Source: Kiritimatiellia bacterium
GTDB taxonomy: Bacteria; Verrucomicrobiota; Kiritimatiellia; RFP12; UBA3636
Direction: 5' to 3'
Assembly: GCA_017481725.1 (NCBI GenBank)
Contig: JAFUOX010000096.1
Coordinates: 1-40,320, forward strand
DNA length: 40,320 nt
Both the position numbers and the translations under genes were made by a program. The stretch's first letter is position 1. Each line of letters starts with the position of its first letter. Below the pieces are notes generated by a model. That model was given only the letters and a program-made list of their open reading frames with translations, made no database searches and had not been told where the DNA came from. This document shows, piece by piece, positions 1 through 40,320 of this stretch.

Positions 1-21
1 GTTCTAAGTGGCGAAGAATAA
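1..21 (+). CDS. 3' end of a secreted-family paralog (partial)
   Basis: The first seven codons read VLSGEE followed by TAA. They match the last codons of the complete gene ending at 941, which also ends VLSGEE, so the window opens inside the last bases of another copy of that secreted-protein family. Nothing more of the gene is visible. It shows that the paralog array continues upstream of the window. Confidence 0.6.
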   Translation, partial: VLSGEE

Positions 22-22
22 T

Positions 23-166
23 GGTAATATTTCTTGCGTGCAATTTCTTTCGATGGTATATGTACCAACCAATTTAAATAGACCTTGCATCTATCAAGGA
101 CCTAATTTGAATAAGTATTTAGAGAAGCGTCCTATTTTACCAACAGGAACACAAGAATTAAGATAA
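23..166 (+). pseudogene. C-terminal remnant 1 of a repeated tail domain
   Basis: This open stretch has no start codon and begins right behind the preceding stop. It ends with NRPCIYQG, then LNKYLEKRP, then TAA at 164-166. The same signature (RPC-[IL]-YQG, then KY-[LI]-E-x-RPI) closes two longer remnants at 1737-2120 and 2857-3159. Only about the last 45 residues survive here. It looks like the tail of a larger protein whose upstream part was lost or replaced, and it stands directly before the gene at 177. Similarity to displaced polymorphic-toxin tips is inferred from the arrangement, not from a recognised domain. Confidence 0.5.
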
Positions 167-176
167 AAGGGGTTAT

Positions 177-941
177 ATGAAATATTGGTTAACAATAATG
201 ATCGTTTTGCAAATTTTTGGACTGCATGCAGAGACATTTAAGATGGGTTTTCGTCCACGGGAAGTTTGCGAATTAAAATTTGAAAAAGACATATTTAGTG
301 TCGAAGAAAGAGATTTAATAACAAAGGATATCCACCGAATGTTTTTTTTATTTAGGAAACGAAAAGATATAATAAAAAAAGATCTTTTTACAGGAGAATA
401 TTCTTTTGCAAAAGTACCACCAGAAGCATTCCCAAAGAATTTTACAAAATATTTTGATTTTGAAGAAGGAAAAACGAATTTTGTTTTTATATTAAATTCA
501 AAGGGTTGTGATGCGTATAAAAAAGCTTTTGATTTTCGCTATAAGCACAAGGAAGAGATAAAAAAGCTAGAAGAATTTAATAGGGCGTTGCACAATAATG
601 AATTAGTAAAACTACCAAGAAAAGAAAAAGAGAAGCTATTGTTTGGAGAAACAAATGGAATTAATGATTTTCTTCTTGATAATAGTTTGCATCATGAATA
701 TTTTGATTATTATATTCAGCCACCATTGTGTATGCTTGATACTAGATATGTTACTTTCCCTGATGGAAATACATATTTAACTTGGTTTCATGGATCAGTA
801 AGTAATGAATGGGGTGAGTTTGAAATGGGACTTAATGCACACATTTATAAAGATGGAAGATGGACATTGCTGTATGGGAGACAAATTAGAGAGTTTTTAT
901 TAAATGAATATAAACAGTGGGTTCTAAGTGGCGAGGAATAG
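177..941 (+). CDS. Small secreted protein, array paralog 1 (254 aa)
   Basis: I do not recognise the family. Residues 1-18 form a Sec-type signal peptide (short charged start, hydrophobic stretch, LHA before ETF). The mature part is rich in Lys, Glu and Phe. Near the C-terminus the motif IYKDGRW corresponds to IYxxxKW in the other four array genes, so this is a distant member of the same family. The gene is AT-rich, follows a tail-domain remnant by about ten bases, and ends in TAG. One idea is a periplasmic immunity-like protein paired with the adjacent tail; the sequence does not prove this. Confidence 0.75.
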   Translation: MKYWLTIMIVLQIFGLHAETFKMGFRPREVCELKFEKDIFSVEERDLITKDIHRMFFLFRKRKDIIKKDLFTGEYSFAKVPPEAFPKNFTKYFDFEEGKTNFVFILNSKGCDAYKKAFDFRYKHKEEIKKLEEFNRALHNNELVKLPRKEKEKLLFGETNGINDFLLDNSLHHEYFDYYIQPPLCMLDTRYVTFPDGNTYLTWFHGSVSNEWGEFEMGLNAHIYKDGRWTLLYGRQIREFLLNEYKQWVLSGEE

Positions 942-1031
942 TCTCATTCTGATTTAATCCTCCACAATCAATATCATTATTTAAACCGTTTTAGTTCGAT
1001 AATTAAGATATAATCAAAATAAGGAGATAAA

Positions 1032-1727
1032 ATGAAAATCAAGCTAATTATACTAAATGTTATTTTGGGTGCTTTTGCTCTATGTGATACTGTGAAAATT
1101 GGAGCAGCATCTTATGAATTAACTTATTCTACGGATAACCTTACAAATTTAGAAAAAGCATCTGTAACAAATGATTTGAATAATATTTTTTCGCTCTTTG
1201 AAAATATAGAGGAATGTGTTACTCAATATGGTGAAACGTATTATTTAATGAGTGAAGATTATGAGACAGGACTACCAGAAGACTTTCATGAGTATGTTGC
1301 CGTAAAGAAAGTTGATAATACATTTTCTTTTGAAATTACATCCGAAGGTGCAGAAAAGTATAAGTCCGCTATTCAATTTGTTACTACAAATCAAACAAAA
1401 ATTAATGATTTAAATCTCTTGCTTTCAAATATTCAATCAAAGGCAATATTAAATTGGCCAGCAACAAATAAGCTCGCTCTAATTCATAATGCTCAAAAGA
1501 CAAATCTTAATGAAAGTAATGCAGATATTTTTGCAAATATGCTATGCAATGCATCTCCAAAAATGTCTAGCATCCTTGAAATTCAAATGTCTAATGTTTT
1601 AAGAGGGACAAATGTGCTAATGGCTGTGCCTAAAGCTAGAATTTCACACATGGGGAATCCTACAATAGCTTCCTATCCTATGATTTACATAGATGGTAAA
1701 TGGAAGATATTTTTATCGCCATTTTAA
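1032..1727 (+). CDS. Small secreted protein, array paralog 2 (231 aa)
   Basis: Family unknown. The N-terminus (MKIKLIILNVILGAFALCDT) is a signal peptide; a Cys at residue 18 after FAL could make it a lipoprotein, though the box is not ideal. The C-terminus carries PMIYIDGKWKI, the family signature. AAGGAG lies about seven bases before the ATG. In contrast to other array genes, no tail-domain remnant is visible in the 90 bases before it, while a long remnant begins about ten bases after its stop. The function is not inferable beyond an exported, probably periplasmic or surface protein. Confidence 0.75.
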   Translation: MKIKLIILNVILGAFALCDTVKIGAASYELTYSTDNLTNLEKASVTNDLNNIFSLFENIEECVTQYGETYYLMSEDYETGLPEDFHEYVAVKKVDNTFSFEITSEGAEKYKSAIQFVTTNQTKINDLNLLLSNIQSKAILNWPATNKLALIHNAQKTNLNESNADIFANMLCNASPKMSSILEIQMSNVLRGTNVLMAVPKARISHMGNPTIASYPMIYIDGKWKIFLSPF

Positions 1728-1736
1728 TAATTCTAA

Positions 1737-2120
1737 ATTTGGTATGCTTCATTCTCTGATTTTTGGGGCGATGCAAGTGAAGTAGGTAATAGTTATTTAC
1801 ATCATAATGCTTCGTTTTCAGCTAGATCAGTAACCATAGCAGGTGGTCATGGGAACCAAGCTTGTTATGATAATAATGGGAAAATAATTACAAGTACAAT
1901 AGCAGGAGGAACTGCCGATTTTGGAGCCGGTAATTGGAAGTTTTTTTTAACACATATAGATGAAGATGTAAACCCTTTTATAGATGCTTTACAATTAGAT
2001 GGTAATCCAGGGGAAATAGATTGGGTTAACGAAATACAACGACCATGTATATACCAAGGAGATTACTTAAACAAATATTTAGAACGAAGGCCAATAATTC
2101 AACCAGAAAAGGAAGAATAA
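1737..2120 (+). pseudogene. C-terminal remnant 2 of the repeated tail domain (127 codons, no start)
   Basis: The frame is open from an upstream TAA at 1734 to TAA at 2118-2120 and has no plausible start codon or ribosome site. It is the longest copy of the tail. Visible motifs in order are SFSDFWGDASE, GGHGNQACYD, IAGGTADFG, PFIDALQLDGNP, RPCIYQG and KYLERRPIIQP. HGNQACY, AGGTAD and DGNP recur in the 2857-3159 copy. The activity is unknown. The form (start-less C-terminal piece followed at once by a secreted-protein gene) fits an orphan toxin tip with its partner gene, which is inference. The stop lies one base before the next ATG. Confidence 0.6.
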
Positions 2121-2121
2121 A

Positions 2122-2844
2122 ATGAAATTACATTTTATTATTATGTTACTTACTTGTATCTCATCTGCTTTTGCATTTGATATAAATGGGACAAATGTCA
2201 TATTTCGTTTTGAAAATCAAAGTTTAGATTCAGCAACAAAAAATATGATCGAAACGGATTTATTACGCCGTATCGCACCAACATTACAGAGAGCATCTAT
2301 TGGTTTATCAATTATAGAAGGGAATGAAAATTATGAGTTAGAGGGTGTTTTATTTTGTTCTCCAACTCCTTTAAGTCTAGCTCATACGCTAGATACGACG
2401 TTAACAAAAGAATCTTCAAATTTTCTTTTGCGAGTAGACGATGAAGTAGTTTCTCAATATATTTCTAAAATTCAACTATATAGTGTAAACACAAATGCAA
2501 TTAAACAGGCATGGGATTTCGCAGATTACCTTAATAATTCAGACATACAAAATATGTCAACCAATGAATTAAGAAATTTAAGGATGGTTAAGGGATATGA
2601 GCCAGATGATTTTTCACCCGAAGACCTTCTTGACTTTAGGAAAGATTTGCAAGGTTGGAACTTTTATCATCCGTCAATAGCAGAATTTCAAATGATAAAA
2701 TGCGGGCCCAATAATGGTACATATTTATGGGGTATTCTTCCTTGCAAAAAAGATGAAATAATAGATTGCTTCCCAATTATATACATAAATGGTAAATGGA
2801 TGATTAGCTTCTGGATGTATGAGGAGTCGTTGTTAGGAATGTAA
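2122..2844 (+). CDS. Small secreted protein, array paralog 3 (240 aa)
   Basis: Residues 1-18 form a signal peptide (MKLHFIIMLLTCISSAFA). The mature protein begins FDINGTNVIFRFENQSL, resembling the LNIGTTNIVFTYEDTSL start of the two following genes. The C-terminal signature is GPNNGTYLWG ... IYINGKWMISFW. The ribosome site AAGGAAG lies in the last codons of the preceding tail remnant, so tail and gene are physically coupled. The protein is an unknown exported family member. AT-rich base use matches its array neighbours and differs clearly from the ribosomal operon. Confidence 0.78.
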   Translation: MKLHFIIMLLTCISSAFAFDINGTNVIFRFENQSLDSATKNMIETDLLRRIAPTLQRASIGLSIIEGNENYELEGVLFCSPTPLSLAHTLDTTLTKESSNFLLRVDDEVVSQYISKIQLYSVNTNAIKQAWDFADYLNNSDIQNMSTNELRNLRMVKGYEPDDFSPEDLLDFRKDLQGWNFYHPSIAEFQMIKCGPNNGTYLWGILPCKKDEIIDCFPIIYINGKWMISFWMYEESLLGM

Positions 2845-2856
2845 ATAGTTAAATAA

Positions 2857-3159
2857 AATAATAGGTACATATTTAAGTATAAAACCTCTGGAGATCATGG
2901 TAATCAAGCTTGCTATAACTCTGCTGGTGAAATTATAAAAAAAGGTATTGCTGGCGGTACAGCTGATTATGCTTATGCCGTTTGGTGGAACGTTTTTGAA
3001 CATGAAGAGAAAGATGTAGATCCATTTATATGGGCAATTTTAATTGATGGTAATCCTTGTAGTGTTAATATAATGAATGAAATTTCCAGACCTTGTCTTT
3101 ATCAAGGTTCTTTTTTAGAAAAATATATAGAATGTAGGCCTATAATTCAACCGGAGTAA
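2857..3159 (+). pseudogene. C-terminal remnant 3 of the repeated tail domain (100 codons, no start)
   Basis: The frame opens after TAA at 2854 and ends TAA at 3157-3159. It contains SGDHGNQACYN, IAGGTADYA, DVDPFIWAILIDGNP, RPCLYQG and the end RPIIQPE. It aligns with the copy at 1737-2120 over its whole length but has no start codon. The final codons CCG GAG also provide the Shine-Dalgarno-like CCGGAG for the gene at 3165, showing how tightly tail and downstream gene are joined. Confidence 0.6.
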
Positions 3160-3164
3160 ATTGT

Positions 3165-3854
3165 ATGAAAATAATTACATTATTAACTTGTATATTTGTG
3201 TTTAGTATAAATGCCGTTGCATTAAATATAGGCACAACAAATATCGTATTTACATACGAAGACACAAGCTTAACCATAGAGCAACAAGCGATTGTATCAA
3301 ATTGCGTTGATACATTATTAGAACCAGCACTTCCTTTTAGTTTCTTTTCCCATTTTAGAGAAAAGACATATTTGAAATTTATAGTACACGATTATCCGTT
3401 TAAATTAAGGATGTATGGAGCGGTTAATTTTAGTGAGAATACTATGACGCTTCCTATAACAAAAGAATTCTCTACTGAAATATTAAGTAAAATACGATTG
3501 CAAAGCGAATATTCTAATGCTATTAGTCAACTACCAGAATTTTGTGCAAGGTTAAAAACACAAAATGTATCACAGTTGTCTGATACTGAAGTTGATGGTT
3601 TTTTCTTGTTAACTGAAAGCCAAAAGAAAATTACGACAAGTTCTATGAATAGAATCTATTTAAATAATTTAAACGATCAGGTATTTTATGAAGTGCCAAT
3701 TGTTTGCTTTCGAAAGGAAAATGTAGGACCCAATAACGGCTCTTATTTATGGGCGTACGTTCCTAATAGTTGCGGGAGAATTACATTTCACCATCTTGAG
3801 TTAATCTACTATAACAACCGATGGTATATCTCGGATTGGCATCATGATTTTTAA
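3165..3854 (+). CDS. Small secreted protein, array paralog 4 (229 aa)
   Basis: The signal peptide is MKIITLLTCIFVFSINAVA. The mature start LNIGTTNIVFTYEDTSLT is almost identical to the next gene, also at DNA level over 93 bases. The C-terminal signature is GPNNGSYLWAYVP ... LIYYNNRWYISDW. The start is fixed by CCGGAG eight bases upstream. The protein has no recognised catalytic motif. Strong N-terminal and weaker central similarity to the 3919 gene suggests recent duplication or gene conversion. Confidence 0.78.
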   Translation: MKIITLLTCIFVFSINAVALNIGTTNIVFTYEDTSLTIEQQAIVSNCVDTLLEPALPFSFFSHFREKTYLKFIVHDYPFKLRMYGAVNFSENTMTLPITKEFSTEILSKIRLQSEYSNAISQLPEFCARLKTQNVSQLSDTEVDGFFLLTESQKKITTSSMNRIYLNNLNDQVFYEVPIVCFRKENVGPNNGSYLWAYVPNSCGRITFHHLELIYYNNRWYISDWHHDF

Positions 3855-3918
3855 TCAGGCTAAAAATTGATTTTCAAAATAGAAATCGTAAAATTTATAT
3901 TAAACCGGAGTGATAATT

Positions 3919-4605
3919 ATGAAAAAGAAATTATTGATAGCCATTGCATTTATTAGTGCCTTGAATGCTTACGCATTAAACATAGGCACAACGAATATCG
4001 TATTTACATACGAAGACACAAGCTTAACCCTAGAGCAACAAGCGATTGTATCAAATTGCGTTGATAAATTACTGACTCCTATATTGCCATTTGCTACTCT
4101 TGATGACTATGGCGACAATAATATTGCATTATATTTATCAAATCGTCCTCGGACATATAATTCGCCAATTTTTGGACTGGCAGCTTGCGAAAATAATGTT
4201 CTTTCATTGCCTATAGCAAAAGAGTTCACAACAGAATTATTTGCAAAGCAATCTCTTCAAACAACCTACACAAATGCTTTTAACACAATAGAAGCATTTT
4301 GTACAAAACTAAAAACACAAAATATTTCTCAGTTAACAGATGCGGAGGTAGATGAACAAATCTTACTTTCTGAATCACAAATGGAAGATTCTTCAATAGA
4401 AATTAAAAAGGCATTTTTAACAACTTTTGTTGGAGCAACATTTCATGATATTCCTTTGGCTTGTTATACTGCTATACAAAACGGTCCAAACAACACAGAA
4501 CACCTATGGGTTCAAGTCCCATTGTCAATTAGTGGCTCGTTTATGTATTTGCCAATGATATATCATAATAATAAGTGGCGAATCTCATTTTGGGGAATGT
4601 TTTAA
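3919..4605 (+). CDS. Small secreted protein, array paralog 5 (228 aa)
   Basis: I start it at ATG 3919, because CCGGAG at 3905-3910 is eight bases away; an in-frame GTG at 3910 overlaps that ribosome site and is unlikely. The signal peptide is MKKKLLIAIAFISALNAYA. The mature N-terminus repeats that of paralog 4. The C-terminal signature reads GPNNTEHLWVQVP ... MIYHNNKWRISFWG. The bases just upstream read in frame KIYIKPE then TGA, the last scrap of yet another tail-domain copy. Function unknown. Confidence 0.78.
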   Translation: MKKKLLIAIAFISALNAYALNIGTTNIVFTYEDTSLTLEQQAIVSNCVDKLLTPILPFATLDDYGDNNIALYLSNRPRTYNSPIFGLAACENNVLSLPIAKEFTTELFAKQSLQTTYTNAFNTIEAFCTKLKTQNISQLTDAEVDEQILLSESQMEDSSIEIKKAFLTTFVGATFHDIPLACYTAIQNGPNNTEHLWVQVPLSISGSFMYLPMIYHNNKWRISFWGMF

Positions 4606-4997
4606 AAGATGTATGTAAGTCTATTTTAACTATGGTTCAGCATTAACTACTGGTACGACAAGCATGATAACGCAAGGTTTTTTTTATGTAATTTTGCATC
4701 AAAATTATCTATCTACTTATGTGGGAAAAAGTATAATTCTACATAGTATAGATTGAATTTACAGACAATATTTTACACTATTCGGTTGATAGATTGGGCT
4801 GCAAATTGTGAAGAATAATATGTTATAGTTAAAATTATACTATCAATATTCATGGTATAGTTTGATTTTTTTATCCTATCGTTTTTAAAAAAAGAGTAAT
4901 ATTTAGAGTAATTAAGTGTATTTCTATTGGCGTGCAAATACGGCAGTGCTCGATAACTTTGTAGTTTGTTTTTTTAATATTTTTAAAGAAGAAGATT
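4606..4997. other. AT-rich gap, no gene seen
   Basis: About 390 bases between the secreted-protein array and the membrane-protein gene. I see no tail-domain remnant, no convincing open frame and no strong terminator. The stretch is full of A/T runs and could hold the promoter of the gene at 4998. Confidence 0.5.
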
Positions 4998-5630
4998 ATG
5001 AAAAATAAAGTAAAATTCCCAATAGCGGCTATCTTTTTTATCCCATTCAGGTTTTTCTGTTTTGTAATGTTTTATGAAATACTAACTGGTTTTGTCCGTT
5101 CGTACGATGAAGTTTGGTATGTATATCTTTGTGCAATTACGTATTTGTTTTTATTTGTTACATTGTGTGCAAGAAAAAGAAATATTTTATTAGTGTTAGC
5201 GAATCTTGGTGTATTACTTTGTTCTTTGGTTGAGTTTATTGGTTGTTGCATTTCGTACAGATTATCGGATGAAAATTATTGGTTTGAATTTATAGTATTT
5301 TTATTGAATTTGTTGGCATCCATACTTATTTTTGTATATGCAATATTTTTACGTGAGCGAGAAAAAGTTAGCGAGAAAATCGAAAAAGCTTCTGTTTGGT
5401 GTCGACGGTGTTTTTTTCTTCCAGGTTTGATCTTATTAATATCTCAATCTTTGATGTATTATGTGTGGTTTATTCTCCCAAAAGAATCTTATTTAAAAGG
5501 TACAATAAAAAATAATTTAATTGATCTTACTCTGTACATGAATGGTTTTTCTATAAATATATTTATTTTTCTTGCTGTAGCTTATTGGATGGCGTTCCCA
5601 TATAAGAAGTCTAAAATTGAGGAACTCTAA
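4998..5630 (+). CDS. Six-helix membrane protein of unknown function (210 aa)
   Basis: The sequence is dominated by hydrophobic helices, roughly residues 7-30, 38-57, 63-87, 94-116, 135-157 and 176-202, separated by short charged loops (for example EREKVSEKIEKAS before helix 5). A weak ribosome site, AAGAAGAAG, lies a few bases before the ATG. I recognise no family motif. It is AT-rich like the array before it and lies alone, followed by repeat-filled DNA. Cytoplasmic-membrane location is the only safe statement. Confidence 0.7.
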   Translation: MKNKVKFPIAAIFFIPFRFFCFVMFYEILTGFVRSYDEVWYVYLCAITYLFLFVTLCARKRNILLVLANLGVLLCSLVEFIGCCISYRLSDENYWFEFIVFLLNLLASILIFVYAIFLREREKVSEKIEKASVWCRRCFFLPGLILLISQSLMYYVWFILPKESYLKGTIKNNLIDLTLYMNGFSINIFIFLAVAYWMAFPYKKSKIEEL

Positions 5631-5806
5631 TAACTCTTCTTTCGGATATAGAAGTTCACACAATGTAGTGTGTCAGCACATATTTTAGTTGACCCTATTA
5701 ATAGACCTATCGCAAAGTGCAAATGGAAGTGATGGTAAATTGCTTCTTCATACTTCCTATGCATGGAGTAGTTATAAGCAGCAACGCACCTATCAGCCCT
5801 TTGAGT

Positions 5807-5895
5807 TCTCTGCGGGAAATAAAATCCAACACAACAACATCCGTGAGTAATGGTCGCTGTCGCTCTTGCCTTCGGCGAAACGCGGAGAAAATGGA
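5807..5895 (+). repeat. 89-bp dispersed repeat, copy A
   Basis: It runs from TCTCTGCGGGAAAT to CGGAGAAAATGGA. It matches copy B at 5996-6084 with about four substitutions and no gap. It includes the palindrome-like core GCCTTCGGCGAAACGCGGAG. Confidence 0.85.
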
Positions 5896-5995
5896 GAAAA
5901 AGAGGCACGGAGGTTTTTGGAGGGGATTGGGGACCACGAAATGATACGAAATTACACGAAAAAATTTTTGTGGTTTAAGTCTCTGTGCCTCTGCG

Positions 5996-6084
5996 TCTCT
6001 GCGGGAAATAAAATCCAACAGAACAACATCTGTGAGTAATGGTCGCTGTCGCTGTGGCCTTCGGCGAAACGCGGAGAAAATGGA
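5996..6084 (+). repeat. 89-bp dispersed repeat, copy B
   Basis: Same length and orientation as copy A. It is preceded by CTCTGTGCCTCTGCG, so the full repeat unit may be longer than the part shared with copy A. Confidence 0.85.
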
Positions 6085-6210
6085 GGTAAGGAGACACGGA
6101 GGGGATTTTGTGGTGTTATAATGGTTGCTAGTACAACTCTCCTTTGTCCTCCGGAAAATCACACAATGTGTGTCCGTGTTAAGCGTAAGCAATAAGTGCA
6201 ACGACTAAAA

Positions 6211-6250
6211 CGCTGTCGCTGTGGCCTTCGGCGAAACGCGGAGAAAATGG
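6211..6250 (+). repeat. Partial copy C of the dispersed repeat
   Basis: Forty bases corresponding to the 3' part of copies A and B (CGCTGTCGCTGTGGCCTTCG onward). It is closest to copy B. Confidence 0.8.
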
Positions 6251-6481
6251 CTAGTTTGATTGGCCAAAAATACGAAAATTTATTTTCCTTTTTTGATCAC
6301 AGGGCAAAGTAAATGCGGCTAGCCAGTTTAATAGACTAAATACAACGCACAGCTTAGAAAGGCGTTGCATTTAGTTTGTCTTTTCACCGAATAATGTTTT
6401 TCTTGTTATTTGTGTTTTGTATGTGGTAATATTTTGAAGGTGTTAATAACTTATTGTGTAAAAAAAATACTTGGATGGTGA

Positions 6482-8164
6482 ATGATGAAAAAATTATGTT
6501 TTTCAATTTTTCTTTCTTTTTCTGCAGCATTGCTTTTTGGTGAAACCTTAATTGTTTCATCTGTGGCGGATGATAATAGTGCTGGTACTCTTAGATATGC
6601 TTTGGCTAATGCAAAGGATGGCGATGTTGTTGTTTTTGATGATTCCTTAAAAGGGGAAACAATAAAAATTGTTAAGAGAAGTCATGCTGATACCGCAATT
6701 CGCATAAATGCGTCCGTCTCTATTATTGGACCAGAGGACAAGTCAATTACACTTGATGGTGGTTATAGTAATGACAAAGATACGGGTTCAAGAATTTTTG
6801 CCTTAACAAATTCTGTAGCTACTCTAACATGTAAAAATCTTGTTTTTGAGAAAGCAAATGGTCGCGATTGGGGTTCAGAAATTGCTTATGGAGGAGCAAT
6901 TTATGCAGATGGTAATGTTGTTCTAGAGAATTGCTCTTTTTTTGAAAATAGAGTAGGTATAGAAAAAATTAAAGGAGGAAAATCAGTACGTGGTGGTGCT
7001 GCGGCTCATGTGTTAGGCAATTTAACGGTAAACAATTGTGAGTTTATCGAGAATAAAGCACCTGCAGGAAATCTACATGGAGGCGTATTTGTTGTTTTTG
7101 GCGATAAATGTTCTATAAAGAATAGTAAATTTAATGGAAATACGTCAGGCTCATATAATGCTGGTATTTGTGTGCCAACTTCTCTTCGCGAGCTAGAAAT
7201 TACAAATTGTTCTTTTATAGATAATCGCGCAGGTGGAAGTCAATGTGTTGGTGGCGTGATATATGTGCTAAATGATGCAAATGTAAATATATTTGTAAAG
7301 GATACAATTTTTAGAGGAAATGGTTTTACTGGCTCTGGGGCTAATGGTGGCGTTCTTTATGCACGCGGTGGCGGGACAAACAAAATAAAATTCATAAATT
7401 GTGAATTTTCTGGCAATCGTGGTTCTGGAACCTCTGGTGGTGTGATGCGTGTAGAAAGTGGCAGTGAGGTTGTTTTAGTAAATTGTACAGTAGCAGATAA
7501 TAGTGCTGCAAGTCATGGTGCGGGATTAGATTTACGCGGAGTATCATATCTTGTTAATTGCACAATTACAGGTAATATTCTAACCCATACTTCTGATAGA
7601 TCTACCTCAGGCGGTATTTATCATGGTAGTGCAGCATTGTCTGTATTAAACACAGTTGTTGTTCATAACTATTATATGCTTAACTCAAATTATGAGGCTG
7701 GGTCTGGTAATGTCTATAATAAAATCAGTTCAACCACTTTAAAAAATGGGGCATCATTGGCCGATGGTTCTGTTGAGGATGATGAAGAGGATTTGTTTGT
7801 TTCATATCGTAAGGTATCTTCGGTAACTGAGTATTGGAGTGATTCTTCTCCTGTTAGAACCTTTACAGAGCCAGTTCATGTGCCTACATTAAATGCAGAC
7901 GAGAAGCGCTCTCGTGTTGTAGAAATTGCAAAGAATGGTCCTCTGGATGGTAAGGGCTTGTTAGTAAAAATGACCGATGATGCATCTTACATTGCTTATT
8001 CTGCAGATAAGGGTGCCACATGGACAACCTTTTATGGAGAAGAGGATAGCTCAGCAAAGCTGTTGTTGAGCGATCAGCGTGGTGTTGTCTTCTCAGAGAA
8101 GCGCATTCCAATTGGTGCAGCTGCTATTGAGTTTCCAATGGCAACACAGATACTTGTGTATTAA
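6482..8164 (+). CDS. Exported right-handed beta-helix protein (560 aa)
   Basis: Residues 1-21 are a signal peptide ending LFGET. GTLRYALANAKDGDVVVF at about 35-53 is the usual opening of Pmp-like/CSLREA-type surface proteins. From about 90 to 400 the sequence is a ladder of short strands of the type 'x-NC-x-F-x-x-N' with GGAIY, GGVFV, GGVIY and GGVLYARGGG turns, typical of parallel beta-helix folds such as pectate-lyase-like or polymorphic outer-membrane proteins. The last 150 residues are a separate acidic domain. No beta-barrel or sorting tail is obvious. The likely role is a surface or secreted protein; no catalytic residues can be assigned. Two adjacent ATGs at 6482 and 6485 are possible starts. 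Confidence 0.8.
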   Translation: MMKKLCFSIFLSFSAALLFGETLIVSSVADDNSAGTLRYALANAKDGDVVVFDDSLKGETIKIVKRSHADTAIRINASVSIIGPEDKSITLDGGYSNDKDTGSRIFALTNSVATLTCKNLVFEKANGRDWGSEIAYGGAIYADGNVVLENCSFFENRVGIEKIKGGKSVRGGAAAHVLGNLTVNNCEFIENKAPAGNLHGGVFVVFGDKCSIKNSKFNGNTSGSYNAGICVPTSLRELEITNCSFIDNRAGGSQCVGGVIYVLNDANVNIFVKDTIFRGNGFTGSGANGGVLYARGGGTNKIKFINCEFSGNRGSGTSGGVMRVESGSEVVLVNCTVADNSAASHGAGLDLRGVSYLVNCTITGNILTHTSDRSTSGGIYHGSAALSVLNTVVVHNYYMLNSNYEAGSGNVYNKISSTTLKNGASLADGSVEDDEEDLFVSYRKVSSVTEYWSDSSPVRTFTEPVHVPTLNADEKRSRVVEIAKNGPLDGKGLLVKMTDDASYIAYSADKGATWTTFYGEEDSSAKLLLSDQRGVVFSEKRIPIGAAAIEFPMATQILVY

Positions 8165-8326
8165 ACTTTTTTGATGAGTAGTATTTTATTATGGGAATAT
8201 GTATTTTGCAATTAAAGGAGTAAACGATTATTTGTTTGCCCTCGCGCGTGAACATATTATATATTGGTGCAATTCATCAAACACATAAAAAAAATTAAAA
8301 AAAATTTATTTTTTCCTTTTTTTCTC

Positions 8327-8356
8327 TTGCAATGTGCATCAGAAATGTGATAAATT
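8327..8356 (+). promoter_or_regulatory. Candidate sigma-70 promoter of the ribosomal operon
   Basis: TTGCAA at 8327-8332 and TAAATT at 8351-8356 are separated by 18 bases, with long A and T tracts directly upstream that could act as an UP element. It lies 56 bases before the rpsL ATG. The match is partial, and position is the best argument. Confidence 0.45.
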
Positions 8357-8411
8357 AGTGCTTCCTTTGCATAGAAGAAGTGTAGCAAAGAAGAACGAAT
8401 TAAGAAAAATT

Positions 8412-8783
8412 ATGCCTACAATTAATCAATTAATCAGAAAAGGCCGTCAGACTCTTCCTAAGAAGAGCAAGTCAACGGCTCTAAAAAATTGCCCACAACG
8501 TCGTGGCGTTTGTCTAGTTGTAAAGACACAGACTCCTAAGAAGCCAAACTCAGCTTTGCGTAAGGTTTGCCGTGTCCGCTTAACAACTGGCTATGAGGTT
8601 ACCGCTTATATTGGCGGTGAGGGTCACAATCTACAGGAGCATAGCGTTGTTCTAGTCCGTGGTGGACGTGTAGCTGACCTTCCAGGTGTTCGTTATCATG
8701 TTGTACGCGGTTCTTTGGACTGCCTAGGTGTTAATGGACGTAAGCGCGGCCGTTCTAAGTACGGTGTAAAACGCGGTAAGTAA
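8412..8783 (+). CDS. rpsL: Ribosomal protein S12
   Basis: The 123-residue protein [13 protein letters not shown]...YGVKRGK is the normal S12 length and begins and ends canonically. It forms part of the decoding centre of the 30S subunit. The conserved loops [12 protein letters not shown] and [16 protein letters not shown] are intact, including the lysines where streptomycin-resistance changes occur. I reject the longer reading from 8334 because its 26 extra residues are not S12-like and lie over the candidate promoter. It heads the operon, 16 bases before rpsG. Confidence 0.97.
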
Positions 8784-8799
8784 TCGGAGTTAATATAAT

Positions 8800-9315
8800 A
8801 TGTCAAGAAGACGTAAGACAGTCAAGCGCCCAAAGCAGATTGATCCAAAATATGGCAGCGAGATGGTTGCACATATGATCAACTACCTAATGCGTAGTGG
8901 TAAGAAGACAACTGCACAGCGTATTGTATACGGAGCTATCGAAGAAATCGGCAGCAGCATTGAGGCTGGTAAGATTAAGCTAGCAGAGGGTATGGATCCT
9001 AATGCAGCAGATATTGCTCTAGAGGTAGTAGACAAGGCTGTAAATAACATGAAGCCTAAAGTAGAGGTTAAGAGCCGCCGCGTTGGTGGTTCAACATACC
9101 AGGTTCCAGTAGAGATTAAGCCAGCTCGTCAGCTAGCATTGGCTCTACGCTGGTTAACAACCTTTGCTGGTGGTCGTCGTGGTGTTGGTATGCCAAAGGC
9201 AGTTGCACTCGAAATCATCGATGCATACAATGGCCAGGGCAATATCATCAAGAAGCGCGATGATACACACAAGATGGCACAAGCTAACAAGGCTTTTGCT
9301 CACTACGCTTGGTAA
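8800..9315 (+). CDS. rpsG: Ribosomal protein S7
   Basis: A 171-residue protein beginning MSRRRKTVKRP. S7 is the primary binder and assembly initiator of the 16S rRNA 3' domain. The family core (INYLMRSGKKTTAQRIVY, SRRVGGSTYQVPVEI, RQLALALRWL) is intact; it is slightly longer than the common 156 residues because of a central insertion around residues 52-66. GGAG lies nine bases upstream. The 130-base gap to fusA contains two hairpins. Confidence 0.97.
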   Translation: MSRRRKTVKRPKQIDPKYGSEMVAHMINYLMRSGKKTTAQRIVYGAIEEIGSSIEAGKIKLAEGMDPNAADIALEVVDKAVNNMKPKVEVKSRRVGGSTYQVPVEIKPARQLALALRWLTTFAGGRRGVGMPKAVALEIIDAYNGQGNIIKKRDDTHKMAQANKAFAHYAW

Positions 9316-9342
9316 TTTAACCCTCGCGTGAATTTGTCTCCG

Positions 9343-9394
9343 GTAGGCTCATGTGGGCCTACTTGGAGAAGCCTCCCAAATAGAGGTGGGTGGC
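9343..9394 (+). promoter_or_regulatory. Two adjacent hairpins between rpsG and fusA
   Basis: GTAGGC (9343-9348) pairs with GCCTAC (9357-9362). GCC-T-CCC (9371-9377) pairs with GGG-T-GGC (9388-9394). They fill the otherwise empty intergenic region before the fusA ribosome site. They could be a processing, attenuation or repressor-binding structure; no T run follows, so a plain terminator is unlikely. Confidence 0.4.
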
Positions 9395-9446
9395 ATCGAT
9401 CTTTGAAAATTGAACGTAATAGAAGACCCTTTCCGGAGTTGATACA

Positions 9447-11567
9447 ATGGCTGATAATTCAGTAACAAAAGGCAAGAATGCTAATGAGGCAAGTGCAGGC
9501 CGTACACACGAGCTTTGCGATTTGCGTGATATTGGCATCATTGCACATATCGACGCTGGAAAGACAACAGTTTCTGAGCGCATACTTTATTACGCTGGTG
9601 TTGTTCACAAGATTGGTGAAGTACATGATGGTACTGCAACAATGGATTGGATGATTCAGGAGCGTGAGAGAGGAATTACAATTACTTCAGCAGCTACAAC
9701 CTGCGAGTGGCTTGGTAAGCAGATTAACCTTATCGATACTCCAGGACACGTAGATTTTACTGTTGAGGTAGAGAGAGCACTTCGCGTCCTAGATGGTGCA
9801 GTTGGTGTTTTCTGTGCTGTAGGTGGTGTGCAACCACAGTCTGAAACTGTTTGGAGACAGGCCAATCGCTATAATGTGCCTCGTATCGCATTCATCAACA
9901 AGATGGATCGTATGGGTGCAGATTTTGACCGCGTGGTTACTGAGATTCGCACAAAGCTAAAGGCAAATGCTGTTCCTCTTCAGCTACCAATTGGAGCAGC
10001 TGATACATTTGAGGGTGCAATTGATTTAATTGAAATGAAATCAGTTGTATACAAGAGTGAGGATTTAGGTGCTTGCCCAGTTGTTAGCGAAATCCCTGCA
10101 GAAATGCAGGCAGAAGCTGAAGCAGCTCGTGAGAGCATGATTGAGGCACTCGCAAATGACGATGAAGAGCTAGCAGATGCTTATCTTGAGGGCGGTGAAA
10201 TACCTTCAGAGATCATTAGAAAAGCAATTCGCAGTGCAGTTATCTCAGGCAAGGTTGTTCCAGTTCTATGCGGAACAGCATTGAAGAACAAAGGTGTGCA
10301 GGCTTTACTAGACGCTGTTGTCTGGTATTTGCCTTCACCTCTAGATGTACCAGCTGTTACAGGTACTGAAATAAAGACAGGCAATCAGGCAGAGCGTCCA
10401 GCAGATGATAGTGCTCCGCTTGCAGGATTGATTTTCAAGGTAGCAGTAGATCCATACTTGGGTCGCCTACTTTTCGTACGTATTTACTCTGGCAAGCTAA
10501 AGAAAGGCCAGAATGTTTATAACCCACGTACAAAGACAAGAGAGCGTGTCGGTAGACTTATTCGTATGCATTCTAACAGTCAGACCGATACAGAGACGAT
10601 TTACAGCGGTGAAATTGGCGTGATGGCCGGAATTGGGAAGTTCACAACAGGTGATACAGTTTGTGCTGAGCAAGCACAGATTGCACTTGATAGAATTGAA
10701 TTCCCTGAGCCTGTAATGTTCATGGCAATTGAGCCAAAAAGCCGTGCAGATAAGGATAAGCTTGAGGAAGCTCTTCAGCTTCTTTCAGATGAAGATCCTA
10801 CCTGCAGAGTAAGAATTGACGGCGAGACCGGGCAGACAATCATGAGCGGTATGGGCGAGCTACACCTAGAAATTCTACGAGATAGACTCTTGAGAGAGTT
10901 TAAGGTGCCAGCCAATGCAGGCAAGCCAATGGTCTCCTATTACGAGACGCTAACCAAGGAAGCGGATGCAACATTTACGTTTGACCGCGAATTTGGTGGC
11001 AAACGCCAGGCGGCGACAGTGGCCCTCCACGTGTCGGCGGGGGCGCGAGGAAAAGGTAACTCCATCGAAGTTAAACCACCTCGAAACACCGTGCCGCCTG
11101 AATTCTGGACATCAATCGAGCAGGGTGTTCAGGATGCGATTTTAACAGGCGTGCTAGCGCGTCTTCCAATGCAGGACATTCATGTCCGCATTACAGGTGG
11201 CGGTATCGTGGATAACGATTCTGCTACGGAGATGGCGTTCCGCACAGCCGCAATTATGGCGTTTCGGGAAGCTGCGAGTGCAGCCGCTCCCGAATTGCTC
11301 GAGCCAATTATGTCAGTCGAGCTCGTGGCACCACCTGAGTACACAGGTGATCTCATGGGTGACTTGAACGGGCGCCGTGGACAGGTGCGTGAGATGGATA
11401 CGCGTGGAGACATGCAAGCCATCAAAGCGGACGTGCCATTGGCAGAATTGTTTGGGTACTCTACTGCAATACGCTCTCTCTCCAGAGGTAGGGCTTCCTA
11501 CTCTATGGAGCCTGAGCAGTTTGCTATTGTCCCTCAGGCAGTCAAAGAAGCAATATTGAACAGGTAA
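9447..11567 (+). CDS. fusA: Elongation factor G
   Basis: GTP-dependent ribosomal translocase, 706 residues. G1 is AHIDAGKTT (33-41), the switch I region is RERGITI (73-79), G3 is DTPGH (97-101) and G4 is NKMD (151-154). Domains II to V follow in order. Domain IV has [12 protein letters not shown] instead of the QSGGRGQYGH common to EF-G1, a form I associate with the spirochaete/planctomycete/delta-type EF-G (moderate confidence). CCGGAG precedes the ATG. Base and codon use change within the gene: from about 10960 to 11450 GCG, CCG, ACG and CTC codons become frequent, unlike the 5' part and the ribosomal neighbours. tuf, which normally follows fusA in the str operon, is absent. Confidence 0.95.
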
Positions 11568-11572
11568 TACTA

Positions 11573-11890
11573 ATGCAGAATCAACGCATAAGAATTAAGA
11601 TGCAGGCTTACGATCACAGAGTGCTAGACCACGCTGTGTCTGAGATCATCGAAACCGCTCGTAGAACTGGTTCACAGGTTGTTGGACCTGTACCACTACC
11701 GACGCGTATCGAGCGTTTCACAGTTAATCGCAGCCCGCACGTAGATAAGAAATCAATGGATCAGTTCGAGATGCGCACTCATAAGCGCATGCTTGACATT
11801 GTAGGCCCAACAGCTAAAACTGTAGATGAGCTAAAGAAGCTTAATCTAGCTGCTGGTGTGTTTGTCACCATCAAGACGATTCAGGGGTAA
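11573..11890 (+). CDS. rpsJ: Ribosomal protein S10 (NusE)
   Basis: A 105-residue protein, normal for S10, a 30S head protein that also works in NusB/NusG transcription antitermination. The signatures [34 protein letters not shown] and [12 protein letters not shown] are complete. It starts five bases after fusA with no clear ribosome site of its own, so it is probably translationally coupled. This junction is where the str part meets the S10 part of the operon. Confidence 0.96.
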
Positions 11891-11893
11891 AGA

Positions 11894-12535
11894 ATGGAAG
11901 GCTTGATAGGAAAGAAAATTGGAATGACTCAGATTTGGGATGCTGACGGTGTTCGCGTTCCTGTAACAGTCATTGAAGCAGGACCATGTCCTGTTGTACA
12001 GGTTAAGACAACTGAGAAGGATGGCTATGAGGCTGTTCAGCTAGGTTGGGGTCCGCAGAAGGCTTCTCGCTTGAGCAAGGCAGAGGTCGCTCACTGCGCT
12101 AAGGCTGGTCTAGAGACACCAGTTCGCGTACTACGTGAGTTCAAAGCAGATGCGGGCGAAGAGGTTAAAGCTGGTGATGTTTATACAGTTTCTGTATTCG
12201 AGAATATCGGCTATGTAGATGTAATTGGAACAAGCAAGGGTCACGGTTTCCAGGGTGTTATGAAGCGCTGGAACTTCCAGGGTGGTCCTATGACTCACGG
12301 TTCTCACACTAAGCGTCGTCCAGGTTCTATTGGTATGCGTCAGGATCCAGGTTCTGTTGAGAAGGGTCACCCAATGCCAGGTCATATGGGTGCACGCCGC
12401 GTAACAACTCAGAATCTAAAGGTTGTTCAGGTTCGTCCAGAGCAGAATATCATCCTAGTTAAGGGCGCTATTCCTGGTCCTAACGGTGGCATGGTAATCG
12501 TTCGTAAGTCAATCAAGAAGGCGGTGAAGGCATAA
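11894..12535 (+). CDS. rplC: Ribosomal protein L3
   Basis: A 213-residue 50S protein that initiates subunit assembly and reaches the peptidyl-transferase centre. It begins [19 protein letters not shown]; the central loop [18 protein letters not shown] carries the conserved sequence around the glutamine-methylation region of the family. It follows rpsJ by three bases, and its TAA overlaps the next ATG by one base. Confidence 0.97.
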
Positions 12536-13179
12536 TGGCTACAATTACTATGTATGGCCGCGATGGCCAAGTAAAGGGCGATGTTAATGTCGCTGATGAG
12601 ATTATGGTTTTAGACCGCGGTGAGCAGGCAGTACGCGACGTTATAGTCGGCAATCAGGCTTGCTATCGTGCAGGTACAGCATCAACTCTAACAAAGGGTG
12701 AGGTTGCTGGTTCAAACAAGAAGCCATGGAAGCAGAAGGGTACAGGCCGTGCTCGTGCTGGTCTACGCCAGTCTCCAGTATGGCGCGGTGGTGGTGTTGC
12801 ATTTGGTCCTCACCCACGCGATTACTCCGTAAAGCTAAACAAGAAGGTTTCTCGCCTTGCATTCCGCCGTGCTCTTTCTGAGCGTATCGCAGCTGGTGCA
12901 GTAAAGATCGTTGAGGAGCTAAGCTTTGCAGAGCCAAAGACTAAGGAGCTAGTAGCAACCCTTAAGGCACTAGAAGCTTCTTCAGCACTAGTTGTAACAT
13001 TGGCAGTTGACAAGAATCTAAGCTTGTCTGCACGCAATGTTCCAGGTGTTGAGGTTTCTCGCGCTCGTGACTGCAGTGTTTATCAGATTTTGCGTTATCC
13101 AGCAGTTGTTGTAACACGCGCTGCATGGGAACAGCTACAGAAGCGCCTAGAAGGTGACTCTATCGTAGAGGAGGCTTAA
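12535..13179 (+). CDS. rplD: Ribosomal protein L4
   Basis: A 214-residue 50S protein; its extended loop lines the exit tunnel. The loop motif KKPWKQKGTGRARAG is intact. In E. coli L4 also represses the S10 operon; no leader of that type is visible here because S10 is internal to the operon. The start shares the A of the rplC stop, which implies coupling. Confidence 0.97.
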   Translation: MATITMYGRDGQVKGDVNVADEIMVLDRGEQAVRDVIVGNQACYRAGTASTLTKGEVAGSNKKPWKQKGTGRARAGLRQSPVWRGGGVAFGPHPRDYSVKLNKKVSRLAFRRALSERIAAGAVKIVEELSFAEPKTKELVATLKALEASSALVVTLAVDKNLSLSARNVPGVEVSRARDCSVYQILRYPAVVVTRAAWEQLQKRLEGDSIVEEA

Positions 13180-13184
13180 TCGTT

Positions 13185-13466
13185 ATGATGCAGAAAGATG
13201 TTATTAAGTCCGTAATGAGCACGGAGAAGGCTCTTCAGAATCAGGAAAGCCTAAACCGTTATATGCTTCGCGTAGCAAAGGCTGCAAACAAGATTGAAAT
13301 CAAGAAGGCTGTTGAAGAGCTTTTCAATGTTTCTGTTGTTTCAGTTAATACGCAGAATTACGAAGGAAAGAAGAGAGTTCTACGTAATCGCAAGGTTACA
13401 AAGGCTCAGGATTGGAAGCGTGCTATCGTAACGCTAAAGAAGGGCGATAAAATTGACCTAATCTAA
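13185..13466 (+). CDS. rplW: Ribosomal protein L23
   Basis: A 93-residue 50S protein at the tunnel exit, the docking site for trigger factor and SRP. Core features are VIKSVMSTEKAL near the start, NKIEIKKAVEELFNVSVVSV in the middle and a basic loop GKKRVLRNRKV. MMQ at the start leaves two possible ATGs three bases apart. It follows rplD by five bases. Confidence 0.95.
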   Translation: MMQKDVIKSVMSTEKALQNQESLNRYMLRVAKAANKIEIKKAVEELFNVSVVSVNTQNYEGKKRVLRNRKVTKAQDWKRAIVTLKKGDKIDLI

Positions 13467-13505
13467 TTAGGTTGATTTGAACGCAAAATTTACGGAGCAA
13501 AATCC

Positions 13506-14330
13506 ATGGGAATTAAATCTTATAAACCCTATACGCCAAGTCGCCGTTTCGCAACAGGCCTAACCTTTGACACAATTACAAAGTCAAAGCCTGAGCGTGG
13601 TTTGACAGTGGCAAAGAAGCGCAATGGCGGTCGTGATAGTTCTGGTCGCATTTCAGTTCGTCATCACGGTGGTGGCCATAAGCGTCGTTATCGTATCATT
13701 GACTTTGTACGCAATAAGGCAGGCATTCCTGCAACTGTACAGGCAATCGAGTATGATCCAAACCGCACAGCAAATATCGCTCTATTAGCATATGCTGACG
13801 GTGAGAAGCGTTACATTCTAGCACCTGAGGGTCTAGTAGTTGGTCAGAAGGTTGAGACAGGTGTTGATGTTGAGGCAACTGTTGGTAACTGCCTACCTCT
13901 ATCTAAGGTACCTCTAGGTATGACAGTACACTGCGTTGAGCTAGTTCCTGGCCGTGGTGCTAAGGTAGTACGCTCAGCAGGTAATGGAGCTCAGGTTATG
14001 GCTCGCGATGGTGAGAAGGTTACTCTAAAGATGCCTTCTGGCGAGCAGCGTCAGTTCCTAGGTCGTTGCATGGCTACAGTTGGCCAGGTTGGTAACGGCG
14101 AGATGGAAGGCTTGATGCTTGGTAAGGCAGGCCGCAAACGCTGGTTGGGTATCCGCCCAACAGTACGTGGTGTTGCTATGAACCCTGTTGATCACCCAAT
14201 GGGTGGTGGTGAAGGTCGCACATCTGGTGGTGGCCCAGCACGCTCACCATGGGGCAAGCTAGCTAAGGGCGGTAAGACACGTAAGCCACGCAAGGCTTCT
14301 GACCGTCTAATCCTAAAGCGCAGAAAGTAA
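13506..14330 (+). CDS. rplB: Ribosomal protein L2
   Basis: A 274-residue 50S protein needed for subunit joining and peptidyl transfer. [14 protein letters not shown] opens it; [16 protein letters not shown] and the C-terminal [18 protein letters not shown] with its conserved histidine are present. The basic tail ends LILKRRK. ACGGAG stands about seven bases before the ATG. A 39-base gap separates it from rplW. Confidence 0.97.
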
Positions 14331-14338
14331 TCTAACAC

Positions 14339-14617
14339 ATGGCACGTTCAATTAAAAAGGGCCCATATGTAGAGGCTCATCTAATCAAGAAGGTTGAGGA
14401 GATGAACAAGTCCGGTAAGAAACTACCAATCAAGACTTGGTCACGTCGCTCAATGATTATTCCGGAGTTTGTCGGCCACACATTTGCTATTCACAATGGC
14501 AAACAGCACCTACCAATCTTTATTACTGAAAATATGGTTGGACATCGCCTAGGCGAGTTCGCTCCAAGCCGTACCTTCCGTAAGCATGGTGCAACAACCG
14601 ATAAGGTTACAAAGTAA
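14339..14617 (+). CDS. rpsS: Ribosomal protein S19
   Basis: A 92-residue protein of the 30S head near the A-site finger. It begins [44 protein letters not shown] and [17 protein letters not shown] are intact. The ATG lies only eight bases after the rplB stop with no good ribosome site, suggesting coupling. Confidence 0.97.
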
Positions 14618-14633
14618 TCGATAGGTGAACACA

Positions 14634-14972
14634 ATGGAAGTCAAAGCAATTAGTAAAAATGTCCGTATCTCAGCTTCTAAGGGCCGTGATCTAGCTCGCG
14701 CAATCGTGGGCAAGACAGCTGCTGAAGCTCTAAATATTACGGAGTATAGTCCGCGCAAGGCTGCTGCACTTTTGAAGAATACTCTAAAGTCAGCTATCGC
14801 AAATGCGCAGCACAATAACGGCCTTGACGTAGATACACTACGTGTTAAGAAGGCTGTGTTCGACGAGGGTGTCAGCATGCGCAGGTTTTGGCCTCGCGCT
14901 CGTGGTTCTGCCAGCCCTATTGAAAAACAGACGAGCCATATCACTGTGGTTCTTACTGATGAATCAAAGTAA
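14634..14972 (+). CDS. rplV: Ribosomal protein L22
   Basis: A 112-residue 50S protein with a beta-hairpin extending into the exit tunnel. MEVKAISKNVRISASKGRDLARAI and the C-terminal RRFWPRARGSASPIEKQTSHI are canonical. I choose ATG 14634 over an in-frame GTG at 14625, because AGGTG at 14623-14627 then serves as the ribosome site at normal spacing and the length agrees with the family. Confidence 0.95.
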   Translation: MEVKAISKNVRISASKGRDLARAIVGKTAAEALNITEYSPRKAAALLKNTLKSAIANAQHNNGLDVDTLRVKKAVFDEGVSMRRFWPRARGSASPIEKQTSHITVVLTDESK

Positions 14973-14984
14973 AGGAGTAGAGCC

Positions 14985-15683
14985 TTGGGACAGAAAGTAA
15001 ATCCTATCGGTTTCCGTGTTGCTGTCAATAAGGACTGGCGTTCACGCTGGTTCGCAGACAAGCGTAATTTCGGAGATTTTCTAAAGGAAGATTGCATCAT
15101 CCGTGACACAGTTACGAATGAGCTAAAGAAGGACCCATCCGATAAAGAGAGCAAGGATGGTGGCGTAGCAGATATCCGTATCGAGAGAGACGGTGCTCGC
15201 GTACGTGTTACAATTCACACCTGCCGCCCAGCTGTTGTTATCGGCAACAAGGGTGACCGCTCAAAGAAGCTAAGCGATTTGCTTGCTCGCAAGACAAAGC
15301 GTGAGGTTTATGTTGAGGTTGTTGAGGTACGTGATCCTGATGCAAACGCTAAGCTAGTAGCAGAGAGCATCGCACAGCAGATCCTACACCGCGTAGCAAT
15401 GAAGCGCGCAATGAAGCGTGCTCAGAAGCTAGCTTTGGATCTTGGTGTTGATGGTATCAAGATTAGCGCAGCAGGCCGTATCAATGGTGCTGAAATCGCT
15501 CGTACAGAGTGGATGAAGGAGGGCAAGGTTCCTCTACATACTCTACGCGCAAATATTGATTATGGTTTCGCAGAGGCAAATACTCCTGCAGGTATCATCG
15601 GCGTAAAGGTCTGGATCTGCAAGAAGGAAAATTATCAGCCAAAGCAGCAGAGAAGGGGTAAGTCACATGCCGCTAATGCCTAA
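14985..15683 (+). CDS. rpsC: Ribosomal protein S3 (TTG start)
   Basis: A 232-residue protein at the mRNA entry channel. It begins at TTG: AAAGGAG at 14971-14977 is seven bases upstream and the residues read (M)[13 protein letters not shown], exactly the S3 N-terminus, so the unusual start is well supported. The KH-type RNA-binding turn is [12 protein letters not shown]; the C-terminal half has [17 protein letters not shown] charged insertion around residues 48-58 ([11 protein letters not shown]) lengthens the N-terminal domain. Its end overlaps rplP by 17 bases. Confidence 0.96.
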
Positions 15684-16089
15684 AAGAGTTAAGCACCGCA
15701 AGGTGCAGCGTGGTAGCCGCTCTGGTATAGCTACTAGCAATACTCAGCTTTCACAGGGTGATTATGGTCTAAAGACACTTGAGCGTGCTTGGATCACAAA
15801 TATCCAGATCGAAGCTTGCCGTGTTGCAATTAACCGTCACCTAAAGCGCCGTGGTAAGCTATGGATTCGTATCTATCCAGATAAACCAGTATCCAAGAAG
15901 CCTATCGAGGTTCGTATGGGTAAGGGTAAAGGTAATCCAGAGTTCTGGGTAGCAGTTGTTCTACCTGGTCACGTAATGTTCGAGCTTGCAGGTGTTCCTG
16001 ATGGTCTAGCACGTGAGGCTATGCGCCTTGCTGCAGCTAAGCTAGGTGTACGCACAGTTCTAATCCGCCGTGATGGCACAGAGCTATAA
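15667..16089 (+). CDS. rplP: Ribosomal protein L16
   Basis: A 140-residue 50S protein that helps position A-site t[19 protein letters not shown] opens it; [22 protein letters not shown] and [17 protein letters not shown] are family hallmarks. AAGGGG lies eight bases before ATG 15667, which favours this start over the ATG nine bases later, although it overlaps rpsC. Confidence 0.96.
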
Positions 16090-16101
16090 GGAGAGCACGA
16101 A

Positions 16102-16293
16102 ATGAAAGTAAAGCAGATTCGTGAAAACACAACTGAAGAGATTTTGGCTCAGATCAAAGAGGCTGAGCGTGAAATCGCTGTAACAAAAGTCAAGAATGCA
16201 GCAGCAGATGGTTCTGTAAAGCCAGTTAAGGTACGTACACTCCGTCGTGATGTAGCTCGTATGAAGACAGTAATCCGCGAAAGAGGAGAATAA
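16102..16293 (+). CDS. rpmC: Ribosomal protein L29
   Basis: A 63-residue two-helix 50S protein next to L23 at the tunnel exit. MKVKQIRENTTEEILAQIKE and the closing RRDVARMKTVIRERGE fit the family (the last helix carries the conserved 'IAR-x-x-T-x-x-R-E' pattern). AAGGAG is present upstream. It lies between rplP and rpsQ as in most bacteria. Confidence 0.94.
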   Translation: MKVKQIRENTTEEILAQIKEAEREIAVTKVKNAAADGSVKPVKVRTLRRDVARMKTVIRERGE

Positions 16294-16298
16294 TAACA

Positions 16299-16598
16299 AT
16301 GTCTGAAGAAATTGTTAATGAGCCTGTTGAGCGCAATCGTCGTAAGACACGTAGAGGTACTGTTGTTAGCAAGAGCGGTGACAAGACTATTGTAGTACTT
16401 GTTGAGCGTCGCTACCACCACAAGCTCTATAAGAAGCAGCTTATCGCTCGCAATAAGTTCCACACACATGATGAGGAAAACAAGGCAGTTGTTGGTGATT
16501 TCGTAGAGATACAGGAGTGCCGCCCACTAAGCCGCATGAAGCGCTGGCGCCTCGTTAAGATCATCGATACTAAGGCAGCAGCCGGAGAGGTTAAATAA
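16299..16598 (+). CDS. rpsQ: Ribosomal protein S17
   Basis: A 99-residue OB-fold 30S protein. [29 protein letters not shown] and [25 protein letters not shown] are typical. An acidic N-terminal lead of about 14 residues ([14 protein letters not shown]) precedes the usual start, and a short C-terminal tail follows. It starts five bases after rpmC and ends one base before the rplN ATG. Confidence 0.95.
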
Positions 16599-16599
16599 C

Positions 16600-16965
16600 A
16601 TGATCCAGGAAGAAACCGATTTGGCAGTAGCGGATAACACAGGTGCACGTCGCGTACGTTGCTTCCGTGTTCTAGGTCAGCGTAAGCGTTATGCATACGT
16701 TGGTGACGTAATCCGCGTAGCCGTTAAAGAAGCTCAGCCTAATGGTGCGGTTAAGAAGGGTCAGGTATGCTTGGCAGTTATCGTACGCACAGCATATCCA
16801 ATTCGCCGCGCAGATGGCTCATACATCAAATTCGATAGCAATGCAGTAGTAATCGTGGACGCAAAGAAGAACCCAATCGGTTCTCGTATCTTTGGCCCTG
16901 TTGCTCGTGAATTGCGCGATAAGAACTATATGAAGATTGTTTCATTAGCTCCGGAGGTATTGTAA
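16600..16965 (+). CDS. rplN: Ribosomal protein L14
   Basis: A 121-residue 50S protein of the intersubunit face, where it also meets the silencing factor RsfS in bacteria that have it. [21 protein letters not shown] and [29 protein letters not shown] are diagnostic. Its stop TAA shares its last A with the rplX start. Confidence 0.97.
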
Positions 16966-17285
16966 TGAGCGTTAAAAGAATTAAGAAGGACGATACCGTT
17001 ATCGTAATCGCAGGCAAAGATAATGGCAAGACAGGTAAGGTTCTAGCTGTTGATTATACTAAGAACAAGGCTTTGGTCGAGGGAATCAACATGAAGAAAA
17101 AGACTGTTGCAAAGAGCCAGACATATCCTGAGGGCGCAATCGTTGATTTGCCTTCTCCAATCGATATGTCAAATCTAATGCCATACGATCCAGAGGCAAA
17201 GAAGGGTGTTCGTATCTCTCGCGTTCGTGAGGATGGCAAGAGCGTACGTGTGGCTAAGGGCACAGGATATCGTTTCGATAAGTAA
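16965..17285 (+). CDS. rplX: Ribosomal protein L24
   Basis: A 106-residue early-assembly 50S protein. It begins [27 protein letters not shown], a KOW motif with the conserved glycine. The remainder (GINMKKKTVAKS, PIDMSNLMPYDPEAKK) follows the family pattern. Coupled to rplN by a one-base overlap. Confidence 0.96.
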   Translation: MSVKRIKKDDTVIVIAGKDNGKTGKVLAVDYTKNKALVEGINMKKKTVAKSQTYPEGAIVDLPSPIDMSNLMPYDPEAKKGVRISRVREDGKSVRVAKGTGYRFDK

Positions 17286-17297
17286 GGATAAGTACAA

Positions 17298-17837
17298 ATG
17301 GCAAATCTTAAACAGAAATACCAGGAACAGGTCGTGCCAGCTCTAAAGCAGAAGTATGGCATCACAAATCCTATGGTTGTACCTAAACTTGAGAAGATCG
17401 TTGTTAACATGGCTTTCGGTATCGTTGATAAGGATACACAGAAGTCTGTTATCGAGGATTTAGCAAAGATCACAGGTCAGAAGCCAGCTCTTTGCGCAGC
17501 TCGTAAGAGCATCTCTAACTTCAAACTCCGTGAAGGTATGGTTATCGGTGCAAAGGTTACATTACGTGGCAACAGAATGTACGATTTCTTAGATCGTTTC
17601 GTCAACATCGCTCTACCACGTATCCGTGACTTCCGTGGCGTCCCTAACAAGGGCTTTGACCACAGAGGTAACTATACTCTAGGTTTGAAGGAACAGACTA
17701 TCTTCCCTGAAATCGATTTGAGCCGTCATGGCGCACCAGAGCAGGGTATGGATATCACTATCGTAACAACAGCTGACACAGATGAGAAGGCAAAAGAGCT
17801 TCTCACTCAGCTAGGTATGCCTTTCGCAGGCCGCTAA
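17298..17837 (+). CDS. rplE: Ribosomal protein L5
   Basis: A 179-residue 50S protein that carries 5S rRNA in the central protuberance and touches P-site t[35 protein letters not shown] and [26 protein letters not shown] are diagnostic. AAGGAT precedes the ATG. rpsZ follows after 16 bases. Confidence 0.97.
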
Positions 17838-17853
17838 TGGGAGCTAGAAAACT

Positions 17854-18039
17854 ATGGCAAGAAAAGCATTAATCGCTAAGGCAGCACGCAAGCCTAAGTT
17901 CAAGGTTCGTGGCTATAATCGCTGCAGCCGCTGAGGTCGCCCACACGCATTTATGGGAAAGTTCAAGCTTTGCCGTATTTGCTTCCGTGAGCTAGCAGTA
18001 ACTGGTCAGATCCCAGGCGTAACTAAGGCATCATGGTAA
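17854..18039 (+). CDS. rpsZ: Ribosomal protein S14 type Z with an in-frame TGA at codon 27
   Basis: The frame from ATG 17854 to TAA 18037-18039 has 61 codons, the exact length of zinc-type S14, which binds 16S rRNA in the 30S head. It reads [18 protein letters not shown], then [11 protein letters not shown] (17932-17934), [17 protein letters not shown] and PGVTKASW. Family zinc ligands are Cys 24, 27, 40 and 43; here 24, 40 and 43 are present and 27 is TGA instead of TGC or TGT. Everything else is conserved and the frame is unbroken. Candidates are selenocysteine, UGA suppression, a dead copy replaced by another S14 gene elsewhere, or one wrong base. A four-pair CCCA/TGGG hairpin (17940-17957) follows the TGA but is too weak to count as a SECIS. 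It lies between rplE and rpsH as expected. Confidence 0.85.
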
Positions 18040-18058
18040 GAAAAGGAGCTACGTTAAA

Positions 18059-18454
18059 ATGAGTTTGACAGATCCAATCGCAGATATGCTAACACGTATC
18101 CGCAATGCACAGAGTGCAGGTATCGAAATCATTGAGCTACCTAGCTCAAATCAAAAGGCTGGAATCGCTGGCGTTCTTAAGGAAGAAGGCTACATTGCAG
18201 ATTTTGAAGTCGAAGGCGATGCAAAGAAGGTTCTACGTATCGCTCTTAAGTACGACGAGAATGATAAGCCAGTAATCCGCGGTATCCGCCGTGAATCTAC
18301 TCCAGGCCTACGCCGCTTCTGCGGCTGCGATGAAATTCCTCGCGTACTTGGTGGTCTAGGAATTGCAATTCTCTCAACAAACCGTGGTATCATGGCTGGC
18401 CACAAGGCTCGCCGTGCTAAGCTCGGTGGCGAGATTATCTGCAGCGTTTGGTAA
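18059..18454 (+). CDS. rpsH: Ribosomal protein S8
   Basis: A 131-residue 30S protein binding the central domain of 16S rRNA; in E. coli it also represses the spc operon. MSLTDPIADMLTRIRNA and the end ILSTNRGIMAGHKARRAKLGGEIICSVW are canonical. AAAAGGAG stands about nine bases before the ATG. Because rpsZ upstream carries the TGA, this strong ribosome site matters for expression of the downstream genes. Confidence 0.97.
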   Translation: MSLTDPIADMLTRIRNAQSAGIEIIELPSSNQKAGIAGVLKEEGYIADFEVEGDAKKVLRIALKYDENDKPVIRGIRRESTPGLRRFCGCDEIPRVLGGLGIAILSTNRGIMAGHKARRAKLGGEIICSVW

Positions 18455-18468
18455 TAGGAGGTACGTAA

Positions 18469-19005
18469 ATGTCAAGAATTGGTAAAACTCCAGTTGAAAT
18501 CAAGGCAGGCGTAACTGTTACTATCAATGGCGATGTTGTAGCTGTTAAGGGTAAGCTTGGTGAGCTATCATACACTCTTCCAGAGGGTATCACAGCAGAA
18601 GTTAAAGAGAACCAGGTTATCGTAACACGCGCTTCTGATATTCGTCAGCACAAGTCCTTCCATGGCCTTGCACGTACTTTGATCAATAATATGATCGTTG
18701 GCGTAACAGATGGCTATAAGAAGACACTTGATATCGAGGGTGTTGGTTTTAAGGCTGTTATCGCAGGTTCCACACTTTCACTTTCTCTAGGCTTTGCATC
18801 TCCAAAGGATTATTCAATCCCAGCAGGTGTTAAGGTTACAGAGCAGGGTGGTGTGAAAATCATAGTTGAGGGCATCGACAAGCAGCTAGTTGGTCGTGTC
18901 GCAGCAGATATTCGCTCTTATTACCCAGCAGAGCCATATAAGGGCAAGGGTATTCGTTACACGGATGAGAAGATTCGTCGTAAGGAAGGTAAGACAGTTG
19001 CTTAA
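18469..19005 (+). CDS. rplF: Ribosomal protein L6
   Basis: A 178-residue 50S protein near the factor-binding site, built of two repeated domains. MSRIGKTPVEIKAGVTVTI opens domain 1; GVTDGYKKTLDIEGVGFKA links the domains; the C-terminus has EPYKGKGIRYTDEKIRRKEGKT. GGAGG lies six bases upstream. Confidence 0.97.
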   Translation: MSRIGKTPVEIKAGVTVTINGDVVAVKGKLGELSYTLPEGITAEVKENQVIVTRASDIRQHKSFHGLARTLINNMIVGVTDGYKKTLDIEGVGFKAVIAGSTLSLSLGFASPKDYSIPAGVKVTEQGGVKIIVEGIDKQLVGRVAADIRSYYPAEPYKGKGIRYTDEKIRRKEGKTVA

Positions 19006-19023
19006 TAGGAAGAACTTTAAGTT

Positions 19024-19389
19024 ATGAAGCTTGAAAATCGTAAAGACTATCGTATCCGCCGCCATAAGCGCCTACGTCAGAAGATCGCAGGTACAGCAGC
19101 ACGCCCACGTATGTCAGTATTCGTTTCAAATTCTCACATGTATGTGCAGTTTATTGATGACGATGCAGGCACAACACTAGCAGCTGCTAGCACACTAGGC
19201 ATGGATGCAAAACTAAATATCGAAACAGCTAAAGCTCTAGGCGAAAAAGCAGCTGAAGCAGCTAAAGCTAAGGGTATTACGACAATCGTTATCGACCGCG
19301 GTGGTTTCCGTTTCCACGGCCGCGTTAAGCAGCTAGTTGAGGCAGTACTTGCAGCAGGTCTAAAGGTACGTGAAGAGGAGGCTGAATAA
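19024..19389 (+). CDS. rplR: Ribosomal protein L18
   Basis: A 121-residue 5S rRNA-binding protein. [38 protein letters not shown] and the end [25 protein letters not shown] fit the family. It overlaps the rpsE start by one base. Confidence 0.96.
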
Positions 19390-19868
19390 TGGCTTTCGAA
19401 GAAAAAGAGACTCCTGAGTTTGAGGAGAATGTCGTATTCGTTAATCGTTGCGCCAAGGTAGTAAAGGGCGGTCGCCGTTTTAGCTTCAGTGCAGTTGTCG
19501 TTATCGGCAACCGCGCTGGCAAGGTAGGCCTAGGCTTTGGTAAGGCAAATGAGGTTAGCGAAGCTATCCGTAAGGGAACAGAGGCAGCAAAGCGTGCTCT
19601 TGTAACAATCAAGATGAAGGGTACAACAATCCCTCACGAGGTTACAGGTCAGTGCGATGGTGGTCGCGTACTACTAAAGCCTGCATGTGATGGTACTGGT
19701 GTTATCGCTGGTGGCGGTATGCGTGCAGTTCTAGAACTATCTGGTATTCACAATATCCTCGGCAAGAGCCAGGGCAGTAAGAACCGTTTGAACGTAGTTA
19801 AGGCTACATTCGACGCTCTTTCACAGCTCCGCACTGCTGATGAGATTAAAGCACAGCGTAATGCATAA
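19389..19868 (+). CDS. rpsE: Ribosomal protein S5
   Basis: A 159-residue 30S protein acting in decoding fidelity and mRNA unwinding. The double-stranded RNA-binding part ([26 protein letters not shown]) and [26 protein letters not shown] are present. In most bacteria rpmD (L30) comes between rpsE and rplO; here rplO follows after only eleven bases, so L30 is missing at this place. Confidence 0.97.
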
Positions 19869-19879
19869 GGAGAATGGAA

Positions 19880-20335
19880 ATGACACTATCACTTTCTAAT
19901 CTTTATACAACTCCTGGCTCAAACAAGAAGTCAAAGCGTCTTGGCCGTGGTGAGTCATCAGGTAAGGGTAAAACCTCTGGTAAGGGTAACAAGGGTCAGA
20001 TGGCTCGTAAGGGTCACAAGAGGAAGGTTAACTTCGAGGGTGGTCAGATGCCACTATTGCGTCGTCTTCCAAAACGTGGCTTCAAGAACCCAGCACGTGT
20101 TGCTTACACAGCAGTAAATCTTGATGTACTAAACACATTCTTCAAGGATGGCGATGTAGTTGATGCAGCAGCTCTTGTAGCTGCAGGTGCAGTTAAGAAG
20201 TTCGCTAATGGCGGCTTCAAGGTACTTTGCAAGGGTGATCTAGAGAAGAAGCTAACTGTTAAAGCAAATGCTTTCTCAGCAACAGCTAAGGCTAAGATCG
20301 AAGCTCTTGGTGGTACATGCGAAGTTATTGCTTAA
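19880..20335 (+). CDS. rplO: Ribosomal protein L15
   Basis: A 151-residue late-assembly 50S protein. LYTTPGSNKKSKRLGRGESSGKGKTSGKGNKGQ is the usual glycine/lysine-rich N-terminal arm, followed by FEGGQMPLLRRLPKRGF. I choose ATG 19880 rather than 19874: AAGGAG at 19867-19872 is seven bases from the first and only one from the second. It is the last gene of the operon; a terminator follows and secY does not. Confidence 0.95.
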   Translation: MTLSLSNLYTTPGSNKKSKRLGRGESSGKGKTSGKGNKGQMARKGHKRKVNFEGGQMPLLRRLPKRGFKNPARVAYTAVNLDVLNTFFKDGDVVDAAALVAAGAVKKFANGGFKVLCKGDLEKKLTVKANAFSATAKAKIEALGGTCEVIA

Positions 20336-20359
20336 TCTAAGTAACAACCGCATTACACA

Positions 20360-20391
20360 AAAGGCGTGGGCGAAAGCTCACGCCTTTTTTT
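20360..20391 (+). terminator. Rho-independent terminator of the ribosomal operon
   Basis: AGGCGTGGGC, a GAAA tetraloop and GCTCACGCCT form a ten-pair stem with one G-T pair, followed by seven T. It is 25 bases after rplO and ends the 12-kb operon. The left inverted repeat begins within its T tract. Confidence 0.92.
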
Positions 20392-20628
20392 GTGTCTAAT
20401 ACGTGAGAAGGAAGTATGGAGAAGCGACTTTCAGTCGCTTTATGCGCACGTGATGTGCGTGGGTGCGCTCTCGCGCAGTAAAACAGGATTACACGATTTG
20501 CAGGATGCTCAGGATTGTGTTGTTGTGTGCGCAGTGCACGACACTAGCGCTTGACGTTGGACATGGTCTTGCTCTCGTTGTCGCAAGGCCAACTTACAAG
20601 CGCTAGTGTGGTGGCAACCCATGTTCTT
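20389..20628 (+). repeat. 240-bp inverted repeat, left copy
   Basis: It runs from TGTGTCTAATACGTG to ACCCATGTTCTT and matches the reverse complement of 23990-24229 over 240 bases with few differences. Inside are a perfect hairpin AAGCGACT-TTC-AGTCGCTT, a GC-rich GCGCAC palindrome, the phrase CAGGATTACACGATTTGCAG, and nested arms ACACTAGCGCTTG (20542-20554) / CAAGCGCTAGTGT (20597-20609) that enclose GTTGG/CCAAC and CTTGC/GCAAG. A partial third copy of the first hairpin follows at 20634-20680. Confidence 0.9.
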
Positions 20629-20687
20629 CAAGTGCGTGAAAAGTATGGAGAAGCGACTTCCAGTCGCTTTATGCGCAGCACTCACAT

Positions 20688-20911
20688 AACTGGGGTGTAA
20701 GCCTTTTAGTCTTACACTTAACTGGGGTGCAAGCCTTTCAGTCTTGCACTTAACTGGGATGCAAGCCTTTTAGCCTTGCATTTAACTGGGGTGCAAGCCT
20801 TTCAGTCTTACACTTAACTGGGGTGTAAGCCTTTTAGTCTTACACTTAACTGGGATGCAAGCCTTTCAGCCTTGCATTTAACTGGGCGTGTAAGCCTTTC
20901 AGTCTTACACG
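20688..20911 (+). repeat. Seven tandem 32-bp hairpin repeats
   Basis: Units begin at 20688, 20720, 20752, 20784, 20816, 20848 and 20880, exactly 32 bases apart, each opening AACTGGG. Each carries a seven-base stem with a nine-base CCTTTyAGy loop: GTGTAAG/CTTACAC (units 1, 5, 7), GTGCAAG/CTTGCAC (2), ATGCAAG/CTTGCAT (3, 6). Unit 4 is a mixture (GTGCAAG with CTTACAC). The two arms change together, so base pairing appears to be kept. There are no spacers, so it is not a CRISPR. Confidence 0.92.
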
Positions 20912-21154
20912 CTCACAGATTCCCGCAAAGCGCCTGCTACTGCGCCCACCCTAATTTGTTGGCTGTTGTAAACCGCTTCTGATTAACAAATATTATAATG
21001 CACTTTCCCAACCACAAATTCTGATTGCAAAAGTTAAAAAACAAGAGTTGCTTTAATTTAAAATATAGAATATAATTTTTTAAAAATGTGGGATTTGTAT
21101 AAAAATAGAGCAAAAGTAGTTTTAAGCAACTACTGAAAATGAGGTACTTATCAT
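20912..21154. other. Gap before the island genes, with a small palindrome
   Basis: No gene is visible. The first half still looks like repeat debris; the second half is AT-rich. AGTAGTT (21115-21121) and AACTACT (21128-21134) form a seven-base palindrome with a six-base loop, 20 bases before the gene at 21155. It could be an operator or a leader hairpin. Confidence 0.45.
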
Positions 21155-21865
21155 ATGAAACAAAAAAATTATGTTATAGATGCGATGAGGAAAAATGGTG
21201 GATATGCTACGTTTCAACAATTAAATAGATTGGTAGATTTTTCTACTTGGGGAACCAAAACACCTTTTGCATCAATAAGAAGAATTGTACAAACAAATGA
21301 TGAATTTTTTAGGGTACAATCTGGATTATGGGCATTAAAAGAATGTGAGAAGGTTGTTTTAGAAAAATTTAAAATAGATACAAAGGATCAAGGCAGTATA
21401 AATGAATTTACTCATTCGTATTTTCAAGGAATTATTGTTGAAATAGGTAATTTAAGAAAATATGGTACTTATGTGCCTCCACAAGATAAAAATAAATTAT
21501 TTTTAGAAACGAAATTGTCAGAGTTAACCTCAACAGACAAGATTTATGATTTTACATATCCTGAAATTTTAAGGAAGGCAAAAACAGTAGACACAATTTG
21601 GTTTAATGAACGAAAAATGCCTTATGCTTTTTATGAGGTAGAACATTCAACAGATATTAAAAATTCATTAAATAAGTTCTATGAATTACAAGATTTTAGA
21701 GCAAAGTTTTATATTGTTGCTGCTAAGGAAAGAGAACATCAATTTGATGATATAATAAATGCTTCAATTTATGCACCAATAAAAGAGATTGTAAGTTTTG
21801 TTGATTATGATTCTTTGATTAAACTATATGATGTAGAAAATAAGGTATGCAAAAAGGTGATTTAA
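21155..21865 (+). CDS. Winged-helix protein with PD-(D/E)XK-like domain (236 aa)
   Basis: Residues 1-62 look like a winged-helix/HARE-type module (VIDAMRKNGGYATFQQL ... FFRVQSGLWAL). The C-terminal part has D146 in DTIWF, followed by AFYEVEHSTDIKNSLNKFYEL with E161-x-E163 and then FYIVAA, an arrangement seen in restriction-endonuclease-like folds. I infer a DNA-acting or sensing protein, perhaps of a defence or restriction type; no methylase is nearby. It is strongly AT-rich, unlike the ribosomal operon beside it, which suggests acquisition. The next gene overlaps by one base and is surely co-expressed. Confidence 0.65.
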   Translation: MKQKNYVIDAMRKNGGYATFQQLNRLVDFSTWGTKTPFASIRRIVQTNDEFFRVQSGLWALKECEKVVLEKFKIDTKDQGSINEFTHSYFQGIIVEIGNLRKYGTYVPPQDKNKLFLETKLSELTSTDKIYDFTYPEILRKAKTVDTIWFNERKMPYAFYEVEHSTDIKNSLNKFYELQDFRAKFYIVAAKEREHQFDDIINASIYAPIKEIVSFVDYDSLIKLYDVENKVCKKVI

Positions 21866-22065
21866 TGAAAAAATATACTATTGCAATACAAGAGACTATC
21901 GTTGATGAGTTTGAAATAGAAGCAAAAGATTTAAGAGAAGCTTTTGATATTGCTGCAAAAAAATATAATAAAGGTGAATTTGTTCTTTGCCCAGGAGAAG
22001 TGCATTCTAAACTGATGGCAGTAGTAAAACCAGACTGCGAATCAAAGGAATGGAATGAATTTTAA
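21865..22065 (+). CDS. DpnD/PcfM-like small protein (66 aa)
   Basis: MKKYTIAIQETIVDEFEIEAKDLREAFDIAAKKYNKGEFVL resembles the DpnD/PcfM family (Y-x-V-x-I-x-E-T ... V-x-A-x-x-x-x-E-A ... Y-x-x-G-E-x-V-L), named after a small protein of the Dpn restriction locus and a conjugative-plasmid protein; its biochemical role is unknown. I start it at ATG 21865, overlapping the upstream stop, because AAGGTG stands six bases away; an earlier in-frame ATG at 21847 lies inside the previous gene. Its pairing with a nuclease-like gene is suggestive of a restriction-related cassette. Confidence 0.6.
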   Translation: MKKYTIAIQETIVDEFEIEAKDLREAFDIAAKKYNKGEFVLCPGEVHSKLMAVVKPDCESKEWNEF

Positions 22066-22135
22066 TTCTTTTTGATTATGCTTTAAAGGTAGTATAAAAA
22101 TGAGGATAATAGATTTAAGTTAAAAGAGCTTATTA

Positions 22136-22387
22136 TCAAAGAACAACATATTCGTCCACCATTCGTTGTGCAATTTCCATATCGCCAGCTTGCACTGCTG
22201 CCATATAGGCTGCGTCAGCAATGACGGAAGCACGTGATTTTTTTTTCAATTGACTATTTTCAACCGCTTTTGATATCATACCAATGAACTCGGTAATCGG
22301 GGTTTGTCTCTCGCTTTCTGCGATGGCAACCAACTGCCCTACCGAGTTTTTATATTTAGCAACATCAATTGCTTCTATAGAATACAA
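22136..22387 (-). CDS. Small hypothetical protein, TTG start (83 aa)
   Basis: Reads (M)YSIEAIDVAKYKNSVGQL to MVDEYVVL with TGA as stop, followed directly by TAA. A GGAG five bases before TTG supports the start. The frame is open for some 26 codons further upstream (FTILEYVKDGVRL...) but without another start, so it may be the 3' half of an older gene. It is mostly helical, alanine-rich and less AT-rich than its neighbours. I recognise no family. It is convergent with the DpnD-like gene. Confidence 0.4.
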   Translation of the reverse strand: MYSIEAIDVAKYKNSVGQLVAIAESERQTPITEFIGMISKAVENSQLKKKSRASVIADAAYMAAVQAGDMEIAQRMVDEYVVL

Positions 22388-22690
22388 TCTTACTCCATCC
22401 TTAACATATTCTAAAATTGTAAAGCAACGGGTTATTGGAAAACAAATAGTGTTAAGTATAATTTTCTATTGATAGCACATGAGTACCTATTTATTTTCAA
22501 AAAGGCATAGGATAATCTTCTTATATATTATTCTATTGTTTTTTACTGTATAATCCTGTCGAAAGCATTCCCATAATTGTGGTAGGGTAGCCATCGAAAG
22601 GTATGTTGCACTCTCTTATTCACTATGACATAGTGCTTAACCGGTATTCGCCCATCCTCTTCTTGCGCGAGAGCGCACTCGCGCGCCCCG

Positions 22691-22717
22691 CGCGCCAAGC
22701 TCCTCGCACTTTTAGCC
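22691..22717 (+). repeat. 27-bp direct repeat, copy 1
   Basis: Begins CGCGCCAAGCTCCTCGCAC. Two substitutions separate it from copy 2 at 23956-23982. Each copy stands next to sequence related to the 240-bp repeat. Confidence 0.8.
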
Positions 22718-22810
22718 ATCATCCTAGCCATCACGCTTGTGGTTGTGGCAATTGAACCAATTGGGTAAAAAACGCTCTGCGTCCGCAATGTTTGGGCTGT
22801 AGATTTTTGT

Positions 22811-22839
22811 TTGTCTTTATTTTTTTCCCGTGTTATAAT
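22811..22839 (+). promoter_or_regulatory. Candidate promoter of the ORF6N gene
   Basis: TTGTCT (22811-22816), a 17-base spacer and a perfect TATAAT (22834-22839). It lies 71 bases before the ATG at 22911. Confidence 0.6.
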
Positions 22840-22910
22840 AAGGTTGTTAAATACAAAAGTTTATTGTTTGAATTGGTAATAAAGAACTGAATATAACCCT
22901 GGAGGATTGC

Positions 22911-23846
22911 ATGAATAATTCTAAAGAAATAATAAACGTACAAGTTGAAGCGTCTATTAAAGAAAGTATTTTCTCTATAAGAGGTCAACAAGTAATAGCA
23001 GATAGGGATATCGCTAAATTATATGGTGTTACAACAAGTGCATTAAATCAAGCCGTTAAGCGTAATCATAAACGATTTCCAGAGCGATTTATGTTTCAGC
23101 TTACAGATGAAGAATTTCATAAATGGAAATCACAAATTGTGATATCCAAAATGTCTGACTCTTCGTTCCGCATGGGGTTGCGAACAAAACCATATGTATT
23201 TACAGAGCATGGTGTAACAATGTTAGCGGCTGTATTAAAAAGTCAAACTGCTATAAATATTTCTCTATCAATAATAGATGCCTTTGTCGCTATGCGTAGA
23301 TTTATATCTATGAACGAAGATGTGTTTAAAAGAGTGCAGATGCTTGAATTACGTCAGAATTTAGATCAAGAACACAATGAAGCTCAATTTAAAAAGGTTT
23401 TTGCGGCATTAGAAGAAAAGAAGAGTAGTGTTCAAGGTGTATTTTTTGATGGACAACTATGGGATGCTCGAATGTTGATTGATGAAATAATACAAACAGC
23501 AAAGCAATCAATAATACTGATAGATAATTGGGTCTCGGTTTCCACTTTAAATATGTTTGCATCAAAAAATGAGAATGTATTTTTAAAAATTGTTACTACT
23601 TCTCATAGAGATAAAAATGGCAATCTTAAACAAAATATATCACAAGAAGATGCTTTAAAATTTAATGCTCAGTATCCAAAGTTAGAAATTATTTTTAATA
23701 ATACCTTCCACGATAGATTTCTGATAATCGACGATCGAGATTTGTATCTTATTGGTGCTTCTCTAAAAGACTTGGGTAAAAAATGTTTTGGATTCACGCA
23801 ATTAGATTCTTGTTTTATTTCAGATATAAAAAAGCGCATATATTGA
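22911..23846 (+). CDS. ORF6N-domain protein with PLD-like C-terminus (311 aa)
   Basis: Residues about 14-105 match the ORF6N domain (IRGQQVIADRDIAKLYGV, RNHKRFPERFMFQLT, KPYVFTEHGVTMLAAVL), a DNA-binding-type module of phage and mobile elements related to KilA-N. A coiled linker follows (about 140-170). The C-terminal part (WDARMLIDEIIQTAKQSIILID ... FHDRFLIID at 266-274 ... LIGASLKDLG) resembles a phospholipase-D-like domain with H267. Such fusions recur in mobile regions and may be antiviral or regulatory; the role is unproved. GGAGG stands six bases before the ATG. It ends in TGA, and the following codons run into repeat DNA. Confidence 0.8.
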   Translation: MNNSKEIINVQVEASIKESIFSIRGQQVIADRDIAKLYGVTTSALNQAVKRNHKRFPERFMFQLTDEEFHKWKSQIVISKMSDSSFRMGLRTKPYVFTEHGVTMLAAVLKSQTAINISLSIIDAFVAMRRFISMNEDVFKRVQMLELRQNLDQEHNEAQFKKVFAALEEKKSSVQGVFFDGQLWDARMLIDEIIQTAKQSIILIDNWVSVSTLNMFASKNENVFLKIVTTSHRDKNGNLKQNISQEDALKFNAQYPKLEIIFNNTFHDRFLIIDDRDLYLIGASLKDLGKKCFGFTQLDSCFISDIKKRIY

Positions 23847-23955
23847 TATAAATGTGCAAACAGCTGCCAAATTAAAAAAATAAGAAAGAGCTTCTTAAAT
23901 TGACATTGTTGCAGCGCTTGCTCTGCGCGAATTAATTTGCTCTCCCACATCCCCA

Positions 23956-23982
23956 CGCGCCAATCTCCTCGCATTTTTAGCC
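23956..23982 (+). repeat. 27-bp direct repeat, copy 2
   Basis: Second copy of the phrase at 22691-22717, located seven bases before the right 240-bp inverted repeat. Confidence 0.8.
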
Positions 23983-23989
23983 AACACAC

Positions 23990-24229
23990 AAGAAACATGG
24001 GTGCCCCCACACTAGCGCTTGTAAGTTGGCCTTGCGCCAACGAGAGCAAGACCATGTCCAACGTCAAGCGCTAGTGTCGTGCACTGCGCACACAACAACT
24101 CAATCCTGAGCATCCCGCAAATCCTGTAATCCTGTTTTCCTGCGCGAGAGCGCACTCGCGCACATCACGTGCGCAAAAAGCGACTGAAAGTCGCTTCTCC
24201 ATACTTCCTTCACACGTATTAGACACAAA
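23990..24229 (-). repeat. 240-bp inverted repeat, right copy
   Basis: It is the reverse complement of 20389-20628 with the same internal hairpins and both ACACTAGCGCTTG arms. Together the copies enclose about 3.4 kb of accessory genes. No transposase is between them. Confidence 0.9.
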
Positions 24230-24545
24230 CCATAAATTCCACACTTGACCAAATGTGCTTCTCCTAAGCCTATGCACATTGTAAATTTTCGATATTAATC
24301 TCTCTTAATGCTTTCGGCAATACTGTTTTTTCAATAATCCCTTGAATAATTTTTTAGTAGAAATGAGGCTCGCTTATAACCGTGAATCTCACATAAGATT
24401 TTAGAAAAAACTTCTATGCCCTAAACTCTACTATCTGTTACGTGTTATTGCATTTTAATATCTGTTATGGTAAAATTTACACGTTTTTATTTTTAACACA
24501 TCTGTGTGTGGTTTTATACAAAGGTTTTAATAAATTATTCCTATT
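24230..24545. other. Gap between the island and the mcsA-like gene
   Basis: No complete gene. On the minus strand 24270-24353 reads 27 codons resembling a protein end (IIEKTVLPKALREINIENL then TAG), cut off by an in-frame stop before any start; it may be a gene scrap. A promoter candidate lies at 24448-24476. Confidence 0.4.
24448..24476 (+). promoter_or_regulatory. Candidate promoter of the mcsA-mcsB pair
   Basis: TTGCAT (24448-24453), a 17-base spacer and TAAAAT (24471-24476), 69 bases before the ATG. The -35 match is weak. Confidence 0.4.
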
Positions 24546-25190
24546 ATGAAATGTGAAATCTGTCATATAAATGATGCCCAACAACCCATTGAAAAAATAG
24601 AAAATGGCGTTGCTAAGGAGTATTATGTTTGCAAATCTTGTGCAAGCCAACTAAAGATTGGTCAAATTGGCAAATATTCTATGGCTGATGTTCTCTTTGA
24701 TTTTTCTTCAACAAAACAAAATGAAGAAATCGATCCCCCAATAATAGAGATGAATTGTCCAACCTGTGGATCTAGTTTTGCCAAAATTCATGAGAGCCAC
24801 CGTGCCGGATGCCCAGATTGCTATCAAATATTTAAAAAGCAATTGGGGTATATGGTTGCTGTATATAATTCCTCAGATGTTTATTCGGTTAAAAATGAAG
24901 TGCTAGAACTTGAGAAAAAACTCTCTGCTGCAATTTCTGATGAACGCTATGAGGATGCTGCTGTAATTCGTGATCTCATTAAATCAAAAACAGAAGCTAA
25001 AACTCTAAAACCTTCTGCCAATAATAAGCCACAAATGCCTGAAGAACTTCTCGAGGCAATGAAAAAAATGGGAATCGATGTTGATATTATCAATAAGCAA
25101 CAGAATGATGACGATCCTTCTGATGATGGCAATGATGATTCAAGCATTGATTTTGATGGTGATGATGATAGTGATGATGACCCATTTTGA
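24546..25190 (+). CDS. mcsA: McsA-like zinc-finger protein with UvrB/UvrC motif
   Basis: 214 residues. Two zinc-binding pairs stand at the N-terminus: CEIC (3-6) with CKSC (29-32), and CPTC with CPDC near 75-97. A UvrB/UvrC motif follows (VLELEKKLSAAISDERYEDAAVIRDLI, about 119-145). The tail is very acidic (DDDPSDDGNDDSS). In Firmicutes and chlamydiae McsA activates the protein-arginine kinase McsB, and the next gene here is an McsB homologue. The stop is TGA; the next in-frame stop is seven codons on (YFKTVV then TAA). No ctsR or clpC is beside it. Confidence 0.85.
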   Translation: MKCEICHINDAQQPIEKIENGVAKEYYVCKSCASQLKIGQIGKYSMADVLFDFSSTKQNEEIDPPIIEMNCPTCGSSFAKIHESHRAGCPDCYQIFKKQLGYMVAVYNSSDVYSVKNEVLELEKKLSAAISDERYEDAAVIRDLIKSKTEAKTLKPSANNKPQMPEELLEAMKKMGIDVDIINKQQNDDDPSDDGNDDSSIDFDGDDDSDDDPF

Positions 25191-25224
25191 TATTTTAAGA
25201 CAGTAGTATAATCGAGGATAGAAT

Positions 25225-26631
25225 ATGAAAAAAAATAATCCAAACAAGAAAAAATTATTTTCAAGGGAGGAGAAAAAGATTTTAGAAAAAGCGGCTAATA
25301 TAGACCTAAATAAATCTTTATTCGTTGGTGATATTGTCCTGTCTGCTAATTGCGTTATTCGCAGAAATATTGAAGGTGAGAAATTTATTCAGCAAGAAGA
25401 GTCTGATTTAATTAATCGATTAAATGATACTTTCTCCCCATCCTTGTCTACCGTTTGTGGCAGTGTTTATCGTAAAAAAACATTCGCAGAGCAAAAATCT
25501 AGAAATTTAATGCTTGCAGCTCGCTCCCCATTTATTTCTTCCTTGTTGAGTCTGCCAATAAACACTAATTATCATGCCTACCTTGGTGAAAATCGCAAAA
25601 ATTATGCTGAGAGTTTTAATCAAATCTTTTCTGATACCCCATCTCGCTTTACGCTTTTAGGTTATGATGATCATATTACGCATATAATCACAGCTAGCAA
25701 TGCCGAGACAGCTTTTGCTACTGCTTTTGAAGATATTGAAAAAATAGGGAAAAAAGCTAACGTAAAATATGCCTTTGACGAGACTTTCGGATATCTAACA
25801 GCTAAACCAGAATTTTGTGGTTCAGGTGCCACAATGGCAATTCTTCTAGCCCTCCCAGCTTTGGCAATCAAAGGTGGATTGGATGCTGTGTTTAAGGGTC
25901 TTCAAAGGATTGGTTATGATGTTGTTCCTGCTGTAGATTCAATTTGCGATGAAGATGAGGAATTAGCAGAGGTTCAGCACTTGCGTATATTTGGCTCGGC
26001 TGCTCCTGGTGCCCTTTATTATATTACCGCACAGGTTCCTCAAGAAAATTATGTTGAGTTTTTGAAACAATTTGTAGAAACAGCTTATGCTGTTGCTTCT
26101 GCAGAGGCTGAGGAACGCTTGTCTTTGGCAGAATCAATTAAATTGGTTGTTAATTTAGATAAAAATATTTCGTGCCTTGTTGATCTATATGATAAAGGAC
26201 CAAGGGATATAATGGCAGTAAGTATTAATAGATTTATTCTTTATTTTTTAGATCAGTTTATTTTATCTCATTTGTGTTTGTTTGATGCTCTGTCTTGTCT
26301 TTGCATTAATAGAGTTTTTAATATTCATACAATGAAAGAGGACGATATTTTTAAAAACTCAACATTTTCTCCATATGCACAATATCTAATCCATGAGCAT
26401 TCTTTTTCATGGCATTCAAACCTGTTTTTTACTGATTTAATTTGTCTACATTCAAATAACGACGAAATTCTACTAGATATAATTAGGTGTTGTGATTTTA
26501 AAAATTTCCCTATTTCTTCAGAAACTCCTGATGAGTTAATATGTCTTGAAGATGTTGAACTAGATAAAAAAAAGAGGAAGCCTCGTGCCTCTAAAAAGGC
26601 AAATAAAAAAAACAATACAAAAACAAAATAA
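25225..26631 (+). CDS. mcsB: McsB-like guanido-kinase homologue, apparently degenerate (468 aa)
   Basis: The region from about 178 to 300 is clearly McsB: VKYAFDETFGYLTAKP, CGSGATMAILLALPALAI, then a regulatory-loop-like stretch and E-A-E-E-R. Compared with B. subtilis McsB the ATP-phosphate motif SSRIRLARN is SANCVIRRN (40-48), the acidic NEEDHIR is GYDDHIT (146-152), and GTGLRAS is GSGATMA (199-205). So most nucleotide-binding arginines and the catalytic glutamates are gone. It also carries a C-terminal extension with a long hydrophobic-aromatic middle and a Lys-rich tail. I infer a pseudokinase or a kinase of changed chemistry, working with the McsA-like protein 34 bases upstream. Confidence 0.75.
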   Translation: MKKNNPNKKKLFSREEKKILEKAANIDLNKSLFVGDIVLSANCVIRRNIEGEKFIQQEESDLINRLNDTFSPSLSTVCGSVYRKKTFAEQKSRNLMLAARSPFISSLLSLPINTNYHAYLGENRKNYAESFNQIFSDTPSRFTLLGYDDHITHIITASNAETAFATAFEDIEKIGKKANVKYAFDETFGYLTAKPEFCGSGATMAILLALPALAIKGGLDAVFKGLQRIGYDVVPAVDSICDEDEELAEVQHLRIFGSAAPGALYYITAQVPQENYVEFLKQFVETAYAVASAEAEERLSLAESIKLVVNLDKNISCLVDLYDKGPRDIMAVSINRFILYFLDQFILSHLCLFDALSCLCINRVFNIHTMKEDDIFKNSTFSPYAQYLIHEHSFSWHSNLFFTDLICLHSNNDEILLDIIRCCDFKNFPISSETPDELICLEDVELDKKKRKPRASKKANKKNNTKTK

Positions 26632-26658
26632 TTTTACGAAAGACAAAGGGTATATAAA

Positions 26659-28020
26659 ATGAGAATAAAGGTATGTAAGTTCGGTGGTAGCTCAGTTGCA
26701 AGTGCTGAGCAAATTAAAAAGGTAATCAATATTATCACTAGTGAGGTAGATCGCCGTGTTGTTGTTGTATCTGCACCAGGTAAAAGATTCTCAGCAGATA
26801 CAAAGGTAACAGATATGCTGATTGCTTTAGCAAATTGCGTGCTTGAGGGTCGCTCAACAGATGACGCAGTTGCTGCAATTCTAGATCGTTTTGAATCAAT
26901 TCGTGCAGAACATGATTTGTCTCAAAGCTTAATGGCAACTGTTGAAACAGAGCTTAAAAAGCGCATTAGCTTGCCAACAACAAATCCTGGTGCTTTTATG
27001 GATGGTGTTAAGGCTCTCGGTGAGGAATTTTCTGCTCGCTTCTGTGCAGAGGCTTTTACTAAGCAAGGATATCCTGCTGTATATGCAGATCCAAAAGAGG
27101 CTGGTATGCTTCTCTCTGATGAGTATGGTAATGCTCAGCTTCTTCCTGAATCAATGGCGTTGCTTCATGATTATCTTTCAGCAATCAAGGAAATTGTTGT
27201 ATTCCCAGGCTTTTATGGCTATACACGCTCCGGTTCAGTTGTAACCTTCTCTCGCGGTGGTTCTGATATCACAGGTGCAATCCTTGCTGCAGCAATTCAT
27301 GCTGATGTTTATGAGAACTTTACTGATGTTGACTCAGTATATCCTGTAGATCCACGTATTGTTCCTGAAGTTAAAGAGGGTATAAAGGAAATGACATTCC
27401 GCGAAATGCGTGAGCTCTCCTATGCTGGTTTTGGTGTTTTCCACGATGAAGCAATTATGCCAGCTGTTCGTGCTGGTATTCCTATCAACATCCGCAATAC
27501 TAATCGTCCAGAAGAACCTGGCACTATGGTTGTGCCTCGCCGTAAGACAATCCCAGGTCGCGTAATCGGTTTGGCTTGCGCAACTGGCTTTGGTACACTC
27601 TACACAAGTAAGTATATGATGAACCGTGAGGTGGGCTTCGGTGTTAAGCTTTTGACAATTCTTGCAGAGGAAGGTGTTTCCTTTGAGACAATTCCTGCTG
27701 GTGTTGATAATATGTCCGTCATTATCCGTGATGCACAGTTTACAGAGGAAGTAAAGGCAAAGGTTTTTGCTCGCATCCATACAGAGCTAAAGGTAGATGA
27801 GCTCGCCTACGAAGGTGGCCTTGCTATTGTTATGGCTGTGGGTGAGGGTATGCGTGGCACAACTGGTGTTGCTGCTCGTATTATGAGTGCATTTGCTAAG
27901 GCTGATGTAAGCGTTGAAATGATTAATCAAGGTTCATCAGAAATTAGTATGATGTTTGGTATTCGCTCAACAAGCTTGAAGACCGCTGTTCGTGCTCTAT
28001 ATCAAGATTTGTTTCAATAA
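26659..28020 (+). CDS. lysC: Aspartate kinase
   Basis: 453 residues; phosphorylates L-aspartate with ATP, the first step to lysine, threonine, methionine and diaminopimelate. KFGGSS at 7-12 binds aspartate; TFSRGGSDITGA and YENFTDVDSVYPVDPRIV belong to the kinase core. Two ACT domains follow from about residue 310 (LLTILAEEGVSFETIPAGVDNMSVII; GTTGVAARIMSAFAKADVSVEMINQGSSEISMMFGI), implying feedback control by an amino acid. No lysine riboswitch is visible in the 27-base gap after mcsB; it may be co-transcribed. Confidence 0.93.
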   Translation: MRIKVCKFGGSSVASAEQIKKVINIITSEVDRRVVVVSAPGKRFSADTKVTDMLIALANCVLEGRSTDDAVAAILDRFESIRAEHDLSQSLMATVETELKKRISLPTTNPGAFMDGVKALGEEFSARFCAEAFTKQGYPAVYADPKEAGMLLSDEYGNAQLLPESMALLHDYLSAIKEIVVFPGFYGYTRSGSVVTFSRGGSDITGAILAAAIHADVYENFTDVDSVYPVDPRIVPEVKEGIKEMTFREMRELSYAGFGVFHDEAIMPAVRAGIPINIRNTNRPEEPGTMVVPRRKTIPGRVIGLACATGFGTLYTSKYMMNREVGFGVKLLTILAEEGVSFETIPAGVDNMSVIIRDAQFTEEVKAKVFARIHTELKVDELAYEGGLAIVMAVGEGMRGTTGVAARIMSAFAKADVSVEMINQGSSEISMMFGIRSTSLKTAVRALYQDLFQ

Positions 28021-28062
28021 TGAATGGCTCATGCCTTTGATTGGTAAATAAAAAATAATTAC

Positions 28063-28100
28063 GCACGATGCACTGCTTCCACAAAAAGCAATGCTCGTGC
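28063..28100 (+). promoter_or_regulatory. Leader hairpin upstream of ettA
   Basis: GCACGA (28063-28068) pairs with TCGTGC (28095-28100). Inside, GC and TGCTT (28074-28078) pair with AAGCA (28086-28090) and GC, with a few unpaired bases. The structure fills the gap between lysC and ettA and has no T run behind it, so a plain terminator is doubtful; a translational or attenuation role is possible. Confidence 0.45.
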
Positions 28101-28133
28101 ATAAATCATTTAATAAAACAAGGTAATTTTATT

Positions 28134-29810
28134 ATGGCTGGCGAATACGCATTTTCTCTAATTAACGTTACAAAGCAACACGAGCAAAAGACTATCCTTG
28201 AGGATGTCTGCTTGTCTTTCTTCCATGGTGCACATATCGGTGTTATCGGTGCCAATGGCTCTGGTAAATCTTCTCTGCTACGTATCCTTGCAGGACTAGA
28301 CAAGGAGTTTATGGGTGAATGCGTAATTGCAAAGAATACAAAGGTTGGGTATCTACCTCAGGAGCCAGAGCTCGATCCATCAAAAACTGTAATGGAGTGC
28401 GTGCAAGAGGGTGTTGCAGAGCAACAGGCAATTCTTGATAGATATGATGAGCTTTGCGGAATGCTCGGTGATGAAATGTCCGATGAGGAAATGGATAAAC
28501 TCAATAATGAGCTTGGTCGCATTCAAGATCAAATTGATGCAAATGACCTTTGGGAACTAGATCACACAGTTGAGATGGCAATGGAGGCTCTTCGCCTTCC
28601 TGAGCCTGATGCATCAGTTGCACCTCTTTCTGGCGGTGAACGCCGCCGCGTGGCATTGTGTCGCTTGCTAATTTCAAAGCCAGATGTGCTACTTCTTGAC
28701 GAGCCAACAAACCACCTTGACGCAGAGTCAGTTGCTTGGCTAGAAAATTATCTAAAGGATTTTAAGGGAACTCTTATCGTTGTAACCCACGATCGCTATT
28801 TCTTAAGTAATGTCACAGAGTGGATTCTTGAACTAGATAGCGGCCGCACATTCCCATATAAGGGCAATTACGAAGCTTGGCTAGAGCAAAAGCAAGCAAT
28901 GATGCAGCGAGAGGCAAAGCAGGCAGAGTCTCGCCGCAAGTTAATTGAAAATGAGCTTGAGTGGGTTCGCACAAATCCATCTGGCCGCCATGCAAAGAGC
29001 CAAGCTCGTGTTAAACGCTATGAGGAATTGGCTGCTCAGCAGGTAAATACGCGTGAGGATGATTTGCGTATCCGCATCCCATCTGGTCCTCGCCTCGGCG
29101 ATGTTGTTGTCCGTGCAAAGGATGTCTCAATGGGCTTTGGAGATAAACTTCTCTTTGAGCACATGGATTTTGATTTGCCACGTGGTGGTATTGTCGGTGT
29201 TATCGGTGCAAATGGTGCTGGTAAAACCACAATGTTTAAGCTTCTAACTGGAAAGCTTAAGCCAATTTCTGGTGAGCTACAAATTGGTGAAACTGTTCAG
29301 CTTTCTTATGTTGATCAGCTTCGCGATGAGCTAGACCCAAATCACACAATTTATGAAGAAATTACTGGTGGCTCTGAATATGTTTCTCTTGCTGGCTCAT
29401 CAATGATGAATGGTCGTGCATATTGTAGCCGCTTTAACTTCAAAGGCTCTGAGCAGCAGAAGAAGATTGGTTGGCTTTCTGGCGGTGAAAGAAATCGCGT
29501 GCATCTTGCCAAGCTTCTCCGCTCTGGCGGTAATTTGCTTTTGCTTGACGAACCAACAAATGACCTTGATGTTGCCACACTTCGCTCTCTTGAAGAGGGT
29601 CTTCAGGACTTCGGTGGCTGCGTAATGGTTGTTAGCCATGACCGCTATTTCCTTGACCGCATTGCAACACATATTCTTGCATTCGAGGGCGATTCAAAGG
29701 TTACTTGGTTTGAGGGCAATTATCAGGAATATCATGAGCAGCGCCGCCGCCTACTTGGTGATGCTGCTGACCGCCCAACTCGCGTACGCTTCCGTAAGCT
29801 TGGAAAATAG
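28134..29810 (+). CDS. ettA: Energy-dependent translational throttle EttA (ABC-F)
   Basis: 558 residues from ATG 28134, which has AAGGT upstream and gives the usual EttA length; an earlier ATG at 28068 lies in the leader hairpin. Two ABC domains: Walker A GANGSGKSS (39-47) and GANGAGKTT in the second half; signatures LSGGERRRV and LSGGERNRV; LLLDEPTNHLD and LLLDEPTNDLD. The linker with its arm (WELDHTVEMAMEALRLPE) and the E-W-V-R-x-x-P-x-x-R-x-x-K-x-x-A pattern is typical. EttA binds the ribosomal E site and gates translation according to ADP/ATP. Stop is TAG, eight bases before the dus gene. Confidence 0.93.
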   Translation: MAGEYAFSLINVTKQHEQKTILEDVCLSFFHGAHIGVIGANGSGKSSLLRILAGLDKEFMGECVIAKNTKVGYLPQEPELDPSKTVMECVQEGVAEQQAILDRYDELCGMLGDEMSDEEMDKLNNELGRIQDQIDANDLWELDHTVEMAMEALRLPEPDASVAPLSGGERRRVALCRLLISKPDVLLLDEPTNHLDAESVAWLENYLKDFKGTLIVVTHDRYFLSNVTEWILELDSGRTFPYKGNYEAWLEQKQAMMQREAKQAESRRKLIENELEWVRTNPSGRHAKSQARVKRYEELAAQQVNTREDDLRIRIPSGPRLGDVVVRAKDVSMGFGDKLLFEHMDFDLPRGGIVGVIGANGAGKTTMFKLLTGKLKPISGELQIGETVQLSYVDQLRDELDPNHTIYEEITGGSEYVSLAGSSMMNGRAYCSRFNFKGSEQQKKIGWLSGGERNRVHLAKLLRSGGNLLLLDEPTNDLDVATLRSLEEGLQDFGGCVMVVSHDRYFLDRIATHILAFEGDSKVTWFEGNYQEYHEQRRRLLGDAADRPTRVRFRKLGK

Positions 29811-29818
29811 TTTTTGCT

Positions 29819-30808
29819 ATGAGGCTTTCTCTTGCTCCACTGCGTGGTTTAACAGTAGCAACCTATCGCACCTGTTATACAGAATATTTTGGCAATAGCT
29901 ATGATTATGCTGTTGCTCCATTTATTCCGTTAACCACAGCTGGCCGCATTCAACCAAAACTTCTAAAGGATATTTTTCCTGAGGCATGTGGTAGCCTGTA
30001 CACCGTGCCACAGGTAATTGGTAAGGAACCTGATCGGCTCATTGAAATGGCGAATGCAATGAAGGAATATGGCTATACGGAGCTAAATCTAAATTGTGGT
30101 TGCCCATGGAAATTTGTTGCCAAGAAGGGGCGTGGAAGTGGTTTACCAGAAAATCCAGAAATGTTTGAGGCAATGCTTGCCGCAGGTGTAGAAGCAATGC
30201 CAAATGGCTTTTCAATTAAGATTCGCCTCGGGAGAAAATCTACCTCAACGCTTGAGACTCTCTTTCCAATAATTAATCGCTACCCCTTAAAGGAAATTAT
30301 CATTCACCCCCGCACTGGTGAGCAAATGTATGAGGGTGATGTATTCCTAGATAAATTTGCTGAAATAGTGGATGCTTTCACTGCTCCTGTTGTTTACAAT
30401 GGCGATATTAAGACGGTGTTTGATGCGTTGTATCTAAAAAAGCGTTTCCCAAAGCTTTCTGGCTTAATGCTTGGGCGTGGTGCTTTCGCGGATCCTTTTT
30501 TGCCAAGCGACATTGCCACAGCACTTTCCTCTGGAGAAGAATATCCTTGTGAGCTCGGAGACACCCTGCCACATACCGAGACCCTGCCACATTCGCCAGA
30601 AAGAAAGCAGCAAGTCTTAGCTTTTGCCAATGCTCTATATCAAAGATATAGTGCTGAGCTATTCGGCCCTGCACCAATACTTGGGCGCATGAAGGAGTTT
30701 TGGGAATACACTGCCACATATTTTGAAAATGGTGCCGAAATTCTCCGTAAGGTCCAGCACTCTAAAGCTCTCGCAGAATATGAACAAGTCACCAAACTAT
30801 TTAAATAA
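29819..30808 (+). CDS. tRNA-dihydrouridine synthase family protein
   Basis: 329-residue FMN-dependent TIM-barrel enzyme that reduces uridines in tRNA. SLAPLRGLT near the start binds FMN; ELNLNCGCPWKFVAKKGRGSGL contains the catalytic cysteine C95; SIKIRLG and IIIHPRTGEQMYEG follow; VVYNGDI and GLMLGRGAFADPFL bind the cofactor phosphate. The position in the Dus family (A, B or C) cannot be fixed by eye. It follows ettA by eight bases and probably shares its transcript, both genes serving translation. Confidence 0.88.
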   Translation: MRLSLAPLRGLTVATYRTCYTEYFGNSYDYAVAPFIPLTTAGRIQPKLLKDIFPEACGSLYTVPQVIGKEPDRLIEMANAMKEYGYTELNLNCGCPWKFVAKKGRGSGLPENPEMFEAMLAAGVEAMPNGFSIKIRLGRKSTSTLETLFPIINRYPLKEIIIHPRTGEQMYEGDVFLDKFAEIVDAFTAPVVYNGDIKTVFDALYLKKRFPKLSGLMLGRGAFADPFLPSDIATALSSGEEYPCELGDTLPHTETLPHSPERKQQVLAFANALYQRYSAELFGPAPILGRMKEFWEYTATYFENGAEILRKVQHSKALAEYEQVTKLFK

Positions 30809-30867
30809 ATAACATTTTAAGCAAAAGCTTTTAATATTAAATCCTGCCAAGAGTTTTTGTTAATAAT

Positions 30868-30903
30868 AAAAAAGAGGCGCCCTCATAAGAGCACCTCTTT
30901 TTA
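30868..30903. terminator. Bidirectional terminator between dus and the LRR gene
   Basis: AAAGAGG and CCTCTTT (with an inner GC pair and one mismatch) form the stem; A tracts on one side and T tracts on the other make it work for both converging genes. Confidence 0.85.
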
Positions 30904-30904
30904 T

Positions 30905-33142
30905 TTATCTAATTGATATTAATGTTGTTGGTGAAATGTATTTTGTAAGCCAATGGGTTGCATTATCACCAGTTGTAAAGGAAATTGTACCCAATACCTT
31001 ACCAACAGTCGGATACTCGTTAGCAAGCTGACTCTCAGGCACATTCTCCAATGGAGTAAAGGTTGTCAGTGAATCAGTAACAGTCCATGATTCAATATGC
31101 TCTGGCATTATAACAATATTGTTCCATTTTTTGTTGTCTTGATATTTAAATACACCGTTTCCAAAGAATGTTGGACGTGGACCATAGAAATAAATATCAG
31201 CAGACATAACCTTTTCAAAAGCCCATGCTTGCACATCAGTAATTGTTGGAGGTAATTTAATTTCAGATATTTTTGTGCATGCTGCAAATGTATGATCATA
31301 AATAATTGTCAAGTCAGTAGATTTCTTTAAATCAATACTTCCTGCATATGTTGAATTACCATTCCAAACATTATTACCCAGATATTTTAGATTATTAAAT
31401 TTTGTTGGTGTTAATTTTGGGAACTGACATGAATTAAATGCAGACCCACCAATATTTGTTATTGCAGAATTAAGAGTCAGCTCTTGCAATGCGTTACAAC
31501 CCTGGAAACAACCACCAGGAATATTCATTACTGACTTTAATGAGATATTTGTTGCTGATGAATTTTCAAAAGTATAGGAAGAAGAAATATTCACTACCTT
31601 ATCAGCTACAATTGAAGATATTGTCTTTGTATCGGAAAATGCATGACCGCCAATACTAGTTGCTGCTTGGAAATTAAAATCTCCTTGAAGTGCATTACAG
31701 GATCTAAATGCACTATTTCCTATCGTAATAAGGTTAGGGAAAACTGTTGGCTCTACTTTTACTAACTTATTATCACCTTGAGCAAATTGAGATGAAAAAG
31801 ACTCTATTTTTTCAGAAACCGTTAGCTCCTCAAGATTCTTCATATTATAGAACATTCCAGTAGCTGTTTTGGTTAGACTTGGCACTATCATTTTTGTTAT
31901 GCCAGAATTTTCAAAAATATATGTCTCTGATGTTGTGCCCTCATAGATAGGAGCACTAAATTCCTGTGCAAGTAATGGTGTACTTGATAAAGCATGGTCA
32001 CCAAGAAATGTCAGAACAGGGAATTCTGTTACACCAAGATTTTCTAATATAGTACAAGAAGTTAATGAATATTTACCGAAAGAAGTAACATCTTGTGAAA
32101 GTACCATTGTTTTTAGAGAATAACAATTTTGGAAAGAATAACCAGCAATATTTTGAATCTTTGGAGCTTTGAAGCTTGTTATTTTTGTTCCCTTGAAATG
32201 ATCTGTTCCTACCATTGTCAATAATTCAGGGAATACCCAATCTCCATCAATAGAAGAGAGACCACTCATAAAGTGAGAGCCTAAGCTAGTAACTTTAGGA
32301 TAAGTTTTTGGTTCCCATGAAACGATAGCATTTGCAGATTCTCTTACTCTTTCGCCAAATGCTGTAACTTCAGCGCTCAATACAACATTAGTTAAAGAAG
32401 CGCAGCTGCCCATTACTCTTGCACCAAGAGCACCATAGATGTTTGGTACAACCAATGAAGTGATGTCTGTATATCTAAACTGTTCACCATCCTGCCATTT
32501 CATTGTAGCATCTGACCAAATGTCTCCGGTTAATGCTGTGCAATTATAGAAAACAGCCTGCTCTAAAAGCTCTAATGATGCAGGTAGTTCACCAGTACCA
32601 ATAGAAGTTAGTGATCGACATTCTCTAAAGGCATTTTTACCTAAATACTGTAGCTTTGTGCAAATGTGTAGATTAATTGATGTGATTCCTGAACCATTAA
32701 ATGCTTCTGGGTTAATATGGGTTAGCTCGGAGCCTTCTTCAATGGTGAAAGAACCAGTTATACCCTTCTTAAATGAGTACCAACCAATAGATGTAACTGT
32801 CTTTGGAAGAGTGCAATTTACAATGTTTGCATTTTCAAATGCGCAGCTTGCAATTTGGGTTAATGTATAGTCTATTTCATCGGTGTCGAGGTCGGTATTA
32901 ATTGAAGAAAAATCAAGATCACCAGAGCCTTCAACAACGCATTTGTCTGAACGACCCTTTGCGCCGATTGTGAGATTACCATTTTCGTCAAGAAGATCGC
33001 AACCAATTGTCCAGTTGCCATCTGAAATTTGATATTTCCAATTTTTCCCTGTGACAGGATTTATTGTCCATGCTGCATTTGCTACTAGCATTACACAAAG
33101 TAAACCCATAGAACAAATAAGCTTTAGAAGTTTTGTATTCAT
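30905..33142 (-). CDS. Secreted BspA-type leucine-rich repeat protein (745 aa)
   Basis: The signal peptide is MNTKLLKLICSMGLLCVMLVANA. The body is a long row of about 23-residue LRR_5/BspA repeats (for example IASCAFENANIVNCTLPKT, LGKNAFRECRSLTSIG, FPNLITIGNSAFRSCNAL, NIGGSAFNSC), here with 'SF' or 'AF' in the key position. A short non-repeat end (THWLTKYISPTTLISIR) shows no LPXTG, autotransporter or type IX sorting signal that I recognise. Such proteins act in adhesion or carbohydrate or protein binding at the surface. AGGAA lies before the ATG. It converges on the dus gene and diverges from the isomerase gene. Confidence 0.88.
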   Translation of the reverse strand: MNTKLLKLICSMGLLCVMLVANAAWTINPVTGKNWKYQISDGNWTIGCDLLDENGNLTIGAKGRSDKCVVEGSGDLDFSSINTDLDTDEIDYTLTQIASCAFENANIVNCTLPKTVTSIGWYSFKKGITGSFTIEEGSELTHINPEAFNGSGITSINLHICTKLQYLGKNAFRECRSLTSIGTGELPASLELLEQAVFYNCTALTGDIWSDATMKWQDGEQFRYTDITSLVVPNIYGALGARVMGSCASLTNVVLSAEVTAFGERVRESANAIVSWEPKTYPKVTSLGSHFMSGLSSIDGDWVFPELLTMVGTDHFKGTKITSFKAPKIQNIAGYSFQNCYSLKTMVLSQDVTSFGKYSLTSCTILENLGVTEFPVLTFLGDHALSSTPLLAQEFSAPIYEGTTSETYIFENSGITKMIVPSLTKTATGMFYNMKNLEELTVSEKIESFSSQFAQGDNKLVKVEPTVFPNLITIGNSAFRSCNALQGDFNFQAATSIGGHAFSDTKTISSIVADKVVNISSSYTFENSSATNISLKSVMNIPGGCFQGCNALQELTLNSAITNIGGSAFNSCQFPKLTPTKFNNLKYLGNNVWNGNSTYAGSIDLKKSTDLTIIYDHTFAACTKISEIKLPPTITDVQAWAFEKVMSADIYFYGPRPTFFGNGVFKYQDNKKWNNIVIMPEHIESWTVTDSLTTFTPLENVPESQLANEYPTVGKVLGTISFTTGDNATHWLTKYISPTTLISIR

Positions 33143-33204
33143 TTTATTTTCCTATTTATGGTGTTAAGTAATTTAATTTAAAACGCATATTACAACTTTC
33201 CCAT

Positions 33205-33234
33205 ATTCTAGCATAATTATTTTTAAATTTTCAA
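33205..33234 (-). promoter_or_regulatory. Candidate sigma-70 promoter of the LRR gene
   Basis: On the minus strand TTGAAA (33234-33229), 18 bases, then TGC-TAGAAT (-10 at 33210-33205, extended). Both hexamers match five of six consensus bases. It lies about 60 bases before the ATG. Confidence 0.6.
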
Positions 33235-33462
33235 TAGATAGTTTTTTGCAGTAGGTTGCAATTCCTAATTTGTTATTTTGATGTACCAGTTTTTTATTCT
33301 TTTATGGGTATTTGTTTTGATTTTTGCTTTTAAATTCAATAATTTAAATTTATTGGTGTTTTTTACTTGTCTTTTTCTCATAAAAATAAGAAAATACACA
33401 AGTGTAAAAGTCATATGCATTTGTATGGCTAAACCTTTATTAAATACTTAGGAGATTATTAT
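33235..33462. other. AT-rich divergent intergenic region
   Basis: The 320 bases between the LRR gene (minus) and the isomerase gene (plus) are very AT-rich. Apart from the minus-strand promoter and an AGGAG before 33463, I see no other convincing element. Confidence 0.5.
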
Positions 33463-34248
33463 ATGGCAAAAAAATTCCGCGTTGCCGCACAGATGTTTGG
33501 TTTTCGTGATTATATTCAAACACCTGAAGATGTAAAAAAGACACTTGCTAAAGTTAAGAAGATGGGCTATGACTTCATTCAGATTTCTGGCTTTGGTCCA
33601 ATCCCACCAGCTGAGCTTCGTAAGCTTTGTGATGAAGCAGGCGTAGAGCCAATCGGTGCACACATTGGTTTGCAGCGTTTTCGTGAGGACGAGGCAGGCG
33701 TAATTGCTGAATGTAAGGCTCTTGGTATTACATATGTTGCTATTCCTTGGCTTCCATGCAAGGATTATACAACTCTTGCTGCTTGGAAGAAGCTTTATAA
33801 AGAATTTGAAGGCTATGCAAAGCGCTTTGCTAAGGAAGGAATTGTTGTTCAGTACCACAATCACGATTTCGAGTTCGAGAAGTTCGGAATTAAGAAGGGT
33901 AAGGGCGGCAAGACTATTCTTGATATGCTTTATGAGGGTACAGAGGTTCTTCAGTCAGAGCTTGACTTTGGTTGGGTAGCTCGTGGTGGCTATAACCCAG
34001 TAAACTGGGCAAAGAAGATGAAGGGCAGAATGGACCAGGTTCACTTCAAGGATTGGGGTATCGTAAATGGTAAACCATCTTTCCGTGCTGTTGGCGAGGG
34101 TTCTATTGATTGGCCAGAGGTTATCAAGGCATGTAAGGCTGGCGGTACTAAGGACTTTATTGTTGAGCAGGACACATGGGAGGTTACAGGCAACCCATTT
34201 GTTAGCTACGCTATTAGCCGCGAAAATCTAAAGGCAATGGGTCTATAA
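33463..34248 (+). CDS. Sugar phosphate isomerase/epimerase-family TIM barrel
   Basis: 261 residues of the AP-endonuclease-2/xylose-isomerase-like superfamily. MAKKFRVAAQMFGFRDYI opens the barrel; YHNHDFEFE (131-139), D168 in ELDFGW, H194 in VHFKDWG and E235 in VEQDTW supply the metal-binding set of this superfamily. The substrate is unknown: these enzymes act on free or phosphorylated sugars or inositols. It is a single gene with AGGAG and its own terminator, and codon use is like the highly expressed genes, suggesting strong expression in sugar catabolism. Confidence 0.85.
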   Translation: MAKKFRVAAQMFGFRDYIQTPEDVKKTLAKVKKMGYDFIQISGFGPIPPAELRKLCDEAGVEPIGAHIGLQRFREDEAGVIAECKALGITYVAIPWLPCKDYTTLAAWKKLYKEFEGYAKRFAKEGIVVQYHNHDFEFEKFGIKKGKGGKTILDMLYEGTEVLQSELDFGWVARGGYNPVNWAKKMKGRMDQVHFKDWGIVNGKPSFRAVGEGSIDWPEVIKACKAGGTKDFIVEQDTWEVTGNPFVSYAISRENLKAMGL

Positions 34249-34266
34249 TTTATACCCGTAGTTTAT

Positions 34267-34311
34267 CTTTCAGCTATGGGAAGGAAATTTCTCCACACCC
34301 ATAGCTGAAAG
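34267..34311 (+). terminator. Terminator after the isomerase gene
   Basis: CTTTCAGCTATGGG (34267-34280) and CCCATAGCTGAAAG (34298-34311) form a perfect fourteen-pair stem with a 17-base loop, followed by TGTTTTATT. Confidence 0.8.
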
Positions 34312-34344
34312 TGTTTTATTCTCTCAAAATATTTTTGTGCTTCA

Positions 34345-35448
34345 ATGAAATTAGTAAATAAATATCTATTAAAGGCATTTGTTGGTCCACTTATTGTGTG
34401 CCTTATTGTATTTAATTCTATTTTCATCATTTTTGACATGTTCGGCAATCTCTCAAAATTTATTGATGCCGAAACAAGTATTTTTTTTATAATTAGGTAC
34501 TATATTGGCATTATTGCCTTGTATTCTTCTTGGTTTTTCCCTGCATCTTGTATGCTGGCGACTCTTTATACGATGTGGCAGCTCTCACACCATAGTGAGC
34601 TAACTGCCATGCGTGCCTCAGGTATCAGCTTTCATAAGCTAACAATTCCATTTTTTGCTGTTGCATTATTTATGAGCATTTGCACTATTTTTAATAGTGA
34701 ATATGTAATCCCAAGAGTCAGCCGTTGGTCTGATAGCTTTGATAAAACAGATTTCCGTGCTCCAGATGTAGATTATAGACAAAATCTTCCATATGTTGGC
34801 TCTCAAGGCTCTAATACATGGTTTTTTGTAAATGTAAATGTTTCCAGTGAGCATTCTCTAAGAAATCCTGGTGCTCTTGATGTCCGCGGTAGCTATATAG
34901 ACGAAAATAAAGATAAAAAGTACTGGGGAGTTCGCACAGATAATGCAAAATATCTTGATGGTGTTTGGTGGTTCCATTATCCTCAACAACTAGAGTTTGA
35001 TTTTGATGGCTCTGAGCTTTTGATTCCAAATGTCACGGTAAATGTCCCTGAGTGGGTTCCTCAATATCAGCTAAAGGATACTCCACGTGAGATGTTTGTT
35101 TCTATGAATAATTGGGAATTTATGTCTGCATACGATAAATATGTTTACATGAATGCAACAAATCCTGATGATAGCGAAAAGCAATTTGATATTTGGTATT
35201 GCACTGCTGCTCCATGGGCTTGCGTGGTAATTACTCTTTTTGCTATTCCAACAGGTATCACTTCAGGGCGTCAAAGTGTGTTAAAGGGTGTGCTTTTTGC
35301 TGTTGGCTCCTTCTTCGCTTTTAATGTGCTTGTGCTTGTGCTTAAATTTATTGGTCAGCGTGGCTATATTCCACCAGTACTTGCAGCATGGTTGCCAAAT
35401 ATTGTATTTTTGTTAATAGGTATCAGACTATATAGAAAGCTAACCTAA
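34345..35448 (+). CDS. LptF/LptG family permease
   Basis: 367 residues of the YjgP/YjgQ family, the membrane part of the Lpt transporter that extracts lipopolysaccharide from the inner membrane. It begins [19 protein letters not shown] with the first helix, then helices at about 46-75 and 100-116. A periplasmic jellyroll-like domain spans about 117-280, and three helices close the protein ([55 protein letters not shown]). The layout is the usual 3+3. Only one of the LptF/LptG pair is here. folE follows after two bases. It implies a Gram-negative envelope. Confidence 0.88.
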
Positions 35449-35450
35449 AG

Positions 35451-36008
35451 ATGAATAAAGAACGCGTAGAATTTCTAGTTAAGGAGCTTCTTCAAGAGCT
35501 AGGTGAAGATGTTAATCGCGAGGGCTTGGTTAATACACCGAAGCGCGTTGCTAAGGCTATGGAGTTTCTAACCTCTGGCTATAGTAAAACCCCAGAAGAG
35601 GTAATAAATGGTGCCGTTTTTGAGGCTGGGCAGGATAATATGGTCATTGTCCGCGATATTGAGGTATATAGCCTCTGTGAGCACCATATGATGCCGTTCT
35701 TCGGACGCTGCCACATTGGCTATATCTCACGTGGCAAGGTTCTTGGTGTTAGCAAGCTTGCTCGTATCGTTGATTGCTATGCACGCCGCTTGCAGATCCA
35801 GGAGCGCCTAACCTGTGAAATCGCTCAGGCAATTAAAACCTCAATTGATGCAGAGGGCGTTGGCGTTGTTATGGAGTGCAGACACCTCTGCATGATGATG
35901 CGCGGTGTTGAAAAGCAAAATTCAATTATGACAACCTCTTCTGTTCTCGGAAGCTTCCGCTCAAATGCTTCCACACGTGCAGAATTTATGTCCCTAGTCC
36001 ATAAATAG
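35451..36008 (+). CDS. folE: GTP cyclohydrolase I
   Basis: 185 residues; converts GTP to dihydroneopterin triphosphate, the first step of tetrahydrofolate synthesis. Zinc ligands are C76 and H79 in [12 protein letters not shown] and C147 in [53 protein letters not shown] and [17 protein letters not shown] are diagnostic. It follows the permease gene by two bases and precedes a Nudix gene by eleven, so the three are probably one transcript. Stop is TAG. Confidence 0.96.
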
Positions 36009-36019
36009 GTGGTATTTTT

Positions 36020-36505
36020 ATGTATCAACCAATTGCAGCAACACTTGGGTTTATTCTTTCAAAGGATAAAAGCTCTGTACTTATGGTTCATCGAACCTTC
36101 CGTGATACTGATGAAAATTTAGGTAAATACAATGGACTAGGTGGCAAGCTTGAGCCAAATGAAAATGTGGCAGATGGTATGATTCGCGAAATAAAAGAGG
36201 AAAGTGGCTTAACAGTTACCTCTATGCAGCTTCGTGGCACTGTCTCTTGGCCAAACTTTGGTCCAAGCCAACGCCCTTGGTTAGGTTTTATTTTCTTGAT
36301 TGATGGATGGGAGGGTGAGCCTTTCTCAGAAAATGAGGAAGGAACGCTTTCATGGGTGAAAATTTCTGATATTCCAACTCTTCCTATGTGGGAGGGCGAT
36401 GCCTTTTTTATTCCTCTTGTATTTGATGGCGACCCTCGCCAATTCCATGGCTATATGCCGTATGACGGAGAGCATCCATCTGGCTGGACTGTTACCCGTA
36501 TGTAA
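36020..36505 (+). CDS. Nudix (MutT-like) pyrophosphohydrolase
   Basis: 161 residues. A full Nudix box spans G42 to L64: GGKLEPNE ... REIKEESGL, with metal-binding E57, E60 and E61. Overall it resembles 8-oxo-dGTP diphosphatase/MutT-type enzymes (LMVHRTFRDTDENLGKYNGLG). Its place right after folE makes dihydroneopterin-triphosphate pyrophosphatase, the missing second folate step in many bacteria, a reasonable alternative. The sequence alone does not decide between them. Confidence 0.85.
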   Translation: MYQPIAATLGFILSKDKSSVLMVHRTFRDTDENLGKYNGLGGKLEPNENVADGMIREIKEESGLTVTSMQLRGTVSWPNFGPSQRPWLGFIFLIDGWEGEPFSENEEGTLSWVKISDIPTLPMWEGDAFFIPLVFDGDPRQFHGYMPYDGEHPSGWTVTRM

Positions 36506-36719
36506 TATCTATAGGAATAGCTTGCTTCTATTCTTTAATTGTGTTTGAACTGCATAGCCAATTATACAAAGTGAGTATGAAATAATGCAGTTTTGGTTGA
36601 AAATATCTAGTTGTTGCATTTAATGTCTTTTTTATTAAAAATATTTTGACAAAATAAGTGCTTGATTATTAATACTTTATTTTTAAAATATGTAAAAATT
36701 TAATTTTTCGGTGGCAAGG

Positions 36720-36740
36720 TGGCAAGAATATTGCTATAAT
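36720..36740 (+). promoter_or_regulatory. Promoter of the secreted glycosidase: extended -10, overlapping a sigma-54-like site
   Basis: TGGCAAG (36720-36726), four bases, then TTGCT (36731-36735) matches the -24/-12 pattern TGGCACG-N4-TTGCW with one change. The same bases run into TGC-TATAAT (-10 at 36735-36740), a perfect extended sigma-70 -10 with only a poor -35. Either could drive the gene at 36798. Confidence 0.5.
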
Positions 36741-36797
36741 ACTTTGATGTTGAAAACAAAAGGTTTTGTTTGTAAAAATCAATATTAGGAAAAAAAT

Positions 36798-39700
36798 ATG
36801 ACTAAAGTAACAAATATGATGAAGCTTGCTTTTGCAGCTTTTCTTTCTATTGTTATGCTTCCAGCAATGTCTCAGAACAACATTGCAATGCAAGCATCAA
36901 CATTAGGCACAGATATTGTTTCTAAGGATATTGGTGATCCATCAGCAAACCCATGGGTTGTTGGTCAGTGGATTACAGTAGGTGGTGAAGTTACCATCCT
37001 AAATGAATGTCCTGACAATCCAGAAGCACCAAAGACAGGTGCTAAGGCAATGCGCGTTTCTGTTCATTATCCAAAACGCACATTTGGTGGTTGGAATGCT
37101 TCACCAAAGAACAAGGTTCTTCCAGGTAAACCAACAAAGCTTTCAGTATGGGTTCGTAATTCTTCAGATCCAGCATGTGAGCCTAAATTGGATGGTTTGG
37201 GCTTTGATTTTGTTGATGCTAACACAAATAAATTCAATGTTTATTTTGGTGCTAAGCTTGGCGAAGGCTGGAAGTACGTAGAGAAGGAGCTTCCAAAGGT
37301 TGTTAGAGGCAAGGATGGAAAGAACGTTCCTATTAAGTATCCTATTGTTCTTGAGTCAATGAGTCAGAGCAACTGGGGTGATAGAAATAATCCAAATGAT
37401 GTTTCTATCGTTATCGATTATTTTGATTTGCGTCTTTACACAGATATGTCTGAGGTTGCTCCAAGCAAGCGCCCATTCAACGTTCAGGTTTCATTCCCTG
37501 CAATCGGTAATAACTTCTTCTATGGCATTGAGAAGCCAGAGATTGTTGTTGCAGCAGGTAGCTGGATTGGTCAAGAGAAGACAATTGAGTTTGATGGCAA
37601 GGTTGTTTCTTCAACAGGCGAAGAGCGTGTTTTGAAGATTCCTAACTTGAAGTGCTTTGATAGCTCTTCAATTACAGCTCCTCTTCCATTCACAGAGCCA
37701 GGAGCTTATACTGTTTCATTGACAGCAAAGGGCTTCCCTGAGGTTAAGACCTTTACACACCGCTTTATTATCACACGTAAGCCACCAAAGCTAACTGAGG
37801 AAGAAAAGCTTTGGAGTATCTATGCTATGAACCTACATGGCGGTACTTTCTGCGGCTATGAGTTCTGGGAGCGTATCGGTATGGTTTGGGTACGCGACTA
37901 TGCTTACACATTCCCATGGATGGTAAATGCTCGTGGTGAGGGTGGCTATAAAGGTTGGCCATGGTATCCAAAAATTCTAAAGTCTGCTCTTGATCATGAT
38001 TTGATGACACTTCCTTGCTTGATGCACTCTATCAATGGTAGCCAGGATAAGGTTACTGGTAAGTGGAAGATTAATCCAATGACTAAGAAATGGCGCCGCG
38101 ATATGTCTCTTATCGTTGCAACATTCCCAGAGTTACGTGCTTGGGAATTGGATAACGAAAAAGATACTCTAATGTTTAGTGACCCAGAAAACTATGATCT
38201 TTACCACAAGACATTCGGTGAGGTTGTTCATGGTGTAGATCCTGATGTATGGGCAGTAGAGCAGGGCGCAGCTGGTATCTATGTTGAGCCAACTCGCGAG
38301 CGCGTTCTAAGTGGCGCATTTGATGATATTGACGTATGTAATGGTCACCGTTATTGCGGTATCTATGCTCCAGAGCTAGCAAAGAACAATGCTAACACAG
38401 GACAAGGTGAGGCTAAGCAGGAGTATGCTCGTGACCAGTGGCGTCGTTGGAAGCGTGCTGCATGTGCTGATGGCAAGCAGCGCCAGATTTGGATTACAGA
38501 GTTTGGTTGGGATACACGTGCTGGCCAGATTGTTACAGAGTGGGAGCAGGCTGCATACTGCCAGCGTGGCTATATGCAGGGCTATGCAAGTGGCGTTGAT
38601 AAGATCTTCTGGTACTGGTACTTCGATAGCGATACCCCAGATCCACGTTGGTTCTTCGATGGCTGCGGACTATATGACCGCTTCCATGAGCCAAAACCAG
38701 TTTCTGCAGCATTCTCAGCAATGCGCACATTCCTACCAGCTAACGTAAAGTTTGTTGGTTATGCAAATCCAACATCAAACTCACGCGTTCAGATTTTCGA
38801 AGTAAATGGTAAGTTTGTTGCTGCTGCATTCAAGCTTGATAAGGATGGCCCAGATACATTTATCGATGATCCAAAGGCTGAAAAGTACTACGATATGTAT
38901 GGTTCAGAGGTTAAGCAGACAAAGGGTCGCAAGCTTGACATCGCTCCAACATGGTACATTGGCTATGATAAGAATCACGAGTGGATGAAGCAGACTCCTG
39001 TTGATATCCTATCTGACTCTTACCTACTAAACGTTGCTGGTGAGGTTATCGAGTTTAAGCTAGATAACATGGATAAGGTTGATTACACAATCACTTGCCC
39101 AGCAGATTGGAAGCAGGAGAAGGTTGCTGATGGAATCAATGTAACAACTCCTCAGACTCTACAACGTAGCAGCCATACATTTACAGTTGTTGGTAAGTGC
39201 AAGGCAACAGGTGTTGAAAAGGTTATGACTGTTGAGCTAGACGTAATCCCAGAGGTTTATGCAAAGAGCTACTCTGTACAGTTTGATGGTAAGTTCTACA
39301 TTGAGTGTGTTAACCAGTCAAAGTATAAGCAGACTCATATCCTAAAGGCTCAGGTTCCTGAGGGTTGGGTTGTTGAGCCAGCTCAAACTGAGTATACAGC
39401 AGAGCCAAATGAGAAGGTTACAATTAACTATGTTCTTAAGAAGTCTACATCTGTTCGTGCTGATGATAAAGAAAATGCTCCTTATATTCGCATCGAGAGC
39501 ACAGATGGTCGCCTACTAGATAGAGCACCTATCGTTCAGCGTGACTGGACTCTTAACTCAAAGAACAATGTTAAGATTGATGGCAACTTGAAAGAGTGGG
39601 ATGCAAACAATCAGCTTCCAACATGGATGGTTGGCCCTCTAGGTGACAATGAGAAGTCAAGAGTTTACATGGCTTACTCAAAGGACGGTCTATACCTAGC

Positions 39701-40157
39701 ATTTGACGTTGCAGACAGCCAGTGCTTCTGTGCTGACCCACGTTCTTTCTGGCGTGCAACAGACTGCTTAGAGTTTATGTTCAATTCTTCAGCAACCTTT
39801 GAGATTGATGAGAAGTGGACAAAGAACCACCACCAGTTCTGGTTCTGCCCATTGGCTGATGAGAACCGTGCTTATGCAGGTATTTGGGGTCGTGCAGAAG
39901 GTCAGGAGTCAATCTATGACATCCCAGAGGTAAAGAGCGTAGTTAAGAAGACAGTTGATGGTTACATTATGGAAGCCTTCATTCCTGCACAGCACCTACA
40001 TGGCTTCAAGCCAGTTCCAGGCACAATGGCAGGCGTAAGCTTCACAATGGCTGTTCAGGGTCATAAGCGTCAGCGCGAATTCTACTGGCCAGGCAGTAAG
40101 GCAGATAACCTAGTTGTTTCTCCTTGGGCTTGGGGTAAGGTTAAGTTTGGTAAATAA
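36798..40157 (+). CDS. Large secreted clan GH-A-type glycoside hydrolase with C-terminal CBM9-like domain
   Basis: 1119 residues. The signal peptide runs to about residue 25 (MMKLAFAAFLSIVMLPAMS). Beta-sandwich domains occupy about 30-330. A TIM barrel spans about 335-680: WELDNEKD puts N453-E454 at the acid/base position and WITEFGWDT puts E568 at the nucleophile position, 114 residues apart, as in clan GH-A (GH39/GH5-like). More beta domains follow; the last 195 residues (KIDGNLKEWDANN ... LYLAFDVADSQ ... DCLEFMF ... GYIMEAFIPA) look like a CBM9/DOMON-type carbohydrate-binding domain. Codons resemble those of the ribosomal genes (CTA leucine), so it is probably highly expressed. The polysaccharide target is unknown. 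AGGA precedes the ATG. Confidence 0.85.
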   Translation: MTKVTNMMKLAFAAFLSIVMLPAMSQNNIAMQASTLGTDIVSKDIGDPSANPWVVGQWITVGGEVTILNECPDNPEAPKTGAKAMRVSVHYPKRTFGGWNASPKNKVLPGKPTKLSVWVRNSSDPACEPKLDGLGFDFVDANTNKFNVYFGAKLGEGWKYVEKELPKVVRGKDGKNVPIKYPIVLESMSQSNWGDRNNPNDVSIVIDYFDLRLYTDMSEVAPSKRPFNVQVSFPAIGNNFFYGIEKPEIVVAAGSWIGQEKTIEFDGKVVSSTGEERVLKIPNLKCFDSSSITAPLPFTEPGAYTVSLTAKGFPEVKTFTHRFIITRKPPKLTEEEKLWSIYAMNLHGGTFCGYEFWERIGMVWVRDYAYTFPWMVNARGEGGYKGWPWYPKILKSALDHDLMTLPCLMHSINGSQDKVTGKWKINPMTKKWRRDMSLIVATFPELRAWELDNEKDTLMFSDPENYDLYHKTFGEVVHGVDPDVWAVEQGAAGIYVEPTRERVLSGAFDDIDVCNGHRYCGIYAPELAKNNANTGQGEAKQEYARDQWRRWKRAACADGKQRQIWITEFGWDTRAGQIVTEWEQAAYCQRGYMQGYASGVDKIFWYWYFDSDTPDPRWFFDGCGLYDRFHEPKPVSAAFSAMRTFLPANVKFVGYANPTSNSRVQIFEVNGKFVAAAFKLDKDGPDTFIDDPKAEKYYDMYGSEVKQTKGRKLDIAPTWYIGYDKNHEWMKQTPVDILSDSYLLNVAGEVIEFKLDNMDKVDYTITCPADWKQEKVADGINVTTPQTLQRSSHTFTVVGKCKATGVEKVMTVELDVIPEVYAKSYSVQFDGKFYIECVNQSKYKQTHILKAQVPEGWVVEPAQTEYTAEPNEKVTINYVLKKSTSVRADDKENAPYIRIESTDGRLLDRAPIVQRDWTLNSKNNVKIDGNLKEWDANNQLPTWMVGPLGDNEKSRVYMAYSKDGLYLAFDVADSQCFCADPRSFWRATDCLEFMFNSSATFEIDEKWTKNHHQFWFCPLADENRAYAGIWGRAEGQESIYDIPEVKSVVKKTVDGYIMEAFIPAQHLHGFKPVPGTMAGVSFTMAVQGHKRQREFYWPGSKADNLVVSPWAWGKVKFGK

Positions 40158-40179
40158 TATCAAACACTAACCCATAAAC

Positions 40180-40224
40180 AAAAGGGGCTGTTGCAAAACT
40201 CAATGTTTTGTGGCAGCCTCTTTT
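40180..40224 (+). terminator. Terminator after the glycosidase gene
   Basis: The arm GGGGCTGTTGCAAAAC (40184-40199) pairs with GTTTTGTGGCAGCCTC (40205-40220) with two unpaired positions and a G-T pair, flanked by A and T tracts. It also overlaps the end of the minus-strand gene. Confidence 0.8.
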
Positions 40225-40320
40225 CTTTGTAATTTTTTAATTATTTTCTCCATATTTATTGCTTTTGGTTTTTCTGCTTCAAGACCTTTAGGGGCAACCC
40301 AATAATCAATTTTCCCTTTA
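40200..40320 (-). CDS. 3' end of an unidentified minus-strand gene (partial)
   Basis: The minus strand is open from the window edge and reads GKIDYWVAPKGLEAEKPKA, then INMEKIIKKLQRKEAATKH and TGA at 40202-40200. The lysine-rich helical end is plausible as a protein C-terminus. Too little remains to name it. The stop falls inside the shared terminator hairpin. Confidence 0.45.
   Translation of the reverse strand, partial: KGKIDYWVAPKGLEAEKPKAINMEKIIKKLQRKEAATKH

What the first reader, a model, noticed from the sequence alone, without database searches (positions are those of the whole stretch)
20688..20911. Seven tandem 32-bp hairpin units with compensatory stem changes
Seen: exact 32-base periodicity, invariant AACTGGG opening and pyrimidine-variable loop, and stems that vary in pairs (GTGTAAG/CTTACAC, GTGCAAG/CTTGCAC, ATGCAAG/CTTGCAT). 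The joint change implies selection or a copying mechanism that keeps pairing, as in structured RNA or protein-bound palindromes. There are no spacers. It lies beside a 240-bp structured repeat at the edge of an accessory island.
Basis: seen in the sequence. Interest (0 to 1): 0.7.

Follow-up and report, generated by a model that had tools for sequence, protein, structure and literature searches.

The report
Tandem array of REP-type DNA hairpins
Seven head-to-tail copies of a 32-base hairpin downstream of a ribosomal-protein operon in an uncultured Kiritimatiellae bacterium are a local expansion of a dispersed, transposase-linked palindromic repeat family (REP type), not a new structured RNA; a sister species has a single copy at the same place.

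Summary
The array is real: seven units at 20687-20911, period exactly 32, each TAACTGGG plus a 7-bp stem (8 bp in the last), with two covarying stem pairs and one unit carrying a C.A mismatch. It is not an isolated structure. The sister genome G001 (Kiritimatiellae MAG RGIG990, cattle rectum) has one unit at the orthologous site. A covariance model finds 11 tag+hairpin units in the own genome, 210 in G001, 18 in G002 and none in 56 other related genomes. Nearly all G001 units examined are extragenic, on both strands; stem sequences differ between types while pairing is kept. In another genus of the order, TAACTGGG/TGACTGGG hairpins (about 45 copies per genome in three species) bracket and overlap a REP-associated tyrosine transposase (RAYT) gene. 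The own genome also has a full RAYT unit for the neighbouring repeat (window 20412, 20641, 24170). Best reading: an atypically tagged (not GTAG/CGTC) REP family, locally amplified from 1 to 7, stems kept paired by selection for hairpin formation and/or hairpin-templated correction. No cognate RAYT beside AACTGGG units was found in this genus. A structured-RNA role is unlikely but untested.

The parts
20359..20388 (+). Intrinsic terminator after rplO, upstream of the array
   Evidence: 13-bp stem followed by a T run; G002 also has a terminator-like hairpin after rplO
20389..20628 (+). 240-bp mosaic repeat, left copy; parts of it are dispersed in the genome
   Evidence: Inverted partner at 23990-24229, 94%; many partial copies in own genome, e.g. 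the segment 20541-20610 about 30 times
20412..20448 (+). Copy of the second REP family (GGAGAAGCGACTTTCAGTCGCTT hairpin)
   Evidence: About 40 copies in own genome; same hairpins flank a RAYT gene at G000:C18
20641..20677 (+). Second copy of that REP family, directly before the array
   Evidence: 97% identical to 20412-20448
20681..20686 (+). CTCACA, left direct repeat flanking the array (role unknown)
   Evidence: Sequence; CCCACA in G001
20687..20718 (+). Unit 1: TAACTGGG + GTGTAAG/CTTACAC
20719..20750 (+). Unit 2: TAACTGGG + GTGCAAG/CTTGCAC
20751..20782 (+). Unit 3: TAACTGGG + ATGCAAG/CTTGCAT
20783..20814 (+). Unit 4: TAACTGGG + GTGCAAG/CTTACAC, C.A mismatch; identical to the single unit of G001
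20815..20846 (+). Unit 5: identical to unit 1
20847..20878 (+). Unit 6: TAACTGGG + ATGCAAG/CTTGCAT, loop differs from unit 3
20879..20911 (+). Unit 7: TAACTGGG + CGTGTAAG/CTTACACG (inserted C, 8-bp stem)
20912..20917 (+). CTCACA, right direct repeat flanking the array
   Evidence: Sequence; CCCACA in G001
24170..24206 (-). Third window copy of the second REP family, in the right-hand inverted repeat
23990..24229 (-). 240-bp mosaic repeat, right (inverted) copy

Best explanation
The array is a cluster of REP-type elements (repetitive extragenic palindromes): short DNA units made of a conserved 5' tag (TAACTGGG) and a hairpin whose sequence may drift as long as it pairs. They behave as non-autonomous mobile repeats of the kind handled as single-stranded hairpins by HuH/Y1 transposases (RAYT, TnpA_REP). 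SHOWN: tag + hairpin units are dispersed, extragenic and numerous in a sister species; a single unit sits at the orthologous site in that species; in another genus of the order the same tag with a different hairpin brackets and overlaps a RAYT gene. INFERRED: in this lineage the single unit behind rplO expanded to seven by tandem duplication (slippage, unequal crossing over, or repeated strand transfer); stems stay paired because unpaired copies are not recognised and/or because imperfect stems are rewritten by template switching inside the hairpin (quasipalindrome correction).
For: (1) Copy number 1 versus 7 at the same place: G001 C129 matches the window over 817 bp at 94%, from rplO through the 240-bp repeat and neighbouring REP into the first unit, and carries one unit; G002 has rplO but lacks the whole block. 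(2) Dispersed family: model R1 finds 11, 210 and 18 units in G000, G001, G002 and none in 56 other relatives; tandem TAACTGGG pairs 65 forward and 64 reverse in G001 with zero control hits. (3) 4 of 184 G001 units lie in ORFs of 150 aa or more although such ORFs cover 82% of the sequence. (4) Pairing conserved while sequence changes: 7 of 10 pairs change on both sides, 91.8% of cells paired versus 28.6-43.2% when slid; this alignment was assembled by hand from distinct unit types. (5) RAYT link: G051 Y1_Tnp gene (NCBIfam REP_Tyr_transpos E=3e-18, below that model's curated cut-off) has TAACTGGG hairpins at its 3' end (C41:28113, 28146) and TGACTGGG hairpins at its 5' end (28787, 28826) in inverted orientation; 43-45 copies genome-wide in G051, G059, G069. 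(6) The own genome has the same arrangement for the neighbouring REP: RAYT at C18 with REP pairs on both sides and REP sequence inside the ORF. (7) Template-switch footprints: u7 differs from the G001 unit by an inserted C and C>T, both complementary to the opposite arm; one G001 copy has a private G-C to T-A change on both arms where about 0.02 double changes are expected.
Against: No RAYT gene flanked by AACTGGG units was found in G000, G001 or G002; their long Y1 proteins with a C-terminal extension have no such hairpins beside them, and all three MAGs are incomplete. The tag is not the canonical GTAG or CGTC. Neither the amplification mechanism nor transposition is demonstrated. The polarity of the stem changes rests on one orthologous copy, and A/B-type family members carry T-A at pair 4, so unit 4 may be a derived mismatch rather than the ancestor.
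Confidence: 0.72

Rival explanations
1. Structured RNA: the array is transcribed and works as a multi-hairpin RNA (regulatory, or mRNA stabilising).
For: Covariation of stems; RNA folds of single units are stable.
Against: No Rfam match; strong terminator upstream and the only promoter-like match in the region is at chance level; copy number 1 versus 7 in sister species and dispersed relatives on both strands.
Confidence: 0.07
2. Protein-bound palindrome cluster: a chromosomal array bound by a nucleoid, replication or regulatory protein (iteron-like, or gyrase/IHF binding as described for E. coli BIMEs).
For: Conserved tag and regular spacing; REP clusters in enterobacteria are known binding sites for host proteins (general knowledge; mentioned in the abstract of PMC2817692).
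Against: Stem sequence drifts freely between units and species, unlike sequence-specific operators; 210 dispersed copies in G001. It could be a secondary role of REPs and is not exclusive.
Confidence: 0.08
3. Plain minisatellite: tandem duplication of an arbitrary short sequence by slippage, with pairing accidental.
For: Exact period and near-identical units; 96-bp higher-order period at 93% suggests segmental duplication.
Against: The unit belongs to a dispersed tag+hairpin family with strong pairing conservation and a RAYT association in relatives. Slippage probably did multiply the unit, but does not explain the unit.
Confidence: 0.08
4. Assembly artefact of a metagenome-assembled genome (wrong copy number or chimeric repeat).
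For: Draft MAG, 104 contigs; repeats are error-prone in short-read assembly.
Against: Six distinct unit versions in a definite order inside a 40-kb contig; flanks orthologous to G001 on both sides. The exact number seven is less certain than the existence of the array.
Confidence: 0.05

Closest known systems
REP / REPIN elements with RAYT (TnpA_REP) transposases (Nunvar 2010 PMC2817692; Bertels and Rainey 2011 PMC3116915)
   Same: Short tag 5' of a hairpin, extragenic, dispersed on both strands; compensatory changes and regular tandem arrays of REPs are reported for P. fluorescens SBW25 (PMC3116915); RAYT flanked by its REPs in G051 and, for the neighbouring family, in the own genome.
   Different: The tag is TAACTGGG, not GTAG; units lie head to tail without spacers rather than as inverted doublets; no cognate RAYT found in this genus.
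GTAG- and CGTC-tagged palindrome superfamilies (Di Nocera 2013, PMC3733652)
   Same: Tagged 20-40 bp palindromes, also reported in the PVC superphylum (Opitutus terrae has many); head-tail dimers and tandem reiteration are described.
   Different: The defining tetranucleotide is not at the foot of the stem.
TnpA_Y1 subclass 2.4 REPtrons (Quentin 2018, PMC6006769)
   Same: REP sequence inserted inside the tnpA_REP gene without breaking the frame, HuH motif NHVH, Y motif YIRNNP and WQ in the own-genome C18 protein.
   Different: Subclass 2.4 is described with GT[AG]G REPs; atypical REPs are described for subclasses 2.6 and 3. No subclass HMM or tree was run here.
Quasipalindrome / template-switch correction of hairpins (Monttinen and Loytynoja 2022, PMC8794818)
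   Same: Mismatched stem corrected towards either arm; insertion that lengthens the palindrome; multi-base compensatory change in one step.
   Different: Those authors studied RNA genes; here the pattern is seen in a DNA repeat array, with one orthologous copy as the only polarity.

Membership tests
REP elements (general sense) | 20-40 nt palindromic unit able to form a hairpin | tested here: met
REP elements (general sense) | Dispersed, many copies per genome | tested here: met
   210 in G001, 18 in G002, but only 11 in the own genome of which 7 form the array
REP elements (general sense) | Predominantly extragenic, both strands | tested here: met
   4 of 184 units in long ORFs; 98 forward, 86 reverse (G001)
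Canonical GTAG REP | GT[AG]G at the 5' foot of the stem | tested here: not met
   Foot is TGGG in all units
CGTC REP | CGTC tag at one end | tested here: not met
   No CGTC at either end of the unit; CGTC in G001 types lies inside the hairpin
REPtron (REP with cognate RAYT) | RAYT gene flanked by copies of the same REP | tested here: inconclusive
   Met for TAACTGGG/TGACTGGG hairpins in G051; not found in G000, G001, G002, which are incomplete
REPtron (REP with cognate RAYT) | Transposase binds and cleaves the hairpin strand | not testable with these tools
   Needs biochemistry
Structured RNA family (Rfam) | Match to a curated family at gathering threshold | tested here: not met
   No match in the window
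CRISPR array | Repeats separated by unique spacers | tested here: not met
   Units are contiguous, period 32, no spacers

The most novel reading that the evidence does not exclude
The array and its single-copy ortholog are a natural record of hairpin-templated (quasipalindrome) rewriting in a REP family: a mismatched stem (GTGCAAG/CTTACAC) is resolved towards the left arm in one unit, towards the right arm in others, and lengthened by a templated insertion in the last, so that compensatory changes arise by copying rather than by selection on an RNA. In this reading REP stems diversify within and between genomes by template switching, which would explain how tags stay fixed while hairpin sequences change.
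Probability: 0.3. Interest if true: 0.5.

Novelty: new member of a known kind. Interest (0 to 1): 0.32.

Why it matters
It shows that covariation in a tandem hairpin array need not mean a structured RNA: REP-type mobile palindromes give the same signature. It adds a TGGG-tagged REP family in Kiritimatiellae, outside the GTAG and CGTC superfamilies, with a RAYT association in one genus and a clear one-to-seven expansion between sister species. If template switching is confirmed, such arrays would be convenient natural material for asking whether compensatory stem changes arise by copying or by selection.

Tried and rejected
A first own-genome pattern with one base too many found only unit 7; corrected. 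Rfam: no match. tRNA: none. CRISPR: rejected, no spacers. Protein-coding repeat: forward frames are interrupted by stops within the array, and 32 is not a multiple of 3. Y1_Tnp genes of G000 C4 and C91, G001 C36 and G002 C39 as the cognate transposase: rejected for lack of AACTGGG hairpins beside them. Weak pattern hits in G062, G092, G043 (3 mismatches) and G087, G198, G203, G208 are not hairpin arrays and are taken as chance, at a level similar to the backward control. Literature search for REPs in Kiritimatiellae found no description, but only open-licence papers are held.

Full report
OBSERVATION. The array is present and exact. Tandem Repeats Finder reports 20683-20910 with period 32 and no indels; the seven units begin at 20687 and every 32 bases thereafter. 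Each is TAACTGGG followed by a 23-base hairpin with a 7-bp stem; the last has an extra C that makes an 8-bp stem. AACTGGG occurs seven times in phase and twice elsewhere on that strand; Markov-1 windows average two per strand. Inside the array only two pairs covary, a result reached by 7 of 500 shuffles, so the array alone would be modest evidence.

GENOMIC SETTING. The window is contig C71 of a 2.59-Mb draft genome (104 contigs, 88.3% complete). The array lies 350 bp after rplO, behind a strong intrinsic terminator at 20359-20388. Between terminator and array are a 240-bp repeat, whose inverted copy is at 23990-24229, and two copies of a hairpin repeat (GGAGAAGCGACTTYCAGTCGCTT; 20412 and 20641), which has about 40 matches in the genome. 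Parts of the 240-bp repeat are themselves dispersed. The segment between the inverted repeats holds an ORF without a family match (21155) and an ORF6N-domain protein (22911).

SISTER SPECIES. It is identical to unit 4. G002 (RGIG9845, yak rectum) has rplO and a terminator-like hairpin but no block. So the locus holds 0, 1 and 7 units in three species of one genus.

THE FAMILY. The same tag with other hairpins is dispersed in G001, usually as ordered A-B-C triplets inside mosaic elements of about 350 bp (A GTGTAGGACGTCCYCGTCCTACAC, B CTGTAAGACGTCCYCGTCTTACAG, C of two kinds). A covariance model built from 20 distinct units finds 11 units in G000, 210 in G001, 18 in G002 and none in 56 other relatives. 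Outside the array the own genome has degenerate members on C8 and C73. Of 184 G001 units, 4 lie in long ORFs although such ORFs cover 82% of the sequence; 98 are on one strand and 86 on the other. In the family alignment seven of ten pairs change on both sides, 31 cells against 11.9 in shuffles, and sliding one arm removes the signal. Caveat: I chose distinct unit types by hand, and the shuffles do not correct for relatedness. Some A units with a B 3' arm are chimeras, as expected from recombination between neighbouring units.

THE TRANSPOSASE LINK. In genus g8, another family of the order, the tag TAACTGGG or TGACTGGG carries a different hairpin (ANN GCCGCC NTCNN GGCGGC): 45, 44 and 43 matches in G051, G059 and G069, none in the backward control. 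In G051 a Y1 transposase gene (PF01797; NCBIfam REP-associated tyrosine transposase E=3e-18 but under that model's curated cut-off) has two such hairpins at its 3' end and two at its 5' end in inverted orientation; the 3' copies run into the reading frame. The own genome has a comparable unit for the neighbouring repeat: the RAYT at C18 is flanked on both sides by GGAGAAGCG hairpin pairs and carries one in its own N-terminal coding region. It is 44% identical to the G051 protein. Its NHVH, WQ and YIRNNP motifs fit subclass 2.4 of Quentin et al. (PMC6006769), which is also the subclass described with REP insertions in the transposase gene; I did not run a phylogeny. No RAYT flanked by AACTGGG hairpins was found in G000, G001 or G002.

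HOW IT MOST LIKELY WORKS. Shown: dispersed, extragenic, tag-plus-hairpin units; one-to-seven expansion at an orthologous site; RAYT bracketed by the same tag in a related genus. Inferred: the units are REPs, recognised as single-stranded hairpins by a Y1 transposase (as shown by others for E. coli, Stenotrophomonas and Marinomonas REPs, PMC8266576); local multiplication by slippage or unequal exchange (the 96-bp higher-order period at 93%, suggests that a multi-unit segment was duplicated). Stem pairing can be kept by selection for transposase recognition or by quasipalindrome correction. For the latter: unit 2 matches the mismatched unit with the right arm corrected; units 1 and 5 match it with the left arm corrected; unit 7 differs from it by an inserted C and a C-to-T change, both complementary to the right arm, which one template switch would explain; and one G001 B unit has a private G-C to T-A double change where about 0.02 would be expected from single-arm changes. 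This is suggestive only: polarity relies on one orthologous copy, and A/B relatives have T-A at the same pair.

RIVALS. A structured RNA is disfavoured by the terminator, the lack of an Rfam match, the copy-number difference and the dispersed relatives on both strands. A protein-binding cluster is possible as a secondary role. A plain minisatellite explains the tandem arrangement but not the dispersed paired family. Assembly error could change the count but not create the ordered variants with orthologous flanks.

NOVELTY. Tandem REP arrays and compensatory changes in REP doublets were described in P. fluorescens (PMC3116915), head-tail REP dimers and PVC REPs in PMC3733652, and atypically tagged REPs in PMC6006769. 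What is new here is the TGGG-tagged family in Kiritimatiellae and the 0/1/7 series. I therefore rate it a new member of a known kind, interest 0.32.

Noticed in passing
G000:C18:50350-51260 (L115): A full RAYT unit (REPtron) in the own genome: transposase gene flanked on both sides by GGAGAAGCGACTTYCAGTCGCTTTAAAGCGGCAGGATGCCGCTTCTCC inverted pairs, and a REP copy inside the N-terminal coding region.
   Followed up: yes
20681-20686 and 20912-20917; L034: The array is bracketed by CTCACA on both sides in the window and CCCACA on both sides of the single unit in G001: the same T/C difference in both copies, unexplained.
   Followed up: no
20412-20448 and 20687-20911: The array loop shares the 9-mer CTTTCAGTC with the neighbouring REP hairpin, possibly by exchange between adjacent hairpins.
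   Followed up: no
L036, L037, L040 and other G001 loci; L197 (G002): A third tag-plus-variable-hairpin family, ATGAAGC followed by differing short hairpins in tandem, lies in the same mosaic elements of G001 and after rplO in G002.
   Followed up: partly
G000:C4:29800, G000:C91:2050, G001:C36:3670, G002:C39:10010: Long Y1 transposase-like proteins (about 320-420 aa) with a shared C-terminal extension (STFTSPQER...) and no matching tag hairpins beside them; they may have another role.
   Followed up: partly
177-4605: A run of five similar small, apparently secreted proteins (several share LNIGTTNIVFTYEDTSL), probable tandem paralogues of unknown function.
   Followed up: no
20335-24546: secY does not follow rplO; the genus ends this ribosomal operon with a terminator after rplO, and the window then carries a segment bounded by 240-bp inverted repeats with an orphan ORF and an ORF6N protein.
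   Followed up: partly
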